A DNA stretch of 64,000 nt from Methylococcales symbiont of Hymedesmia sp. n. MRB-2018 (lineage in GTDB: Bacteria; Pseudomonadota; Gammaproteobacteria; Methylococcales; Methylomonadaceae): contig QPIN01000056.1 of assembly GCA_003666385.1 (NCBI GenBank), positions 1-64,000 on the forward strand, read 5' to 3'. The notes below the pieces were generated by a model. The model worked only from the letters and a program-made list of their open reading frames with translations, was not told the DNA's origin and searched no databases. Shown in pieces: positions 1-64,000 of the stretch; within the stretch, counting starts at the first letter, position 1; each line of letters starts with the position of its first letter. The position numbers were made by a program, and so were the translations under genes.

Positions 1-2
1 GC

Positions 3-581
3 AGCCATAACCACACCCTAGCCAGCGGTGCCAGCATCAGCCCATCCATAGAATTGGGAATACGCTATGACGATGGCAGTGGTGAGACTGGCGGCGGCAT
101 AGAGTTAGCAGGTAGCTATCGCTACAGCAGCCCCATAGGACTAGAAATGGAACTACGCGCCCACGGTTTACTGGTACATGAATCTTCTTACCAAGAATGG
201 GGACTCAGTGGCTTAGTTAAATACCAAGCCAACAGCAGTGGTCAAGGCTTATGGTTAAGCCTACAACCAGCATTTGGCGACACTCCAGGCAATGTTGCCG
301 ATGGAGTATGGCAAAAACCCACCGTAGCTAACAATGTAAACGATGAGGATAACAGCAACAGTAGAAGGCTACAGTTAAACACCGAGCTAGGTTACGGATT
401 GCCTGGATTCTTTGGTCGCGGCCTACTCACCCCTTACGCTGGCTTAGGTATAGCAAATGGAACACAAAGCTATAATATAGGCGGACGTTGGAAAATAGAT
501 TCTACAATGAATCTAAATCTAATAGGCGAGCATAAGAAAACAGACGACAGCATACAGTTGCGTGGTAACTTTAGGTTTTAG
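3..581 (+). CDS. C-terminal beta-barrel of a large outer-membrane/autotransporter-like protein (5' end outside window)
   Basis: The reading frame is open from the window edge, so this is the 3' end of a longer gene. The visible part of about 192 residues alternates polar and hydrophobic residues and is rich in Gly, Ser and aromatics. Its motifs (ELRAHGLLVHE, YQEWGLSG, LSLQPAFGDT, TPYAGLG) resemble the C-terminal barrel of autotransporter-like repeat adhesins. The protein ends in Phe (RGNFRF), the usual BamA recognition signal, so it is probably inserted in the outer membrane. The passenger is not visible. A strong terminator follows. The barrel assignment is confident; the exact family is inferred. 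Confidence 0.72.
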   Translation, partial: SHNHTLASGASISPSIELGIRYDDGSGETGGGIELAGSYRYSSPIGLEMELRAHGLLVHESSYQEWGLSGLVKYQANSSGQGLWLSLQPAFGDTPGNVADGVWQKPTVANNVNDEDNSNSRRLQLNTELGYGLPGFFGRGLLTPYAGLGIANGTQSYNIGGRWKIDSTMNLNLIGEHKKTDDSIQLRGNFRF

Positions 582-612
582 TGAGTAAATAACAAAGAGC
601 CAAGGAAAAAGG

Positions 613-646
613 AAAAATGAGGACAAAACGTCCTCATTTTTTTTGT
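613..646 (+). terminator. Rho-independent terminator
   Basis: An 11-bp perfect stem (AAAATGAGGAC / GTCCTCATTTT) with a five-base loop runs into a T tract. It lies about 30 bases after the stop of the barrel gene and probably ends its transcript. Confidence 0.85.
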
Positions 647-784
647 CTGTCATTTCTTTATTTTTAAAGCCCTCGCTGTTTTTGGGTGAGGAGATTCTAA
701 ATAAATGACTTGTTATCGAGCAATACTCACGAACCATTTTTTATGTATAATCGTATTCATTTACATTTACATTACACATAAGCT

Positions 785-1105
785 ATGTTTGATAACGATT
801 ATTTTGAAAGGTGGTTAGATTCTGAAGCCAGTAAGGCGATGGAAAAAATCACCAACCATGAGTCGATTGATCAACAAGAAATGATGGTTTTGGTGTTAAA
901 AGCACAAACCAACCACATTACACAGATGGAGCAAGACTTACGAGGTGAGATGATTGCCTTGCGTGAAGATATGGACAAGCGGTTTGAACAAGTCGATAAG
1001 CGGTTTGATACAATGATTGCCAGAATGGATAAATTTATGATTTGGTCTTTTTCTAATACTTTCATTGCAGCGGGTATTGTGGTCGCCTTAGTTAAATATT
1101 TGTAA
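785..1105 (+). CDS. Small coiled-coil protein with C-terminal membrane anchor
   Basis: The 106-residue protein starts at ATG. It has an acidic N-terminus, a central heptad-rich coiled coil (repeated DKRFEQVDKRFD-type heptads, about residues 50-85), and one hydrophobic C-terminal segment (about 86-104) that could anchor it in the inner membrane. This layout resembles DUF1640-like and related coiled-coil tail-anchored proteins, but I cannot name a family with certainty. The stop codon lies within the end of a MITE-like repeat that begins at about 1102, so the natural C-terminus may have been reset by that insertion. It has no operon partner. The function is unknown. Confidence 0.65.
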   Translation: MFDNDYFERWLDSEASKAMEKITNHESIDQQEMMVLVLKAQTNHITQMEQDLRGEMIALREDMDKRFEQVDKRFDTMIARMDKFMIWSFSNTFIAAGIVVALVKYL

Positions 1106-1236
1106 CTACTCCGCTTACCTCTATTTTGTCCAATGGCCGCGTTGAAAGTGTGCATTTACACCTGTAAACCATGCCTTTACCGTCATTCCCGCGTTCGCGG
1201 GAATGACGGTGACTTGAACAAAATAGAGGGCAATCT
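1102..1236. mobile_element. MITE-A copy 1 (right end truncated)
   Basis: The sequence starts GTAACTACTC and has inward TIR cores CCTCTATTTTGTCCAA and TTGAACAAAATAGAGGG. A second copy in opposite orientation lies at 53733-53874. Both contain the internal words CATTTACACCTGTAAA and GTTGAAAGTG or near variants. This copy carries an extra perfect hairpin (1180-1209) that copy 2 lacks, and it loses its outer right arm where MITE-B begins. It encodes no protein and is probably a non-autonomous element. Confidence 0.8.
1180..1209. repeat. Perfect palindromic hairpin inside MITE-A
   Basis: CCGTCATTCCCGCG and its exact reverse complement are separated by TT. The 14-bp arms form a very stable hairpin. 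The motif looks like the short GC-rich palindromes dispersed in many proteobacterial genomes. It is absent from MITE-A copy 2, so it appears to be a nested insertion. Confidence 0.85.
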
Positions 1237-1239
1237 AAA

Positions 1240-1342
1240 TAGAATTTTTCAGGTTTTAGTCAAAATACAAGTGTAATAGTGAGCTATTGCGCGTTATTTT
1301 GGCTGACCTTTTTTATCCGTTCATGAGTTATGCTGAGTTCTC
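1240..1342. mobile_element. MITE-B copy 1 (left end truncated)
   Basis: The sequence is nearly identical to the elements at 44620-44760 and 61016-61156, but the left 38 bases, including the left TIR, are missing where MITE-A abuts. The right TIR (GTTATGCTGAGTTCTC) is present and overlaps the 3' end of the alkB coding region, supplying its last codons. Confidence 0.85.
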
Positions 1343-1926
1343 AAAGTATTACTTACTATTTTCCTAAAGGTTAAATTGATCCGTTCGCTTTTCAGTTTTT
1401 TTGTTTTTGGGATTTGATGTCGCCAATGATGCTGAATTTCGCCCCTCATTAGCAACAGGTCGCCATGCCCTAACAGTACATCTATCACCTGTTTACGTTG
1501 CTGATGTCTGAATTTAAGCAAACGCTGTTCACCCAAACTTAATGATGCGATGACAGGATTTATTCCCAGCTCTTTTTCATCATCTGCATGACAGCCCATA
1601 GAGTCAGACCCATTACGATAAAGATTTGCCATAACACTATTAAATGAACATTGATGTACTCTTTCAATATTATGCCTTATGGCTATTAATGGCTCCGTCC
1701 ATGGCATTGCCTGGTGATTCACTCCTGAATATTGATAGCTAGCATCTTCATCACCATACCAACACATCAAACGCGGTACTTTTAGCCAGCGACCATAGAG
1801 AAATATCTTTTCTTCTTGCCAGACTAAATTTTGCAATAAAACATTGAATAGTTGCCAAGCGTGTTCCTCTGAGTAAAAACTTTTCACTAAATATAATTCA
1901 CCATTAAAGGGTAATAAATTATTCAA
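1321..1926 (-). CDS. alkB: AlkB-type alkylated-DNA repair dioxygenase
   Basis: The 201-residue Fe(II)/2-oxoglutarate dioxygenase belongs to the AlkB/ALKBH2-like branch, which oxidatively removes 1-methyladenine and 3-methylcytosine lesions. The metal ligands are visible as H113-x-D115 (GCHADDE) and H170 (WRHQIPK). The 2-oxoglutarate and substrate arginines are in ERINLTFR (R182, R188). The length is normal for the family (about 200-215). The final residues after the RINLTFRKIV core (LRTQHNS) are encoded by the MITE-B terminal inverted repeat, so the C-terminus was re-formed by the insertion without touching the catalytic core. It is probably active. It is a single gene, separate from the helicase upstream. 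Confidence 0.9.
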   Translation of the reverse strand: MNNLLPFNGELYLVKSFYSEEHAWQLFNVLLQNLVWQEEKIFLYGRWLKVPRLMCWYGDEDASYQYSGVNHQAMPWTEPLIAIRHNIERVHQCSFNSVMANLYRNGSDSMGCHADDEKELGINPVIASLSLGEQRLLKFRHQQRKQVIDVLLGHGDLLLMRGEIQHHWRHQIPKTKKLKSERINLTFRKIVSNTLRTQHNS

Positions 1927-2058
1927 AAGTGAAATGTTGTTTGCAAATAGAAACTACGACTAGGAATGGGAAAGTTTTCTATCCAGCATGACTCTAAGGG
2001 CTGAGGATTTAATAACTTCCCGATGGGTGACTCTAAAGTATATCTCAGGAAACTGGTT

Positions 2059-3459
2059 CTAATGATTTTTTTTATACTTCCCCCAAATATGCACATTAAC
2101 AGCAGGCCCAATTTCTTCGACTTCCTCATGCTTTTTATTCTTTTCAGGAGTTTCTGAAACTTTTGTTATTTTCTCTGACTCTTTCCTTGCTTTTTGTTTT
2201 TTACTTAATCTGACTTTTTTCTTTTTCGGGCTTTTACGTGGTAAAGGAAGTGGGGTTTCATCCAGCTCAAAGCCCTCTATTTCTTCCCTTGTTAATTGAA
2301 TACCATTATGTTTTTCAATCACAGAAAAATGCGGAAATTCATGGTGGGCAATTAAAGAAATAACATGCCCTGCCTGCCCTGCACGTCCTGTTCGCCCAAT
2401 TCTATGCACATAATCATTGGGCGAACGTGGTAAATCGTAATTAATAACACAAGGTAATTGCTTAATATCAATACCTCTTGCTGCCACATCGGTAGCAATT
2501 AAAATACGTATTTTTCCTGCTTTAAAATCTTTTAATGCGGCAATGCGTTTAGATTGCTCTTTGTTACTGTGCATGGCAGTTGCAGCAATACTTCTGTTTT
2601 CCAGTTTTTTAAGCAGATTATCGCAAGTCCGTTTGGCACTGCAAAATATCAACACTTGTTGCCAGTCATTTTGTTCCAGTAAATGCGCCAGCAAGTCATT
2701 TTTTTGATAATGATTAATGGTAATGACTCGTTGTTCAATATCTAACTCATCAACAAACTCATCCATATTAATAATGTCTGGTTTATTGAGTACTTCACGC
2801 ACTAATTGACTAATACTGTCTGGAAAAGTCGCCGTAAACATCATATTTTGACGTTTATTTGGCAGTAATTTGATAATGCGCTCAATTTCTTCCTGAAAAT
2901 CCCCTTTCATTAAGCGATCCACCTCATCAATCACCAGTGCTTTGACTTGATTAAATTTGATAGCATTTTGATCGACTAAATCAAGTAATCGCCCAGGCGT
3001 AGCAACCAACACATCAGATCCTCCACGTAACGCCTGCATTTGAGGGTTGATTTTGACCCCACCATGGACACTGTGTGATTTAATTGCTGGACTGATATGA
3101 GAAGACAGTTGTGTAAATACATCGGCTACTTGTATGGCTAATTCGCGTGTAGGTACCAGCACTAATATTTGTACACAATTACTACCGACTCTTGCTGTTG
3201 CTTTAAAGCGTTTACATCGATCTATCTGGGCATAGATATTATGATTACTCATCTTATCTAATAGCGGTAAGGCAAAAGCCGCTGTTTTACCTGATCCTGT
3301 ATCAGCACGAGCCAGCACATCCTTACCTTTTAATATAGCGGGTATTGTTTTAGCTTGTATATCCGTTGGCTTTTCAAAACCCATCTGTTTAATGGCCGAG
3401 AGGATTTCATCTGAAAAGGAGAATGATTCAAAATCAGCTTGAGGTGTATTTTTTTTCAT
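2059..3459 (-). CDS. DEAD-box ATP-dependent RNA helicase (RhlE-like)
   Basis: I choose the start at ATG (MKKNTPQADF) because an AAAGAGA-type ribosome site lies just upstream. An in-frame upstream start at 3507 would extend into the 3' end of the transporter gene. The 466-residue protein has the Q motif, motif I ADTGSGKT (residues 52-59), Ia PTRELA, motif II as DEVD rather than DEAD, motif III TAT rather than SAT, RGIDI, and motif VI HRIGRTGRAG. It ends in a Lys-rich, probably RNA-binding tail. The role is likely RNA remodelling in ribosome assembly or mRNA decay. The DEVD and TAT substitutions are unusual but keep the catalytic acids. Confidence 0.9.
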   Translation of the reverse strand: MKKNTPQADFESFSFSDEILSAIKQMGFEKPTDIQAKTIPAILKGKDVLARADTGSGKTAAFALPLLDKMSNHNIYAQIDRCKRFKATARVGSNCVQILVLVPTRELAIQVADVFTQLSSHISPAIKSHSVHGGVKINPQMQALRGGSDVLVATPGRLLDLVDQNAIKFNQVKALVIDEVDRLMKGDFQEEIERIIKLLPNKRQNMMFTATFPDSISQLVREVLNKPDIINMDEFVDELDIEQRVITINHYQKNDLLAHLLEQNDWQQVLIFCSAKRTCDNLLKKLENRSIAATAMHSNKEQSKRIAALKDFKAGKIRILIATDVAARGIDIKQLPCVINYDLPRSPNDYVHRIGRTGRAGQAGHVISLIAHHEFPHFSVIEKHNGIQLTREEIEGFELDETPLPLPRKSPKKKKVRLSKKQKARKESEKITKVSETPEKNKKHEEVEEIGPAVNVHIWGKYKKNH

Positions 3460-3491
3460 AAACTTATCTCTTTCTTTATCTGCTTCAAGTA

Positions 3492-4883
3492 TCAGCTCAC
3501 AACCCACTGGTTCAACAAGTTCTGTAAATCATCTTTTTGCAAAATTTTATTATCCACCTTTAGATACGCCACATTTTCTTCAAAATGCAGCTTTACTTCT
3601 GATACACCTGTAATACCCAGTAACTCTGTGACAAAATCATCCCCTTGAGATGCATTGATATCAGCCAAAGAAATCAGCATATTGGCTAAATATTTAGGTG
3701 TGTTCATAAATAAAGCAACAATAGCCCAGCTACAACTGGCTATTGCACAAAATAAAAATACCACTTCCGCACCCATTTCACCATAAAGCCAGCCTCCACT
3801 GACACCACCAACAAAAGCACCGATAAATTGTGAACTGGAATAAGCACCCATTGCAGTGCCTTTTAAATCGCCAGGAGCCGTCTTGGATATTAATGAAGGT
3901 AATGTCGCCTCCAGCAAATTAAAACCACAGAAAAACAACGCTAAAAACCCAATAATGCCATACAAATCATCAAAGAATTTGAATAGCCCCAAATTAGCTA
4001 ACATTAAGATAATAATCGCACTCACAAAGACTTTTTTCAGCTGACGGTTTTTTTCTGCGATGATGACAAAAGGTACAATAACAGCCATTGAAGTAATTAA
4101 TATCGGTAAATACACCATCCAGTGTTTATCGACTGACAAACCTGCATCTCTTAATAATAAAGGTAACACTACAAAACTGGAAGTCAGACACAAATGCAAA
4201 ATAAAAATACCATAATCCAGTCTTAGTAAATCAGGCGTTTTCAAAACACTAAAAAACTGAGAAGGGACTAATTGCGCATCACAATGCACAATCGATTTTT
4301 CTGGACTTGGCACAATAAACACAACCACTAAAATCGCTAATAATGCCAAAACAGCGGTTAACCAAAAAATGCCAGTGATACCCATATAACTCGCTAAAAT
4401 AGGGCCCAAAGTAATCGCCACAGCAAATGAAATGCCTATACTGGCACCTATGGTAGCCATTGCTTTGGTACGATGGACTTCTTGAGTTAAGTCAGCTACC
4501 AAGGCCATTATTGCGGATGCAATAGCACCGCAACCTTGAATTGCACGACCTAATAAAACACCATAGATAGTAGTTGATACTGCGGCAATGACACTTCCTG
4601 CTGAAAAAATAATCAAACCAATAATAATGATTTTTTTACGACCAAATCTATCGGACAATAAACCAAAGGGAATTTGTAAAATAGCCTGCGATAGCCCATA
4701 AACACTAATTGCAAGACCAATTAACAGAGGTGTAGCGCTTTCCATTTGTTCAGCAAATAATGACAATACAGGCAATATCATAAACAAACCCAACATGCGT
4801 AAAGCATAAATGCTTGCTAAGGAGAAGGTTGCACGCTTTTCCAAGGGTGTCATTGGACTGGTAATATCCTGCATTTGTGCCAA
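3492..4883 (-). CDS. MFS transporter with C-terminal YAM-like domain (YajR-like)
   Basis: The 463-residue major facilitator protein has twelve predicted membrane helices. The N-terminal region carries ALRMLGLFMILPVLSLFAE, the loop 2-3 motif is GLLSDRFGRKK, and motif C-like glycines follow. A soluble C-terminal domain of about 70 residues follows the last helix, as in E. coli YajR. The start is TTG: an AAAGGAG ribosome site lies 8 bases before it, whereas the next ATG (residue 4) is too far away. The substrate is unknown and the protein is probably a proton-driven drug or metabolite exporter. The gene runs in the same direction as, and 32 bases before, the helicase. It is divergent from uvrA. 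Confidence 0.85.
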   Translation of the reverse strand: MAQMQDITSPMTPLEKRATFSLASIYALRMLGLFMILPVLSLFAEQMESATPLLIGLAISVYGLSQAILQIPFGLLSDRFGRKKIIIIGLIIFSAGSVIAAVSTTIYGVLLGRAIQGCGAIASAIMALVADLTQEVHRTKAMATIGASIGISFAVAITLGPILASYMGITGIFWLTAVLALLAILVVVFIVPSPEKSIVHCDAQLVPSQFFSVLKTPDLLRLDYGIFILHLCLTSSFVVLPLLLRDAGLSVDKHWMVYLPILITSMAVIVPFVIIAEKNRQLKKVFVSAIIILMLANLGLFKFFDDLYGIIGFLALFFCGFNLLEATLPSLISKTAPGDLKGTAMGAYSSSQFIGAFVGGVSGGWLYGEMGAEVVFLFCAIASCSWAIVALFMNTPKYLANMLISLADINASQGDDFVTELLGITGVSEVKLHFEENVAYLKVDNKILQKDDLQNLLNQWVVS

Positions 4884-4965
4884 AACTTAAACTCCTTTAA
4901 CTTTGCTATTTGCTTATAAAAAGACGTATATTATCAGGTTCTTTAAAATTGTCGGAATTCAATGA

Positions 4966-7794
4966 GTGGATAAAATTAGTATTCGAGGTGCCAGAACCCA
5001 TAACCTTAAAAATATAGACCTCGACTTACCCAGAGATTCACTCATTGTAATTACTGGTCTTTCTGGCTCAGGCAAATCTTCATTAGCTTTTGATACCATT
5101 TATGCAGAAGGTCAACGACGTTATGTAGAGTCACTCTCTGCCTATGCCAGACAATTTTTATCAATGATGGAAAAGCCCGATGTGGATCATATTGAAGGAC
5201 TTTCTCCCGCTATTTCTATTGAACAAAAATCAACCTCGCATAACCCACGTTCCACAGTCGCTACTATTACAGAAATTTATGATTATTTAAGACTGTTATA
5301 TGCCCGAGCTGGTATTCCACATTGCCCCGAACATAATATTTCTTTACAAGCGCAAACTGTTAGCCAAATGGTAGATCAAGTACTTGCACAAGAAGAGGGC
5401 GAACGCTGGATGTTATTGGCACCTGTTGTAAATCAACGAAAAGGCGAGCATATTCAACTGCTGGAAACCTTGTTGGCAGAAGGTTTTATTCGTGCTCGAA
5501 TCGATGGCGAAATATACGAATTGGACGAACCACCGACTCTCGATTTAAAAAAGAAACATTCTATAGATGTCATTATTGATCGCTTTAAGATACGTGATGA
5601 TATTCGACTGCGTTTATCAGAATCTTTTGAAACCGCCTTAAGAATTGCTGATGGCATTGCCATTGCCGCAACTATGGACGGCAAGAACCAGCTGTTATTT
5701 TCTGAGCGTTATGCCTGCTCACAATGTGGTTATAGTATTGCTGAGCTGGAGCCTCGTATTTTTTCTTTTAACAATCCCAAGGGAGCCTGTCCTGGATGTG
5801 ATGGCTTAGGTACAAAACAAAGTTTTGACCCAGATTTAGTCGTTCATAATGCAGATATTAGCCTTTCTGGCGGTGCCATTAGAGGCTGGGATCGACGTAA
5901 TGCCTATTATTACCAAATCATCCGCTCCCTAGCAGACCATTATGATTTTGATACCGAAACACCTTTTTCAAAAATCCCTAAAAACATTCAAGCGGTTATT
6001 CTTTATGGTAGTGGCAGGGAAAAAATAGATTTCCAATTCGCATCATCTTCTGCAAAAAAGCAAACCAGAACACATCCCTTTGAAGGCATTATTGCCAATA
6101 TGGAAAGACGCTACCATGAAACAGAATCGCAAATGGTACGTGATGAATTAGCAAAATATTTATCCCGAAAAGTCTGTAAACAATGCAATGGTTCTCGCCT
6201 GAATACAGCGGCACGCCATGTCTTCATTAATCAGAAACCCTTGCATGAAATTACTCGTTTACCCATCAAACAAACACTGGAATTTTTTAACCAGCTACAT
6301 TTACCCGGCCATCGGGGCGAAATTGCTGAAAAAATCAATAAAGAAATCCAGCAACGCTTAGAGTTTTTAGTGAATGTTGGGCTGGATTATCTAACCCTAG
6401 ACAGAAATGCTGATACTTTATCTGGTGGAGAAGCGCAACGTATTCGACTAGCAAGTCAAATAGGTGCGGGCTTAGTCGGAGTCATGTATGTATTAGATGA
6501 ACCTTCAATCGGCCTGCATCAACGTGATAATCAACGCTTACTCAGCACCCTTTTTCGCTTACGCGATTTAGGTAATACCGTGATTGTGGTTGAACACGAT
6601 GAAGATGCAATTTTATCAGCTCAACATATAATTGATATTGGTCCAGGTGCAGGTATTCATGGTGGCAAAATCGTCGCTAAAGGAACCGCTGAAGAAATTA
6701 AAAATAACCCAGCATCATTAACTGGACAATATTTATCTGGAAAACAAAAAATTGAAATTCCAAGTTCATTAACTGCATTAAATAAAAAAAAACTAATCAC
6801 TATTCATAATGCACGAGGCAATAATTTACAAAATGTAACCGTCTCTTTTCCCATTGGACTGTTAACCTGTGTCACTGGTGTTTCTGGCTCTGGAAAATCT
6901 ACCTTAATCAATGACACCTTGTATCGAAATGTTGCACGTATTATTAACAAAGCCAGTTGTATACCTGCACCTTGTGATGAAATTAGTGGTTTAAATCATA
7001 TTGATAAAGTAGTCGATATTGATCAAAGTCCTATCGGTCGAACACCTCGCTCTAATCCTGCCACTTATACCGGAATTTTTACCCCGGTTCGTGAACTGTT
7101 TGCTGCAACGGCTGAAGCCAGATCAAGAGGTTACACCCCTGGGCGCTTTAGCTTTAATGTTAAAGGCGGTCGCTGTGAATCCTGTAAAGGAGATGGCGTG
7201 ATAAAAGTAGAAATGCACTTTTTACCTGATATTTTTGTCGCCTGTGATATCTGTCAAGGTAAACGCTATAACAGAGAAACATTAGATATTCGTTATAAGG
7301 GCAAAACCATTAACGAAATTCTAGAAATGACGGTTGAAGATGGCGCTAAATTCTTTAGTCCTGTGCCTGTATTAGCCAAAAAACTACATACTCTAATTGA
7401 TGTAGGACTCAGCTATATTACCTTAGGGCAAAATGCAGTAACCTTATCCGGTGGTGAAGCGCAGCGGGTTAAACTGGCAAAAGAATTATCAAAACGCGAT
7501 ACAGGAAAAACCTTATATATCTTAGATGAACCAACAACAGGATTGCATTTTCACGATATAAAACAATTACTTTCAGTACTGCATACCCTTCGTGACCACG
7601 GTAACACCATCATCATTATTGAACACAATCTTGATGTCATTAAAACCGCAGACTGGGTGATTGATATGGGACCAGAAGGCGGTGCAGAAGGAGGAATGCT
7701 AGTTGCAGAAGGAACACCTGCTGAAGTATCTATAGTTGAGGACTCTTATACTGGACATTATTTAAAGCGATTTTTTGACGTTATCAAAAATTAA
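4966..7794 (+). CDS. uvrA: Excinuclease ABC subunit A
   Basis: The 942-residue DNA-damage recognition ATPase of nucleotide excision repair loads UvrB at lesions. It has two ABC modules with Walker A motifs at residues 31-39 (GLSGSGKSS) and about 638-648 (GVSGSGKST), signature motifs [12 protein letters not shown] and [12 protein letters not shown], and Walker B motifs ending in LDEPS and LDEPTTGL. Zinc-finger cysteines are visible in CSQCGYS...CPGCDG and CESCKGDG...CDICQGKR. The start must be GTG because an in-frame TGA immediately precedes it. I see no convincing LexA box in the upstream 80 bases. It marks the left boundary of the defence island. Confidence 0.97.
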
Positions 7795-7846
7795 GAATAT
7801 TAATACCATTTTCAAAAAATAAAGGCTATGACTGGACACTCAAACT

Positions 7847-10800
7847 ATGCACACAAAATTTTTTACTAATACTAAAGAAAATACTTTATTTGAGAAATTA
7901 TCGGGGGTTTTTAAACACAATTTGTCCATCAATAATTTTGATGTTTTAGTGGGTTATTTTCGTTCCTCTGGCTATTTTAAACTGCGTCCATTACTAGAAA
8001 ATGTTGATAATATCCGCATTTTGGTTGGCATTGATGTTGATAAAATCACCAGCAATATGCAACAAAAAGGCTTGGCATTATTTCAGGGCGATGTTAAGCA
8101 AACCACTCAACAATGGGATAAAAAATTTATCGAAGATATACAACAATCGAAATATGATAAAGAAACCGAGCAGGGTATTTTACAATTTATTGAGGATGTT
8201 AAAAGACAAAAAATCCAGCTAAAAGCCCATCCTAGCCGTATTATTCACGCCAAAATTTATATTTTCCGCCCCGATAATTTTAACCAGCACAATGCCGGCA
8301 ATGTAATCACTGGCTCATCTAATCTTAGTGAGGCGGGTTTAGGCACTAAAAAAACCCCTAATTATGAATTTAATGTGCTGCTAAACGATTATGAGGATAT
8401 TCAATTTGCCACCGATGAGTTTGAGAAACTTTGGTCTGAGGGGGTGGAAATATTGCCCGAACAAGTGGAGAAAAGCAAACAAGCCACTTATTTAAACGAC
8501 GACATAAGCCCTTATGAACTTTATCTAAAATGCCTGATTGAGTATTTTGCTGATGATATTGAGTTTGACCCAAATTCCATTCAAGATTTACCCGATGGGT
8601 TTAAGCGTTTATCCTACCAAATGGACGCGGTTAATGAGGGTTGGGGCATGCTCAAAAAGCATAATGGTTTTTTCTTGTCCGATGTGGTGGGCCTGGGTAA
8701 AACAATGATTGCCACTTTAATTGCCAGACAATTTTATTATCACAATAGTTATCCTGATCACCGTTCTAAAATTTTGCTGATTATTCCACCCGCCTTAAAA
8801 CAAAACTGGCAAGATACACTGCAAAAATTCAAACTTGATGATGCGGTAAAAATCATCACTAACGGCAGTTTGCATAAAATTAAAAACGCCAAAGATTTTG
8901 ATATGGTGATTATTGATGAGGCACATAAGTTTCGCAACGATACGGCTGAATCTTACGACCAATTACAAATTATTTGTAAAACGAAAACCTTAGATAATAA
9001 AGCCAAAAAAGTAATGCTGATTTCAGCTACGCCGCTGAATAATCGCCCCGATGATTTATACAATCAAATTTTATTATTTCAGGATGGCAATAACTCTACC
9101 CTTGATTTTTCGTTGGCAAGTTTTTTTAATAAAGCCAAAAGGCAATATAAAGAGATTTTAAAATTAGCCGATGCAAAAAAAGCTGCAATACAAACCAAAA
9201 TATTATATGAAGAAATTAGGCAGCAGGTGATTGATCCACTTATGGTGCGCAGGACTCGCACTGATTTATTAGATAATGTGCGTTATAAAAAAGACTTAAT
9301 TGAACATAATGTCGTTTTCCCAGAAACCACAGCACCAAAGCCTGTTTATTACCAATTAGATGCAGATTTAAATGCGTTATATGACGCAACTATTAAAAAA
9401 ATTCACAACCCAGAACAAAAGCAAACAGGGTTATTGCATACGCGATACCGAGCTTTGCATTACTTAAAACCAGAATTCAAGCAAAACTACACGAGGGCTG
9501 ATTTTATTGCTGATCGTTTGGTTGGTATTATGAAAACGCTACTGCTGAAACGAATGGATAGCAGTTTTTATGCTTTTAAACAAACCTTAAAGCGTTTTAT
9601 AAAATCATCTGAAACCATGCTCAAGATGATTAAAAACAATCAAATCATCATTGCTCCAAAAATCAATATCAGCGACTATATTCTCAACGCCAAAGAAGAG
9701 GAGTTAATGGAGTTATTGGCGGATGAAAGCCTAACTAATCCCAATATTATCATTTGCACAAAAGATGATTTTGAAGCAGGTTTTGTTGAGGGCGTTAAGC
9801 ATGATTATGAGATGTTGAAACAATTAAAATCCGACTGGGACAAAATAACTAAAGACCCAAAAATTGATGAGTTTTTAACCCAATTACCAAACTTTTTAGT
9901 AGCAGAAAACAACCCAGAACAGAAAATCATCATTTTCACCGAAAGCACTGATACCATGAATTATTTATCACAAAACATCGCAACTACCGATTTTAATGAT
10001 AAAACTTTAGTGGTTAATGCCAGCAACCGCAATCAACTAAAGCAAACCATCAGTGAGAATTTTGATGCCAATATCAACGCCCAAGACAAGAAAAATGCTT
10101 ATCAAATTATTCTAAGCACCGATGTTTTAGCAGAGGGCATAAACTTGCACCGTGCCAATACGGTAATCAATTATGACACCCCGTGGAACGCCACCAAACT
10201 CATGCAACGTATTGGGCGAGTCAATCGTATTGGGCAAGCGGCAAGCCATATTTTTGTGTATAACTTTTATCCCACCGCACAAATTAACGATGATATTGGG
10301 CTGGAAAAAAAGGCATTGATTAAACTGCAAGCTTTTCATAGTGCATTAGGCGAAGATTCACAAATTTATTCCACTGATGAGCAGATCGGTAGCTATGGTA
10401 TTTTTGATGAAAACATTCAAGCAGAAAAAAACCAAACCCTGCCTTTTTTAGAAGAAATAAGAGGCTATAGAAAACACAATCCAGAAAACTATAAACGCAT
10501 TAAAGACCTGCCCAGCAAAGTCAGAAATGCGGTTAAAAACGCCACCCATAAAGACGGCACTCTGGTTTTTGCTCGTACCGAGGACAAAGGTAGTAGCCGA
10601 TTTTATATGATGCAAGCAGACCGTAAAATTGATAATTACAGCTTTATCCAAACTGCCCAATTATTAAAATGCACTCCAGACACCAAAGCCGCACCACTGC
10701 ACCAACAACACTACCCACAAGTTTTATCCGCATTGGATAAGTTTCAAGGTGAAATCGAGCAAAATATCCTCGACCAAACTCAAAATAAATCGCTATCTCC

Positions 10801-11104
10801 GCAAGATAAAAAAGCCATTCATTTTTTAAAATCCATCACCAACCTACCTAATGCCAACCCCGATGAACGGGAAAAACTAAGCCAAGCAATTAAACAAACA
10901 GAAAATAAAGCCTTTCCAAACCTCACCAGAGACATTAATAAATTGGCAAAAAATATCAAAGGCATAAAGCCGATTGTGGTGTTAGAAAACGCCTTAAAAA
11001 TTATTGGAAAATACGATATTAACCAGCATATACAAGCCGACATCGCAGAGGAAAGTGCCCAAGACACTCAGCCAATTATTGTAATATCCCAATCTTATGT
11101 CTAA
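7847..11104 (+). CDS. PLD-nuclease / SNF2-like helicase fusion (defence-type)
   Basis: The 1085-residue protein has an N-terminal phospholipase D-like nuclease domain (about 1-220) with H134-x-K136 (HAKIYIF) followed by ITGSSNLSEAGLG. A superfamily 2 helicase follows: Walker A LSDVVGLGKTM (about residues 275-286), the DEAH box IIDEAHKFRN, motif III ISATPLNN, and a C-terminal helicase half ending in LMQRIGRVNRIGQ. Such proteins are seen with Eco57I-type methylases in restriction-like loci. Here a Bro-N gene and the stump of an Eco57I-like enzyme follow directly, which suggests the restriction translocase of a system whose methylase was deleted. The frame is intact. It is the first gene of the island. 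Confidence 0.85.
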   Translation: MHTKFFTNTKENTLFEKLSGVFKHNLSINNFDVLVGYFRSSGYFKLRPLLENVDNIRILVGIDVDKITSNMQQKGLALFQGDVKQTTQQWDKKFIEDIQQSKYDKETEQGILQFIEDVKRQKIQLKAHPSRIIHAKIYIFRPDNFNQHNAGNVITGSSNLSEAGLGTKKTPNYEFNVLLNDYEDIQFATDEFEKLWSEGVEILPEQVEKSKQATYLNDDISPYELYLKCLIEYFADDIEFDPNSIQDLPDGFKRLSYQMDAVNEGWGMLKKHNGFFLSDVVGLGKTMIATLIARQFYYHNSYPDHRSKILLIIPPALKQNWQDTLQKFKLDDAVKIITNGSLHKIKNAKDFDMVIIDEAHKFRNDTAESYDQLQIICKTKTLDNKAKKVMLISATPLNNRPDDLYNQILLFQDGNNSTLDFSLASFFNKAKRQYKEILKLADAKKAAIQTKILYEEIRQQVIDPLMVRRTRTDLLDNVRYKKDLIEHNVVFPETTAPKPVYYQLDADLNALYDATIKKIHNPEQKQTGLLHTRYRALHYLKPEFKQNYTRADFIADRLVGIMKTLLLKRMDSSFYAFKQTLKRFIKSSETMLKMIKNNQIIIAPKINISDYILNAKEEELMELLADESLTNPNIIICTKDDFEAGFVEGVKHDYEMLKQLKSDWDKITKDPKIDEFLTQLPNFLVAENNPEQKIIIFTESTDTMNYLSQNIATTDFNDKTLVVNASNRNQLKQTISENFDANINAQDKKNAYQIILSTDVLAEGINLHRANTVINYDTPWNATKLMQRIGRVNRIGQAASHIFVYNFYPTAQINDDIGLEKKALIKLQAFHSALGEDSQIYSTDEQIGSYGIFDENIQAEKNQTLPFLEEIRGYRKHNPENYKRIKDLPSKVRNAVKNATHKDGTLVFARTEDKGSSRFYMMQADRKIDNYSFIQTAQLLKCTPDTKAAPLHQQHYPQVLSALDKFQGEIEQNILDQTQNKSLSPQDKKAIHFLKSITNLPNANPDEREKLSQAIKQTENKAFPNLTRDINKLAKNIKGIKPIVVLENALKIIGKYDINQHIQADIAEESAQDTQPIIVISQSYV

Positions 11105-11164
11105 AAAATTAACCACCGAAAACCGGCTATCAATCTTTAAATATCGGCTATGGGGATTAGAATT

Positions 11165-11986
11165 GTGAGTAAAAAAATTAAACTTTTTCAAAATCAAAAA
11201 GCTAGAACTTATTGGGATGAAAAAAATGAACTTTGGTATTTTTCCATTATTGATGTAATTGAGATATTGACAGAAAGCCCAAGACCTAGAAAATATTGGA
11301 ACGCGCTAAAAGCCAAGCTTATAAATGAAGGCAGCCAACTGTCCCATGATTTGGGACAGTTGAAAATGCGAGCCACAGACGGAAAAATGCGATTAACTGA
11401 TGTGGCAAATACTAAGCAATTATTACGCCTAATTCAGTCTATCCCCTCAAAAAAAGCTGAACCCTTTAAACTCTGGCTCGCCAAAGTTGGCAACGAGCGA
11501 ATCCAAGAAATTAGCGACCCTGAACAATCGCTAAACCGTGCCAGAGAAAACTGGCAAAAAGCAGGCAGAAGCAAAAAATGGATTGAAAAACGCATGAGTG
11601 GGCAAGAAACCCGCAATAAACTCACCGATTATTGGCAAGAAAACGAGGTCAAAGCAGGCAAAGAATTTGCCATTTTAAGCAACATAATCCATTCAGAATG
11701 GAGCGGGCTATCTGTTGCTGACCACAAAGCCCTTAAAAATTTAGACAGCCGAAACTTACGCGATAATATGAGTGAAGCCGAGCTACTTTTTACTGCCCTA
11801 GCCGAGCTATCCACCCGCCAAATTGCCGAAACTGACGAAGCAAAAGGGCTGGAACAAAACAAAAAATCCGCCAAACAAGGCGGCACTATCGCCAAAAATG
11901 CCAAAGTTGAATTAGAAAACAAAACCCATAAAAAGATTGTTGATAGTAGTAATTTTTTAAAGCCAATAAAATTGATAAAAAAATAA
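11165..11986 (+). CDS. Bro-N domain protein (DinD/antirepressor-like)
   Basis: The N-terminal 110 residues match the Bro-N fold seen in phage antirepressors (WYFSIIDVIEIL, PRKYWNALKAKL, LLRLIQSIPSKKAEPFKLWLAKVG). The C-terminal half, with LTDYWQENEVK, EFAILSNIIHSEWSG and KNLDSRNLRDNMSEAE, resembles DinD-type damage-inducible proteins. I prefer the GTG start (273 residues) with GGGGAT upstream; an ATG five codons earlier at 11150 is also possible. The stop overlaps the next start (TAATG), so it was translationally coupled to the type IIG gene now reduced to a stump. The likely role is DNA-binding regulation of the helicase/methylase system, by inference. Confidence 0.75.
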   Translation: MSKKIKLFQNQKARTYWDEKNELWYFSIIDVIEILTESPRPRKYWNALKAKLINEGSQLSHDLGQLKMRATDGKMRLTDVANTKQLLRLIQSIPSKKAEPFKLWLAKVGNERIQEISDPEQSLNRARENWQKAGRSKKWIEKRMSGQETRNKLTDYWQENEVKAGKEFAILSNIIHSEWSGLSVADHKALKNLDSRNLRDNMSEAELLFTALAELSTRQIAETDEAKGLEQNKKSAKQGGTIAKNAKVELENKTHKKIVDSSNFLKPIKLIKK

Positions 11987-12204
11987 TGCAACTATTAGAC
12001 AAACCTTACAAGCGAACAGATTATCTTGAATTTTTAAATGATACGTTTAGTTTTTCTAAAACCTTAACGGCTATTTCAATCGACAGTCAAGCGATTAAGA
12101 GTTTTGAACAATTAGGTTTTATTACCACCACAGGTCTAGGCATACATCCCGACTTCGTAGAAGTCGCCGCATTTGCCTATTGCCCACCAAACCATGCAAA
12201 ATAA
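11986..12204 (+). pseudogene. 5' stump of an Eco57I-like type IIG restriction-modification gene
   Basis: The first 45 or so residues (YLEFLNDTFSFSKTLTAISI, then FEQLGFITTTG) match the N-terminus of the gene at 21745 ([20 protein letters not shown], then [10 protein letters not shown]). After that the frame enters unrelated sequence with short palindromes (GACTTCGTAGAAGTC) and ends. A full-length enzyme would exceed 1000 residues, so this is a deletion remnant. Its position directly behind the PLD helicase and Bro-N gene shows what the ancestral operon carried. Confidence 0.75.
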
Positions 12205-12276
12205 ACCCGCAAACATCCCTACGGTAACAGGTGCTAAGGGTGGGCGAATTTTAGGTGCTATCTACCAATAAGGTAT

Positions 12277-13170
12277 ATGAATACAAATCAAAACAATTAT
12301 ACAATAGGCAGTTTGTTTGCTGGTGTAGGTGGTATATGTCATGCTTTCAAAGCGGTGTCTTGCGAGGTGTTATGGGCAAATGAAATAGACTCTAATGCTT
12401 GCAAAACTTATAAATTAAATAATAAAAACACTCATTTATTTGAGTGCGATATAAAAGATCTGCATCATAGAGAATTACCAAGCATAGACATTCTAACTGC
12501 CGGCTTCCCTTGTCAGTCGTTTTCACACGCTGGACATAGCAAAGGGTTTGATGATGAAAGGGGAAGGTTGTTTTTTGAAGTGCCAAAATTGCTCGCAAAA
12601 TTACAGCCAAAGGCGTATTTATTAGAAAATGTTCGCGCCCTCGCCACGCACGACAAAGGCAACAGTTTAGACATTGTTAAAAATGCAATATTGCGGTTGG
12701 GGTATTCATTTATTCCCTTTGTTTTAAACGCCGCAAAATACACAAGTATACCGCAGGGCAGAGAACGTATTTATATGCTTGGATTTAGCAACGAGGCAGA
12801 TTTTTACTTTGATGCTCCAACAAAAATAAACGATAAAAAGATTACTGCCTGCCCCTTGTCAAACGCATTTTACATCCCCCAAGAAACCGAAAACACCCCA
12901 AAACCAATTAAAGATTTTTTGCAAAACAATGTGGATGAAAGTTATTTTTACACAGACAAAAATAACCACATCCACAAAAAATCCGCCAAAAATGCCAAGC
13001 GGAATGACACTGTATATCAATATCGCCGCTACTATGTGCGGGATAACAAATCCAATGTTTGCCCCACGCTCACTGCTAATATGGCAGGTGGCGGACATAA
13101 TGTCCCCATTATTTTAGACGGCGGGCGACCACGGAAGCTTACGCCTAAAGAGTGTTTTAATTTGCAATGA
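12277..13170 (+). pseudogene. C5-cytosine DNA methyltransferase, C-terminus lost
   Basis: The 297-residue protein has motif I LFAGVGGICHAF, motif IV GFPCQSFSHAG with the catalytic Cys, motif VI LLENVRAL, motif VIII PQGRERIYM and motif IX TLTANMAGGG. It stops right after the RKLTPKECFNLQ motif that normally precedes motif X. The motif X helix (GNSV-type), needed for AdoMet binding and folding, is missing. The stop overlaps the next gene's ATG. The most economical reading is a deletion joining the methylase to the neighbouring gene, so activity is doubtful. The partner nuclease gene downstream is also broken. Confidence 0.8.
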
Positions 13171-13949
13171 ATACCCAAACACAACACAGTAGCAAACATC
13201 AAAATTATGAAATTCTTAATTTAATAGGCTATGGTTTAGCAAAATTTAACGATGATTTTGTTAAAGAATTTGGTTTTAATAGCAAGACTGCATTTTATAA
13301 TTTTTGTGTTACTAATAAAATTGCCGATACAATTGGCACGGTCAAAAATCGTATGGATTTGTTTGATCCTTTTTTCCCTAATAATGACCGTAAAGGCTGG
13401 TGGCAAAAGGGGGAAGTTTATATCCATAGGAAGACTCTAATTGATGGTCTGTTTGGTGCTGAAAATGTAGTGGAATATGCCGATATTGTTAAACTGTATA
13501 TGCAAGATTTTTTTAATATTAAAGACCTTGATTATCAAACAAAACCTATCATTAAAACCAAGTTTAAAAAGATGCAAGAGACTGGTTTAGAGGCGGAATT
13601 ATTTTTTAAGTATAACTACAATTCTATAGATATTTTTAAAAATGGATTATTAGAGGATGCAAGGCTTTATGGTGATGGCTACGACTTCCAAATTACCAAT
13701 TAACAACGCTCTTATTTAGCAGAAGTAAAAGGCATTAGAGAAAAAACTGGTAAATTTCGCCTCACCAAAAACGAATATCAAAAAGCACAAGACTATCAAA
13801 ATGATTATATTATTGCCGTTGTGCTTAACCTAAATGCCAGCCCTAAAATTTTAACCTTTACAGACCCTGTTAATTGCTTGAGATTTGAGGAGAAATTCTT
13901 TAAACCCAAGATGGTAAGTGAATATTATTTAATGGATATAGTGAAATAA
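13167..13949 (+). pseudogene. DUF3883-type restriction endonuclease interrupted by an in-frame TAA
   Basis: The first segment of 178 residues ends at TAA (13701-13703). The same frame continues for another 81 codons with a clear DUF3883 nuclease-like core: YLAEVKG, then KFRLTKNEYQKAQDY and LTFTDPVNCLRFEEKF. The stop sits inside the predicted nuclease motif (GYDFQITN-stop-QRSYLAEVKG), separating the acidic residue from the ExK. Because the downstream half keeps its frame and conserved motifs, the nonsense mutation is recent, or is read through at low level. Loss of the nuclease together with a truncated methylase next door fits a dying restriction-modification pair. Confidence 0.78.
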
Positions 13950-13951
13950 TT

Positions 13952-14695
13952 ATGGCTATAATCTTGCCAAAAGGAACAACAAACTATCAGGAAATGCATA
14001 ATGGAGTTTCTATAATTGGTATTTCTTATTCAGACAATCAAGTTAAGCAATACTCTGAACTTGTTAAAAATGCTTGTTTTGATAGTGATGGGCAGGACGA
14101 GCTGAATGCATATATAAGCTCTATTGGTGAAACTGGTTTTACATCAACTCAATCAATCCTCACAAACATTAAAGAATGGCAATTAGGAGAGGCGCTTGCA
14201 GAAGTCCATCTTGAACAATGTTTTTCTTGTCATTTCCCATGGTCTAATCGTAGAGATTTAAAAAACCCTAAATCAAGTTTATCAGGGGCTGATTTAGTTG
14301 GTTATCATAATAGTGAATTTGCTTTTGGTGAAGTAAAAACATCAGCAGAACAAAAATCACCTCCACAAGTAACCTCTAAAAGATATGATGGATTGAGTGC
14401 ACAGTTAAATAAATTATGTATCGATACAGATTTACGTCAGACAATTATTCAATATTTATTTTTTCGTCAAAAAGAAACAGTTAAATATCAAGAAGCACTG
14501 AGGACATATTTAAAAAACCAGCATAATTTTTATATATTTGGTGTCTTAGTGCGTAATACTCTGCCAAATGTAAACGATTGGAGTTATCTAAAAAATAACT
14601 TTACGGCACATAAGAAAAACAAATCTTATCTTGTTGCCTTGTATCTATCATTTGATAAATTAAGAGATTGTGTCACCAGTGGAGGTGAATCATGA
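13952..14695 (+). CDS. hamA: Hachiman-type defence nuclease HamA (DUF1837)
   Basis: The 247-residue protein fits the DUF1837 family, the nuclease subunit of the Hachiman (HamAB)/AbpAB anti-phage systems. A PD-(D/E)xK-like core is visible: E80 (WQLGEALAE), D114 (SGADLVGY) and E127-x-K129 (FAFGEVKTS). Length and gene order (HamA before a long Ski2-like helicase, with ATGA overlap) are those expected. In known systems HamB restrains HamA until damaged DNA activates the complex. The gene starts 3 bases after the broken DUF3883 gene. The frame is intact, so the system is probably functional. Confidence 0.85.
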   Translation: MAIILPKGTTNYQEMHNGVSIIGISYSDNQVKQYSELVKNACFDSDGQDELNAYISSIGETGFTSTQSILTNIKEWQLGEALAEVHLEQCFSCHFPWSNRRDLKNPKSSLSGADLVGYHNSEFAFGEVKTSAEQKSPPQVTSKRYDGLSAQLNKLCIDTDLRQTIIQYLFFRQKETVKYQEALRTYLKNQHNFYIFGVLVRNTLPNVNDWSYLKNNFTAHKKNKSYLVALYLSFDKLRDCVTSGGES

Positions 14696-17600
14696 TTACT
14701 AATAAAATTTTACAAAAGATAGATGATCATTGGGCGGTAAAAGCTGTGGGTGATGATGATTTTCGCCGATCTATTTTACAAAGCGTAAAAGCAAAATTAG
14801 TGAGTAACGCTGTTGGCGAACAGCTTACCTTAGATCCAACCACCCATATTCTTGATGATGCGGATTTAAAGCGTCTAGCAATGGCATACGAAATGGCTGC
14901 AATTGAAGGGATGCATGATTTTATTAACCATTCAAATGATGATCTGTATGATCAATTTTTAGCAGGCTCTTTTAGGGCTTTTGAAATTAATAGAGTTTTG
15001 AATGATCCAGATGATGATTTTGCATTTATTTTTTATGTGTTACACCTGTCATCATTGGCTTGTTGTGGCGATTGTTGGACTGATTTAAAACACATCTATG
15101 ATGATAAATCAGAAAAAATTGAATCTATTTTATTAAGGCAGGAAACAGAGTGGGATAAGCAAATATTGTTATGTTTATTTACTTGTTGGGTAAGTTTATT
15201 TAGAAAAAACTCTTGGAATGATTTAAGTCAAATATCAAATTCAATCAATCAATTAAGAAAAGAACAAGCACAGTATGAGCAAGAGTTTTTAAAATCAAAT
15301 TCCAATAAAGAAAACCAAACTAAAGCAATAAGGTTGATGGCTCTTTATCATTGGGCAAAGGCATCTGAATTATTATCTCTATATATGCTGCAAGGAGACC
15401 CTGCTGATATTAAATCACAATTAGATAAACACTTTAATTTAGCAATTAAAATTTCAGCTGATGGCGGCGATGCTCAATTAGAAGTTTTATTGCGTTGGCT
15501 GCACGCTTGTGCAGAACAGATGATTAACGGCTCAATTTGGTGGGTTGCACGCACTATCAATTCAAAAGCAACTAAATTTATTGAAAAACTATCAAAACAG
15601 GCAAAACCACTTTTAGAGTTGCTTCCACCTCAAAGAGCAGCGCTCAAGGAAATGAATTTACTAGACCCTGCTAAAACAGCAGTGGTTGTTGATATGCCGA
15701 CATCTGGTGGTAAAACTTTATTAGCTCAATTTAAAATATTACAAGCCATTAATAATTTTGGCGAAACCAAAGGCTGGGTTGCCTACATCGCACCTACTAA
15801 AGCATTAGTGTCTCAAATTACTCGGCAATTGCGTCAAGATTTTTCACCTATTGGCATTAAAGTAGAAAAATTAAGTGGTGCTATTGAGGTTGATGCTTTA
15901 GAAGAGGATATGCTCAATGATGAGGCTAGTTTTGATATTTTAGTTTCAACGCCCGAAAAAATGCAGTTAGTATTGCGTAACCATAAAATAAAAAGACCTT
16001 TATCATTATTAGTAATGGATGAAGCTCACAATATAGAGGACGAAAGTAGAGGGCTTAGAATTGAATTATTATTGGCAACAGTTAAACAACATTATCAAGC
16101 AAAAGCTAATTTTTTGTTATTAATGCCCTATGTTGAGAATGCACAAACACTATCACGCTGGTTAGCCCATGATCGTAATGCGGGTTTATCTATTAGTTTA
16201 AGCACCAGCCCATGGAAACCAAATGAACGCATTATAGGATTAGTCACAAAGCAAAAAGGTAAAAAACGCGGTGATTGGTCAATAAAATACAAAACACTAA
16301 TCACCAGCCCTAAAACCATTCATTTAAAGGGCAAGCATAAAATTGGTGTCACAAAGCCTATTAATGATGTTACTTACAGCAGTGCTAATTTGTCTAAATT
16401 AGTAGCAGCTTGTGCTAAAAATTTTGCTAATCGTGGTACCAGCATTGTTGTTGTAAAAACTAAGCCAAACACTTGGAGTGTGGCAAAAACTATATTTGAA
16501 AATATTGATCCGTTTGAAAATATTTCAACAAATATTAAATTAGTGCAAAATTATCTTAAAGACGAAGTTGGAGTCGAATTTGAATTAATAAAAATGTTAG
16601 ACAAAGGTATTGGTATTCATAATTCAGGTCTTTCAGATGAAATAAAATCTCTAATGGAGTGGCTTACTGAAGAAGGTGAATTGAGAGTTTTATGTGCTAC
16701 CACTACAATTGCACAAGGTATTAATTTTCCAGTTTCTTCCATATTTTTACAAAGCATTGAATACCCTTATGGTAAAAAAATGTCATATAGAGAATTTTGG
16801 AATTTAGTAGGTAGAGCAGGCAGGATTGGGCAGGATAATATAGGCGTAGTTGGTATTGCTTGTGATTCAGACGAAAAAGAAAAAGAGCTAACTCACTTTG
16901 TTCAGCAAAGCACTGGAGATTTAATTTCTCGTTTAATTGGCATTCTTAAGGAGTTAGATAATCGTGGTGAATTAAATAATTTAGAAAGTATGATGTATGC
17001 TCCTCAATGGGAGGATTTTCGCTGTTATATTGCACATTTATTAAATGAGAAGAAAGAACTACAAGCAACCATAAATGAAATGGATCAAATGCTTACCAAT
17101 ACTTTTGGTTATAGCGAGCTAAAAAATACCAATCAAAATCATTCTGAGATATTACTTGAAGCTACTAAACAATACACACAAAGTATTGCAAAAAACATGG
17201 GTAGAGTTGCGCAAGCTGATATGACAGGATTTTCAGTAGAATCTGTTAAGAAAGCAGCACAAGAAATAGATCAATTAAAATATAAATTAACCACATCAGA
17301 CTGGATGCCACAAAGTTTGTTTAGCTCAACTGATAGTAAGTTACCTGATTTGTTTAGTGTTATGTTCAAAATAGAGCAATTAAACTTTTCTCATGACGAC
17401 ACACAAGGCAGAAAAAAATCTCGTATGGCTGATATAGCCAAAGCATGGATTGATGGTAAAACAATCAATGAAATTGCAATTAGTTTTTTTGAAGGCAATG
17501 ATTCTAAAAAAATATCTGAAGTTTATAATGCAATTTATAGCAAATTAGCTAATGGTGGTACATGGGGTTTATCTGCTTTAGCTTCAATATCTGGGCTGGA

Positions 17601-17895
17601 TTTTGAAGCTATGTCAGACGAACAAAAAAGACAATTGAATTTAATGCCAGCAATGCTTTATCACGGCGTTAATAATGAAGAATCAGTATTGATGCGCATG
17701 AATTCAGTTCCAAGAAGTATCGCAGATTCAATCGGTAATAATTTTAAACAGCGAACAGAAAAAAGAAATATTGCAACAGCAAGAAAATACTTAAAAAGTT
17801 TACGCAACGAAGATTGGGCTATATATAAAAGTAATTTTTTAACTGGCTCAGAATATAAAAAAATATGGCAAATATTGTCTGGTGAATTAGATTAA
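14692..17895 (+). CDS. hamB: Hachiman-type helicase HamB
   Basis: The 1067-residue Ski2-like superfamily 2 helicase has an alpha-helical N-terminal region of about 320 residues, Walker A MPTSGGKT (about 335-342), DEAH at 443-446 followed by NIEDESRG, LLMPYVENAQTL, and a helicase C-terminal half with CATTTIAQGINFP and NLVGRAGRIGQ. In known systems HamB is the DNA-sensing partner of the HamA nuclease. The start codon overlaps the hamA stop (ATGA), indicating translational coupling. Length and motifs are complete. The closest alternative is AbpB, which belongs to the same family. Confidence 0.87.
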   Translation: MITNKILQKIDDHWAVKAVGDDDFRRSILQSVKAKLVSNAVGEQLTLDPTTHILDDADLKRLAMAYEMAAIEGMHDFINHSNDDLYDQFLAGSFRAFEINRVLNDPDDDFAFIFYVLHLSSLACCGDCWTDLKHIYDDKSEKIESILLRQETEWDKQILLCLFTCWVSLFRKNSWNDLSQISNSINQLRKEQAQYEQEFLKSNSNKENQTKAIRLMALYHWAKASELLSLYMLQGDPADIKSQLDKHFNLAIKISADGGDAQLEVLLRWLHACAEQMINGSIWWVARTINSKATKFIEKLSKQAKPLLELLPPQRAALKEMNLLDPAKTAVVVDMPTSGGKTLLAQFKILQAINNFGETKGWVAYIAPTKALVSQITRQLRQDFSPIGIKVEKLSGAIEVDALEEDMLNDEASFDILVSTPEKMQLVLRNHKIKRPLSLLVMDEAHNIEDESRGLRIELLLATVKQHYQAKANFLLLMPYVENAQTLSRWLAHDRNAGLSISLSTSPWKPNERIIGLVTKQKGKKRGDWSIKYKTLITSPKTIHLKGKHKIGVTKPINDVTYSSANLSKLVAACAKNFANRGTSIVVVKTKPNTWSVAKTIFENIDPFENISTNIKLVQNYLKDEVGVEFELIKMLDKGIGIHNSGLSDEIKSLMEWLTEEGELRVLCATTTIAQGINFPVSSIFLQSIEYPYGKKMSYREFWNLVGRAGRIGQDNIGVVGIACDSDEKEKELTHFVQQSTGDLISRLIGILKELDNRGELNNLESMMYAPQWEDFRCYIAHLLNEKKELQATINEMDQMLTNTFGYSELKNTNQNHSEILLEATKQYTQSIAKNMGRVAQADMTGFSVESVKKAAQEIDQLKYKLTTSDWMPQSLFSSTDSKLPDLFSVMFKIEQLNFSHDDTQGRKKSRMADIAKAWIDGKTINEIAISFFEGNDSKKISEVYNAIYSKLANGGTWGLSALASISGLDFEAMSDEQKRQLNLMPAMLYHGVNNEESVLMRMNSVPRSIADSIGNNFKQRTEKRNIATARKYLKSLRNEDWAIYKSNFLTGSEYKKIWQILSGELD

Positions 17896-17902
17896 ATAAA
17901 AA

Positions 17903-19008
17903 ATGAAAACATTAAATACCAATTTACATAAGGCTAATAAAGCCAAGAAAGATGAGTTTTATACTCAATTAGCGGATATTGAAAAAGAAGTAAAGCATTA
18001 TAAAAAACACTTTAAAAATAAAGTGGTGCTGTGTAATTGTGATGATCCAAGAGTGAGTAATTTTTTTCATTATTTTTCTTACAATTTTGAAAGTTAGAGC
18101 TTAAAAAGTTGATTGCTACTTGCTATAAAAATCAACAGATGGATTTATTCAGCCAACACGATTGTGAAAAAGCCATTTATTTAGAATACGAAGGCGATAA
18201 AAATAACAACAAAATCCCTGATACTGAGGAAATTGGTATTAAGCATTTTAAAGGCGATGGTGATTTTAGAAGCGATGAATGTATAAAATTATTAAAACAA
18301 GCCGATATTGTGCTTACTAATCCGCCGTTTTCTCTGTTTAGAGAGTATGTTACACAGTTGGTAGAATACGATAAAAAGTTTTTGATTATTGGCAATATGA
18401 ATGCCATAACCTATAAAGAAACTTTTAAATTGATTAAGGAAAATAAATTATGGTTAGGTGCCAGTATTCATAGTGGCGATAGAGAGTTTGGCGTTCCCAA
18501 AGATTATCCATTACATGCAGCTAGTAGTAGAATTGATGAAAATGGCAATAAATTTATCAGAGTTAAAGGGGTGCGTTGGTTTACTAATTTAGACTACAAA
18601 GAAAGACACGAAGACCTGATTTTGTATAAAACCTACAACCAAGCAGACTACCCAAAATACGATAATTACGATGCGATTAATGTGGATAAAACCAAAGAAA
18701 TACCTGTGGACTATAAAGGTGCTATGGGTGTGCCGATTACCTTTATGGATAAATATAATCCTGAGCAGTTTGAGATTTTAGGGATAACTGCTGGGCGAGA
18801 TGAGTTTGAGTGTCGTCCTACAAAACGCTATAAAAATGCTATCCAAGTCAATCAAAACGGCTCCACAGCAAATGGGAGTAAGGCAAATACGCGGTCAACG
18901 CTACTCTATTCCAGAAAACCCAACGGGACTTATTATACTGCTGATAATGTAAATGGATATTTATCTATACTATACGCAAGAATTTTAATCAAAAACAAAA
19001 AACTATAA
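17903..19008 (+). pseudogene. M.EcoRI-like adenine-N6 DNA methyltransferase, frameshifted
   Basis: The two frames together give a full EcoRI-type methylase: DEFYTQLADIE and VVLCNCDDPRVSNFFHYF in the first (17903-18097), then LKKLIATCYKN, GDGDFRSDE, the catalytic NPPF in VLTNPPFSLFREY, YPKYDNYDAINV and GVPITFMDKYNPEQFE in the second. They are separated by a one-base loss near 18091-18094: restoring one A in GAAAGTTAG gives a continuous NFEKLELKKL, as in M.EcoRI. An extra stretch of about 40 residues precedes the terminal RILIKNKKL. No EcoRI-type nuclease gene is present. The frameshift should inactivate it unless slippage occurs in the A-run. Confidence 0.85.
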
Positions 19009-19417
19009 TGTGCAATCCATTAAACCATTTATTATTGAGCTGCGAAGCCAAAAAGTTATTTTAGATAGTGATGTGGCTAAAATTTATGGCGTAGAAACTA
19101 GAGATATTAACAAAGCAGTAAAAAATAATTTAGATAAATTTCCTAATGGTTACATTTTTGAATTAGAAGAAAATGAGAAACAAGATGTGGTGGAAAATTT
19201 CCACCACCTTGAAAAAATAAAATTTTCGATCGTATAATAATCAAAAACAAAAAACTATAATATGCAATCCATTGAACCCTTTATTATTGAACTGAGAAGC
19301 CAAAAAGTTATTTTAGATAGTGATGTGGCTAAAATTTATGGCGTAGAAACTAGAGATATTAACAAAGCAGTAAAAAATAATTTAGATAAATTTCCTGATG
19401 GCTATATTTTTAAATTA
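18987..19417 (+). repeat. Tandem direct duplication of about 180 bp, 252 bp apart
   Basis: The segments 18987-19165 and 19239-19417 are nearly identical. Each starts with the last codons of the M.EcoRI-like gene (the codons for IKNKKL and its stop) and runs into an ORF6N gene start. A third, shorter copy of the methylase tail is at 19786-19803, at the end of the complete ORF6N gene. The duplication produced a truncated ORF6N copy followed by a complete one. Confidence 0.85.
19010..19237 (+). pseudogene. Truncated ORF6N-domain gene (duplicate)
   Basis: The 75-residue product shares residues 1-50 almost exactly with the complete ORF6N protein at 19262 (KPFIIELRSQKVILDSDVAK, VETRDINKAVKNN). It then diverges into QDVVENFHHLEKIKFSIV and stops. 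It starts at GTG where the complete copy has ATG. It lacks the C-terminal part of the ORF6N domain and the coiled coil, so it is a by-product of the tandem duplication. A short regulatory peptide cannot be excluded. Confidence 0.75.
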
Positions 19418-19804
19418 TCAAAACATGAATTAGAATATTTGCGGGGGAATTTTTCCACCACAAACAATACTATGCAATTATCTAAAACCAGAGTTTTACC
19501 CAAAGCCTTTACCGAAAAAGGACTCTATATGTTAGCCACTATCATAAAATCAAAACAAGCAACAAACGCAACACTACAAATTATTGAAACTTTTGCTAAA
19601 GTGAGGGAGTTTAGCAATGTAGCCAAAAGTCTGGCAACAGAAAAAAGTGAGCTTAAAAAACAGAGCCTTATCAAGAAAAGCGGGCAACTTATTGGCGATA
19701 TTCTCAATCAAGAATTTGCTGATGACACCAGTAGCGAAACAACCATTGAACTGAACTTAGCCATGATAAAAATTAAGCATAAAATAATCAAAAACAAAAA
19801 ATAA
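19262..19804 (+). CDS. ORF6N-domain DNA-binding protein
   Basis: The 180-residue protein has an N-terminal ORF6N domain (residues 3-95; IELRSQKVILDSDVAKIYGV, KNNLDKFPDGYIF, TRVLPKAFTEKGLYMLAT) and a coiled-coil C-terminus. ORF6N belongs to the KilA-N-related group of phage and mobile-element DNA-binding domains, so a role as regulator of the adjacent methylase/nuclease module is plausible but inferred. Its last residues (IIKNKK) mirror the C-terminus of the upstream methylase. Its stop overlaps the next start (TAATG), coupling it to the DUF262-HNH gene. Confidence 0.8.
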   Translation: MQSIEPFIIELRSQKVILDSDVAKIYGVETRDINKAVKNNLDKFPDGYIFKLSKHELEYLRGNFSTTNNTMQLSKTRVLPKAFTEKGLYMLATIIKSKQATNATLQIIETFAKVREFSNVAKSLATEKSELKKQSLIKKSGQLIGDILNQEFADDTSSETTIELNLAMIKIKHKIIKNKK

Positions 19805-20889
19805 TGGAGATAAAACTCAAAGAAATAACAGTGGCTGATTTAGTCAAAGATTACGCCGATGATACTGCCAGCGGTCAGGTTGTGGGCTATGGCGGCAAAT
19901 TAGATATTCGCCCTAAATATCAACGCGAATTTATTTACAAAGATGAGCAAAGAAGTGCCGTGATTGACACTTTAACTAAAGATTTTCCCTTAAATGTAAT
20001 GTATTGGGCAGTGCGTGATGACGGTGGTTTTGAAGTGATTGATGGGCAACAACGCACTATTTCGGTATGCCAGTATGTTAATGGCGATTTTTCTTATAAA
20101 GAGTTGTATTTTAATAATCTGCAAGATGATAAGCAAGCACAAATCCTTAACTATAAACTCTCAATTTATCAGTGTAGCGGCAGCGATAGTGAAAAATTAG
20201 AGTGGTTTAAAACCATCAATATCGCAGGTGAAAAACTTACCAACCAAGAATTAAGAAACGCCGTTTATTCTGGTGCGTGGGTGTCTGATGCGAAACGATA
20301 TTTTAGTAGAAATGGCTGTGCCGCTCACAATATTGCCAATAAATATTTAACAGGTTCATCAATCAGGCAAGATTATTTAGAAACTGCGATTAAATGGATT
20401 TCTGATAATAAAATTGAAGATTATATGGCAACAAATCAGCACAAACCCAAGGCAGATGAATTATGGCTGTATTTTCAAAATGTAATAAATTGGGTTGAGA
20501 TAGTTTTTGCAAAATATCGCAAAGAAATGAAAGGCGTTGATTTTGGTTTTTTATACAATCAGTTTAAAGATGATAAATTTGATTCAGATAAATTAGAGGC
20601 AGAAATAGCAAAATTGATGCAAGATGACGATGTTACTAAAAAATCAGGTATTTATCCATTTGCTCTTACAGGAAAAGAAAAATACCTCAACATCCGTGCA
20701 TTTACCGACAATCAAAAACGCGAGACATACGAAAAGCAAAAAGGCATTTGCAAAAAATGTAAAAAAGAATTCACCCTAGTAGAAATGGAAGCCGACCACA
20801 TAAAACCTTGGCACGAAGGCGGAAAAACCATTACTAAAAATTGCCAGATGTTATGTAAAGACGATAATCGCAGGAAGTCTGGGAAGTGA
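19804..20889 (+). CDS. DUF262 / HNH endonuclease (GmrSD-like)
   Basis: The 361-residue protein has an N-terminal DUF262 domain (ParB/Srx-like fold, NTP-binding) with I-D-G-Q-Q-R-T at residues 79-85. A C-terminal HNH nuclease (316-361) carries CKKCKKEF, EADHIKPWHEGG and NCQMLCKDDNRRKSG, so its four zinc cysteines and the catalytic His are present. Such proteins act as modification-dependent or NTP-stimulated nucleases in defence islands. Here it is coupled to ORF6N and lies behind an EcoRI-type methylase, so it may be the nuclease of that module. Its 3' end is duplicated at 25175-25207. The frame is intact. Confidence 0.85.
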   Translation: MEIKLKEITVADLVKDYADDTASGQVVGYGGKLDIRPKYQREFIYKDEQRSAVIDTLTKDFPLNVMYWAVRDDGGFEVIDGQQRTISVCQYVNGDFSYKELYFNNLQDDKQAQILNYKLSIYQCSGSDSEKLEWFKTINIAGEKLTNQELRNAVYSGAWVSDAKRYFSRNGCAAHNIANKYLTGSSIRQDYLETAIKWISDNKIEDYMATNQHKPKADELWLYFQNVINWVEIVFAKYRKEMKGVDFGFLYNQFKDDKFDSDKLEAEIAKLMQDDDVTKKSGIYPFALTGKEKYLNIRAFTDNQKRETYEKQKGICKKCKKEFTLVEMEADHIKPWHEGGKTITKNCQMLCKDDNRRKSGK

Positions 20890-20897
20890 AAAATATT
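20865..20897 (+). repeat. Left copy of 33-bp direct repeat (DUF262-HNH 3' end)
   Basis: The segment covers the codons for RRKSGK, the stop, and 8 bases beyond. It recurs with one mismatch at 25175-25207. The two copies bracket about 4.3 kb containing the inverted-repeat element, VapBC, the type IIG/YebC chimera and the methylase-nuclease fusion. Confidence 0.85.
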
Positions 20898-20900
20898 GAA

Positions 20901-21093
20901 TTAATGGGGACAGGCTACTTTTTAGGGTGTAATACCAATCACCAAAATAAATCACCCATCTAGCATTCATATTTGCACCAACTATAAGCACTATCTGAGC
21001 GATTTATTTTGGTGATTGGTATAATCCAGGTAAAAAAGGATAGCATCCACATTTGCATGGATTACACCCTAAAAAGTAGCCTGTCCCCATTAA
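20901..21093. mobile_element. Perfect 33-bp inverted-repeat element with a second nested inverted repeat
   Basis: The outer arms 20901-20933 and 21061-21093 are exact reverse complements over 33 bp (starting TTAATGGGGACAGGCTAC). The inner arms 20933-20953 and 21001-21021 (TACCAATCACCAAAATAAAT core) are exact over 21 bp. No ORF lies between them. The terminal GGGGACAGGCTAC word resembles sequences seen next to REP-associated transposases. The element lies just upstream of vapB and could form a cruciform or terminate transcription from the left. Confidence 0.85.
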
Positions 21094-21111
21094 TACACAA
21101 AGAGGTAAAAA

Positions 21112-21345
21112 ATGTTAAGCACTGCCCATAGAACCAATGTTGTCTTAGATGAAAACATCGTCCAAGAAGCCCTAAAACTCAGCCAAATAAAAACTAAACG
21201 TGCCTTGATAGACACCGCCCTAAAAGAGTTTATTGCCAATCATAAAAAGCCAAATATTATGGATTTATTGGGCATGGGCAGTATTGATAAGGATTATGAT
21301 TACAAAGCATTACGCGGTAGAGACCACCTGCCAAAGTTAAAATAA
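21112..21345 (+). CDS. vapB: VapB-family antitoxin
   Basis: The 77-residue protein has a short N-terminal ribbon-helix-helix-like segment (RTNVVLDENIVQEALKLSQI) typical of the VapB (DUF2191-type) antitoxins, and a C-terminal toxin-binding tail. An AGAGG ribosome site precedes ATG. It is followed after 2 bases by the PIN toxin. Antitoxins of this kind repress their own promoter, which here must lie in or next to the inverted-repeat element. Confidence 0.85.
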   Translation: MLSTAHRTNVVLDENIVQEALKLSQIKTKRALIDTALKEFIANHKKPNIMDLLGMGSIDKDYDYKALRGRDHLPKLK

Positions 21346-21347
21346 TT

Positions 21348-21743
21348 GTGTATTTAATAGATTCATCGGTTTGGATAGATGGCATCAACGGCAAAGCCAA
21401 GACAGTTAAATTTCTCAGACAACTGTCGCCAGAGGCATTAGGGATAAATTTACTCATTTATACTGAGGTATTGCAAGGGGCAAGCACTCAGAAATTGCTT
21501 AATGTGCAACAATCCTATTTATCGGCACAGCCTTTCTACGGCTTTCAAAACGATAAAATCAGCCATCAACAAGCGGCTAATATTTATAGAAAATGTCGTC
21601 AAAATGGCGTTACACCACGTTCCACTATAGATTGCCTCATCGCCCAATGTGCCATAGAAAATGATTTAATCTTATTACACAATGATAAAGATTTTGTAAA
21701 AATCGCCAGTGTAATGCCCAATTTACAACAAACAGCCATTTAA
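21348..21743 (+). CDS. vapC: VapC PIN-domain ribonuclease toxin
   Basis: The 131-residue PIN domain has acidic residues in [10 protein letters not shown] (D5, D11), E41 in YTEVLQG, D98 in STIDCLIA and D117 in HNDKDFV, the expected metal-binding set. The usual role is endonucleolytic cleavage of tRNA or rRNA when freed from VapB. The start is GTG, 2 bases after the vapB stop. All catalytic residues are present, so it is probably active. Confidence 0.88.
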
Positions 21744-21744
21744 T

Positions 21745-23067
21745 ATGGATTTTAAGCAAGCCTACAACCAACCCAATTATCTTAATTTTTTAAGCGAAAA
21801 GTTTAATTTTTCTAAAACCTTAACGCCTATTACAATCAACAATACAGAGGTTAAAACCTTTAAGTCATTAGGATATATAACAACGGCTGATGACAAACAA
21901 TTACCCGTTTTTGAAATCCACATCAAACCCAATACCAAATTATCACGCAATCGGGCTGGCTTGCGCAATCTAGTTGCCAAACAAATCCCACCAGAAGATG
22001 GCGCTTTAGCAGTTTATGTGGATGGTGAAAACAAACAGTGGCGTTTTAGTTTTATTGCCATTGAATATAAATTCACCGAAGATGGTTTAGAAAAACAGCA
22101 AACAGCCAGTAAACGCTTTACCTATCTTTTAGGTGAAAATGCCCAAATTAGAACTGCCAAACAGCGTTTTGAAACCCTTAATAAAACCTCAACATTAGCA
22201 GACTTAAAAGCCGCTTTTGCGGTTGAGCAACTTAACAAGGATTTTTATAAACAATTATACGATTGGTATAACCACGCCAAAGAAAAAGTGATTTTCCCCA
22301 ATGACGAAAACGCCAAAAGCCATATTGAGGATAGTTTAATCCGCTTTTTAACACGGATTTTATTCGTCTGGTTTCTCAAAGAAAAACACCTAATTAACAA
22401 AGATTTATTTGATTTAACCAAACTCAAAAACTTGATTAAATATGAAGAAGACAGCAGTTTCTACAAAGCTATTTTACAAAATCTATTTTTTGCCACGCTA
22501 AATCGTCAAATAAAAGACCGTAGTTTTCGCCGCACCACCAATGGCAAGCCCAATAACACCAATTATTTAGCCGCCAATATTTATCGTTATCAAAATTATT
22601 TTCAAAACAACGATGAGCAAGAAATTATGGATTTATTCAAGCAAACCCCGTTTTTAAACGGCGGCTTATTTGAATGTTTAGACCGCGAGGCAACAGATGA
22701 AGAAAAATCGGCCTACGACCAAGACAAAACCGTCCGCAAAATTGGCAGTGCCATTCGCATTGATGGCCTTTCTGATAGAAAAAATAATGCATTAGATTTT
22801 GACAATGCCTTATTTTTTAACACTAACGAAACAGGCTTATGTGATTTATTCAAGCAATACCAATTTACCGTAGAAGACGCACTCACCGATGCAGGATTGC
22901 AAGCAAGCCACGCCGAAGTAACCATGGAACCCGCCACCCGCGTCGAACTCAACCTCGTCAACGCCGAAAAATTTATGAAACTAATTGAACGCCTAGAAGA
23001 CCTAGACGACACCCAAGAGGTTTATCACAATGCTGATATTTCTGATGAAGTGATGGCTCAGTTATAA
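21745..23067 (+). CDS. Chimera: N-terminus of Eco57I-like type IIG enzyme fused to YebC C-terminus
   Basis: Residues 1 to about 374 match the N-terminal, non-catalytic region of Eco57I-like type IIG enzymes ([69 protein letters not shown]). From about residue 376 the sequence becomes the C-terminal domain of the YebC/TACO1 family ([41 protein letters not shown]) and ends at YebC's natural stop. No methylase motifs (NPPY) remain, so type IIG activity is lost. Codon usage in the last 200 bases is visibly more GC-rich, as if captured from another genome. It starts 1 base after vapC. Function, if any, is unknown. Confidence 0.85.
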
Positions 23068-23076
23068 AATTATTCC

Positions 23077-25143
23077 ATGCCAAAAATAAAAGACATTCCA
23101 AAAGTTGAACGCCCAAGAGAGCGATTATTGCAAAAAGGCGCTAACGCATTATCCAAAACCGACCTTTTAGCGATTTTGCTTGGAAGTGGCATTAAAGGTG
23201 TAAATGTAGAAGAGTTATCTACTCAGATTATTAATAAATTTGGCAAAAATTTTCTTAATGTCAGCATTAAAGATTTAACATCTGTTAAAGGTATCGGCGA
23301 AGTTAAGGCGCTGCAAATACATTCCGCTATTGAACTGGTTAAGCGTTTTGATGAGCCAAAAAATACCAATCAATTAACCTTTATGGATTTTTGTGCTGGG
23401 GTTGGTGGTGGTCGTCTGGCTTTAGATAACCTAGGTATGCAGTGTGTTGGATTTTCTGAAATTGATGAAAATGCTGAAAAAACTTATCGTCTATTATTCA
23501 ATGATAAAGGCAAAAATTACGGTGATTTAACCAAAATAAATGCAGATAAATTGCCTGATTTTGATGTGATGATTGCAGGTTTTCCTTGTCAGGCTTTTTC
23601 TGTTTTAGGCAAGAGGCAAGGCATTTATGACAAGGTGCAAAAGAAAGGGGAAATCATTTTTCACTTGATAGAATTTTTAATTGCAAAGTCTGTTAAATTT
23701 TTTATTTTTGAAAATGTAAAGGGTTTGATAGGTCACGATAACGGCTTAACTTTAAAAATAATTTTAGATGAATTAGATAAAGCTGGATATTTTGTTAAAT
23801 GGCAAATGTTAAATAGCATTGATTATGGCACGCCACAAATGAGAGAGCGTATTTATTTTGTAGGAGTAAAAAAGGAACTGTTAGGAGATAATAACTTTGA
23901 TTTTGATTTTCCTCAGAAGTTGACTAAAAAATCCAATGTAACTGATTTTTTAATTGATAATGTAGAACTAGATTTTAACGATAAGCAGCAAACATACAAA
24001 ACCTTTCAAAGATACTTAGAAAACAAATACAATAAAGATAAATTTAGCGTTGCAGAATTATTAAAAGAGGAAAATTTGGTTATAGATACTCGGCAATCAG
24101 ATTTAAGGAAATATTACAACAGAGTGCCAACTTTAAGGCTAGGAAGACACGGTATTTTGTATGTTAGAAATGGTAAATTTAGAAAATTATCTGGTTATGA
24201 ATCTTTTTTATTACAGGGGTTTGGTAAAGAAAAAGCCCAAAAAGCTAGAGACAATATTTTAGATATACACTTACTAAAACAAGCTGGCAATGCAATGACT
24301 GTTAGCACGGTTCAGGCGATTGCCGCTAAGGTGTTGAAGTTTATCAATAATTTAGAGATGGTCAATATGAACAAAAAACAAAAAATAGGTTCAAAGACAG
24401 CGAAAGACGGGTTTAAAAATGAATTGGGTGTTGTTGACGCTTTTAATTGCTGGAAAACTAATGATTCTGCTCAAAAATGGTTAATGGCTATGGATTACCA
24501 TTTAGAAGATATTGAGCATGTTGAAGCCCATCAAATTAGCGGATATAAAGCAGATGTACAAGTAGAAATTAAAATATCAATCAAATTAAAACATTTAACA
24601 GATGTGCAAAACTTACAAGTTAAATTGGTAACTAATGATGAAGATAAAAAATTATCAGGCAAAAATCAAATTGATAAAAGATGGGTGGAAACCTATCAGG
24701 AATTGTGGAATATTCCTAAAAATGTGGTAAAAATTTTAAAGCACTTTACAGGCGAATTACCGCCGCATATAGATAACGCAAGAGACCCTAGGCGGATGTT
24801 TATTAATGAATTATCGCAGCAGGATAGAGTAGCATTATTTGATTTTTTAAAAGCTAATCAGTTACTAATAGTTAGTGATATATTAAAAGGTAGAGGTAAA
24901 CTTGCTGCTGAATGGATGTTGGTAATTGTAAGAAATAGAGACTATAAAATCACTCACTGGGCATTAAAATCCATCAATGTTGTTTGTAATTTTTTTGGCA
25001 ATGGTGAGATAGAAATATCACCACAAGGAAGCATTAAAATTGGTAAGATTTTAATGCAAAGAAAAGGCGGAGATGGTGGCAGGCCTAGTGCAAATATGTT
25101 GCAATTTAACATAGACCCAACAAAATTAATAGACATAATGTAA
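23077..25143 (+). CDS. Single-chain fusion: RadC N-terminal domain / C5-cytosine methylase / HinP1I-like restriction endonuclease
   Basis: Residues 1-92 are the RadC (UPF0758) N-terminal domain (RPRERLLQKGANALSKTDLL, HhH at TSVKGIGEVKALQI) without the RadC JAB peptidase. Residues 100-427 are a complete C5 methylase: CAGVGGG, GFPCQAFS, FENVKG, QMRERIYF and motif X QAGNAMTV. Residues 431-688 match R.HinP1I (GCGC-specific): GSKTAKDGFKNE, HFTGELPP, RRMF, DILKGRGKLAAEWML and RKGGDGGRPSANMLQF, with putative catalytic D493 and Q514-V-K516. An internal ATG at 24367 could give a free nuclease. All motifs are present, so it is a candidate for active modification and cleavage at GCGC. Confidence 0.88.
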   Translation: MPKIKDIPKVERPRERLLQKGANALSKTDLLAILLGSGIKGVNVEELSTQIINKFGKNFLNVSIKDLTSVKGIGEVKALQIHSAIELVKRFDEPKNTNQLTFMDFCAGVGGGRLALDNLGMQCVGFSEIDENAEKTYRLLFNDKGKNYGDLTKINADKLPDFDVMIAGFPCQAFSVLGKRQGIYDKVQKKGEIIFHLIEFLIAKSVKFFIFENVKGLIGHDNGLTLKIILDELDKAGYFVKWQMLNSIDYGTPQMRERIYFVGVKKELLGDNNFDFDFPQKLTKKSNVTDFLIDNVELDFNDKQQTYKTFQRYLENKYNKDKFSVAELLKEENLVIDTRQSDLRKYYNRVPTLRLGRHGILYVRNGKFRKLSGYESFLLQGFGKEKAQKARDNILDIHLLKQAGNAMTVSTVQAIAAKVLKFINNLEMVNMNKKQKIGSKTAKDGFKNELGVVDAFNCWKTNDSAQKWLMAMDYHLEDIEHVEAHQISGYKADVQVEIKISIKLKHLTDVQNLQVKLVTNDEDKKLSGKNQIDKRWVETYQELWNIPKNVVKILKHFTGELPPHIDNARDPRRMFINELSQQDRVALFDFLKANQLLIVSDILKGRGKLAAEWMLVIVRNRDYKITHWALKSINVVCNFFGNGEIEISPQGSIKIGKILMQRKGGDGGRPSANMLQFNIDPTKLIDIM

Positions 25144-25174
25144 ATCTTTTATGGGGATAGAGCAAAGGTTGTAA

Positions 25175-25207
25175 TAACCGCAGGAAGTCTGGGAAGTGAA
25201 AAATATT
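25175..25207 (+). repeat. Right copy of 33-bp direct repeat (DUF262-HNH 3' end)
   Basis: The segment repeats 20865-20897 with one mismatch. Here it is detached from any HNH gene. What follows (AAAGGTAAAAATG) probably represents the original downstream sequence, with a 17-codon ORF running into the first type IIG tail remnant. Confidence 0.85.
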
Positions 25208-25253
25208 AAAGGTAAAAATGAATAGCGAAGAATACGGTTGGCATATTGGCGAC

Positions 25254-25334
25254 GAAACCAAAATTGACTAGATGGTCTATAAACTCTACAACCTAAGCAC
25301 CGCTGAAATCAAAATCATTGAGGCTGAAAAATGA
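25254..25334 (+). pseudogene. Type IIG C-terminal tail remnant 1
   Basis: The translation reads ETKID-stop-MVYKLYNLSTAEIKIIEAEK and then TGA. This matches the extreme C-terminus of Eco57I/TaqI-like type IIG enzymes (usual form IDxLVYxLYxLTxxEIxIIE). It has one in-frame TAG. The final TGA overlaps the ATG of the following TPR gene, preserving the ancestral ATGA coupling. It is the first of five such tails in the island. Confidence 0.75.
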
Positions 25335-26638
25335 ATAAAAAAGCAGTGAAATTTTTCAATCAAGGCAATGATTATTTTGAAGCAAAAGAATTTGATCTCG
25401 CCATTCAGAATTACAACAAAGCTATTAAATTAAAGCCCGATTCTGCTGAGGCTTTTAGCAATCGTGGGATGGCTTATGCCGATAAAGGAGAATTTGATCG
25501 TGCCATCAAAGATTTTGACCAAGCTATTAAATTAAACCCCAAGTTTGCTGAGGCTTTTAACAGTCGTGGGCTGGCTTATGACGGGAAAGGTGAACTTGAT
25601 CGCGCCATTGAGGATTACAACGAAGCTATTGAATTAAACCCTAAATACGCTGAGGCTTTTAGCAATCGTGGGGTGGCTTATGGCAAGAAAAGAAAATTTG
25701 ACCGTGCCATTGAGGATTACAACAAAGCTATTACATTAAACCCTGAATACGTTAAGGCTTTTTACAATCGTGGGCTGGCTTATGTCCGGAAAGGAGAACT
25801 TGATCGTGCCATCAAAGATTTTGACCAAGCTATTAAATTAAACCCTGAATACGCCGATGCTTTTAACGGTCGTGGGGTAACTTATGTTCAGAAAGAAGAA
25901 CTTGATCGTGCCATCAAAGATTTTGACCAAGCTATTAAATTAAACCCTGAATACGCCGATGCTTTTAACGGTCGTGGGGTAACTTATGGCAAGAAAGGAG
26001 AAGCTGATCGTGCCATTCAGGACTTTGACCAAGCTATTGAATTAAACCCTGAACACGCTGGTGCTTTTAACGGTCGTGGATTGACTTACCGCAAAATAGG
26101 AAAAGAAAAAGAGGCAATAGAAGATTTTCAAAAGGCAAATGAATTAGATCCGACTGTTATTCCACAAAAGCAAGTTGAGGAAACAGAAAAGAAAATTGAA
26201 GAAACAAAAAAGGAAGTTAAAGAAGTCCAAGATTTTCAAAGTATTTTGACCGACTTAAAAACCGAGTATACAAAAGACGAGAAGCGGTGGTTTTGGGCAA
26301 GCACTATTTTTACTGTGCTTGTTTTTGTGGGTTTATTGGCTTTAACCTTTTACTATAAAGTGGATTATAAAATCTCATATTCCCTCTATATTTTTTCATC
26401 AATCATCACTTTTGTTGTCATTCGTCAATATACCAATGCCAAACAACTTAGGATTGAAAGCAGTAACCGCCTAGCAATGGCAAAAATGTTTGAAAAAATA
26501 CAAGCAAGCAAAGACAATCAGCACTATCAAGCTTTTATACCTAAAATAATTGATAGCATCACTTACTCAATGTATAAAAACCACAAAGAATCAACAGTGA
26601 AAATTATTGAAGAATTAAAATCAATATTCAAAAAATAG
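25331..26638 (+). CDS. TPR-repeat membrane protein 1
   Basis: The 435-residue protein has eight tetratricopeptide repeats (residues 1-276; consensus AEAFNNRGxAYxxKGEFDRA then IxDYNxAIxLNPxY). A charged coiled coil (about 285-315) follows, then two membrane segments (WASTIFTVLVFVGLLALTFY and YSLYIFSSIITFVVI) and a conserved C-terminal domain of about 70 residues. No enzymatic motif is visible. The repeats could be a protein-binding sensor facing the cytoplasm. It is nearly identical in its C-terminal 150 residues to the protein at 30848, differing mainly by three fewer repeats. The start overlaps the type IIG tail. Function unknown. Confidence 0.82.
   Translation: MNKKAVKFFNQGNDYFEAKEFDLAIQNYNKAIKLKPDSAEAFSNRGMAYADKGEFDRAIKDFDQAIKLNPKFAEAFNSRGLAYDGKGELDRAIEDYNEAIELNPKYAEAFSNRGVAYGKKRKFDRAIEDYNKAITLNPEYVKAFYNRGLAYVRKGELDRAIKDFDQAIKLNPEYADAFNGRGVTYVQKEELDRAIKDFDQAIKLNPEYADAFNGRGVTYGKKGEADRAIQDFDQAIELNPEHAGAFNGRGLTYRKIGKEKEAIEDFQKANELDPTVIPQKQVEETEKKIEETKKEVKEVQDFQSILTDLKTEYTKDEKRWFWASTIFTVLVFVGLLALTFYYKVDYKISYSLYIFSSIITFVVIRQYTNAKQLRIESSNRLAMAKMFEKIQASKDNQHYQAFIPKIIDSITYSMYKNHKESTVKIIEELKSIFKK
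25445..26158 (+). repeat. Seven tandem 102-bp units encoding TPR motifs
   Basis: Each unit encodes 34 residues. Units 5 to 7 share blocks identical at the DNA level (for example GATCGTGCCATCAAAGATTT), so the array can expand or contract by recombination or slippage in whole repeats without changing frame. The paralogue at 30962-31981 has ten comparable units. Confidence 0.9.
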
Positions 26639-26658
26639 ACTGCCATCAACACCACGTA

Positions 26659-26742
26659 TTAAAAACCAAAATTGATACAATAGTCTATAAAATATACAAG
26701 CTAAGCACTACTGAAATCAAAATTATTGAGGGTGAAAAATGA
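26659..26742 (+). pseudogene. Type IIG C-terminal tail remnant 2
   Basis: The translation reads LKTKIDTIVYKIYKLSTTEI then KIIEGEK-stop, an uninterrupted copy of the type IIG tail. It follows TPR gene 1 after 20 bases, and its stop again overlaps a TPR start (ATGA). The 20-bp lead-in GACTGCCATCAACACCACG also follows TPR gene 2. Confidence 0.75.
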
Positions 26743-26858
26743 ATAAAGAAGCAGAGAAATTTTTCAATCAAGGCAATGCTCATTTTGAAGCAAAAGAATT
26801 TGATCTTGCCATTAAAAATTACAAGCAAGCTATTGAATTAAACCCTCGATCTTGCTGA
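26739..26858 (+). pseudogene. 5' fragment of a third TPR gene
   Basis: The first 36 codons match the start of the TPR genes (NKEAEKFFNQGNAHFEAKEF, then DLAIKNYKQAIELNP). A frameshift at about 26847 then causes a stop; the other frame continues briefly as AEAFKYKE. The rest of the gene, including the membrane part, is gone. The AAA-subtilase pair begins about 115 bases further on, so that pair appears to have replaced most of this copy. Confidence 0.8.
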
Positions 26859-26972
26859 GGCTTTTAAATATAAAGAGATTATAATACCACTCGCAACCCT
26901 TGCTAAAAATAGTGGGTTTGATTGTGAATGGACATATTAAAATAAAAAAGATAATTAATAAGGATAACTATA

Positions 26973-27947
26973 ATGGCTCAAGCAGATTTACTGGTAAATT
27001 TAGTTAAAAATGCAAGTAATGGCGACCAGTTAGGAGTGCGTAAGATTGCGCAAAATTTAATCCAAGAAGAGAAAAATAAAGGTCACAGGATATTAGCAGA
27101 TAGATTGATAGAGGCACTAAAGCCAACCGTTAAAAAATCTATAAATAAAATAAGCAATAACAATTCTAATGCTGATTTATATTTTGAAACAACACCAGAA
27201 AGAGGCTTAAACAGCTTGGTATTGCCAGATAAAATTCGCGAACAAATACAAGAGCTAGTTGAAGAGCAACATAGAAGCGAGTTATTACATTCTTACAATC
27301 TAAGAGCAAGAAATAGTTTATTGTTTGCAGGCCCTCCGGGTAATGGCAAAACGACATTAGCAGAAGCATTAGCGCACGAATTGATGTATCCATTATTAGT
27401 GGTGCGTTATGAAAATTTAGTCGGTAGTTATTTAGGCGAAACCTCTGGGCGTTTAAAGTCAGTATTGGATTATGCTAAAACAATGCGCTGTGTGTTATTT
27501 TTTGATGAATTTGAAACGCTGGCAAAAGAGCGAGGCGATACACACGAAACAGGGGAGATTAAAAGAGTAGTGAGTTCACTGTTATTACAATTAGATAGCT
27601 TGCCTGATTATGTTGTAGTCGTTACTGCAAGCAATCACCCGGAGTTGTTAGATAGGGCAGTATGGCGGCGTTTTCAAGTTAGAGTAGAATTGCCATTACC
27701 CACAAGAACACAGCTAACAGATTTTATTACTCAAATAAGCAAACGCTGTAATGTTGAATTTGGACTAGCCGCAGAAACAATCGCCAAACATTTGAAAGGG
27801 TTAAATTTTGCCGAAGCCGAAGAGTTTTGTTTAGGCATTGTTAGAAAAGCCATTTTAGATAAAAAGCAAAATAACGCCAAAACTATTACCAATCTCAAAT
27901 TAACCCAATATAGAAGCAGGCTAAAACCAGTCACTAATAAGGATTAA
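26973..27947 (+). CDS. AAA ATPase partner of a subtilisin-like protease
   Basis: The 324-residue protein has a helical N-terminal region (1-80) and one AAA module: Walker A GPPGNGKTT (120-128), Walker B CVLFFDEFE (173-181), sensor 1 TASN (218-221), and the arginine-finger region WRRF (231-234), with a C-terminal helical lid. It resembles the FtsH/Cdc48-type ATPases that occur directly upstream of S8 peptidase genes in bacterial accessory regions. It probably unfolds or delivers substrate to, or gates, the protease encoded 2 bases downstream. A AGGATAAC-type ribosome site precedes ATG. The frame is intact. Confidence 0.85.
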   Translation: MAQADLLVNLVKNASNGDQLGVRKIAQNLIQEEKNKGHRILADRLIEALKPTVKKSINKISNNNSNADLYFETTPERGLNSLVLPDKIREQIQELVEEQHRSELLHSYNLRARNSLLFAGPPGNGKTTLAEALAHELMYPLLVVRYENLVGSYLGETSGRLKSVLDYAKTMRCVLFFDEFETLAKERGDTHETGEIKRVVSSLLLQLDSLPDYVVVVTASNHPELLDRAVWRRFQVRVELPLPTRTQLTDFITQISKRCNVEFGLAAETIAKHLKGLNFAEAEEFCLGIVRKAILDKKQNNAKTITNLKLTQYRSRLKPVTNKD

Positions 27948-27949
27948 TT

Positions 27950-30670
27950 ATGGCGGATAATTTGCCTTTATTGTTTTTTCCAAATGCAAGAAGAGCAACC
28001 CCAGAAGCAGCATCAGGATTTCCACCATCTCAACCACATTTTCCAACACATAATATTCAAGCACAACGCTTAAAAACAAAAATTGATAAATTACAAGCCA
28101 GTATTAATATGGCTGGATTAGAGCCAGAAACGGTTTTGGTGATAGAAATTATAGGGCGTATTGAAAATTTTAAAAATGCAATTGATAGAACAGGTGGACT
28201 AGAGTGGATGGGGGAGTGGGATATTGATGATATTGAGGCTGATGATAATTTTTATGAGCCGCCCACAATAGGTGTTGATTTTTTCAAAAATAAAATTGAT
28301 GGCATTGCCACACGAGTGCAATCCAAGGAGATTCAAGAACAACTAATAGAGATAGGATTTATTAACCACAAAGGAGAAATTATTGGCGATAATTCGTTAT
28401 TAATTGGCTTTGAAAATAATATTATTGATGCAATAAATCAAGCAAAAAATAAACCTTTATCTGGTAGATTGTTTTTGTCGTTCAGTAATCAACAGGGAAT
28501 GCAAGAGTTGTTATCGCTATTCAAAAAATGGCAAAAAGGCGAGCAATTTCCAATGGGTCAAACAAAGTGGCGTGATGTATTTACTCAAATTAGAGATATT
28601 CGTAAATGGGGCATTCAAGAAGCATTAAAAGACACTAGAATGGTAGAGCGTTGGAATGATGATTTTATAAACCATCCAGATGATTCAAACAAAACTTTTC
28701 AAATTGAATTGTTTTATCGCAGTAATCAAAACAAAAGATCAAATAATGAAGACAAAATAAAGCAATTATTACAAAACCAAGGTGGCGAGATTATTGCCAC
28801 TATAGATAAACCAGAAATAGCTTTTCATGCAGTTAAAGCAAAATTACCTACTAATAAAATACGTGATTTATTAGATAATTTAGATTCATCAGACACAACA
28901 GATATAGAATTATTTAACTTTTCAGGCATTATGTATTGCTATCCAACGGGGCAAAATATATCTACGCCAAGTGATGATGATATTGACGCTAAACATATTG
29001 AATTAACAGAATTACCAAAATCAGATTTTCCACCTATAGTTGCCATTCTTGATGGTGTGCCAAATACTCAACATATCGCATTAAAAAATAGATTATTACT
29101 GGATGATCCTGATAATTTATCTGCCACTTATCAGACGGGTAAAAGAGGCCACGGCACAGCCATGGCATCACTGGTAATTCATGGTGATTTATCCAACCCA
29201 ACAACCTTAACAAGCAATGTTTATCATTTGCCAGTTATGCAATATAAACAAGACGATGAAGGTTTTCCTGATGAAATATTTTTTGAAGATAGGATTGAGC
29301 GAGCAGTTAGGCGTATATTTGAAGGTGAAGGTGATACACCTGCACAAGCACCACATATAAAAATTATCAATATTTCATTAGGTGATCCAGATCGTCTATT
29401 TATTCATTTTCCCAGTCCATGGGCGCGACTATTGGATTATTTATCTGATAAATATCAAGTGTTGTTTTGTGTCAGTGCTGGCAACTATGTGGATGACTTT
29501 AATATGGACATCCCTTATGGAGAATTTAGTGCATTATCGAACAATGATAAAAACAAGCATATTGTAAAATGTATCAGCAAACAGTTATCACAAAGACGAC
29601 TATTATCACCTGCTGAATCGTTAAATTCATTGACAATCGGTGCTTTAAATATGGATGATTCTAGCGGATTTGCACTTGCTAATAACATTGATTTATTGCC
29701 AGATAATTTATTTAGCCCTCTTTCGCGTTTTGGCTATGGATTTAGAAATTCCATAAAGCCAGAGATATATTTTGCAGGTGGTAAGCAACTATACATCTCT
29801 CCTCATGTTGATAGTGCAACAGAATGCAAGCTTAACGAATACAACATAAAACCAGGGCAACAAGTGGCAGCAGATGGCTCACAACAAGGCGAATTATCAC
29901 AAACAAAATACACTGCTGGCACAAGCAATGCTTGTGCGTTAGCCACCCATAGTGGTGCTAGAATTTATGAAGTATTATCAAAATTACAAGCAGAGAATAA
30001 TGAAAATATAGATGATGAGTTAATGGCGGTGCTAATTAAAGCTTTATTGGTGCATGGTGCTAAACAAGATAATGCTAGCAAGCAAATATTAAAAGAATTA
30101 AAAACTGCTAATAATTCAAGAGTATTTAAGAAAGTTATCAATCGTTATTTAGGTTATGGCTCGGTTGATATTGAGAGGGTTTTGGCTTGCACCGAGCAAC
30201 GCGGCACAGTGTTAGGCAGTGGTAAAATTAAACAGAACGAAACGCATGAATATATTTTTCCAATACCTTATGGGTTGTCAGGCGAAAAAGTTTGGCGAAG
30301 CATGACTATTACTTTGGCGTGGTTTTCACCAATTAATACTAATCATAGAAATTTAAGACAAGCTAAATTAAGTTTTGAACCGCCAAAAAATAACGATTCT
30401 GTATTGAATATTAGTAGAATAGATTCAAATCATCATATAGTCAATAAAGGTACTGTTCAACATGAAATTTTGACAGGTAAAAATAAAATATTAGCCTTTC
30501 AAGATAATGAACATATCAAATTACATATAAATTGTAAAAAAGATGCAATAGAAACTTTAGATAAAGAGATATGTTACGGTCTGGCGGTTACTTTAGAGCT
30601 TGAAGATGGTGTGAGTATTGATATTTACAATCAAATTAAAAATAGAATACAACAAGTTATTCAAGTTTAA
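27950..30670 (+). CDS. Subtilisin-like (S8) serine protease, intracellular
   Basis: The 906-residue protein has a non-catalytic N-terminal region of about 350 residues and an S8 domain with the full triad: D368 (VAILDGVPN), H401 (GKRGHGTAMAS) and S659 (AGTSNACA). Asn in CVSAGNYVDD supplies the oxyanion-hole segment. A C-terminal beta-rich domain of about 170 residues follows. No signal peptide is visible, so it should act in the cytoplasm. It is encoded 2 bases after the AAA ATPase, which fits a two-component, ATPase-controlled protease. A role as an effector that cleaves host or phage proteins during infection is inference from the defence-island setting. Confidence 0.87.
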   Translation: MADNLPLLFFPNARRATPEAASGFPPSQPHFPTHNIQAQRLKTKIDKLQASINMAGLEPETVLVIEIIGRIENFKNAIDRTGGLEWMGEWDIDDIEADDNFYEPPTIGVDFFKNKIDGIATRVQSKEIQEQLIEIGFINHKGEIIGDNSLLIGFENNIIDAINQAKNKPLSGRLFLSFSNQQGMQELLSLFKKWQKGEQFPMGQTKWRDVFTQIRDIRKWGIQEALKDTRMVERWNDDFINHPDDSNKTFQIELFYRSNQNKRSNNEDKIKQLLQNQGGEIIATIDKPEIAFHAVKAKLPTNKIRDLLDNLDSSDTTDIELFNFSGIMYCYPTGQNISTPSDDDIDAKHIELTELPKSDFPPIVAILDGVPNTQHIALKNRLLLDDPDNLSATYQTGKRGHGTAMASLVIHGDLSNPTTLTSNVYHLPVMQYKQDDEGFPDEIFFEDRIERAVRRIFEGEGDTPAQAPHIKIINISLGDPDRLFIHFPSPWARLLDYLSDKYQVLFCVSAGNYVDDFNMDIPYGEFSALSNNDKNKHIVKCISKQLSQRRLLSPAESLNSLTIGALNMDDSSGFALANNIDLLPDNLFSPLSRFGYGFRNSIKPEIYFAGGKQLYISPHVDSATECKLNEYNIKPGQQVAADGSQQGELSQTKYTAGTSNACALATHSGARIYEVLSKLQAENNENIDDELMAVLIKALLVHGAKQDNASKQILKELKTANNSRVFKKVINRYLGYGSVDIERVLACTEQRGTVLGSGKIKQNETHEYIFPIPYGLSGEKVWRSMTITLAWFSPINTNHRNLRQAKLSFEPPKNNDSVLNISRIDSNHHIVNKGTVQHEILTGKNKILAFQDNEHIKLHINCKKDAIETLDKEICYGLAVTLELEDGVSIDIYNQIKNRIQQVIQV

Positions 30671-30710
30671 AATAATATTTTTCAAAAATAAGTCTGGCCA
30701 GAGTAAAATT

Positions 30711-30851
30711 TTAATAAAATCAGTTAAAATCCTCACTGCCAAAAAAGACGGCAAAGACACCACCACTTTAGAAGCCCAAATAGATAAAATAGTGTATAAA
30801 CTCTACAACCTAAGCACCGCTAAAATAAAAATTATTGAGGCTGAAAAATGA
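30711..30851 (+). pseudogene. Type IIG C-terminal tail remnant 3 (longest)
   Basis: The 46-codon remnant reads LIKSVKILTAKKDGKDTTTL and continues EAQIDKIVYKLYNLSTAKIK then IIEAEK-stop. It is the least eroded of the five tails, and its TGA overlaps the ATG of TPR gene 2. The upstream sequence is not type IIG-like, so the body of the enzyme was lost at about 30700. Confidence 0.75.
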
Positions 30852-32461
30852 ATAAAAAAGCAGTGAAATTTTTTAATCAAGGCAATGATTATTTTGAAGC
30901 AAAAGAATTTGATCTCGCCATTCAGGATTACAAGCAAGCTATTAAATTAAACCCCAAGTTTACTGAGGCTTTTAGCAATCGTGGGATGGCTTATGCCGAT
31001 AAAGGAGAATTTGATCGTGCCATTGAGGATTACAACGAAGCTATTGAATTAAACCCTAAATACGCTGAGGCTTTTAACGGTCGTGGGTCGGCTTATGACG
31101 GGAAAGGAGAATTTGATCGTGCCATTGAGGATTACAACGAAGCTATTGAATTAAACCCTAAATACGCTGAGGCTTTTAACAATCGTGGGGTGGCTTATGG
31201 CGAGAAAAGAGAATTTGATCGTGCCATCAAAGATTTTGACCAAGCTATTAAATTAAACCCTGAATACGCCGATGCTTTTAACGGTCGTGGGGTGGCTTAT
31301 CGCAAGAAAGGAGAATTTGATCGTGCCATTCAGGACTTTGACCAAGCTATTGAATTAAACCCTGAACACGCTGAGGCTTTTAACAATCGTGGGTCGGCTT
31401 ATGGCGAGAAAGAAGAGTTTGATCGTGCCATTGAGAATTACAACCAAGCCATTAAATTAAAACCTGATTTTGCTGGTGCTTTTAACAATCGTGGGACGGC
31501 TTATCGCAAGAAAGGAGAATTTGATCGTGCCATCAAAGATTTTGATCAAGCTATTAAATTAAACCCTGAATACGCTGAGGCTTTTAACAATCGTGGAACG
31601 GCTTATGCCGAGAAAGGAGAACTTGATCGTGCCATTGAGGATTACAACCAAGCCATTAAATTAAAACCTGATTTTGCTGGTGCTTTTAACAATCGTGGGT
31701 TGGCTTATGACGAGAAAGGTGAATTTGATCGTGCCATTGAGGATTACAACCAAGCTATTAAATTAAACCTCGAGTTTGCTGAGTCTTTTTATAATCGTGG
31801 GACAACTTATGGCAAGAAAGGAGAAGCTGATCGTGCCATTCAGGACTTTGACCAAGCTATTGAATTAAAGCCCGATTTTGCTAAGGCTTTACACAATCGT
31901 GGAGTGACTTATCGCAAAATAGGAAAAGAAAAAGAGGCAATAGAAGATTTTCAAAAAGCAAATGAATTAGATCCGACTGTTATTCCACAAAAGCAAGCTG
32001 AAGAAACAAAAAAGAAAATTGAAGAAACAAAAAAGGAAGTTGAAAAAGTCCAAGATTTTCAAAGTATTTTGACAGATTTAAAAACCGAGTATACAAAAGA
32101 CGAGAAGCGGTGGTTTTGGGCAAGCACTATTTTTACTGTGCTTGTTTTTGTGGGTTTATTGGCTTTAACCTTTTATTATAAAGTGGATTATAAAATCTCA
32201 TATTCCCTCTATATTTTTTCATCAATCATCACTTTTGTTGTCATTCGTCAATATACCAATGCCAAACAACTTAGGATTGAAGGCAGTAACCGCCTGGCAA
32301 TGGCAAAAATGTTTGAAAAAATACAAGCAAGCAAAGACAATCAGCACTATCAAGCTTTTATACCTAAAATAATTGATAGCATCACTTACTCAATGTATAA
32401 AAACCACAAAGAATCAACAGTGAAAATTATTGAAGAATTAAAATCAATATTCAAAAAATAG
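30848..32461 (+). CDS. TPR-repeat membrane protein 2
   Basis: The 537-residue protein has eleven tetratricopeptide repeats (residues 1-378), a charged coiled coil, two membrane segments and a conserved C-terminal domain. From the last repeat on, it is nearly identical to TPR protein 1, including silent positions, indicating a recent duplication or gene conversion. It is exactly 102 residues (three repeats) longer. No catalytic motif is visible. It follows the AAA-subtilase pair, so the two TPR genes bracket that pair. A sensor or adaptor role for the protease is a hypothesis only. The start overlaps tail remnant 3. Confidence 0.82.
   Translation: MNKKAVKFFNQGNDYFEAKEFDLAIQDYKQAIKLNPKFTEAFSNRGMAYADKGEFDRAIEDYNEAIELNPKYAEAFNGRGSAYDGKGEFDRAIEDYNEAIELNPKYAEAFNNRGVAYGEKREFDRAIKDFDQAIKLNPEYADAFNGRGVAYRKKGEFDRAIQDFDQAIELNPEHAEAFNNRGSAYGEKEEFDRAIENYNQAIKLKPDFAGAFNNRGTAYRKKGEFDRAIKDFDQAIKLNPEYAEAFNNRGTAYAEKGELDRAIEDYNQAIKLKPDFAGAFNNRGLAYDEKGEFDRAIEDYNQAIKLNLEFAESFYNRGTTYGKKGEADRAIQDFDQAIELKPDFAKALHNRGVTYRKIGKEKEAIEDFQKANELDPTVIPQKQAEETKKKIEETKKEVEKVQDFQSILTDLKTEYTKDEKRWFWASTIFTVLVFVGLLALTFYYKVDYKISYSLYIFSSIITFVVIRQYTNAKQLRIEGSNRLAMAKMFEKIQASKDNQHYQAFIPKIIDSITYSMYKNHKESTVKIIEELKSIFKK
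30962..31981 (+). repeat. Ten tandem 102-bp units encoding TPR motifs
   Basis: There are ten 34-codon units with long identical DNA blocks between units and with the array at 25445-26158. Differences are concentrated at TPR positions that normally face ligands (for example GSAYGEKEE versus GTAYRKKGE), so unit shuffling could change binding specificity. Confidence 0.88.
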
Positions 32462-32484
32462 ACTGCCATCAACACCACGCATCA

Positions 32485-32559
32485 GAAACCAAAATTGATA
32501 CAGTAGTCTATAAAATCTACAGCACTACTGAAAGCAAAATTATTGAGGGTGAAAAATAA
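32485..32559 (+). pseudogene. Type IIG C-terminal tail remnant 4
   Basis: The translation reads ETKIDTVVYKIYSTTESKII then EGEK-stop (TAA), with two codons deleted in the middle. It follows TPR gene 2 with the same lead-in (GACTGCCATCAACACCACG) that follows TPR gene 1. No TPR gene follows here; the DUF488 gene starts 18 bases later. Confidence 0.72.
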
Positions 32560-32577
32560 TTGTAAAATATCTCACTT

Positions 32578-33474
32578 ATGGACATAAAAAAAGACAAACC
32601 AAAATTTTATAGGCAAAGAATATTATTGTCTTTATTGCACTTTATGGGCAAGAATATAAGCAGAACTGATCTGCACAAACACAGTTTTTTGTTTTCCGTG
32701 CAAAACCCTATGGGCTATGACTTTGTGCCTTATCAGTATGGGTGTTATTCGTTTCAGTTAGATAAGGATTTATCGGATTTATCCGAACAAGGTTTTATAG
32801 AAGTTGTGGATAAAAAAATAGGGTTGAAAGTAGATAATCCCATTATTTGGCTAAAAACAAAAGACAGCAATAGTTTATTCAAATACCCTGAAGCGCAAAA
32901 GCAATTAAAAGGCGATGAGCTGATTAAATTTGTTTATGACAATCACCCCTTTTATGCAATCAATAGCCAGATTAAAAATATTTGCGGATCTGCAACGAGA
33001 AAGAAAATCACCCAAGAGCGGAATAAACTTAGTAAAAATAATAAGGTCATTTATACGATTGGCTACGAGGGCATTAGTATTGAGGCTTATATAAACAAAT
33101 TAATTAGAAATGATATTAAACTATTGCTTGATGTGCGGAAAAATCCCTTTAGCCGTAAATTCGGCTTTAGTTATAAGACACTTAATAATATTTTGCCAAA
33201 ATTGGGTATTGAATACGCACATATTCCAGAGTTAGGTATTGAATCTAATAAAAGGCAAAATTTGGATGATAAGTTAGCTTATAAAAAATTATTTGATGAA
33301 TATAAAACCACATTGCCTGATAAAAACAAGGCGCTTGCACAGGTATTAGATTTACAAAAAAAATACCACCGCATTGCCTTGACTTGTTTTGAAAAATATC
33401 ACCGCGAATGCCATCGTCATTGTGTAAGCGATTATCTTGTAGAGCATCACAAAGTTAAGAGTATTCACTTGTAA
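32578..33474 (+). CDS. DUF488 family protein with N-terminal winged-helix-like domain
   Basis: The 298-residue protein has an N-terminal region of about 150 residues that looks like a compact helical or winged-helix domain (LLSLLHFMGKNISRTDLHKH, FVPYQYGCYSFQLDKDL). The C-terminal DUF488 domain carries YTIGYEGIS, LLDVRKNPFSRKFGF and the signature LTCFEKYHRECHRHCV. DUF488 function is not firmly established; the conserved Asp/Arg and Cys/His residues suggest a nucleic-acid or nucleotide enzyme. It is spaced 2 bases from the next gene, so the two form a pair. Such pairs occur in accessory regions. The role here is unknown. Confidence 0.78.
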   Translation: MDIKKDKPKFYRQRILLSLLHFMGKNISRTDLHKHSFLFSVQNPMGYDFVPYQYGCYSFQLDKDLSDLSEQGFIEVVDKKIGLKVDNPIIWLKTKDSNSLFKYPEAQKQLKGDELIKFVYDNHPFYAINSQIKNICGSATRKKITQERNKLSKNNKVIYTIGYEGISIEAYINKLIRNDIKLLLDVRKNPFSRKFGFSYKTLNNILPKLGIEYAHIPELGIESNKRQNLDDKLAYKKLFDEYKTTLPDKNKALAQVLDLQKKYHRIALTCFEKYHRECHRHCVSDYLVEHHKVKSIHL

Positions 33475-33476
33475 TT

Positions 33477-34307
33477 ATGCTGACAAAAGTGCTTATTAGC
33501 ATCAAAACTTATCCAACATTATCCAGTAAATATAATGAACTGGTTTGCACTGCTGGTTTTTTAGAGTGCGGCACTTGGATTAGAATTTACCCATTACCTT
33601 TCAGGGCATTGGAAGAAGACCAACAATATAAGAAATGGCAGTGGATAGAGTTAGATTTAGAACGTAATTATTCTGATAATAGACCAGAAAGCCACAAGGT
33701 AAAAAATCTGGATTCTTTAAAAGTTATTAAATCTTTAGACACAAGGCAAAATTGGTTTGAGCGTAAAGAAATTGTTAAAAAGACTGAGATATATAAAGAT
33801 TTATCCGTATTGATTGACAAAGCTAATAAAAAAAACTCTTTATCACTCGCAACCTTTAAACCCACAAAAATTATTGATTTTATTGTTACGGAAGTTGATG
33901 AAAATTGGAATAATGAAAAATTAGCACTTTTAAAGGCAAAATCCCAGCAATTATCAATCTTTCAAACAAAGGAAGAAGTTAAAAAAGAGTTTGAATTAGT
34001 GGATAAATTACCTTATAAATTTTCCTATAAATTTGAAGATATAAATGGCAAACAAGCCACTTTAATGATAGAAGATTGGGAGATAGGGGCGTTGTATTGG
34101 AATTGTTTAAAAAATTGTGCAGGAGATAAAAGCAAAGCAGTTCAACAAGTAAAAGATAAATATCTTGGTTTTGTGGAAGAATGTGATGTTTTATTGTTCT
34201 TAGGGACAACAAAAAAATTTCACGGTTGGGCAAGTAATCCCTTTGTTATTATTGGCTTGTTTTATCCCAAAAAAGACAATCAAACAACATTATTTGACTT
34301 TTGTTAG
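33477..34307 (+). CDS. Conserved partner of DUF488 protein, function unknown
   Basis: The 276-residue protein has no recognised domain. It has a beta-rich N-terminus (AGFLECGTWIRIYPLPFRAL), a charged middle and a conserved-looking C-terminus (VEECDVLLFLGTTKKFHGWA, NPFVIIGLFYPKK). The final LLFLGTTKKFH...IIGLFYP resembles a beta strand and loop that might bind nucleic acid, but this is weak. It starts 2 bases after the DUF488 stop, so the two are almost certainly co-expressed. No signal peptide or membrane segment is seen. Confidence 0.72.
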   Translation: MLTKVLISIKTYPTLSSKYNELVCTAGFLECGTWIRIYPLPFRALEEDQQYKKWQWIELDLERNYSDNRPESHKVKNLDSLKVIKSLDTRQNWFERKEIVKKTEIYKDLSVLIDKANKKNSLSLATFKPTKIIDFIVTEVDENWNNEKLALLKAKSQQLSIFQTKEEVKKEFELVDKLPYKFSYKFEDINGKQATLMIEDWEIGALYWNCLKNCAGDKSKAVQQVKDKYLGFVEECDVLLFLGTTKKFHGWASNPFVIIGLFYPKKDNQTTLFDFC

Positions 34308-34345
34308 TGTCTTTTATCAGCCCACAAAAGAATAAATAAATCTAA

Positions 34346-34549
34346 TCAAAACCCACTCTCAATAATCCTATTGCTGTGCGAAAATCGGGTGAAAATATTG
34401 CTTTCTTTTTCAAGCAATGGGGAACATGGGGAGCAGATGAAAAAAAGCGTAGCAAACATCAAAATGGCAAGTTATTAAATAACAAGCTGTATCAAAATTA
34501 TCCAACTATACCAATAGAAAATAGGCCTTATTGTGTTTATTCCCTGTAG
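34346..34549 (+). pseudogene. C-terminal fragment of a DUF5131 (phage Gp37/Gp68-like) gene
   Basis: A 67-codon open stretch without a good start encodes RKSGENIAFFFKQWGTWGAD and then KNGK-like sequence ending PIENRPYCVYSL. The FFFKQWG motif with a following 'DG(K)xLxxxxYxxxP' pattern is typical of the C-terminus of DUF5131 proteins. The upstream radical-SAM-like part is missing. This is another gene 3' end left behind at a junction, and it separates the DUF488 pair from the convergent minus-strand operon. Confidence 0.55.
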
Positions 34550-34582
34550 GTACTACCCCTATTTATGCAAAGGTATCATCTG

Positions 34583-35500
34583 TTAAGTTGCAAGATGTTT
34601 ACCAATGTAGCCAATATAGGTTTTTTCATCCTTTTCTATAAAATAAATCCGATACTTATTAGGCAGGCTTTTTATATGATTTTGAAAAAATTCTTTTTCA
34701 CCTTCAATAGAAAACATTCGCATATTTTTTAGCGTTGGATTGTTGCAAACAGTTTGACTTTCACCACTATGATTAAAATCAGTGACTAATTTTCGCTTGG
34801 TTTCGATGTCTCGTAAGATGCTTACGGCTTGTTGAAAAATTATTTTATCTATTCTTTTTATTTGATTTTCTATTTCAGGGCAAAATTTTAAAATCTCTGG
34901 AAAGTTTTTATCTCTATTCTCCCAAAAATTATCTTGGGTGATATTGAGTTTATTTTCAGATTCTATGTTTTTAAAAAATGATTGATGTTCATTTAAATGA
35001 TCAGAAAGTGAAGCGTGTTTAATGCTTATCTCATTTTCAACAATCGCATCATTAATAATTTGAGTTTTTTGGATGGATATATAAGGTTTATTCCAATGTT
35101 CATCTGTATTGAAACTAACAGCGAGTGTATCCCATATATCACAGCAGGCTAAACCACCATTGGTTGATTGTTGTTTATAAAAATACTCGCAACTATTTTG
35201 TTGTTCGCCTTGTTCTAAATCATCATCTTTAATAATAGGGGTATCAATTTTTACAATAGCATTATTAACAAAACTTTTTAGCCTAGTTCGGAAATCTCTG
35301 TTAGTTTGCTGCCCTATAAATTGCTGAAAATTCGTATTTTCTAAAATAGAATATGACTTAAAGTCATTGTTCATTCTAATTTGATTAAACCTTCGTTTTT
35401 TTAACTTCGCTAATAATTCAAAAAACTTACCAAAATTTGCAACGGCTTGATGTTCATTGAGTGGTAAAGATAGTTCATTAAAAACAGAAAAATTTACCAT
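34583..35500 (-). CDS. Unknown third protein of DUF262-AAA operon
   Basis: The 305-residue protein has no family I recognise. It is charged, without signal peptide or membrane segment. The N-terminal part is helical and basic (FELLAKLKKRRFNQIRMNND). The C-terminal 50 residues look like an alpha/beta module (FFQNHIKSLPNKYRIYFIEK, TYIGYIGKHL). Its start overlaps the 3' end of the ATPase gene by 7 bases, so it is translationally coupled. Its terminal position after an ATPase and a DUF262 protein makes it a candidate effector or specificity factor, by inference from operon position only. Confidence 0.72.
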   Translation of the reverse strand: MVNFSVFNELSLPLNEHQAVANFGKFFELLAKLKKRRFNQIRMNNDFKSYSILENTNFQQFIGQQTNRDFRTRLKSFVNNAIVKIDTPIIKDDDLEQGEQQNSCEYFYKQQSTNGGLACCDIWDTLAVSFNTDEHWNKPYISIQKTQIINDAIVENEISIKHASLSDHLNEHQSFFKNIESENKLNITQDNFWENRDKNFPEILKFCPEIENQIKRIDKIIFQQAVSILRDIETKRKLVTDFNHSGESQTVCNNPTLKNMRMFSIEGEKEFFQNHIKSLPNKYRIYFIEKDEKTYIGYIGKHLAT

Positions 35501-36600
35501 AATAACTTATCCAATTGACTATCCCATTCATCAAAAAAATCTTTTGGATAGTCACTTAAATCACCATTTTCACCAATATTAATGGGCTGTGCAATGGTAT
35601 CTAAACTCTCTTTTTCTTTGCTAAAAAAGTAAACTTGACTTTCATCCTTGTTAATAATTTTATTTTTAGTTGCCACTCTTAAACCATTTAGAAAATGGTC
35701 GCTATGCGTTTCTACCATTATCTGCACGCCATTATGAGCGGCGATGGCGCATAATTGGGCTATTTTTGACTGTCCTTTGGGATGCAAATGAGATTCTGGA
35801 TTTTCAATGATTAAAAAATCTCCAGGTTTTGATTTCAAAATTGCCACAATCACAGGCAATACATAAGTTAAACCAAACCCAACATTGAGTGGATTTTGTT
35901 CACTTGTGGTCAATAAATTTTTATCATCAGCATAATAATATTGATAAGTTAATTTAGCGCTTTGTGTGGCAGCATCAGCGTTTGCTGATATTTTTACATT
36001 ATCACTAATTTCATTCAGCCATTTTTCAGTATTTTCTAAAAGATTTTGGGTTTTGCTATCTGTGTGTTTTAACGCCGAAATATTTAAAATATCATTAGAT
36101 TTTTCTGCTAAATAATGGGCTGTAAACTCACCTTTTGTACCAATTGAATTATTTTCAATGGCAGTTTCTGAATATGGGAATGTTAGATCGGGTGCAATTC
36201 TATCTGTGTTTAAGTAATAAAAATGCTCCTCAAAAAAATCTATTAACTTATCGTTATTTCTCTCATCTCTATTATCATATTCAAAAGATTCTGCCTTAAA
36301 TTTAGAATCAAGCTCTATGCCAGAAAAAGTATTGCTATAGCCAAACTCAAAACCAATATTTTCCCCTAAAGAGTTTTGATGTAATAAAGACTTTTTATCA
36401 CCTAATTCAGTTGTAAATGTATAGGGTTTATTTATTGGCTGGTGATAAAAGTTAATATTATCTCGCATTAGCAAAAATATTTGAATAAGCGATGATTTAC
36501 CACTGCTATTAACCCCTGAAATAAGGGTTAAATTACTCAAATTTAAATCAATCTCCTTGAGGCTTTTAAAGTTTTTTATTTTTATCTTGTCTAATTTCAT
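35494..36600 (-). CDS. OLD/RecF-like AAA ATPase (DUF3696-type)
   Basis: The 368-residue ABC-type ATPase begins IKNFKSLKEIDLNLSNLTLI with Walker A GVNSSGKSS (about 30-38), has Walker B FLIIENPESHLHPKGQ, and a switch histidine in VETHSDHFLNGLR. The C-terminus DFFDEWDSQLDKLL matches the DUF3696 tail. A glycine-rich NVGFGLTYVLPVIVAIL segment plays the role of the signature region. Proteins of this group act as ATP-driven DNA-end or damage sensors in systems such as Gabija, Septu and PARIS. There is no Toprim domain, so nuclease activity would have to come from a partner. The gene overlaps both neighbours (ATGA upstream). Confidence 0.85.
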   Translation of the reverse strand: MKLDKIKIKNFKSLKEIDLNLSNLTLISGVNSSGKSSLIQIFLLMRDNINFYHQPINKPYTFTTELGDKKSLLHQNSLGENIGFEFGYSNTFSGIELDSKFKAESFEYDNRDERNNDKLIDFFEEHFYYLNTDRIAPDLTFPYSETAIENNSIGTKGEFTAHYLAEKSNDILNISALKHTDSKTQNLLENTEKWLNEISDNVKISANADAATQSAKLTYQYYYADDKNLLTTSEQNPLNVGFGLTYVLPVIVAILKSKPGDFLIIENPESHLHPKGQSKIAQLCAIAAHNGVQIMVETHSDHFLNGLRVATKNKIINKDESQVYFFSKEKESLDTIAQPINIGENGDLSDYPKDFFDEWDSQLDKLLW

Positions 36601-37715
36601 GATGCCATTACCTCTTTAATCAAAAGATTAATAACCTTAAATCTAGTTTCTTTTGCTGTTTTTCCACTGGTGCCTTTGGTGATTGATTCAAAAAATTCTG
36701 AGTTTTCATTTAATAATAAGCCTTTTAATTTTTCAACAAAAATACTTCTGTTTTTCAATAATAATTCTTTGTTCTCCACCTTATTAAAGCAAACAGTCAA
36801 AACATCAAATAAAGACAAGTTAACCAATTTATTTTTATTTGAATCTGCAATAGAACGACTAAACCTATGATTTTCACCTAGCATTTTTTTAGAAAAATTT
36901 AGTGTCTCTATTAATTTATTTTTTAATATTTCTAACTCTTCTGTATTTTTTTTATCTAACTCTATCATCGCCAAATCTAAAAAATTTGCCATTGTTTTAA
37001 ATTGTTCTTCGTGGAGTATTTGAAAAGCCATAAAGCGTAAAATCAATTCTTGTCCAGCCATTCTTTTATTGGAAATGCCCACAATTTCTTTAAAAATGCC
37101 ACCCTCAGCTATTGTTTGTAAAAACTTAACCCCGTCGCCTTTTTGATTAAGTGCTTGCCTAATTTCCTGAGGTTTTAAAGAGATCCCACCTGTATTAATA
37201 CGATTAAAGATAGAGTATCTAACTTCCATCGGAGTTTGTGCTTCTATTTGATAGGTAATAAACTGCGTATCATCAATAGTTCTCAACATTCCCCTGCTTA
37301 AATCGCTATATTTTTTACCATTCAACTCTATTAAAAACTCTAACCCTGATAGTTTTAGTTGTTTTTTTCCTGTTTCAACAAAAAAACTTCTAATGGTTGA
37401 TATTCTTTGTAAGCCATCAATCACCATCCATTTTTCAGGGTTTTGAACATCAAAATAAAAAACAGGCAATGGTAGTTTTAATAATATAGATTCAATCAAT
37501 CGGCTTTTTTGTTTATTTGTCCATAAGTTTTCGTGTCGTTGATAATCGGGAATACCTATTTCACCCTCTTTTAAGCGCTTAATGATTGATGGCAGTAATA
37601 TTACTCTATTAGCAACAGTTATATCTTTAACAGAAAATGGGCTAATAATATCCTGATCGCTACCAATGTCGTCATCCGTTTTTTCTATTCTCTCTTTTTC
37701 TTCTTGGTTACTCAT
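36597..37715 (-). CDS. DUF262 domain protein
   Basis: The 372-residue DUF262 (ParB/Srx-fold) protein has IPDYQRHENLWTNKQKSRLI, LPLPVFYFD and the signature VIDGLQRISTIRSF (usual form DGQQR; Gln is Leu here), FNRINTGG and LKPQEIRQAL. There is no C-terminal HNH domain, unlike the DUF262 protein at 19804. It is the first gene of a three-gene operon and its stop overlaps the ATPase start. The DUF262 fold can bind and hydrolyse NTPs and cleave DNA in GmrSD; whether this variant does so is open because of the altered signature. Confidence 0.82.
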   Translation of the reverse strand: MSNQEEKERIEKTDDDIGSDQDIISPFSVKDITVANRVILLPSIIKRLKEGEIGIPDYQRHENLWTNKQKSRLIESILLKLPLPVFYFDVQNPEKWMVIDGLQRISTIRSFFVETGKKQLKLSGLEFLIELNGKKYSDLSRGMLRTIDDTQFITYQIEAQTPMEVRYSIFNRINTGGISLKPQEIRQALNQKGDGVKFLQTIAEGGIFKEIVGISNKRMAGQELILRFMAFQILHEEQFKTMANFLDLAMIELDKKNTEELEILKNKLIETLNFSKKMLGENHRFSRSIADSNKNKLVNLSLFDVLTVCFNKVENKELLLKNRSIFVEKLKGLLLNENSEFFESITKGTSGKTAKETRFKVINLLIKEVMAS

Positions 37716-37790
37716 GCTAATTTTCTCATCTAAATATCATCTGCCATTTTATGTTTCTGATGAATTGTACAAAAAAGGCAGGAGTTAAAC

Positions 37791-38052
37791 AAAATATCAC
37801 AAGATTTTGACCTTAAATATTGTTTGACAATATTAAATTCAAGGTTTGTAAATGGTTCTTTAAGCAAAAAAGCCTTGGATAAAAAAAGAAAACTAGGACA
37901 ATATGCGGTCGTCTGGGACAGTGAAAAAGTGGTGCGCATTCTGTCAACTGATAAACCAAAGACACCCACGCATTAGAAACCAAAATTGATACAATGGTGT
38001 AATCTAGCACCTCACCGAGGATGAAATCAGCATTATCGAAGGCAAAAAGTGA
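37791..38052 (+). pseudogene. Type IIG target-recognition/C-terminal remnant 5
   Basis: In one frame the sequence reads KISQDFDLKYCLTILNSRFV and then NGSLSKKALDKKRKLGQYAV, resembling the TaqI/Eco57I C-terminal specificity domain (NLKYLLxLLNS). After a stop it continues ETKIDTMV and, in a shifted frame, LTEDEISIIEGKK-stop, which is the same tail as remnants 1-4. It is on the opposite strand to the DUF262 operon. It abuts lapA and marks the right edge of the island. Confidence 0.65.
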
Positions 38053-38068
38053 TCTATGAATATATGTC

Positions 38069-38329
38069 TTATTTTTTAGACTTTAAGCTGCTATCTAATT
38101 GCTTATTCAGCAATGTATATTTAGATTTCAGTTTTAAAATCTGCAACAAAGCAACTAAATAACCAATGACAATACCAGCAAATAACTCAATTGTTAGGGC
38201 TATTGTTAAAGGTAAATTCAAGGATGTAAACCCTAAATTTATTTGTACTGAATGAAAATTCAATACTGAAAAAATTACAGCGATAAAAAAAACACTTATA
38301 AAGAAAATAAGTGCAATTATTTTAATCAC
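38069..38329 (-). CDS. lapA: LapA domain protein (lipopolysaccharide assembly protein A)
   Basis: The 86-residue DUF1049/LapA protein has two membrane helices (residues 3-22 and about 38-66) and a basic coiled C-terminus (LQILKLKSKYTLLNKQLDSS). In enterobacteria LapA with LapB controls LpxC turnover and therefore lipopolysaccharide synthesis at the inner membrane. The position after ihfB is the conserved one. LapB, which usually follows, is not present here because the defence island begins directly. Confidence 0.85.
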   Translation of the reverse strand: MIKIIALIFFISVFFIAVIFSVLNFHSVQINLGFTSLNLPLTIALTIELFAGIVIGYLVALLQILKLKSKYTLLNKQLDSSLKSKK

Positions 38330-38350
38330 TTTATTACTCTAAAATCGTGA

Positions 38351-38656
38351 CTAATCAACTATTCTACATTTTCCGCGAGACGCATCTACTCTATCTCGTA
38401 ATTCTTTCCCTGGTTTAAAATGAGGAACATGTTTGGCCGTAAGAGAAACAGCTTCACCCGTTTTTGGGTTTCGACCCATACGCGGTGCCCTATGATGCAA
38501 TGAAAAACTACCAAACCCTCTGATCTCAACTCTTTCACCCGAAGATAAGGTTTCGCGTATTTGTTCGATAACACAATTCACAGCCAGTTCAACATCTTTA
38601 AATGCAAGATGAGAAAGCTGTCCAGCCAAAGCTTCAATTAATTTTGATTTTGTCAC
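38351..38656 (-). CDS. ihfB: Integration host factor subunit beta
   Basis: The 101-residue HU/IHF-family DNA-bending protein has the beta-arm signature GRNPKTGE and the helix pair at the N-terminus ([20 protein letters not shown]). [20 protein letters not shown] is diagnostic for IhfB. It pairs with IhfA, encoded elsewhere. It is preceded on its strand by a terminator behind rpsA, so it probably has its own promoter in the short gap or depends on readthrough. Length is slightly longer than the E. coli protein (94). Confidence 0.95.
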
Positions 38657-38667
38657 GTATTTCCCTC

Positions 38668-38711
38668 AAAAAAAGTGAGTGTTATACACAACGCGGATAA
38701 CACTCACTTTG
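38668..38711 (-). terminator. Rho-independent terminator after rpsA
   Basis: On the minus strand a 14-bp perfect stem (AAAGTGAGTGTTAT with its complement) and an 11-base loop are followed by a T-run. It lies just past the rpsA stop and before ihfB. Confidence 0.85.
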
Positions 38712-38719
38712 TTAGTGTT

Positions 38720-40384
38720 TTATTTCTCTATTTGTTTGAAGAGATCCCCAAAAGTAGCAGCCCCTTCACTCGTTTGTTGTCCAAACTCTTTTAAGGCACC
38801 TGTTTCTTCATCACTATCTTTCGCTTTGATTGATAATGAAATAGATTTGGTTTTTTTATCAACACCGACAAACTTAGCTTCAATCTCTTCACCTTCTGTT
38901 AATAAAGTGCGAGCATCTTCCACTCGGTCACGTTGAATTTCTGATGCACGGATATAACCTTCTATATTTTCAGATAATTCGACAACAGCACCTTTAGCAT
39001 CTACTGACTTGATTTTTCCTTTCACCAAACTTCCTTTTTCATTCAAAGCAATATAGTTTTGGAATGGGTCTTGTTCTAGTTGTTTAATGCCTAGAGAAAT
39101 ACGCTCACGTTCTGAATCGACTGCAATAATAATAGTTTCGACTTCATCACCGCGCTTATATTGACGAATAGCTTCTTCGTCATTTTCATTCCAAGTAATA
39201 TCAGAAGTATGAACCAAGCCATCAATACCACCGTCCAAGCCAATAAAGACACCGAAATCAGTAATTGATTTGATTTTTCCTGAAATTTTATCACCTTTAT
39301 TGTGAGTCGCCGCAAACTCATCCCAAGGATTAGTACAACATTGTTTCATGCCTAAAGAAATGCGACGACGCTCTTCATCAATCTCAAGAATCATAACTTC
39401 AACATCATCACCTAATTGAACTACTTTAGATGGGTTAACATTTTTGTTAGTCCAATCCATTTCAGAGACGTGAACCAGACCTTCAACACCTTCTTCAATC
39501 TCAATAAAACAACCGTAATCCGTTAAGTTATTCACTTTACCATGTACCCGTGTAGCTGTTGGGTAACGCTCTGCAATTGCTTTCCATGGATCTTCCCCCA
39601 TTTGTTTCATACCTAATGAAACGCGGGTTTTTTCTTTGTCAAATTTTAGAACTTTAACTTCAATTTCTTGACCAATTTCTACACATTCAGAGGGGTGGCG
39701 AACACGGCGCCATGCCATATCTGTAATGTGTAACAAGCCATCAACACCACCTAAGTCAATAAATGCACCATAATCAGTCAGGTTTTTAACTATACCTTTA
39801 ACAGTAACACCCTCTTCCAGTGTTTTCAGCAACTCTTCTCTTTCTGCACTGTACTCTTTTTCTACCACAGCACGACGAGATAAAACAACATTATTACGTT
39901 TTTGGTCAATTTTTATAACTTTAAATTCAAGATCACGATCCTCAAGAACCGTAGTATCTCTAATTGGGCGAACATCGACTAATGAGCCAGGTAAGAAAGC
40001 GCGTAATGCACCAACAGTAACAGTGAATCCGCCGCGAACTTTACCATTAATACGACCAATAATGGTTTCTTCACCTTCAAAGGCTTTTTCAAGCTCTCCC
40101 CAGGCTCTGTTTTTCTTAGCTTTATCGCGAGAAAGAAGTGTTGCCCCGAGACCATCTTCAAATAAATCAAGGGCTACTTCAATTTCATCGCCTACGTTAA
40201 CTTCTAGTTCACCATCAGCACTAAGAAATTGCCATTTTGGAATAACACCTTCAGACTTGGCTTGTGCACTGACAGTGACAAAGTCATTATCAATTTCTAC
40301 AACAACACCAATCAACATAGCACCAGGTCGCATTTCTACCCGGACTAAACTTTCTTCAAATAATTCAGCAAAGCTCTCGCTCAT
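38720..40384 (-). CDS. rpsA: 30S ribosomal protein S1
   Basis: The 554-residue protein has six S1 (OB-fold) repeats; repeats 3-6 carry the usual [19 protein letters not shown]-type strands and [12 protein letters not shown]-like linkers. S1 binds mRNA and docks it to the 30S subunit. I start it at [12 protein letters not shown], as in other gammaproteobacteria; an in-frame upstream ATG 14 codons earlier (40426) is unlikely. A GAAAGAGAAAAG ribosome site precedes it. It follows cmk, as is conserved in the class. Confidence 0.97.
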
Positions 40385-40515
40385 CTTTTCTCTTTCCCGT
40401 ACTTGTTTAAAAATCACTAAATCCATTAAATGGAATAGAAATCAACAAGTTACTTACATTAAAGTTAAATTCAAAGCCATTATATACACTATAAAATGAC
40501 CACCAAAAACAGGTT

Positions 40516-41190
40516 CTAAGGCAAATGCCTATCAAACCGAACCCAGCTTAACACTTCTTGAATTACCTGATCTATGGATAATTCAGAAGAATCTATATAA
40601 AGAGCATCTTCCGCCTGCTTTAAAGGGGCAGATGTGCGTTCACAATCTCGTTGATCGCGTGCTTCAATCTCTTCAGTTAGCTGTGTAAGGTTAGCATTAA
40701 TTCCTTTTTCTATCAACTGTTTATATCTTCTTTTCCCTCTCTCTTCAGCACTAGCTGTTAAAAAAACCTTTTTTTCTGCATCAGCAAAAACCACGGTACC
40801 CATATCTCGTCCATCAGCTACTAATCCTGGTGCCTGTCTAAAATCTTTCTGTTTTTGCAATAATATAGCTCTTACATCTGGATATGCTGCAATAATAGAG
40901 GCTGTATTTCCTGTAGTTTCAGCAGATAGTTCTGGAGTGATATCCTTGCCATTGAGTTTTACATTCAATTCAGCAGCGCACTCAAACTCTAACATCATAG
41001 ACTCTGCTACTCTAACCACCTTTGCTACATTTGTTATATCTATTTCTTGCTGATTACTGGCAATAGCCAAAGAACGATAGATTGAACCACTATCTAAATA
41101 GCCCCAGCCCAATTGCATAGCAATAGCTCTACTGACCGTTCCTTTTCCAGCACCACTTGGACCATCAATTGTTAGAACAGGAATATTCAT
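40516..41190 (-). CDS. cmk: Cytidylate kinase
   Basis: The 224-residue enzyme phosphorylates CMP and dCMP with ATP. It has a P-loop DGPSGAGKGT at residues 8-17, the CMP-binding GWGYLDSGSIYRSLAI segment, and DGRDMGTVVFADAEKK with LTASAEERGKRR (lid region). Its start overlaps the tyrA/aroA stop by four bases (ATGA), so the two are translationally coupled. The order aroA-cmk-rpsA is the standard gammaproteobacterial one. Confidence 0.96.
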   Translation of the reverse strand: MNIPVLTIDGPSGAGKGTVSRAIAMQLGWGYLDSGSIYRSLAIASNQQEIDITNVAKVVRVAESMMLEFECAAELNVKLNGKDITPELSAETTGNTASIIAAYPDVRAILLQKQKDFRQAPGLVADGRDMGTVVFADAEKKVFLTASAEERGKRRYKQLIEKGINANLTQLTEEIEARDQRDCERTSAPLKQAEDALYIDSSELSIDQVIQEVLSWVRFDRHLP

Positions 41191-43376
41191 CTTAAATTTA
41201 ATCCTAGCTGAGTCGCTAAATCACGAAATTCGGGGAATGAAGTGTTCACGTTTTCGCAATCATGAATGGTAATCGGTGCAGTTGCCCTCAGACCAGCAAT
41301 AGAAAATGACATGGCTATGCGGTGATCACCATGAGAAATGACCTCACCACCAGTAATAGAAGCAGATGTTTTGCCTTGAATAATCATACCATCATCTGTA
41401 GGCTGGGCAGCAACACCCAATATCTGTAAACCATCAGCCATGACCTGAATGCGGTCACATTCCTTTACCCGTAACTCTTTCGCACCAGTTAACCTGGTTT
41501 GTCCCTCAGCACATGCTGCGGCAACAAATATAACTGGGAACTCGTCAATCGCCAATGGAACCAGTTCTTCAGGAATATCAATGCCTTTTAGCTGGCTGGA
41601 TAACACCTGCAAATCGGCAACGAGTTCACCACCGACAGTACGCTCATTAAGCACTTCAATATTGGCCCCCATTAAGCGTAAAATATTTATAATGCCCGTA
41701 CGGGTTGGGTTAATACCGACATGCTTTAAGGTCACGTCTGAATTTTCGGCAATAGAAGCACCTACTAAAAAGAAAGCTGCTGATGAAATGTCACTTGGCA
41801 CATCAATATCGCACGCCGTTAATTTGCCGTTGGAATTAATATGCACTTTATCGCCATCACGTTGCACTGGATAACCAAAACCATTTAACATCCTTTCGGT
41901 ATGATCACGTGTTGGAGCAGGTTCAGTGACAGATGTATCACCTGCTGCATACATCCCCGCCAGCAATAAACAAGACTTCACTTGAGCACTAGCCACTGGC
42001 ATATTGTAATCAATGGCTTTTAATGACCTTGTACTGGTAATATGCAAAGGTGCTGTTCCATCGTTTTGGGTTTTAATATTTGCACCCATCGTTGCCAGCG
42101 GAGTTGTCACTCTTTTCATTGGTCTGGAAGATAATGATTCATCGCCTGTTAAAACCGTATTAAATGACTGCCCTGCTAATAAACCGCTAAGTAAGCGCAT
42201 GGATGTACCTGAATTACCTAGATACAAAGGTTCTGCGGGGGCTTTTAAACCATGCTTTCCCACACCATGTATAGTCACTTCACCATTTTCCGGCCCTTCA
42301 ATGGTCACGCCCATTGCACGAAAAGCTTGTAAAGTAGCCAAGCTGTCTTCTGCATTTAGAAAACCGCTAACATGGGTCACACCTTCCGCCAATGAACCTA
42401 GCATAATTGAACGATGAGATATGGATTTGTCACCAGGCAGACGAATTTCTCCGCGTAAACTTCCACCTGGCTGTACATTAAAGGTAATTGATTGCGACAT
42501 AGAGTTATCAAATTGAGTAAGAAAGCGTTGCCTCGCTTGTTTGGCATAGGCAAAGGTTGCAAAAATTTGCTGGCTTTGATCATCAGCCAACATCTGCTCC
42601 ATTGCTGCTAATTTTACTTGTAATTGCTGAAGCAGTGGAATTAATTCTTGTTTGTTCGCCTGACAAATATCCAACCACATAGTGGGGTCACTGGAGGCAA
42701 TACGGGTAAAATCTTTAAAGCCACCCGCAGCGTATTTAAAAATTTCAACTTGCTCATCTTTTTTGCCTAATAAATCAACCAAAGAAAAAGCAAGAATATG
42801 CGGCAAATGACTGGTTGCAGCCAACACAGCATCATGATGTTCCACATTCATCTCGGTGACTTGGGCTCCTATTGCCCGCCAAAAAGTAATCATTTTACTG
42901 AGGCAATCAGAGGATGAAGATTTTATAGGTGTGACAACAACACGTTTGTTGTTAAACAAGTCTTCTTTTGAAGCTTCAACACCACTTTTTTCAGCACCTG
43001 CAATAGGATGTGCTGCTATAAAATTGGGAGGGACTTCAGAAAAAACTTTTCGTGCCGCTGCTATCACGCTTCCTTTGGTACTTCCTACATCACTGTAGAT
43101 TGTTTTTTTATTCCAAAAAGGTTTAAGCAAACTGAACATCTGTTCCATAACACCCACAGGTGTACAGATAATGACACAATCAGCATGGTTAACAGCAGAT
43201 TCAATATCCAAATAATATTCATCAACGACACCCAACTCTTTAGCCTTAATTAAATTGTTGATGCCACTTTGCCGACCATAAGCCACAATACAATCACATA
43301 AGCCTTGTGTACGCGCAGCTCTGGCAATAGAACCACCAATTAAACCAATCCCAATAATACAAATTTTATTAAACAT
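41187..43376 (-). CDS. tyrA-aroA: Fused prephenate dehydrogenase / EPSP synthase
   Basis: The 729-residue bifunctional protein has an N-terminal TyrA domain (1 to about 290; NAD-binding GIGLIGGSIARAA, SDVGSTKG, HPIAGAEKSG). A C-terminal AroA domain (about 300-729) has LPGDKSISHRSIMLGSLAEG, YLGNSGTSMRLL, PVASAQVKSCLLLAG, RVKECDRI and HGDHRIAM. It makes 4-hydroxyphenylpyruvate from prephenate and 5-enolpyruvylshikimate-3-phosphate from shikimate-3-phosphate. The fusion is known in several gammaproteobacteria including pseudomonads. All catalytic motifs are present. It is 3 bases downstream of hisC. Confidence 0.96.
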   Translation of the reverse strand: MFNKICIIGIGLIGGSIARAARTQGLCDCIVAYGRQSGINNLIKAKELGVVDEYYLDIESAVNHADCVIICTPVGVMEQMFSLLKPFWNKKTIYSDVGSTKGSVIAAARKVFSEVPPNFIAAHPIAGAEKSGVEASKEDLFNNKRVVVTPIKSSSSDCLSKMITFWRAIGAQVTEMNVEHHDAVLAATSHLPHILAFSLVDLLGKKDEQVEIFKYAAGGFKDFTRIASSDPTMWLDICQANKQELIPLLQQLQVKLAAMEQMLADDQSQQIFATFAYAKQARQRFLTQFDNSMSQSITFNVQPGGSLRGEIRLPGDKSISHRSIMLGSLAEGVTHVSGFLNAEDSLATLQAFRAMGVTIEGPENGEVTIHGVGKHGLKAPAEPLYLGNSGTSMRLLSGLLAGQSFNTVLTGDESLSSRPMKRVTTPLATMGANIKTQNDGTAPLHITSTRSLKAIDYNMPVASAQVKSCLLLAGMYAAGDTSVTEPAPTRDHTERMLNGFGYPVQRDGDKVHINSNGKLTACDIDVPSDISSAAFFLVGASIAENSDVTLKHVGINPTRTGIINILRLMGANIEVLNERTVGGELVADLQVLSSQLKGIDIPEELVPLAIDEFPVIFVAAACAEGQTRLTGAKELRVKECDRIQVMADGLQILGVAAQPTDDGMIIQGKTSASITGGEVISHGDHRIAMSFSIAGLRATAPITIHDCENVNTSFPEFRDLATQLGLNLR

Positions 43377-43379
43377 TAC

Positions 43380-44486
43380 TTAGTCAGACTCTGCTAAAAC
43401 AGCTTTTAAAGCATCAATAAAAAATTGATTTTCAGCTTCTGTACCTATACTAATTCGTAAATGATTAGGCATTTCATAATTGGCCACAGGACGAACAATA
43501 ACGCCTTTTTTTAATAATGCGTGATAAATTGGCATTGCTGTTTGTTGCAAATCAACAGATACAAAATTACCAAAGGATGGAATCCATGAAAGATCTAACT
43601 CAGAAAAAGCCGAGGTAAGTTGTTTCATACCTTGATTGTTCAATGCAATAGTTTGCTTTAAATAATCTGCATCATCTAATGCCGCTTCAGCCGCTACCAA
43701 AGCCAGACTATTATTATTAAAAGGTTGTCTAACACGGTTTAATAAATCTGCAATTTCAACTGACGAAATGCTATAGCCCACTCTCAAACCTGCCAAACCA
43801 TAAGCTTTAGAAAAAGTACGGGTTATCATTAAATTAGGGTATTGCTTAAGCCAGTCAATGGAATTTGCTCGATCTTTATCAGCAATAAATTCATAATAAG
43901 CTTCATCCAATACACAAATGACGGTTTCTGGTAATGCACCGATAAATTCTTCCAGTGCTGTTGCAGATAATAATGTGCCTGTTGGATTATTAGGGTTTGC
44001 TATAAAAGCCAGGCGGGTTTTATTATTAACCTGCGTCAGCATAGCATCCAAATCATGGCCATATTCCAAAGCGGCTGCAATGCTTGCCGTTGCACCTACC
44101 GCCTGAGTCACTAGTGGATATACTGCAAATGAATGCTGAGAAAAAACCACTTCATCTGACGGCGTTAAAAAAGCATGGGCGACTAATTCCAATATTTCAT
44201 TAGAACCATTGCCTAAAGTTATTTGTGCGCTAGAAACTTGATGCTTTTTTGCTAAAGCTTGTTTTAAAGCGAAGCCGTTACCATCTGGATAACGTGACAA
44301 TTCTGTTAAGCTATTTTGAATGGCCTCTATTACTTTTGAACTAGGACCTAAAGGGTTCTCGTTGGATGCCAGTTTTACAATATTAGCTAAACCTAATTCT
44401 CTTTCTAACTCATCTATGGGTTTTCCTGGTGTATAAGGGATGAGTTTTTGTACGCCTTGAACGGCAAGTTCGGATATGGTTTTCAT
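43380..44486 (-). CDS. hisC: Histidinol-phosphate aminotransferase
   Basis: The 368-residue class I/II PLP enzyme has the Schiff-base lysine in TFSKAYGLAGLRVGY, NPNNPTGT and the phosphate-binding RVRQPFNNNS. In this gene position (pheA-hisC-tyrA/aroA) the enzyme commonly also transaminates aromatic keto acids, so it may serve both histidine and phenylalanine/tyrosine synthesis (inference from context). The MITE-B copy 2 separates it from pheA, so it may need its own promoter. Confidence 0.94.
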   Translation of the reverse strand: MKTISELAVQGVQKLIPYTPGKPIDELERELGLANIVKLASNENPLGPSSKVIEAIQNSLTELSRYPDGNGFALKQALAKKHQVSSAQITLGNGSNEILELVAHAFLTPSDEVVFSQHSFAVYPLVTQAVGATASIAAALEYGHDLDAMLTQVNNKTRLAFIANPNNPTGTLLSATALEEFIGALPETVICVLDEAYYEFIADKDRANSIDWLKQYPNLMITRTFSKAYGLAGLRVGYSISSVEIADLLNRVRQPFNNNSLALVAAEAALDDADYLKQTIALNNQGMKQLTSAFSELDLSWIPSFGNFVSVDLQQTAMPIYHALLKKGVIVRPVANYEMPNHLRISIGTEAENQFFIDALKAVLAESD

Positions 44487-44619
44487 AGCTAATACGATAA
44501 AGATAACAACAGGAATTGAATACTAAGTATCTAATACCATTTTCAAAAATAAATGATGCAATCTAGCACTAATTTATGCAACACAGAAGATGGCAAAAAA
44601 AGACCAGTAAAAATGTTAA

Positions 44620-44760
44620 GAGACCTCAGCATAACTTTGGCGATGAGAAAAAAGTGATAGAATTTTTCAGGTTTTAGTCAAAATACAAGTGTAATAGTGA
44701 GCTATTGCACGTTATTTTGGCTGACCTTTTTTATCCGTTCATGCGTTATGCTGAGGTCTC
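44620..44760. mobile_element. MITE-B copy 2 (complete, between hisC and pheA)
   Basis: The 141-bp element has perfect 16-bp terminal inverted repeats (GAGACCTCAGCATAAC / GTTATGCTGAGGTCTC). The interior matches copies at 1240-1342 (truncated) and 61016-61156. There is no coding capacity. It interrupts the pheA-hisC intergenic space inside a conserved operon, so it may affect readthrough. Confidence 0.9.
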
Positions 44761-44784
44761 GTTAAATTAATTCTGCCTAGGTAC

Positions 44785-45870
44785 TTATATAACTGCCTTA
44801 GGATAGGAGCCTAAAATATTTAACAAATTAACGTTTTGTTTTAACAATTCCAGTGCAGCACATACCTCGCTATCCTCTTTATGTCCTTTAAAATCAATAA
44901 AAAAAACATAGTCCCATAAACCCTGTTTTGATGGACGTGATTCTATATGTGACAGACAAATGCCATGTTGCGCAAAAGATCCTAATATTTGATGTAATGA
45001 GCCCGCGTGATTACCTGTAGAAACCAGTAAGGATGTTTTATCCATTCCCGTTGATGGCGGTTCCTGCTGTCCTATAATAATAAATCGCGTAGTATTATCG
45101 CTGGCATCTTCTATATTGCTTTTTAAAATATTGAGCTGATACAAACTTGCTGCAACCTCACCAGCAATGGCCATTTTATTCTGACTATCGGCAGCTAAAC
45201 GAGCCGCTTCTGCATTGCTACTCACTGCTGTGCGAACTGCATTGGGTAAATGGGTATCCAACCACTGTCTGCACTGCGCTAAAGATTGCTGATGAGAAAA
45301 TACTTCAGTAATATCTTCCAGCTTTTCAACATGTCCCATCAAATTATGACGTACTCTAATTTCAACTTCACCACAGATTTTCAAAGGTGAGGTAATAAAA
45401 CGATCCAGAGTATGAGTGATGACACCTTCTGTTGAGTTTTCAACAGGCACTACACCAAATTGACAATGCTGATTTTCTACTTCGGTAAAAATTTCATCAA
45501 TTGTCGAGACCGGAATTGATTGTACTGCCTGACCAAAATGTTTAAACGTCGCTTGCTGAGTAAAGGTACCTTCAGGACCTAAAAAAGCAACTTCTAAAGG
45601 TTCTTCCAGTGCCAAGCAAGATGACATTAACTCTCTAAAAAAACGCGCGGAAGTGTCATCAGAAAGCGGACCAGGATTTAACTCCTTGATGCGGCGTAAA
45701 ACTAAAGCTTCACGGTCTGGGCGATAAAATGTACCCTTTCCGCCTTCCGCTATTTTAGTTTTAGCCACTTCCATAGCACAAGATGCACGTTGATTGATCA
45801 ATTGCAGTATTTCACTGTCAATCTTATCAATTTTGTCTCTGAGTTCTGAAAGTGGAATTATGTTAGTCAT
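44785..45870 (-). CDS. pheA: Bifunctional chorismate mutase / prephenate dehydratase
   Basis: The 361-residue P-protein has a chorismate mutase domain (1-85; LRDKIDKIDSEILQLINQRA), a prephenate dehydratase domain (about 95-270; FLGPEGTFTQQAT, VPVENSTEGVITHTLD, NTTRFIIIG), and a C-terminal ACT regulatory domain (TSLLVSTGNHAGSLHQILGS, SHIESRPSK). It catalyses the two steps from chorismate to phenylpyruvate and is normally feedback-inhibited by phenylalanine through the ACT domain. Confidence 0.97.
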   Translation of the reverse strand: MTNIIPLSELRDKIDKIDSEILQLINQRASCAMEVAKTKIAEGGKGTFYRPDREALVLRRIKELNPGPLSDDTSARFFRELMSSCLALEEPLEVAFLGPEGTFTQQATFKHFGQAVQSIPVSTIDEIFTEVENQHCQFGVVPVENSTEGVITHTLDRFITSPLKICGEVEIRVRHNLMGHVEKLEDITEVFSHQQSLAQCRQWLDTHLPNAVRTAVSSNAEAARLAADSQNKMAIAGEVAASLYQLNILKSNIEDASDNTTRFIIIGQQEPPSTGMDKTSLLVSTGNHAGSLHQILGSFAQHGICLSHIESRPSKQGLWDYVFFIDFKGHKEDSEVCAALELLKQNVNLLNILGSYPKAVI

Positions 45871-46081
45871 TTAATGGTGATTTAAAGCTTATGTAAGTTG
45901 GATAAGCGTTTGCGCAATCCGATAAAAATTGAAGGTGGATTACTATACTTTGCGCGGTCACGGATGCGGTTTTCTATCGGTTGATTTTTGCCTACATGGA
46001 TGTAGGTAAGGGGAGTAAGCAGGAGCGGAAACTTTGTCGATAGACTGCGCGAAGTATATATCATCCATCTACCCTACAAAA
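45871..46081. other. Hairpin-rich spacer between serC and pheA
   Basis: The 211-base gap has no credible ORF. It contains several imperfect inverted repeats: ATACTTTGCGCGGTCA against GACTGCGCGAAGTAT, CTACATGGATGTAG, and GGATAAGCGTTTGCGCAATCC. It looks like a REP-type or eroded MITE sequence. It breaks what is elsewhere a tight serC-pheA junction and may fold or attenuate the transcript. Confidence 0.6.
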
Positions 46082-47164
46082 TTAACCGTGTGTGCGTTCA
46101 AATTCTTGCATAAAATCTATCAATGCATTAACGCCCGCCTCGGGCATCGCATTATAAATACTGGCGCGCATACCACCAACTGAACGATGCCCTTTTAATG
46201 CGCTTAAACCTTGTTGACCCGCTAATTCCAAAAAGGATTTGTCTAATTCAGCATCCGCTAATATAAAGGGTATATTCATTCTGGAACGATACGCTTTATC
46301 CACTGGGTTTGAATATAAAGAGGATGTTTCAATGGCTTGATATAACTTATCAGCCTTAATCTGGTTACGCTTTTCCATAGCGGAAATGCCACCTTCTTGC
46401 TTGATCCATTTCATCACTAAACCAACCAGATACCAATTATAAGTAGCTGGTGTATTTAACATAGAGTCATTTTTAGCTTGTTGTGCATAATCAAATACAG
46501 AAGCAATATTTTTATCTGCATTGCCAATCATGTCATCACGCACAATCACAATAGTAACGCCAGCAGGCCCCATATTCTTTTGTGCCCCAGCGTAGATGAT
46601 GGCAAATTTACTGACATCAATCGCACGAGAGAGGATGTTTGAAGACATATCACAAACTAAAGGAATATCGCCAAAAGAAGGGATATCCTGAAATTCAACG
46701 CCGTTAATGGTTTCGTTATCGGTGTAATGCAAATAAGCGGCTTGCTCATCTACATTCCAGTCTACATAGTTAGGAATCGTAGTAAATTTTGAAACTTCAG
46801 AATCAGCGCAAACAATCACTTCACAATGGTTTTGCGCTTCTTTTAAGGCTTTTTTAGACCATGCACCAGTATTGACATAACAGGCTTTAGTCTTGCCATT
46901 AAGAATATTTTGAGGGATACAAGCAAATTGTCCCGTTGCCCCACCTTGTAGAAACAAGATTTTATAATTATCAGGAATATTTAGAATTTCAGTTAAATCA
47001 TTCTTTAGCTCGACCGCAACAGACATAAATTCTTTACCGCGATGACTTATTTCCATCACTGACATACCGCTGCCATTCCAATCTAAAAATTCTTTCTGGG
47101 CTTTTAATAAAACTGATTCTGGTAAAGTAGACGGGCCTGCACTAAAATTAAAAATCCTGCTCAT
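46082..47164 (-). CDS. serC: Phosphoserine aminotransferase
   Basis: The 360-residue class V PLP aminotransferase makes phosphoserine and 4-phosphohydroxythreonine (serine and pyridoxal phosphate pathways). It begins FNFSAGPSTLPESVLLKAQ and has the PLP lysine in YAGAQKNMGPAGVT and the terminal HRSVGGMRASIYNAM. It is encoded 2 bases after gyrA, so the two are co-transcribed, as in related genomes. Confidence 0.97.
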   Translation of the reverse strand: MSRIFNFSAGPSTLPESVLLKAQKEFLDWNGSGMSVMEISHRGKEFMSVAVELKNDLTEILNIPDNYKILFLQGGATGQFACIPQNILNGKTKACYVNTGAWSKKALKEAQNHCEVIVCADSEVSKFTTIPNYVDWNVDEQAAYLHYTDNETINGVEFQDIPSFGDIPLVCDMSSNILSRAIDVSKFAIIYAGAQKNMGPAGVTIVIVRDDMIGNADKNIASVFDYAQQAKNDSMLNTPATYNWYLVGLVMKWIKQEGGISAMEKRNQIKADKLYQAIETSSLYSNPVDKAYRSRMNIPFILADAELDKSFLELAGQQGLSALKGHRSVGGMRASIYNAMPEAGVNALIDFMQEFERTHG

Positions 47165-47166
47165 TT

Positions 47167-49824
47167 TTACTCTTGTTCTCCTGAATTGTCTTGTTGCTTA
47201 TTTTGTTCAGAAGTGATGCTTACATCACTCTCTAAATTTTTGTCAGCAGTTGCAGTTGTATCACCATCAACAATGGCATCTTCATCTATTTCTTCGTTAT
47301 CGGGTAAACCTTCAATACGATCTACACCCACTACTTTTTCTTTTTTATCTAATCGAATAACGCGAACACCCTGAGTATTGCGACCTACGACAGAAATCTC
47401 ATTCACTTTGGTTCTGACTAAAATACCACCACTGGTAATAATCATAATTTCATCAGTATCGTTGACCAATGTTGCTCCCACCACAGCACCATTACGCTTT
47501 GATGTTTGAATGGCAATCATTCCCTTTCCGCCACGTTTATGCTGAGTGAATTCTTTTAATCGTGTTCTTTTACCGTAACCATTTTCCGTGGTGTTTAAGA
47601 TGGTTCCTTCAGAAGCAATAATCAAAGAAATCACTGTTTGATCATCCTTTAAGCGAATACCTCGCACCCCCTTCCCTGTTCTTCCTATAGATCGTACATC
47701 ACTTTCATTAAAACAATTGGCTTTGCCCGCACTACTAAACAGCAATACATTTTGCTGTCCATCAGTAATAGCCACACCCACCAAGGTATCATCATTACGC
47801 AAATCAATAGCGATTTTGCCATTGGCACGCTGTCTTTCAAATTCTTTTAATACTGTTTTCTTGACAGTACCTGTTGCAGTTGCCATAAAAATAAATTTAT
47901 CATCACTATATTCTCGCACCGTTAACATGGCATTAATTTTTTCACCTTTTTCCAAAGGTAATAAATTAACAAACGGTTTACCACGAGAACCACGACTGGC
48001 TACAGGCAGGTGAAACACTTTTAACCAGTAAACCTTGCCTGCTGAAGAAAAACACAAAATAGTATCGTGGGTATTGGCAATAATTAATTTTTCAACAAAA
48101 TCTTTTTCTTTGGTTGTAGTAGCTGACTTGCCACGCCCACCTCGTCTCTGAGATTTATAATCCGTTAGCGGTTGAGATTTGACATAGCCCTCATAAGACA
48201 TAGTCACCACCATATCTTCTTCAGTGATTAAATCTTCTGCCGATAAATTCAAATGATCTTGAAAAATTTCAGTACGGCGATCATCCGAATATTTTTCTTT
48301 GATCTCGACTAGCTCTTCATGAATCACTTCCATCAAGCGGATATCACTACCTAGAATTTCCAAATAGCCATCAATTAATTCAAGTAACTCTTGATATTCT
48401 TTAACAATTTTTTCTTGCTCAAGTCCAGTTAAGCGATGTAAGCGTAAATCCAGAATGGCCTGTGCCTGGGCTTCTGATAACTTATACATATCATCATCTG
48501 CACCGTATTCAATTGCTAAACTTTCAGGACGCGTTCGATCAGCATCTGCATTTTCCAATAAAGCAGCTACCAAACCTAATTCCCAGTTTTTCGCTAATAA
48601 ACCTTGTTTTGCTTCCGTTGGATTGGCTGATGATTTGATTAACTCAATCATTGCATCAATATTGGCAAGCGCAATCGCCAAACCTTCTAATACATGTGCT
48701 CTGTCACGGGCTTTGCGTAAAAGATAAATGCTTCTGCGGGTAACAATTTCACGTCGATGATTGATAAATGCGACTAGAATATCTTTCAGATTCATACAAT
48801 AAGGTCGACCTTCACGAATCGCCACCATATTGATGCCAAACACAGTTTGTAATTGTGTTTGTTTGTACAGGTTATTTAATACTACTTCAGGTACTTCGCC
48901 TCTGCGCAATTCAATCACCATACGCATACCGTCTTTATCCGATTCATCTCGCAAGCCACTGATACCTTCAAGTCTGGCTTCTTTCACCATTTCGGCTATT
49001 TTTTCCAGCAAACGGGCTTTATTAACTTGATAAGGTAATTCGTCAACAATAATGGAGTGTCGCCCTTCGCCTCTTTCTTCAAAATGGCAGCGAGAGCGCA
49101 AATGAATTCTGCCACGCCCTGTCATATAGGCTTCATCAATACCAGAGGCACCATTGATAATACCCGCAGTAGGAAAATCCGGTCCTGGGATATATTGCAT
49201 TAAATCAGCAATGCTACTGTCTGGATTATCAATTAACGCCAAGCAAGCACTGACGACTTCGGTTAAATTATGTGGTGGAATATTGGTCGCCATACCAACC
49301 GCAATACCAGATGATCCATTAATTAGCAGTGTAGGCAAACGAGTCGGCATGACTGAGGGTTCTGCTTCTGACTCATCATAGTTAGCCACAAAATCAACGG
49401 TCTCTTTATCAAGATCCGCTAAAATCTCATGGGCTATTTTAGCCATCCGTACTTCGGTATAACGCATGGCTGCTGGGGAATCACCGTCAACCGAACCAAA
49501 GTTGCCTTGTCCGTCAATCAGCATATAACGCATGGCAAAAGGTTGCGCCATGCGGACAATAGTGTCATAAACTGCAGTATCACCATGGGGGTGATATTTA
49601 CCAATCACATCCCCAACTACACGTGCTGATTTTTTATAGGCTTTATTCCAGTCATTACCTAATACACTCATCGCATATAAAACGCGGCGATGCACGGGTT
49701 TAAGACCATCTCTAACATCAGGAAGTGCTCGACCAACAATAACGCTCATTGAATAGTCGAGATAAGATTGCTTCATCTCATCTTCTAGATTTACTGGTAT
49801 GATTTCTTTAGCGAATTCTGACAT
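47167..49824 (-). CDS. gyrA: DNA gyrase subunit A
   Basis: The 885-residue catalytic subunit of gyrase has the active tyrosine Y122 (AAMRYTE), the quinolone-resistance region at [11 protein letters not shown] (position 83 is Thr and 87 is Asp), and a C-terminal six-blade pinwheel with GyrA-box QRRGGRG. The acidic tail of about 45 residues (from [20 protein letters not shown]) is long. Thr at position 83, rather than Ser as in E. coli, is also the wild-type state in some other gammaproteobacteria, so it does not by itself show resistance. It is the first gene of the block. Confidence 0.98.
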
Positions 49825-50286
49825 TGATCGATTTTATTAAATTCATGCAAAGTGCATTAAGTCCCTTCAGCATATCTCATAAACCCTACAGTCCTTTTAA
49901 TGAGATATAGCTCAGGCAAAAAATTTGACTATTGTAGCAAATATATACAAATAAAAGAAAAAAGGTTTTACCCTAGGGCAATCGGGCTTAAAAGCCGTTG
50001 AGATTATAATTTAGACGAGCTATTTGTCTAGTCCCTGACAGTTATCTTTTATTGCAAAAATTTAAGGAAGTATTTATTTTTCCCTGCCCACCCTCTTAGA
50101 GATTCCCCGAGCAAAGTCACTTGAATAGCAATAAGAGGCTTATACCTTTGTTTGCTGAACGCGGCATTACTTGCCCTTGGTTATTGAGAAATTACCCTAT
50201 TTAGTTTTTGCAGTTTTTAGTACTTTTTGATATATTTCCACTGTACTCGGTGGAATACTGTTATTTGTTATACAGAGAAGAAAACT
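49825..50286. other. Divergent intergenic region between gyrA and msrP
   Basis: The 462 bases have no supported gene. The strand-divergent layout implies promoters for gyrA (minus) and msrP (plus) here. I see only AT-rich patches and short imperfect hairpins (for example GACGAGCTATTTGTCTAGTC around 50013). A possible upstream extension of msrP at 50227 lacks a ribosome site. Confidence 0.5.
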
Positions 50287-51231
50287 ATGTTATTTAAAAT
50301 GAAAAAAGATATTTTAACTGGTGAAATCACGGATAAACTGGTTTTTCAGAATCGCCGAAAAATAATAAAAGCAGTTACAGCAACAGCAATGGCCTCATTC
50401 ATTCCTGCAAGTATGAGTGCTCAAATAAAAAAATATGCTGAAATTCCGCTTGGGCCCTATTCAGCATCGCTTCAAGTGACAGATATTGAATATGTAAAAA
50501 ACTACACCAATTACTATGAATTTACCACTAATAAAAATGACTCAACTATTTTATCCAAAGCATTAAAGACCAGTCCATGGAGTGTGACTGTGGAAGGTGA
50601 AGCGGAAAAAACAGGTGTTTTTAATTTAGAGGACATCTTAAAAACAAATCCTTTGGAACAACGTATATATCGCTTTCGCTGTGTCGAAGCTTGGTCTATG
50701 GTAGTTCCATGGATAGGTTTTCCTTTAGCTAATATGTTGAAGCAGTTCAAGCCTACATCTAAAGCCAAATATGTTGAATTTACCACCATTTACAATCCCA
50801 ATGTTATGCCCGGGCAAAGAGGGACGGCGCTGGAATGGCCTTATCTGGAAGGGCTTAGAATGGATGAAGCGATGCACCCATTAAGTCTAATGGCAACAGG
50901 GATGTATGATGATGAATTAGCTAATCAAAACGGGGCACCTTTACGATTGGTAGTGCCTTGGAAATATGGTTTTAAAAGTATTAAAGCCATCGTTAAAATT
51001 CGCTTTTCCGAAACCATGCCCGCTACAGCCTGGAATAAAGCTGGACCCAATGAGTATGGTTTTTATGCTAATGTAAATCCTGAAGTTCCTCATCCAAGAT
51101 GGAGTCAAAGTAGAGAGCGTATTTTAGGAGCCAGTATTTTTACCCCTAAACGTAATACTGAGAAATTTAATGGTTATGGGGCACAAGTGGCTTCATTGTA
51201 TTCGGCCATGGATCTAAAAAAATATTTTTAA
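50287..51231 (+). CDS. msrP: Protein-methionine-sulfoxide reductase catalytic subunit MsrP
   Basis: The 314-residue periplasmic molybdoenzyme repairs oxidised methionines in envelope proteins. It has a Tat-type N-terminus (NRRKIIKAVTATAMASFIPA), the molybdopterin cysteine in RFRCVEAWSMVVPW, and the conserved WKYGFKSIKAIVKI and ANVNPEVPHPRWSQ. I start at MLFKMKKD with an AGAGAAG ribosome site; an upstream start 20 codons earlier would put the twin arginine too deep. The stop overlaps the msrQ start (TAATG), the standard operon layout. Confidence 0.94.
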   Translation: MLFKMKKDILTGEITDKLVFQNRRKIIKAVTATAMASFIPASMSAQIKKYAEIPLGPYSASLQVTDIEYVKNYTNYYEFTTNKNDSTILSKALKTSPWSVTVEGEAEKTGVFNLEDILKTNPLEQRIYRFRCVEAWSMVVPWIGFPLANMLKQFKPTSKAKYVEFTTIYNPNVMPGQRGTALEWPYLEGLRMDEAMHPLSLMATGMYDDELANQNGAPLRLVVPWKYGFKSIKAIVKIRFSETMPATAWNKAGPNEYGFYANVNPEVPHPRWSQSRERILGASIFTPKRNTEKFNGYGAQVASLYSAMDLKKYF

Positions 51232-51836
51232 TGCGGCTATCAAAAGTTCAATGGGCAGTTATTAAAGTTATCGTCTTTATACTGTGTTTAATGCCTTTTT
51301 TGCTATTGCTAATGGACACTATTCAAGATCAATTAGGTGCTAACCCTATTGAAACCTTGCATTTTAGATTAGGCGATTGGGCATTACGTTTTTTATGTAT
51401 AGGCTTGTCATTAACACCATTAAGAAAGTTATTAAAACAGAATGATTTGAGTCGTTTCCGAAGAATGCTGGGCTTATATGCTTTTTTTTATGCCAGCATG
51501 CATTTTTTGGTTTATATCGTGCTTGATTTATCTTTATCTTGGGAAGCCTTTGTTGATGAGGTTCCCAAAAGTCCATATATTTTGGTGGGCTTGCTGACTT
51601 TTATTTTGTTAATTCCTCTAGCTGTAACTTCTACCAAGGCCATGCAAAAAAGATTGGGAAAAAAATGGCTAACACTCCATAAGTTAGTTTATGTGGCAGG
51701 AGTTACAGCAATTGTCCATTATCTTTGGTTGATAAAAACGCTGACGATTGAAGCTATTTTTTATGCAAGTTTAATGTTTGTATTATTGGCTTATCGGTTG
51801 TTCACTTATTTTAAAGCGAGACGTTTGTGTTTTTGA
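51231..51836 (+). CDS. msrQ: MsrQ haem-binding membrane subunit
   Basis: The 201-residue protein has six predicted membrane helices. It carries the conserved LGDWALRFLCIGLSLTPLRK segment and histidines in FYASMHFLVY and ITAIVHYLWLI that should ligate b-type haem. It passes electrons from the respiratory chain to MsrP. The overlap with msrP shows translational coupling. The 260 bases after it hold no gene I can support. Confidence 0.93.
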   Translation: MRLSKVQWAVIKVIVFILCLMPFLLLLMDTIQDQLGANPIETLHFRLGDWALRFLCIGLSLTPLRKLLKQNDLSRFRRMLGLYAFFYASMHFLVYIVLDLSLSWEAFVDEVPKSPYILVGLLTFILLIPLAVTSTKAMQKRLGKKWLTLHKLVYVAGVTAIVHYLWLIKTLTIEAIFYASLMFVLLAYRLFTYFKARRLCF

Positions 51837-52097
51837 TGCTAAGAACTGAGGATTTAATAATGTCTCGGTTTTGGGGTAATGTAAACAGTCTGTTGAAACA
51901 ATTAATGCGCTTTAAAACGCAAAGCAAAAATACGAACCAAGTTAATTAACTGTTGTCTAAAACTCATACAAAAAACCGCCAAAATCTTTGAAGTCATAAG
52001 AAGAGATTATAAGACCGACACTTGTTGTACTTACCTGCTTATTTATCCCTTTACCTCTAAAGATTTTCCTTTTAGATTCCAGCTATAGGGGAATGAC

Positions 52098-52550
52098 ATG
52101 AAAAAAGTTCATTTGCTATTGCACAGTTTTATTAACCTGTTTTTTCTAACATTACTATTACTTTATAGCTCCGCTGTGTCTGCCAAAAATGTATATTGCT
52201 GGGTCGATTTTTATGCAGATGCTCCTTTTAAAGGAAAGCAATTTAGGGTAACTGGCCCTGATAAATTAAAGAATTTATTAAACATAAACGGAGAAAATTG
52301 GGACAAAAGAATAGAAAGCATCAAGGTCGGTCCCAAAGCAACTTTAACGGTGTTTGAAAACAAAAATTTTAAGTTAACATTAACAGAAATGGCAAACCAC
52401 CCAATATTGATGAAGTCTTTGGGAATTACAACACGAGATATATTAGAAGAATCAGAAATTATTTTTCGTGCTAATACCAAGATACATAGCTTTGGTGATT
52501 ATCACTTTTATCATAAAATCAGGTCATTGAAAGTAGACTGTGTTAAATAA
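52098..52550 (+). CDS. Secreted beta/gamma-crystallin-like protein
   Basis: The 150-residue protein has a signal peptide (residues 1-29, LLLLYSSAVSA then KNVYCW). It is followed by sequence with beta/gamma-crystallin features: YADAPFKGKQFRV, NWDKRIESIKVGPKATLTVF and ENKNFKLTLTE form a Greek-key pair with the (W)DxxIxSIKVG strand. The second half is less regular. Two cysteines (CW near the start, DCVK at the end) could form a disulfide. Such proteins may bind calcium at the surface. The exact function is unknown. It is a single gene. Confidence 0.72.
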   Translation: MKKVHLLLHSFINLFFLTLLLLYSSAVSAKNVYCWVDFYADAPFKGKQFRVTGPDKLKNLLNINGENWDKRIESIKVGPKATLTVFENKNFKLTLTEMANHPILMKSLGITTRDILEESEIIFRANTKIHSFGDYHFYHKIRSLKVDCVK

Positions 52551-52602
52551 AATATCTCACTTTTACAGATTCACTATTCTTGGTTTTAAAGAAGCTTGAA
52601 AC

Positions 52603-53130
52603 ATGAGCAAGAAACTTTGGCAACCCTCTTTAGAAAGACAAAAAGATGCCAATATTATGCGTTTTATCGCTTTATGTAATAGAGAAGCAGAATCAGTTGC
52701 TATCCTCTTTCATAATGAACAAGGTCAATCGAAACAATACAGTTACCTCACATTCTATCAAAAAGTTTCTCAACTGGCGCAAGCCTTAGCGGCTGACGGT
52801 GTCATCAAAGGTGATCGTGTTATTGCCGTTTTACCCAATATCCCAGAAACTGTTATTGCAATGCTGGCAGCAACCAGTCTAGGTGCTATATGGAGCAGTT
52901 GTTCTCCCGATTTTGCTGTCGAAACGGTGAGCGATAGGTTCATCCAGACTAAACCCAAGGTTTTATTTGTCAGTGACAGTTATTACTTCAATGGACATGT
53001 TTTTGATCGCAGTGATCAAATTGAACTGCTGCTGAGTCATTTGGAATCTGTTACCACAGCGTACTGGTTCCTTATATCAACAAAGCTAATCCTGATCATT
53101 TTAAACAGGTGACCTTATGGGATAATTACA
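52603..53130 (+). pseudogene. Acetoacetyl-CoA synthetase remnant (internal deletion, frameshift, 3' truncation)
   Basis: The N-terminus KLWQPSLERQKDANIMRFI and the adenylation-domain segment SLGAIWSSCSPDF with TKPKVLFVSDSYYFNG are those of AacS/ANL-family acetoacetate-CoA ligases (about 650 residues). Between them about 65 residues are missing. At about 53062 a one-base loss (GCGGTACTG to GCGTACTG) shifts the frame: the second frame continues LVPYINKANPDHFKQVTLWD. All of the catalytic C-terminus is deleted, and the remnant runs straight into a SpoIIAA-like gene. Activity is impossible. Confidence 0.85.
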
Positions 53131-53505
53131 TCAATTAGACATGGTCTTTCAATAAGCATAGAACAAACCGAGAATGAATTTTATATATTTCTTAAAATAG
53201 CCGAAAAATTAACACATGCAGATTATCAAATGATAACCCCTATAATAGATTCGGCTTTATTAGGTGTTAAAGACGCAAAAGTGAAAATCTTTGTAGACTG
53301 CTCTGAGTTGAAAGGTCTAGAATTAAGAGCGGCTTGGGATGATTTTAAACTCGGCTTAAAACATGGTGGAAAATTTGAAAAAGTAGCTATTTTAGGTAAT
53401 AAAAAATGGCTGAAGTACAGCTCAAAAATTGCTTCATGGTTTATATCGGGAGAAGTAAGATATTTCGAAGATGTAAAAGAAGTTTTAATGTGGTTTCAAG
53501 AATGA
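53128..53505 (+). CDS. SpoIIAA/STAS-like protein with start codon lost at the junction
   Basis: The frame runs from the junction with the AacS remnant: TSIRHGLSISIEQTENEFYI, then IAEKLTHADYQMITPIIDSA, DCSELKGLELRAAWDDFKLG and KWLKYSSKIASWFISGEVRY. This is the full SpoIIAA-like (DUF3478/STAS) domain of about 125 residues. There is no ATG, GTG or TTG in frame before the ATG at 53230, which would delete the first third of the domain. The original start (probably just before TSIRHG) was removed by the deletion that truncated aacS. Translation could only begin at a rare ATT/ATA, or give a 91-residue fragment. Confidence 0.75.
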   Translation, partial: TSIRHGLSISIEQTENEFYIFLKIAEKLTHADYQMITPIIDSALLGVKDAKVKIFVDCSELKGLELRAAWDDFKLGLKHGGKFEKVAILGNKKWLKYSSKIASWFISGEVRYFEDVKEVLMWFQE

Positions 53506-53644
53506 CAACATCAAATTGTTACATGCCGTTCTTAAAGCGACTAAAAGAAACCTCCAGACTATCCAGTAAAGGCTCACTGAGCGACGCAAACTCGACCAAG
53601 ATCACAGTTGCAGCCCATATCCCTCGTTTAGCATCGTTTTTTTA

Positions 53645-53670
53645 TACCATTTTCAAGAATAAATGGTATA
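53645..53670. repeat. Short palindrome TACCATTT...AAATGGTA
   Basis: ATACCATTT and AAATGGTAT flank TCAAGAAT. The left half (TACCATTTTCAAAAATAAA) recurs at 7803 and 44534, so it is a dispersed short repeat. It may act as a terminator-like hairpin. Confidence 0.6.
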
Positions 53671-53732
53671 AATTGCTCCTCTTACATAGGTAATGAAGAA
53701 AGCTATCTTAACCTTCTTCCCATTAGAAATTC

Positions 53733-53874
53733 GTAACTACTCAGCGTACTCCGTAACTGCTTAGATTGCCCTCTATTTTGTTCAAGAGCAAGGCGAAAGT
53801 GCAGAGTTTACAGGTGTAAATGCGCACTTTCAATGCGGCTATTGGACAAAATAGAGGGTAAGCTGAGTAGTTAC
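53733..53874. mobile_element. MITE-A copy 2 (complete, inverted relative to copy 1)
   Basis: The element is bounded by 13-bp inverted repeats GTAACTACTCAGC / GCTGAGTAGTTAC, with inner TIRs CCCTCTATTTTGT and ACAAAATAGAGGG. The interior matches copy 1 (1102-1236) on the opposite strand but lacks the inserted hairpin. There is no coding capacity. The 420-base gap between the SpoIIAA-like gene and queC holds this element, the short palindrome and no gene. Confidence 0.85.
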
Positions 53875-53926
53875 AGAAATTTAAGAACATATTCATATCA
53901 TTCTATCGAAAATCACTGTTTTACTG

Positions 53927-54598
53927 TTATTGATAATGAGTAGGGTCATTCACTTTCGCTTCGTTAAACCCTATAATTCTTAATCTACAAGCATCACAAA
54001 CACCACATGCTAAGCCTGCTTGATCAGCACTATAGCAAGAAACTGTTTGCTGATAATCTATTCCCAAAGCCACACCTTTCTTTATAATTTCCGCTTTGCT
54101 TAATTCAATTAAAGGTGCATGTATTTTTATTTTATGGCCTTCCACTCCTGCTTTTGTCGCTAAATTTGCCAATAGCTGAAATGCTCTAATAAATTCAGGT
54201 CGGCAGTCTGGATAGCCTGAATAATCAACCGCATTAACACCAATAAATATATCGTGTACATTTAATACTTCTGCCCAGCCTAGTGCAAATGATAAAAAAA
54301 CTGTATTTCTAGCAGGAACATAAGTGACAGGAATACCATCTTGTGGACTTTTTGGTACATCAATATGTTCATCTGTTAATGCTGAACCACCAATTGCTGC
54401 AAAGCCTAAATCAATAATTTTGTGTGCTTTGACTTGATAATATGTTGCGATTTTTTTTGCTGCATTTAATTCAGCATTATGTTTTTGACCATAATTAAAA
54501 CTAAGTGCATAGCACTGATAATTTTGCCTTCTCAGCTCCGCCAATACGGTAATAGAATCCAGACCACCTGATAACAGGATGATTGCTTTTTTTTGCAT
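53927..54598 (-). CDS. queC: 7-cyano-7-deazaguanine synthase
   Basis: The 223-residue ATP-dependent ligase makes preQ0 from 7-carboxy-7-deazaguanine and ammonia in queuosine synthesis. The PP-loop is [12 protein letters not shown] at residues 8-19. [14 protein letters not shown] and [17 protein letters not shown] are family signatures. The zinc cysteines are in SCYSADQ and [10 protein letters not shown]. It lies 83 bases from queE, with the same direction, so the two are probably co-transcribed with the tol-pal genes upstream. Confidence 0.96.
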
Positions 54599-54681
54599 TT
54601 CATTTGTTTAACCGCTTTTATTACCTGAATAGTGTAAGCACCTAGGCACTTAGATGAAATTAAAGTGTTTCTTGATGAATG

Positions 54682-55326
54682 TTACTTGCCTTGTATATCG
54701 CCCCAAAGGTATTTATGTAATTGTATTTGAAATCTTACAGGTAACTGATCTTGAATAATTTTATCCGCAAGTTCCACTGGCTTCATTGCTCCCATAACAG
54801 GTGAAAATAAAACCTCACATTGATCTGATAATGCCTTTTCTCTCATCATGGACTTTGACCATTGGTAATCTTTATCATCAGCAATGACAAATTTAAGCTG
54901 ATCTTTTTTAGTTAAGTATTGGATATTTTGATATAAGTTTTTTTCTATTTCACCCGAACTTGGTGTTTTTAGATCCATCACCTTAATAACTCTTTGGTCA
55001 ACCTTTGAAATATCTATTGCACCACTGGTTTCTAAAGAAACCTTATAGTCTTTGTCAGCCAATAAAGCTATTAAATCCAAGCAAGCTGATTGTGCCAACG
55101 GTTCCCCACCAGTGACTGTAACAAATTGAGTATTATATAAAGCAACCTGGTCGATAATTTCAGATAATGCCATTTTTTTACCACCGCTAAAAGCATAGGC
55201 AGTATCACAATAAGAACAGCGCAAAGGACAACCCGTTAAGCGAATAAATACGGTGGGTAAACCCACAGTATTAGATTCACCTTGCAATGAGAAAAAAATC
55301 TCTGTGATTTTTAAAGACAACTCCAT
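54682..55326 (-). CDS. queE: 7-carboxy-7-deazaguanine synthase
   Basis: The 214-residue radical-SAM enzyme converts carboxytetrahydropterin to CDG. It has the cluster motif GCPLRCSYCDTAYAF (C33, C37 and C40 by count from the start), SLQGESNTVGLPTVFIRL, the glycine-rich VTGGEPLAQ and LETSGAID. This is the short form of QueE found in gammaproteobacteria. It starts 5 bases after cpoB. Confidence 0.95.
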   Translation of the reverse strand: MELSLKITEIFFSLQGESNTVGLPTVFIRLTGCPLRCSYCDTAYAFSGGKKMALSEIIDQVALYNTQFVTVTGGEPLAQSACLDLIALLADKDYKVSLETSGAIDISKVDQRVIKVMDLKTPSSGEIEKNLYQNIQYLTKKDQLKFVIADDKDYQWSKSMMREKALSDQCEVLFSPVMGAMKPVELADKIIQDQLPVRFQIQLHKYLWGDIQGK

Positions 55327-55331
55327 TTAGC

Positions 55332-56156
55332 TTATTCTGTCGCCATTAACTTTAATTTTTTTGTAGCAAGATACGACGCTCTAGTACCTGGATGGCTAAC
55401 AGCCACTTGTGTTAAATAATCCCTAGCTTTGGCTATATTGTTTTGTTCCAGCTCCATATAACCCAGTTTTAACAATGCATCAGGTACTTTAGGGCTTTCC
55501 CCATAATGGCTAACTACTTTAGTAAAAGCAACTTTAGCAGCCTTTGTATCCTGATTAATTTTATAAGCTTCGCCTAACCAATATTGGGAATTATCAGCAT
55601 ACTCACTATCAGGAAATTCAGCCAATAATGATGTAAAAGCAGCGATTGCTCGGGTATTGTGTCCATTCTTAAGCGTTTCATATGCAGATTGATATAAGTT
55701 TTTTTGATTAAATAAGATTTTTGGCACTCCCGCCTCTATACTTGAACCGCTAGTCATTGGCACTGAATATTGCACCACTCTTTGACTATCTGTTGCTACA
55801 ATCATAGAGTTATCTTTGATCATGTCAGCATTTTGTGGGTTTACTGCAAGTTGACTTATTTTTTCAGAAACATCTACACCCGATAACTCCTGTATTCTCA
55901 AATCCAAATCTGAATAAATATTACCCTGGCGTTTTTTCAAGCCTACAATGGTTTGAGACTGCTCTTCAACAATACCTCTAAGCTGTTGAAGCTCACTTTG
56001 TAATTGCTCCAAACGACCCAACACTTCGTGTATGGTATGATTTGAAGGTGCTGAAGTAGCAGGATAAGTTGAGTTATCAATAACAGGAGGTAGTACTCTG
56101 GACTCAGCATAGACGCTTGAACAGATACACAAAAATATAACTGCTATTTTTTCCAT
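55332..56156 (-). CDS. cpoB: Cell division coordinator CpoB (YbgF)
   Basis: The 274-residue periplasmic protein has a signal peptide (1-17, VIFLCICSSVYA), a coiled coil (about 43-90, RLEQLQSELQQLRGIVEE) that mediates trimerisation and TolA binding, and C-terminal TPR-like repeats (YETLKNGHNTRAIAAFTSLL, DNSQYWLGEAYKINQDTKAA). It coordinates outer-membrane constriction with peptidoglycan synthesis. The start immediately follows the pal stop. Confidence 0.93.
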   Translation of the reverse strand: MEKIAVIFLCICSSVYAESRVLPPVIDNSTYPATSAPSNHTIHEVLGRLEQLQSELQQLRGIVEEQSQTIVGLKKRQGNIYSDLDLRIQELSGVDVSEKISQLAVNPQNADMIKDNSMIVATDSQRVVQYSVPMTSGSSIEAGVPKILFNQKNLYQSAYETLKNGHNTRAIAAFTSLLAEFPDSEYADNSQYWLGEAYKINQDTKAAKVAFTKVVSHYGESPKVPDALLKLGYMELEQNNIAKARDYLTQVAVSHPGTRASYLATKKLKLMATE

Positions 56157-56696
56157 TTATCGACCTTGATAAACAATTTCTACTCGGCGATTCATCTGCC
56201 AAGCGGCCTCATCCATACCATTTGATGCAGGTTTTTCTTCACCATAACTTACGACCTCAACTTGATTATTTGAGACCCCTTGCACCTTCATCATTCTTAA
56301 AATAGACTTGGCTCGTTGCTCACCTAAGGCAATATTATATTCCCTAGAACCTCTTTCATCTGCATGTCCTTCTAAAATGATATGTTCAGAAGGATGACCC
56401 AGCAAATATTGGGAATGAGCCGCAACAACACGAATAAATTCTTGCTGAACCTGACTACTGTCATACATAAAATAAATAGTTTGCTTAGACAAAGGATTTG
56501 CAGGGTTACTAAAACGAGGATCTGCTCCCGAACCAAATTGCTCACCTGAAATGTCCATTCCATTTTGATAAGCGTCAGTTGTCCCATTGGGAGTACCACC
56601 ATCTAAAATACTCTGGTCTTTTTCTTCTGTAGAACTACAGGCTGATAACATAGCTGTACTCATTATAAAAGCTATTATTGTTTTATTTACTCTCAT
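56157..56696 (-). CDS. pal: Peptidoglycan-associated lipoprotein
   Basis: The 179-residue lipoprotein has a lipobox LSAC (cysteine about residue 20) and an OmpA-like peptidoglycan-binding domain with ILEGHADERGSREYNIALGE and QRAKSILR, NQVEVVSYGEEKPA and the terminal NRRVEIVY. It links the outer membrane to the cell wall and interacts with TolB. In most relatives it follows tolB directly; here a parC fragment lies between them. Confidence 0.97.
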   Translation of the reverse strand: MRVNKTIIAFIMSTAMLSACSSTEEKDQSILDGGTPNGTTDAYQNGMDISGEQFGSGADPRFSNPANPLSKQTIYFMYDSSQVQQEFIRVVAAHSQYLLGHPSEHIILEGHADERGSREYNIALGEQRAKSILRMMKVQGVSNNQVEVVSYGEEKPASNGMDEAAWQMNRRVEIVYQGR

Positions 56697-56921
56697 CTTT
56701 TTGTTTCTCCATTGAAATACTATTTAGTCAATTTATTATACACTTTATACTCAATACACTCTATTTTAGCTAGAACCATAGATCACACAAATAGTGCGTG
56801 GGTCACTGAGATGGTTGAGCTTTATTTTATTTTTCTGTCTATAGTCACCCTTTTAATAAACCTCAAAATTTTAATTATGGTTATAGTATTTTGTTAGCAG
56901 TTGGCAAAGCCTCAATGGGAT

Positions 56922-57171
56922 TTACTTTTTAGAAGCCTTTGGGCAATAAATTGCCGCGACGGGTACGCGGTTTTTAGTGGTTTGTGACGTAGCTACTGGC
57001 AGTAAGAGTATTTTTTTGCCGGCTTTTTGGTTGGTCAACAAATTATCAGATGCGGTAATAAAACCATAGCCAGCACTACTTGCAAATACCACCCTCATTG
57101 CATCTGTGTTGCTGATAACACTAACAAATTCACTGCTGGCTAGCAAGCAATGTTTATTAAATCCGCAGTCC
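56922..57171 (-). pseudogene. Fragment of parC (topoisomerase IV subunit A C-terminal domain)
   Basis: The translated stretch CGFNKHCLLASSEFVSVISN, DAMRVVFASSAGYGFITASD and LLTNQKAGKKILLLPVA matches blades of the ParC C-terminal propeller (typical VLLASDAGYGF and NRAGKALLTLP). It is about 80 residues of a 740-residue protein, with no start and nothing of the catalytic part. It sits in the 479-base gap between tolB and pal, just past the tolB stop. A full parC must exist elsewhere; this is a misplaced segment. The remaining 225 bases of the gap hold no gene. Confidence 0.78.
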
Positions 57172-57175
57172 TTTT

Positions 57176-58471
57176 TTAGGGTGACCAAGCTGGTTCACGC
57201 ACATCACCACTATCAAAAGCCATATTTTGCTGCATTCTTCCATCAATAGAAACAGCTGTTAAAACACCTTTTCTGGCACTATTTTTAGAGGCGAACAAAA
57301 TCATATCACCATTCGGTGAAAAACTGGGTGACTCATCCAATCTACCCGCCGTTAACACATTGACTAACCCAGTCGCCATATCCATCACAGCTATTCGATA
57401 ATCACCACGATTAGCATGCACCATCGCTAAATTTTTACCATCTGCAGAAAATCGTCCTCTGGCATTATAATCACCATCAAATGTAATACGCCTCGGACTA
57501 CCCCCTCGACTAGAAATTTTATATAATTGTGGTTTTCCACCACGATCTGATGTGTAAACAATAGATTGACCATCTGGAGACCAAGTTGCTTCAGTATCAA
57601 TGCCATAACTTTTAGTAACTTTTAACAAAGATCCACTCGCCAAATTTAGAACATAAATATCAGGGCTGCCATCCTTTGATAATGTCATTGCCAATCGCTT
57701 ACCATCTGGTGAAAAAGCAGGCGCGCCATTAATCCCCTTAAATGAAGAAACCTTTGATCTTTTCCCTGTTGCTAAAGTCTGTATAAATATGGCTGAACGT
57801 CTATTCTCAAATGAAACATAGGCAATTTGTTTACCGTCAGGTGACCAGGTAGGCGACATTAACGGTTCAAAAGAAGACATTATCGTTTTTGGGTTAAACC
57901 CATCGACATCAGCCACGAGTAATTTATAGCGCTTTTTGTTGCCCGCTACAGAAGTACTCGTAATGTAAGCAAGATGCGTACTAAACGCACCTTTTTTACC
58001 TGTTAATTTTTCATACACTAAATCACTAATATAGTGTGCTGTTCTTCTTAATTCTTGTTCAGCAACTAATAATCGGTAGCCTAGAATTTGCTCTCCTTTA
58101 TAGACATCAAATAATTGAAATTGTACTTGGTAGCGTCCAGCGACTTCACTCACTTGGCCTATAATCAAATAGTCCTGCCCTAATGCCTGCCAATTTCTAT
58201 ATCTCACTTTTTTAGCATTGGTAGGTCGAGTCAACATATCTGTCTCAGCCAAAATCTTAAAAAAACCACTACGACTTAAATTTGCCTTAATAACTGCGAC
58301 TAAATTAATCGGTACATGAAGTGTTTTTCCTTGCCAGCCGAAAGGAACAATTGCAATAGGAACAGCCGTTTCCACACCTCCAGTGATTTCAATAACCAAC
58401 TCGGCACGAGAAAAATCTGCGTATAAAATCAGAAAGCTGATGAATAGAATTTTTCTAAATAATATTGGCAT
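57176..58471 (-). CDS. tolB: Tol-Pal system protein TolB
   Basis: The 431-residue periplasmic beta-propeller has a signal peptide (LFISFLILYADFSRA) and repeated propeller strands SPTWSPDGKQIAYVS, APAFSPDGKRLAMTL, EATWSPDGQSIVYTSDRGG and SPSFSPNGDMILFAS. It ends REPAWSP, a slightly short C-terminus because the usual one or two extra residues are missing where the parC fragment joins. It binds Pal and TolA in outer-membrane constriction. Confidence 0.96.
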   Translation of the reverse strand: MPILFRKILFISFLILYADFSRAELVIEITGGVETAVPIAIVPFGWQGKTLHVPINLVAVIKANLSRSGFFKILAETDMLTRPTNAKKVRYRNWQALGQDYLIIGQVSEVAGRYQVQFQLFDVYKGEQILGYRLLVAEQELRRTAHYISDLVYEKLTGKKGAFSTHLAYITSTSVAGNKKRYKLLVADVDGFNPKTIMSSFEPLMSPTWSPDGKQIAYVSFENRRSAIFIQTLATGKRSKVSSFKGINGAPAFSPDGKRLAMTLSKDGSPDIYVLNLASGSLLKVTKSYGIDTEATWSPDGQSIVYTSDRGGKPQLYKISSRGGSPRRITFDGDYNARGRFSADGKNLAMVHANRGDYRIAVMDMATGLVNVLTAGRLDESPSFSPNGDMILFASKNSARKGVLTAVSIDGRMQQNMAFDSGDVREPAWSP

Positions 58472-58530
58472 AAATTAATATGAGTTTTTAAACCATTAAT
58501 GACACAAAACACTCGATTAAAATATTAATC

Positions 58531-59388
58531 TTATGGCTCAAACCTAAAGGTAAATAATCTAAAGCGTTTTGCAAATAACGCTCTATTTTTAGGAACAGGA
58601 AGCGGTGATGCTTTACGAACAGCGTTTTCTGCTGAACGGTCAAAAATATCGTTACCGCTACTTTTAATCACAGCAACATCCATGACATCACCACTAGGTA
58701 ACAATTTAACACGCACAGTGCAATTCATTCCTTTGGCTGATAAAACGGGCTTAATCCAGCGCTTAATCACCTTTTGCTGAATCGCTGCTGTTGCAGAAAT
58801 AGTGGCTTGTCTATTGCTCTCTGCTCTGGCTTTTTCATCAGCCACTTGCTTATCCAGTAGTGCTTGTTTTTGCACGGCTTCAGCCTGTTGTTTTGCCAAT
58901 AATTCTTTTTGCTTTTTTTGTTCGGCTATTTGCTTTTCTTTGTTTTTCTTTGCTTCAGCTTCTTGTTGTTTCTTAATTTTAGCTTTTTTGGCCGCTTCAA
59001 TTGCTTTTTGTTGTTTCAGCTTTTGTTGTTTTTGTTTATCTGCCAGCTCTTTAGTTTTACGCTCCAGTGCTTTGACTTTTTGCTCTTCCAGTTGTCTTTT
59101 TTTCTTGGCATCTTGCAAAAGTTGCTGTTGTGTTTTTAGATTATCATCTAATTCCTGCCGCTTTTTTTGCTTTTTTAAACGCTTATTTTCTTCATTTTTC
59201 TTTAACCGAATAGCCTCTTCTTGTATTTTTTCATCATCCAAAATAGAGGCTCGAATAAGTTCTGGTAATGGTCTTACTTTAACAACTTCAGGTTCAGCGC
59301 TAAAATCAATACCAAACATCGCTAAAATAGCTAAGTGCAAAGTCAAGGCCAAGACAAAAGAAAGGCCGAATTTTTCATAGCTATTCAT
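58531..59388 (-). CDS. tolA: TolA energy-transducing envelope protein
   Basis: The 285-residue protein has one N-terminal membrane helix (FVLALTLHLAILAMFGIDF), a long Lys/Ala/Gln-rich helical domain II (about 55-200) and a C-terminal domain III (NCTVRVKLLPSGDVMDVAVI, DIFDRSAENAVRKASPLPVP). It spans the periplasm to reach Pal and TolB. It is shorter than E. coli TolA (421), mainly in the coiled region. The gene follows tolR by one base. Confidence 0.94.
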   Translation of the reverse strand: MNSYEKFGLSFVLALTLHLAILAMFGIDFSAEPEVVKVRPLPELIRASILDDEKIQEEAIRLKKNEENKRLKKQKKRQELDDNLKTQQQLLQDAKKKRQLEEQKVKALERKTKELADKQKQQKLKQQKAIEAAKKAKIKKQQEAEAKKNKEKQIAEQKKQKELLAKQQAEAVQKQALLDKQVADEKARAESNRQATISATAAIQQKVIKRWIKPVLSAKGMNCTVRVKLLPSGDVMDVAVIKSSGNDIFDRSAENAVRKASPLPVPKNRALFAKRFRLFTFRFEP

Positions 59389-59389
59389 C

Positions 59390-59812
59390 TTATTGGAATG
59401 ATTGAGTCATCAATCCAACACTAGGTACGCCCACATTTTTTAAAGCTGCCATCACCGTGACTACTTTTCCATATTCAACCGTATGATCACCTCTGATATA
59501 AATCTGAGTGTCAGGTTTATTCCTTAATACTGCTCTTACTCTCCTCAACAATACCTCAGCACTGACCGCCTCATCTTCATTTTCGCCAATGTCAATGTAA
59601 AACAGGCCCGATTTATCCACAGAAACAATAACAGGAGGCTCATTCTTTTGTTCTACTGCTACTGTATCTGCCTGAGGTAAATCAACATCTACTCCTGTTT
59701 GTACCAAAGGTGCAGTAATCATAAAAATAATCAATAAAACCAAAGTGACATCAATGTAAGGTACAACATTAATCTCAGCCATTGGTTTTCTGCCTCTAGT
59801 GCCACAACTCAT
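59390..59812 (-). CDS. tolR: TolR proton-channel component
   Basis: The 140-residue ExbD/TolR protein has one membrane segment with the conserved Asp (VVPYIDVTLVLLIIFMITAP) and a periplasmic domain (VSADKSGLFYIDIG-like strand, DTQIYIRGDHTVEYGKVVTV). With TolQ it forms the proton-driven motor of the Tol-Pal system. The start overlaps the tolQ stop by four bases (ATGA). Confidence 0.96.
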   Translation of the reverse strand: MSCGTRGRKPMAEINVVPYIDVTLVLLIIFMITAPLVQTGVDVDLPQADTVAVEQKNEPPVIVSVDKSGLFYIDIGENEDEAVSAEVLLRRVRAVLRNKPDTQIYIRGDHTVEYGKVVTVMAALKNVGVPSVGLMTQSFQ

Positions 59813-60486
59813 ATATTGTGTGCCTCTCTCTGCAATAAAACGACAAACTCATCCACAAACAGTTGATAACGCCCGGCCAATCTATCTAGCCTAGTGGTAA
59901 AACGATTATATGCGACGACTGCTGGAATCGCAGCAAATAAACCGATAGCTGTGGCTATTAATGCCTCTGCAATACCAGGTGCCACATGTGCTAATGTCGC
60001 TTGTTTAACATCACCCAAAGCACGAAATGAATTCATAATTCCCCACACTGTACCAAATAAACCTACATAAGGGCTGGTTGAACCAACCGTAGCAAGAAAA
60101 GAAAGCGTTTCATCCAGTTTATCCACTTCCCTAGTCAGCTCTATTCTCATCACTCTTTGTGCATTTTCCACCTGAACAACAGGGTCTATACCGTCTTTCT
60201 TATTCATGCGGGAATATTCTTTATAACCTGCTAAAAATATTTTTTCTATCCCTTCTGCTTCAAAATCTTGAGTAGTTAACTTCTCATACAGTGCAGCCAA
60301 ATCAACTCCCGACCAGAATACTTGATCAAATTTATCAGTCACTTTAAATGCTTGATTTAACGCCTTACGCTTGAAAAAAATAAATGTCCACGACAGCACA
60401 GAAGCCATCAATAAAATAAACATAACAAATTGCACAACAAAACTGGCATTTGTTACAAGATGAAAAATTGATAAATCGTTAGTCAT
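59809..60486 (-). CDS. tolQ: TolQ proton-channel component
   Basis: The 225-residue ExbB/TolQ protein has three membrane helices (FVVQFVMFILLMASVLSWTF; ATVGSTSPYVGLFGTVWGIM; AEALIATAIGLFAAIPAVVA). I start at MTNDLSIFHLV; an upstream in-frame ATG at 60555 lies deep in ybgC and would add 23 unrelated residues. It overlaps the 3' end of ybgC by 8 bases. It is the stator of the motor that drives TolA. Confidence 0.95.
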   Translation of the reverse strand: MTNDLSIFHLVTNASFVVQFVMFILLMASVLSWTFIFFKRKALNQAFKVTDKFDQVFWSGVDLAALYEKLTTQDFEAEGIEKIFLAGYKEYSRMNKKDGIDPVVQVENAQRVMRIELTREVDKLDETLSFLATVGSTSPYVGLFGTVWGIMNSFRALGDVKQATLAHVAPGIAEALIATAIGLFAAIPAVVAYNRFTTRLDRLAGRYQLFVDEFVVLLQREAHNI

Positions 60487-60880
60487 TGCGTAATTTTTGT
60501 AATATAAAAGTTGGAATTTTTTTAGGTGCCATGGTGTCAGCTTGCAAGCAGGCAATCCTTACATTAGCTCTACATAATGCTGTACCATTGAGTGAGGCTA
60601 TCTGCTCAAAATTAAAACTCGCTTTTTTTAGTAGCGTTATTTCAGCACTAATATTAAGCAATTCATTAAAATGACCAGACCTTAAATAATCAATTTGAAC
60701 CGATCTGACCGCAAAAATTAAGTTTTGTTCACTCCTTAACTGATCTTGTTCAAAACCCAATTCACGCAACATTTCAGTCCTGGCACGTTCAAAAAACTTT
60801 AAGTAGTTAGCGTAAAATACTACGCCACCCGCATCGGTGTCTTCGTAATAAACCCGAATGGGCCAGTGAAAAGCTGTCAT
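60479..60880 (-). CDS. ybgC: Tol-Pal-associated acyl-CoA thioesterase YbgC
   Basis: The 133-residue hot-dog-fold thioesterase has the 4-hydroxybenzoyl-CoA-thioesterase-type catalytic motif YYEDTDAGGVVFYANYLKFF (Asp in DTDAGG) and ERARTEMLRELGF. It is the conserved first gene of the tol-pal cluster and is thought to act on short-chain acyl-CoA linked to phospholipid metabolism. The 3' end overlaps tolQ. Confidence 0.95.
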   Translation of the reverse strand: MTAFHWPIRVYYEDTDAGGVVFYANYLKFFERARTEMLRELGFEQDQLRSEQNLIFAVRSVQIDYLRSGHFNELLNISAEITLLKKASFNFEQIASLNGTALCRANVRIACLQADTMAPKKIPTFILQKLRND

Positions 60881-60923
60881 CTCATTAATTATTATTGTTA
60901 CACTTAACTTATAAGATCTCTAA

Positions 60924-60970
60924 AAAAAGAGTCGTATGGGATAAAATCGCATACGACTCTTTTTATTTTT
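60924..60970. terminator. Hairpin terminator, probably bidirectional
   Basis: A 15-bp stem (AAAAAGAGTCGTATG / CATACGACTCTTTTT) with an 11-base loop lies upstream of ybgC. The A-run on the left and T-run on the right make it usable on either strand. It may end transcription from a convergent direction or insulate the tol cluster. The 355-base gap contains this and MITE-B copy 3. Confidence 0.75.
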
Positions 60971-61015
60971 GTTAGCATTCTATGCTTTTCAGCCTGTTGA
61001 AAACATGGATATTAT

Positions 61016-61156
61016 GCGACCTCAGCATAACTCTGGCGATGAGGAAAAAGTGATAGAATTTTTCAGGTTTTAGTCAAAATACAAGTGTAATAGTGAGCTA
61101 TTGCACGTTATTTTGGCTGACCTTTTTTATCCGTTTATGAGTTATGCTGAGTTCTC
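61016..61156. mobile_element. MITE-B copy 3
   Basis: The 141-bp element matches copies 1 and 2 almost base for base. The left end is GACCTCAGCATAAC, the right end is GTTATGCTGAGTTCTC, and the interior has CAGGTTTTAGTCAAAATACA. It lies between ybgC and the peroxidase gene. The TIRs have one or two mismatches compared with copy 2. Confidence 0.88.
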
Positions 61157-61235
61157 ATTATACTTGATTCCAACCCAATCACCGCATTAAATCCAACAGA
61201 AAGTCCTAATAAAACACATTTAATTTCTTTAACTT

Positions 61236-62237
61236 TTAATTAAATGTTTTTCCAGAATAAGCAGGTAAAACAGGCATGGATTGTTTCGGAAACTCACCTG
61301 TCAATGCCCCTAAAAAGGCAACGATATCATCCGCTTCATCGTTAGATAAGTCTTTCCCTAATTGCATTTTCGCCATTATTTTTACCGCTCGATCTAAAGT
61401 TTTAACTTTACCATTATGAAAATAAGGTGCAGTTAAAGCAATATTCCTTAATGTAGGTACCTTCCAGAAAAACTCATCTGCTTTTTTACCAGTAACTTCA
61501 GCTAGACCTTTATCTTTTTTAAGCTTGAATTGTGCCTGAATTGAACCATTACTAATCACAGGAAATTTTTGAAATGTTCCTGGCCCATTAAAAGCAGGCC
61601 CACTGTGACAACCTGTACAGCCTATATCAACGGCCAAGTTCATACCGCGAATCTGTTGTCCAGTTAATGCTTTTTTATCACCTTTAACATATTTATCAAA
61701 AGCACTATTAGGCGTAATCAATGTTCTTTCGTAAGCAGCAATCGCTTTAGTCGCATTGTCTTTAGAAATTGAGTTTTTACCAAATGCTTTTTCAAATAAT
61801 GCTTCATAGCCTTTAATACTCTTTAGACGCTTGACCACATCATCCCAGTTTTTCATACCCATTTCAATTGGGTTTGTCACAGGACCTGCTGCCTGATCTT
61901 CTAGACTGACTGCACGCCCGTCCCAAAATTGAACAGCATTAAAAGCAGCATTCCACACTGTCGGCGCACTACGACCACCCACTTGACCACCGACACCGAC
62001 AGATCCACCACGGTTATCCTCACCGCCTAACATGGTATTATGACAAGAAGCACAGGACACTGTACCCGAAGAAGACATACGCGGGTCATGAAAAAGTATT
62101 TGTCCTAAAGCAACTTTCTGTGAAGTTGTAGGGTTATTGGCTGGTGCAGGTGCTTTCGCTGGTAGTGCTTGGGCTAAAGCAACAGAAGTAGAACTGGCAA
62201 ATGCAAGAGCAGTTACCAATAAATGAATTTTAAACAT
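61236..62237 (-). CDS. Di-haem cytochrome c peroxidase (CcpA/MauG family)
   Basis: The 333-residue periplasmic protein has a signal peptide (TALAFASSTSVALAQA) and two c-type haem sites, CASCH (N-terminal) and CTGCH (C-terminal). It also has GGRSAPTVWNAAFNAVQFWD, PYFHNGKVKTLDRAV and the usual LTGEFPKQ tail of bacterial di-haem peroxidases. It reduces hydrogen peroxide with electrons from a cytochrome c or azurin, or acts as a MauG-like oxidase. It has no operon partner. Upstream sequence (62245-62365) holds an inverted pair TGGACACG/CGTGTCCA around a small stem, possibly an operator. Confidence 0.93.
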   Translation of the reverse strand: MFKIHLLVTALAFASSTSVALAQALPAKAPAPANNPTTSQKVALGQILFHDPRMSSSGTVSCASCHNTMLGGEDNRGGSVGVGGQVGGRSAPTVWNAAFNAVQFWDGRAVSLEDQAAGPVTNPIEMGMKNWDDVVKRLKSIKGYEALFEKAFGKNSISKDNATKAIAAYERTLITPNSAFDKYVKGDKKALTGQQIRGMNLAVDIGCTGCHSGPAFNGPGTFQKFPVISNGSIQAQFKLKKDKGLAEVTGKKADEFFWKVPTLRNIALTAPYFHNGKVKTLDRAVKIMAKMQLGKDLSNDEADDIVAFLGALTGEFPKQSMPVLPAYSGKTFN

Positions 62238-62495
62238 AGTATCTCCACATGAGTGGACACGATCAAAATGCAGTCTACACTGTGAGCGGACTTTCGCCTA
62301 TCAATGCTTGCTAAAATACGGACAAAAATCCGCTCTACATCACTTTTACGTGTCCAGTATTATTATTGTTAATGAACCACTGCTGAATTGTAAGGTAAGA
62401 TACTACTAAGGTAAATCAAAACATCTAATTTTATACTCAAAAGAAGAAAAGAAAAATTCCAATAAAAAAGAATGTTATTGACTTGCTAAACTATA

Positions 62496-62963
62496 TTAAC
62501 GACAGTTTGCAGGAAGGTATTTAGAATCCACTGTTGTAGCTGCCGTTACAGTTCCGTCAGTATTCTTAGCTTTACACACCCATTTAATCTCTTTTACTGG
62601 TACCTCTCCCTTGGTAATAAGTGCACCACCGGATGTTGGAACCAGTTGTAAGACATTTTTACCCTCAGCACCAATAACCTTTGTATAGGTTATTGTAATT
62701 GTGCCATTTTCTTCATTTATATCAATCGAAGCAACAATATCAGTTTTAGCAGGTGGCGTATAACCAGAGTTAAAGTCACTACCAAATACAGCGTTTTCAT
62801 TGACCGCTAGTTTTGCAGCCCTTGCTAAACTAACACCTTCCATTACTTTTGCTCTAATAATATAATATTGATAAGCAGGAATCGCGATAGAAGCTAGAAT
62901 ACCGATAATCGCAACAACGATCATCAATTCAATTAATGTAAAACCTTGCTGTATTTTTTTCAT
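62496..62963 (-). CDS. pilA: Type IV pilin (PilA-like)
   Basis: The 155-residue prepilin has a short basic leader (MKKIQQG), the cleavage/methylation site [20 protein letters not shown] (Glu5), a long hydrophobic helix and a C-terminal Cys pair (WVCKAK...LPANCR) forming the D-region disulfide. It should be the major or a minor subunit of a type IV pilus. It stands alone here. The leader and helix are intact. Confidence 0.93.
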
Positions 62964-63023
62964 GATTTTTCCTGAATAAAAATTAAATTTGAGTAAAACT
63001 CATTGCCTTATGTCACATTATCA

Positions 63024-63515
63024 TTATTGAGAGAACTCATTCAAACAAATAAACATTGCATCTTTTACAACTTGCTTTCGAATATTACCTCGATCCCCAA
63101 AAAAAGATCGCCCAACACACTGCTTTTCCTTGTTTTTTATTTTAAAAGCAATATAAACAGCCCCAACTGGTTTTTGCTCAGAACCACCAGTAGGACCGGC
63201 AATACCCGTAACAGCAACCGCTATATCCGCATCACTATTTTCTAATGCACCGTCAACCATCTCTAATGCAACCTGTTTGCTAACCGCACCATATTTTTCT
63301 AATGAAACCTGTTTTACCTGCAACATTTCAATTTTAGACTGATTACTATAAGTGACAAAGCCTCTATCAAACCAAGCAGAGCTTCCAGCAATATCTGTTA
63401 TTGCTTGAGCAAGTCCTCCACCAGTACAAGACTCAGCAGTCACAAGCTTTAGCCCTTTGTGTTTTAATGATTCACCTAATTGTCTAGCCAACTTAACTAA
63501 TTCTTTATCCATCAT
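63024..63515 (-). CDS. pncC: Nicotinamide-nucleotide amidohydrolase PncC (CinA C-terminal domain)
   Basis: The 163-residue enzyme deamidates NMN to nicotinic acid mononucleotide in the pyridine nucleotide cycle. It has LVTAESCTGGGLAQAITDIA (catalytic Ser/Tyr region), GAVSKQVALEMVDGAL, and VTGIAGPTGGSEQKPVGAVY. It is the stand-alone form, as in gammaproteobacteria where it lies between mutS and recA. It is divergent from mutS. Confidence 0.95.
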   Translation of the reverse strand: MMDKELVKLARQLGESLKHKGLKLVTAESCTGGGLAQAITDIAGSSAWFDRGFVTYSNQSKIEMLQVKQVSLEKYGAVSKQVALEMVDGALENSDADIAVAVTGIAGPTGGSEQKPVGAVYIAFKIKNKEKQCVGRSFFGDRGNIRKQVVKDAMFICLNEFSQ

Positions 63516-63546
63516 TCAATAAACTATTTATTTGATAGAATAATAG

Positions 63547-64000
63547 TATGCCTACCACAAAAAAAAATACAAGCCAGCACACCCCAATGATGCAACAATA
63601 TTTACGCATCAAATCCCAACACCCGGATACCTTGGTTTTTTACCGCATGGGTGATTTTTATGAATTATTTTTTGATGATGCTGTAAAGGTCTCTGAGTTA
63701 TTAAATATCACCCTGACCAGCAGAGGGCAATCTGCAGGCCAGCCTATTCCTATGGCTGGGCTTCCTCATCACGCCTCTGAAGCTTATGTTGCCAAACTGA
63801 TCAAATATGGTGAGTCTATTGTATTTTGCGAACAAGTCGGAGACCCTGCTACCAGCAAAGGGCCTGTAGAACGTAAAGTCATGAGAACAGTAACACCAGG
63901 AACTGTCACCGACGAAGCATTTCTAGAAGGTCGAAAAGATAATTTTTTAGTAGCGATTTGCACTCATTCCCAAGCTATCGGTATTGCCTGTCTTGATCTT
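63547..64000 (+). CDS. mutS: DNA mismatch repair protein MutS (5' part; gene continues beyond window)
   Basis: The first 151 codons of MutS are present: [20 protein letters not shown] then [20 protein letters not shown] (the mismatch-reading F-x-E motif is MGDFYELF), [31 protein letters not shown] and [13 protein letters not shown]. The start is ATG in MPTTKKN. The rest, including the ATPase, is outside the window. It recognises mispairs and starts methyl-directed repair. Confidence 0.97.

What the first reader, a model, noticed from the sequence alone, without database searches (positions are those of the whole stretch)
23077..25143. One polypeptide combining a RadC N-terminal domain, a full C5 methylase and a HinP1I-like restriction nuclease
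Seen: an unbroken 688-codon frame carries the RadC HhH-type N-domain (1-92, no JAB domain), all C5-methylase motifs I-X (100-427), and a nuclease closely matching R.HinP1I (431-688). Known: HinP1I and its methylase are separate proteins recognising GCGC. Inference: a self-contained restriction-modification enzyme, with an HhH domain that could add DNA binding. Fusing M and R changes how cells avoid self-cleavage. An internal ATG (24367) preceded by GAGATGG might still make free nuclease.
Basis: partly seen in the sequence, partly recalled or inferred. Interest (0 to 1): 0.8.

Follow-up and report, generated by a model that had tools for sequence, protein, structure and literature searches.

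The report
Fused methylase–nuclease with RadC-derived head
In a bacterium with a methane-oxidation gene, a single 688-residue protein joins a DNA-marking enzyme to the matching DNA-cutting enzyme, with a piece of an unrelated DNA-associated protein (RadC) at its front; it is a natural one-piece version of a normally two-protein phage-defence system, and it points to a RadC branch that is repeatedly welded to such systems.

Summary
In detail: window 23077-25143 is one unbroken 688-codon frame with UPF0758_N/RadC-N (4-78), a C5 methylase (101-420) and R.HinP1I (472-684, E 5e-80). Active-site residues of both enzymes are kept. The methylase–nuclease join is not an assembly error: two decayed copies, in a same-genus species and in a distant gammaproteobacterial family, read in frame through the same junction. 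In four independent M-then-R loci the two are separate genes. I read it as a natural type IIC-like HinP1I-family enzyme, probably GCGC-specific (inferred).
The RadC piece is not from the host's own radC (38% identity). It belongs to a RadC subfamily (66-70%) fused elsewhere to quite different methylases (RadC::C5 with an NgoFVII-type nuclease; RadC::D12 with AlwI), placed just after housekeeping genes. Here it arrived with a foreign yebC tail and is probably a leader left by insertion.
Methylase::nuclease fusion as such is not unique: the same genome has a C5::HpaII fusion. New is this C5::HinP1I pair and the RadC::methylase family, unreported in the papers I could search.

The parts
23077..25143 (+). 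688-codon gene: RadC-N :: C5 methylase :: HinP1I-type nuclease
23077..23352 (+). RadC N-terminal (UPF0758_N, HhH) domain, residues 1-92; 66-70% identical to a methylase-associated RadC subfamily, 38% to the host's own RadC
23359..24366 (+). C5-cytosine methylase, residues 95-430; motifs I, IV, VI, VIII, X present
24367..25140 (+). R.HinP1I-type nuclease, residues 431-688; D493/Q514/K516
24355..24369 (+). GAGATGG...ATG: possible internal ribosome site and start giving free nuclease (258 aa); AGGGATAGAAAATATG stands at the same place in both other fused copies
   Evidence: sequence only
22867..23064 (+). foreign YebC C-terminal tail (residues 375-440 of ORF 21745-23067), 78-79% nt identity to f117 genomes, 43% aa to the host's own YebC
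21745..22866 (+). N-terminal part of an Eco57I-like type IIG enzyme, truncated and joined in frame to the YebC tail
20864..20900 (+). left copy of a 37-bp direct repeat (3' end of the GmrSD-N/HNH gene 19804-20889) flanking the inserted block
25174..25210 (+). right copy of the 37-bp direct repeat, 95% identical

Best explanation
A natural one-polypeptide type II restriction-modification enzyme. The C5 methylase half methylates a site (most likely GCGC) in the host's DNA, and the HinP1I-type half cuts the same site in incoming unmethylated DNA. The two halves became one chain when the methylase stop codon was lost from an M-then-R operon whose genes overlap or almost touch in relatives. HinP1I nucleases act as monomers, one strand at a time, so an attached methylase need not block a dimer interface. 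Each half keeps its own recognition surface, unlike classical type IIC/IIG enzymes that share one specificity module. Some free nuclease may still be made from the internal ATG. The RadC-N head was acquired when the M-R unit sat in, or inserted into, a yebC-radC region of another gammaproteobacterium; the whole piece (yebC tail, radC start, M-R) then moved into this defence island. I think the head mainly supplies the start codon and first residues. Shown: the domains, motifs, in-frame junction in three genomes, separate genes in relatives, foreign origin of the flanks. Inferred: enzyme activity, GCGC specificity, stop-loss route, passenger role of RadC-N.
For: Domains and motifs. In-frame junction 'FINNLEMVNMNKKQKIGSKTA' is matched by 'FINNLGIENMGGKQKLGSETA' (G001) and 'FINNLGIENMDDKQKLGSKTAKDGF' (G723, 75% nt). 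M and R are separate genes in L012, L032, L033 and L128. Past purifying selection on R. In Spiroplasma the HinP1I-type R is paired with an HhaI-like methylase, which fits GCGC. An engineered R-M fusion of another cytosine-methylating system (Eco29kI) is fully functional (PMC3039593). HinP1I is monomeric and nicks strands in turn (PMC4081073). Foreign yebC/radC pieces.
Against: No activity data. The RadC-N-M join occurs in one assembly only. Both other fused copies are decayed, so fusion may be a step towards loss. GCGC is under-represented (0.55 of expected) but so are several other palindromes. S61 of HinP1I is alanine here (also in L012 and L128). The fold model of the nuclease half was poor because the alignment was shallow.
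Confidence: 0.68

Rival explanations
1. RadC-N is a working part: members of this RadC subfamily are recruited as N-terminal modules of methylases, so that the HhH domain brings the enzyme to particular DNA structures (forks, single-stranded or branched DNA). The window protein is a shortened member without the JAB domain.
For: The same subfamily is fused to two unrelated methylase classes: RadC(N+JAB)::C5 in L099, L097 and L098, and RadC::D12 in L069 (its start also in L096). HhH hairpin residues are kept and the 92 aa are conserved.
Against: The G723 M-R copy starts at its own ATG without RadC. In L069 a second methylase gene carries only the first nine RadC residues, as part of a duplicated nrdA-tail/radC-start stretch, which shows that such heads can arise from insertion alone.
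Confidence: 0.2
2. The gene is a fossil in the making or only methylase-active: the fusion has lost nuclease activity and persists as an orphan C5 methylase on its way to decay.
For: Both sister copies are broken; the neighbouring type IIG gene is truncated.
Against: The frame is intact over 688 codons, the catalytic residues of the nuclease are kept, and dN/dS on R is about 0.13 against G730 (this measures past, not present, selection).
Confidence: 0.15
3. Assembly or sequencing artefact joins separate genes.
For: The RadC-M join is seen in one assembly; reads are not available.
Against: The M-R join is shared by three genomes; other RadC::methylase fusions exist in several genomes.
Confidence: 0.05

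Closest known systems
R.HinP1I / M.HinP1I-type type II RM systems (Pfam PF11463)
   Same: Nuclease matches over its full length, E 5e-80; catalytic D/Q/K and the QIDK segment are kept; methylase gene next to it, upstream
   Different: Separate genes in the four independent M-then-R relatives found here; one chain in this window and its two decayed kin
Type IIC/IIG combined enzymes (Eco57I, MmeI, BpuSI)
   Same: Methylase and nuclease in one polypeptide
   Different: Those are described mostly as N-terminal PD-(D/E)XK plus gamma-class N-methylase with a shared specificity module (PMC4081073); here a C5 methylase comes first and each half has its own recognition part
Engineered RM.Eco29kI fusion (PMC3039593)
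   Same: Two-gene cytosine-methylating system turned into one functional chain by removing the stop; the authors predicted natural cases
   Different: Engineered; R precedes M; GIY-YIG nuclease
C5 methylase::HpaII nuclease fusions (own genome L031 3085-5046; also L107, L114)
   Same: Natural C5 methylase followed by its nuclease in one chain, one of them in the same genome
   Different: Different nuclease family (RE_HpaII); no RadC head; met more often in the genomes sampled
RadC::methylase fusions (L099, L097, L098, L069)
   Same: Same RadC subfamily at the N terminus (66-70%), methylase after it, restriction genes downstream in L099 and L069
   Different: They keep the JAB domain and their nucleases are separate genes; the methylases are of other types

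Membership tests
R.HinP1I nuclease family | full-length match above the curated cut-off | tested here: met
   268 bits against cut-off 25; profile 1-207/208
R.HinP1I nuclease family | catalytic D62, Q81, K83 equivalents | tested here: met
   D493, Q514, K516; residue roles recalled from the HinP1I structure papers, not read here
R.HinP1I nuclease family | cuts GCGC | not testable with these tools
   needs enzyme
C5 cytosine methylase | motifs I, IV (PCQ), VI (ENV), VIII (QxRxR), X (GN) | tested here: met
C5 cytosine methylase of a GCGC system | target specificity GCGC | tested here: inconclusive
   target-recognition part differs from M.HhaI; inferred from pairing with HinP1I-type R in several loci
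RadC (UPF0758) | N-terminal HhH domain | tested here: met
   UPF0758_N 3.6e-23
RadC (UPF0758) | JAB/JAMM domain | tested here: not met
   no PF04002 match in the window protein; present in L099, L097, L069, L096
Type IIC (combined) restriction enzyme | both enzymes in one chain | tested here: met
   domains by sequence only; activities untested
Type IIC (combined) restriction enzyme | gamma- or alpha-class N-methylase as described for known members | tested here: not met
   C5 methylase; description from PMC4081073
RM insertion with target duplication | direct repeat of target flanking the inserted block | tested here: met
   37-bp repeat 20864/25174, 95%; empty site not seen, so mechanism not proven

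The most novel reading that the evidence does not exclude
A RadC subfamily is a recurrent, functional front module of mobile type II RM systems: the HhH part (with or without JAB) steers different methylases, and here a complete methylase::nuclease chain, to particular DNA structures, giving modification and restriction tied to replication or recombination intermediates.
Probability: 0.13. Interest if true: 0.78.

Novelty: new variant of a known kind. Interest (0 to 1): 0.52.

Why it matters
It is a natural case of what the engineered Eco29kI work predicted: a two-gene type II system becoming one chain by loss of a stop codon, preserved with intermediates (separate genes, nearly touching genes, fused, fused and decayed). 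It lets one test how a self-protecting enzyme with two separate recognition surfaces avoids suicide. The side finding, a RadC branch repeatedly fused to unrelated methylases, gives RadC, a protein of unknown function, a new and testable link with restriction-modification.

Tried and rejected
Own radC as source of the head: rejected (38% identity; a tree puts the two in separate clades, 100/99). Viral source: no viral relative of the fused protein or its nuclease found with the patterns used, no phage-record match for the nuclease. GCGC avoidance as a sign of activity: inconclusive (0.55; CCGG 0.30 and GGCC 0.41 are lower). Fold prediction with a six-row alignment: methylase part good, nuclease part poor (mean pLDDT 65), so not used; a helix 409-445 across the junction is only suggestive. 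My first idea that the M-R block replaced the middle of one type IIG gene is weakened by the 37-bp repeat: the IIG-like tail at 25219-25331 lies outside the repeat and its stretch recurs three times. L097 joins the RadC::methylase to ribosomal protein S5 and may be a misassembly; I do not rely on it. L129 (G849) has its decayed HinP1I-type nuclease upstream of an HhaI-like methylase and was not counted among the M-then-R loci.

Full report
What is there. The frame 23077-25143 on the + strand is open for 688 codons. Pfam places UPF0758_N at 4-78, DNA_methylase at 101-420 and R-HINP1I at 472-684, all far above cut-off, and finds no JAB domain. Against solved structures the C-terminal part aligns with R.HinP1I over 436-687 (E 2e-77) and the middle with M.HhaI over 95-419 (E 5e-42). 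The C5 motifs and the nuclease residues D493, Q514 and K516 are in place. The host has a PmoA/AmoA-type monooxygenase and groups with a family of many genera; I take it for a methanotrophic gammaproteobacterium, possibly of the mussel-symbiont kind (inference).

The methylase-nuclease join is real and older than this genome. PF11463 is rare: matches over the cut-off in 2 of 311 genomes of the order, 3 of 399 of the phylum sample and 2 of 83 in family f117. The second hit in the order is a decayed remnant in a same-genus species between hpf- and mgtE-like genes; its junction reads FINNLGIENMGGKQKLGSETA in frame. In f117 (small genomes, probably the sulfur-oxidiser group Thioglobaceae, by inference from size and content) G723 has a copy 75% identical in DNA over window 23372-25125, again reading in frame through the junction although broken elsewhere. 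Four other loci (a Neisseriaceae MAG, Spiroplasma, Mycoplasmopsis, G364) keep methylase and nuclease as separate genes that overlap or nearly touch. In Spiroplasma the two are in the same frame, parted by a stop and four codons. So fusion needs one small change. Selection has kept the nuclease in the past: dN 0.16, dS 1.24 against G730.

The RadC head is foreign. The host's own RadC is 38% identical. The head is 66-70% identical to a RadC subfamily found in 6 of 83 f117 genomes and in G407, with nothing so close in the 399-genome phylum sample. A tree separates this subfamily from ordinary RadC with 100/99 support, and G730 and G732 carry both kinds. In this subfamily the gene is fused to methylases: RadC with JAB plus a C5 methylase, followed by an NgoFVII-type nuclease, in L099; RadC with JAB plus a D12 adenine methylase, with an AlwI nuclease two genes further on, in L069; L098 and L097 also carry RadC plus C5; L068 keeps a RadC start joined to a decayed C5 remnant. 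Most of these genes start 4-20 bases after the stop of a housekeeping gene (lpdA, purF or nrdA; in L099 115 bases). In the window the upstream piece is a yebC tail 78-79% identical in DNA to f117 yebC and only 43% to the host's own YebC protein. So yebC tail, radC start and M-R most likely came together from elsewhere.

How it may have moved. The block is flanked by a 37-bp direct repeat of the 3' end of the upstream GmrSD-N/HNH gene, 95% identical. In L069 a stretch of nrdA tail plus the first 33 bases of radC is duplicated around the restriction genes (91-92%), and in L126 stretches of the flanking gene are repeated up to three times. This resembles the insertion with long target duplication described for RM systems (Nobusato 2000, seen as a reference in PMC3874152). 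In L069 the second methylase gene thus carries only nine RadC residues. This is why I rate the RadC head of the window protein as more probably an insertion-derived leader than a working module, while leaving the working-module reading open.

How it most likely works. HinP1I is a monomer that cuts one strand at a time (PMC4081073), and C5 methylases act as monomers (own knowledge). A chain of both can work without a dimer interface. An engineered fusion of Eco29kI R and M kept both activities (PMC3039593). One chain fixes the ratio of the two activities at 1:1; the internal ATG with GAGATGG upstream may add free nuclease. GCGC specificity is inferred from the nuclease family and from the HhaI-like partner methylase in Spiroplasma.

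Comparison with the known. Known type IIC enzymes are described with gamma- or alpha-class methylases (PMC4081073). A C5 methylase before a nuclease in one chain is nevertheless not unique: this genome carries a 653-aa C5::HpaII fusion, and genomes of another family have 654-656-aa proteins of the same make-up (by sequence resemblance). I found no report of C5::HinP1I or RadC::methylase fusions in the papers I could search; subscription papers and REBASE were out of reach. RadC domains in multidomain proteins of mobile elements have been described and a nucleic-acid-processing role proposed (PMC5512222), but not this pairing in the passages I read. Verdict: new variant of a known kind.

Noticed in passing
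L031 3085-5046 (-), host contig C63: Second one-chain RM in the same genome: C5 methylase fused to RE_HpaII (653 aa); CCGG is the most depleted palindromic tetramer in the host sequence held (0.30 of expected). Same make-up in L107 and L114.
   Followed up: partly
L069 2914-4692; L099 5680-7398: Full RadC (N + JAB) fused to a D12 adenine methylase (AlwI system) and to a C5 methylase (NgoFVII-type system): a RadC::methylase family.
   Followed up: partly
window 21745-23067: Truncated Eco57I-like type IIG N-terminus joined in frame to a foreign YebC tail.
   Followed up: partly
window 25254-25483, 26662-26891, 30771-31000: A 230-nt stretch (type IIG-like C-terminal tail plus start of a TPR gene) is repeated three times around defence genes, as if the island grew by insertions with target duplication.
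   Followed up: partly
window 26973-30670: AAA ATPase and S8 peptidase pair resembling the IteA/IteS anti-phage system, below the curated cut-offs.
   Followed up: no
window 20897-20933 and 21061-21097: 37-nt inverted repeat (97%) with GGGGACAGGCTACTTTTT, REP-like, next to a small gene pair whose second member has a PIN domain (21112-21743).
   Followed up: no
window 12286-13182: Another C5 methylase match, interrupted by a TGA stop.
   Followed up: no
L126 (G723): A reverse-transcriptase-like gene and the decayed M-R lie between repeated pieces of a glcE-like gene.
   Followed up: partly
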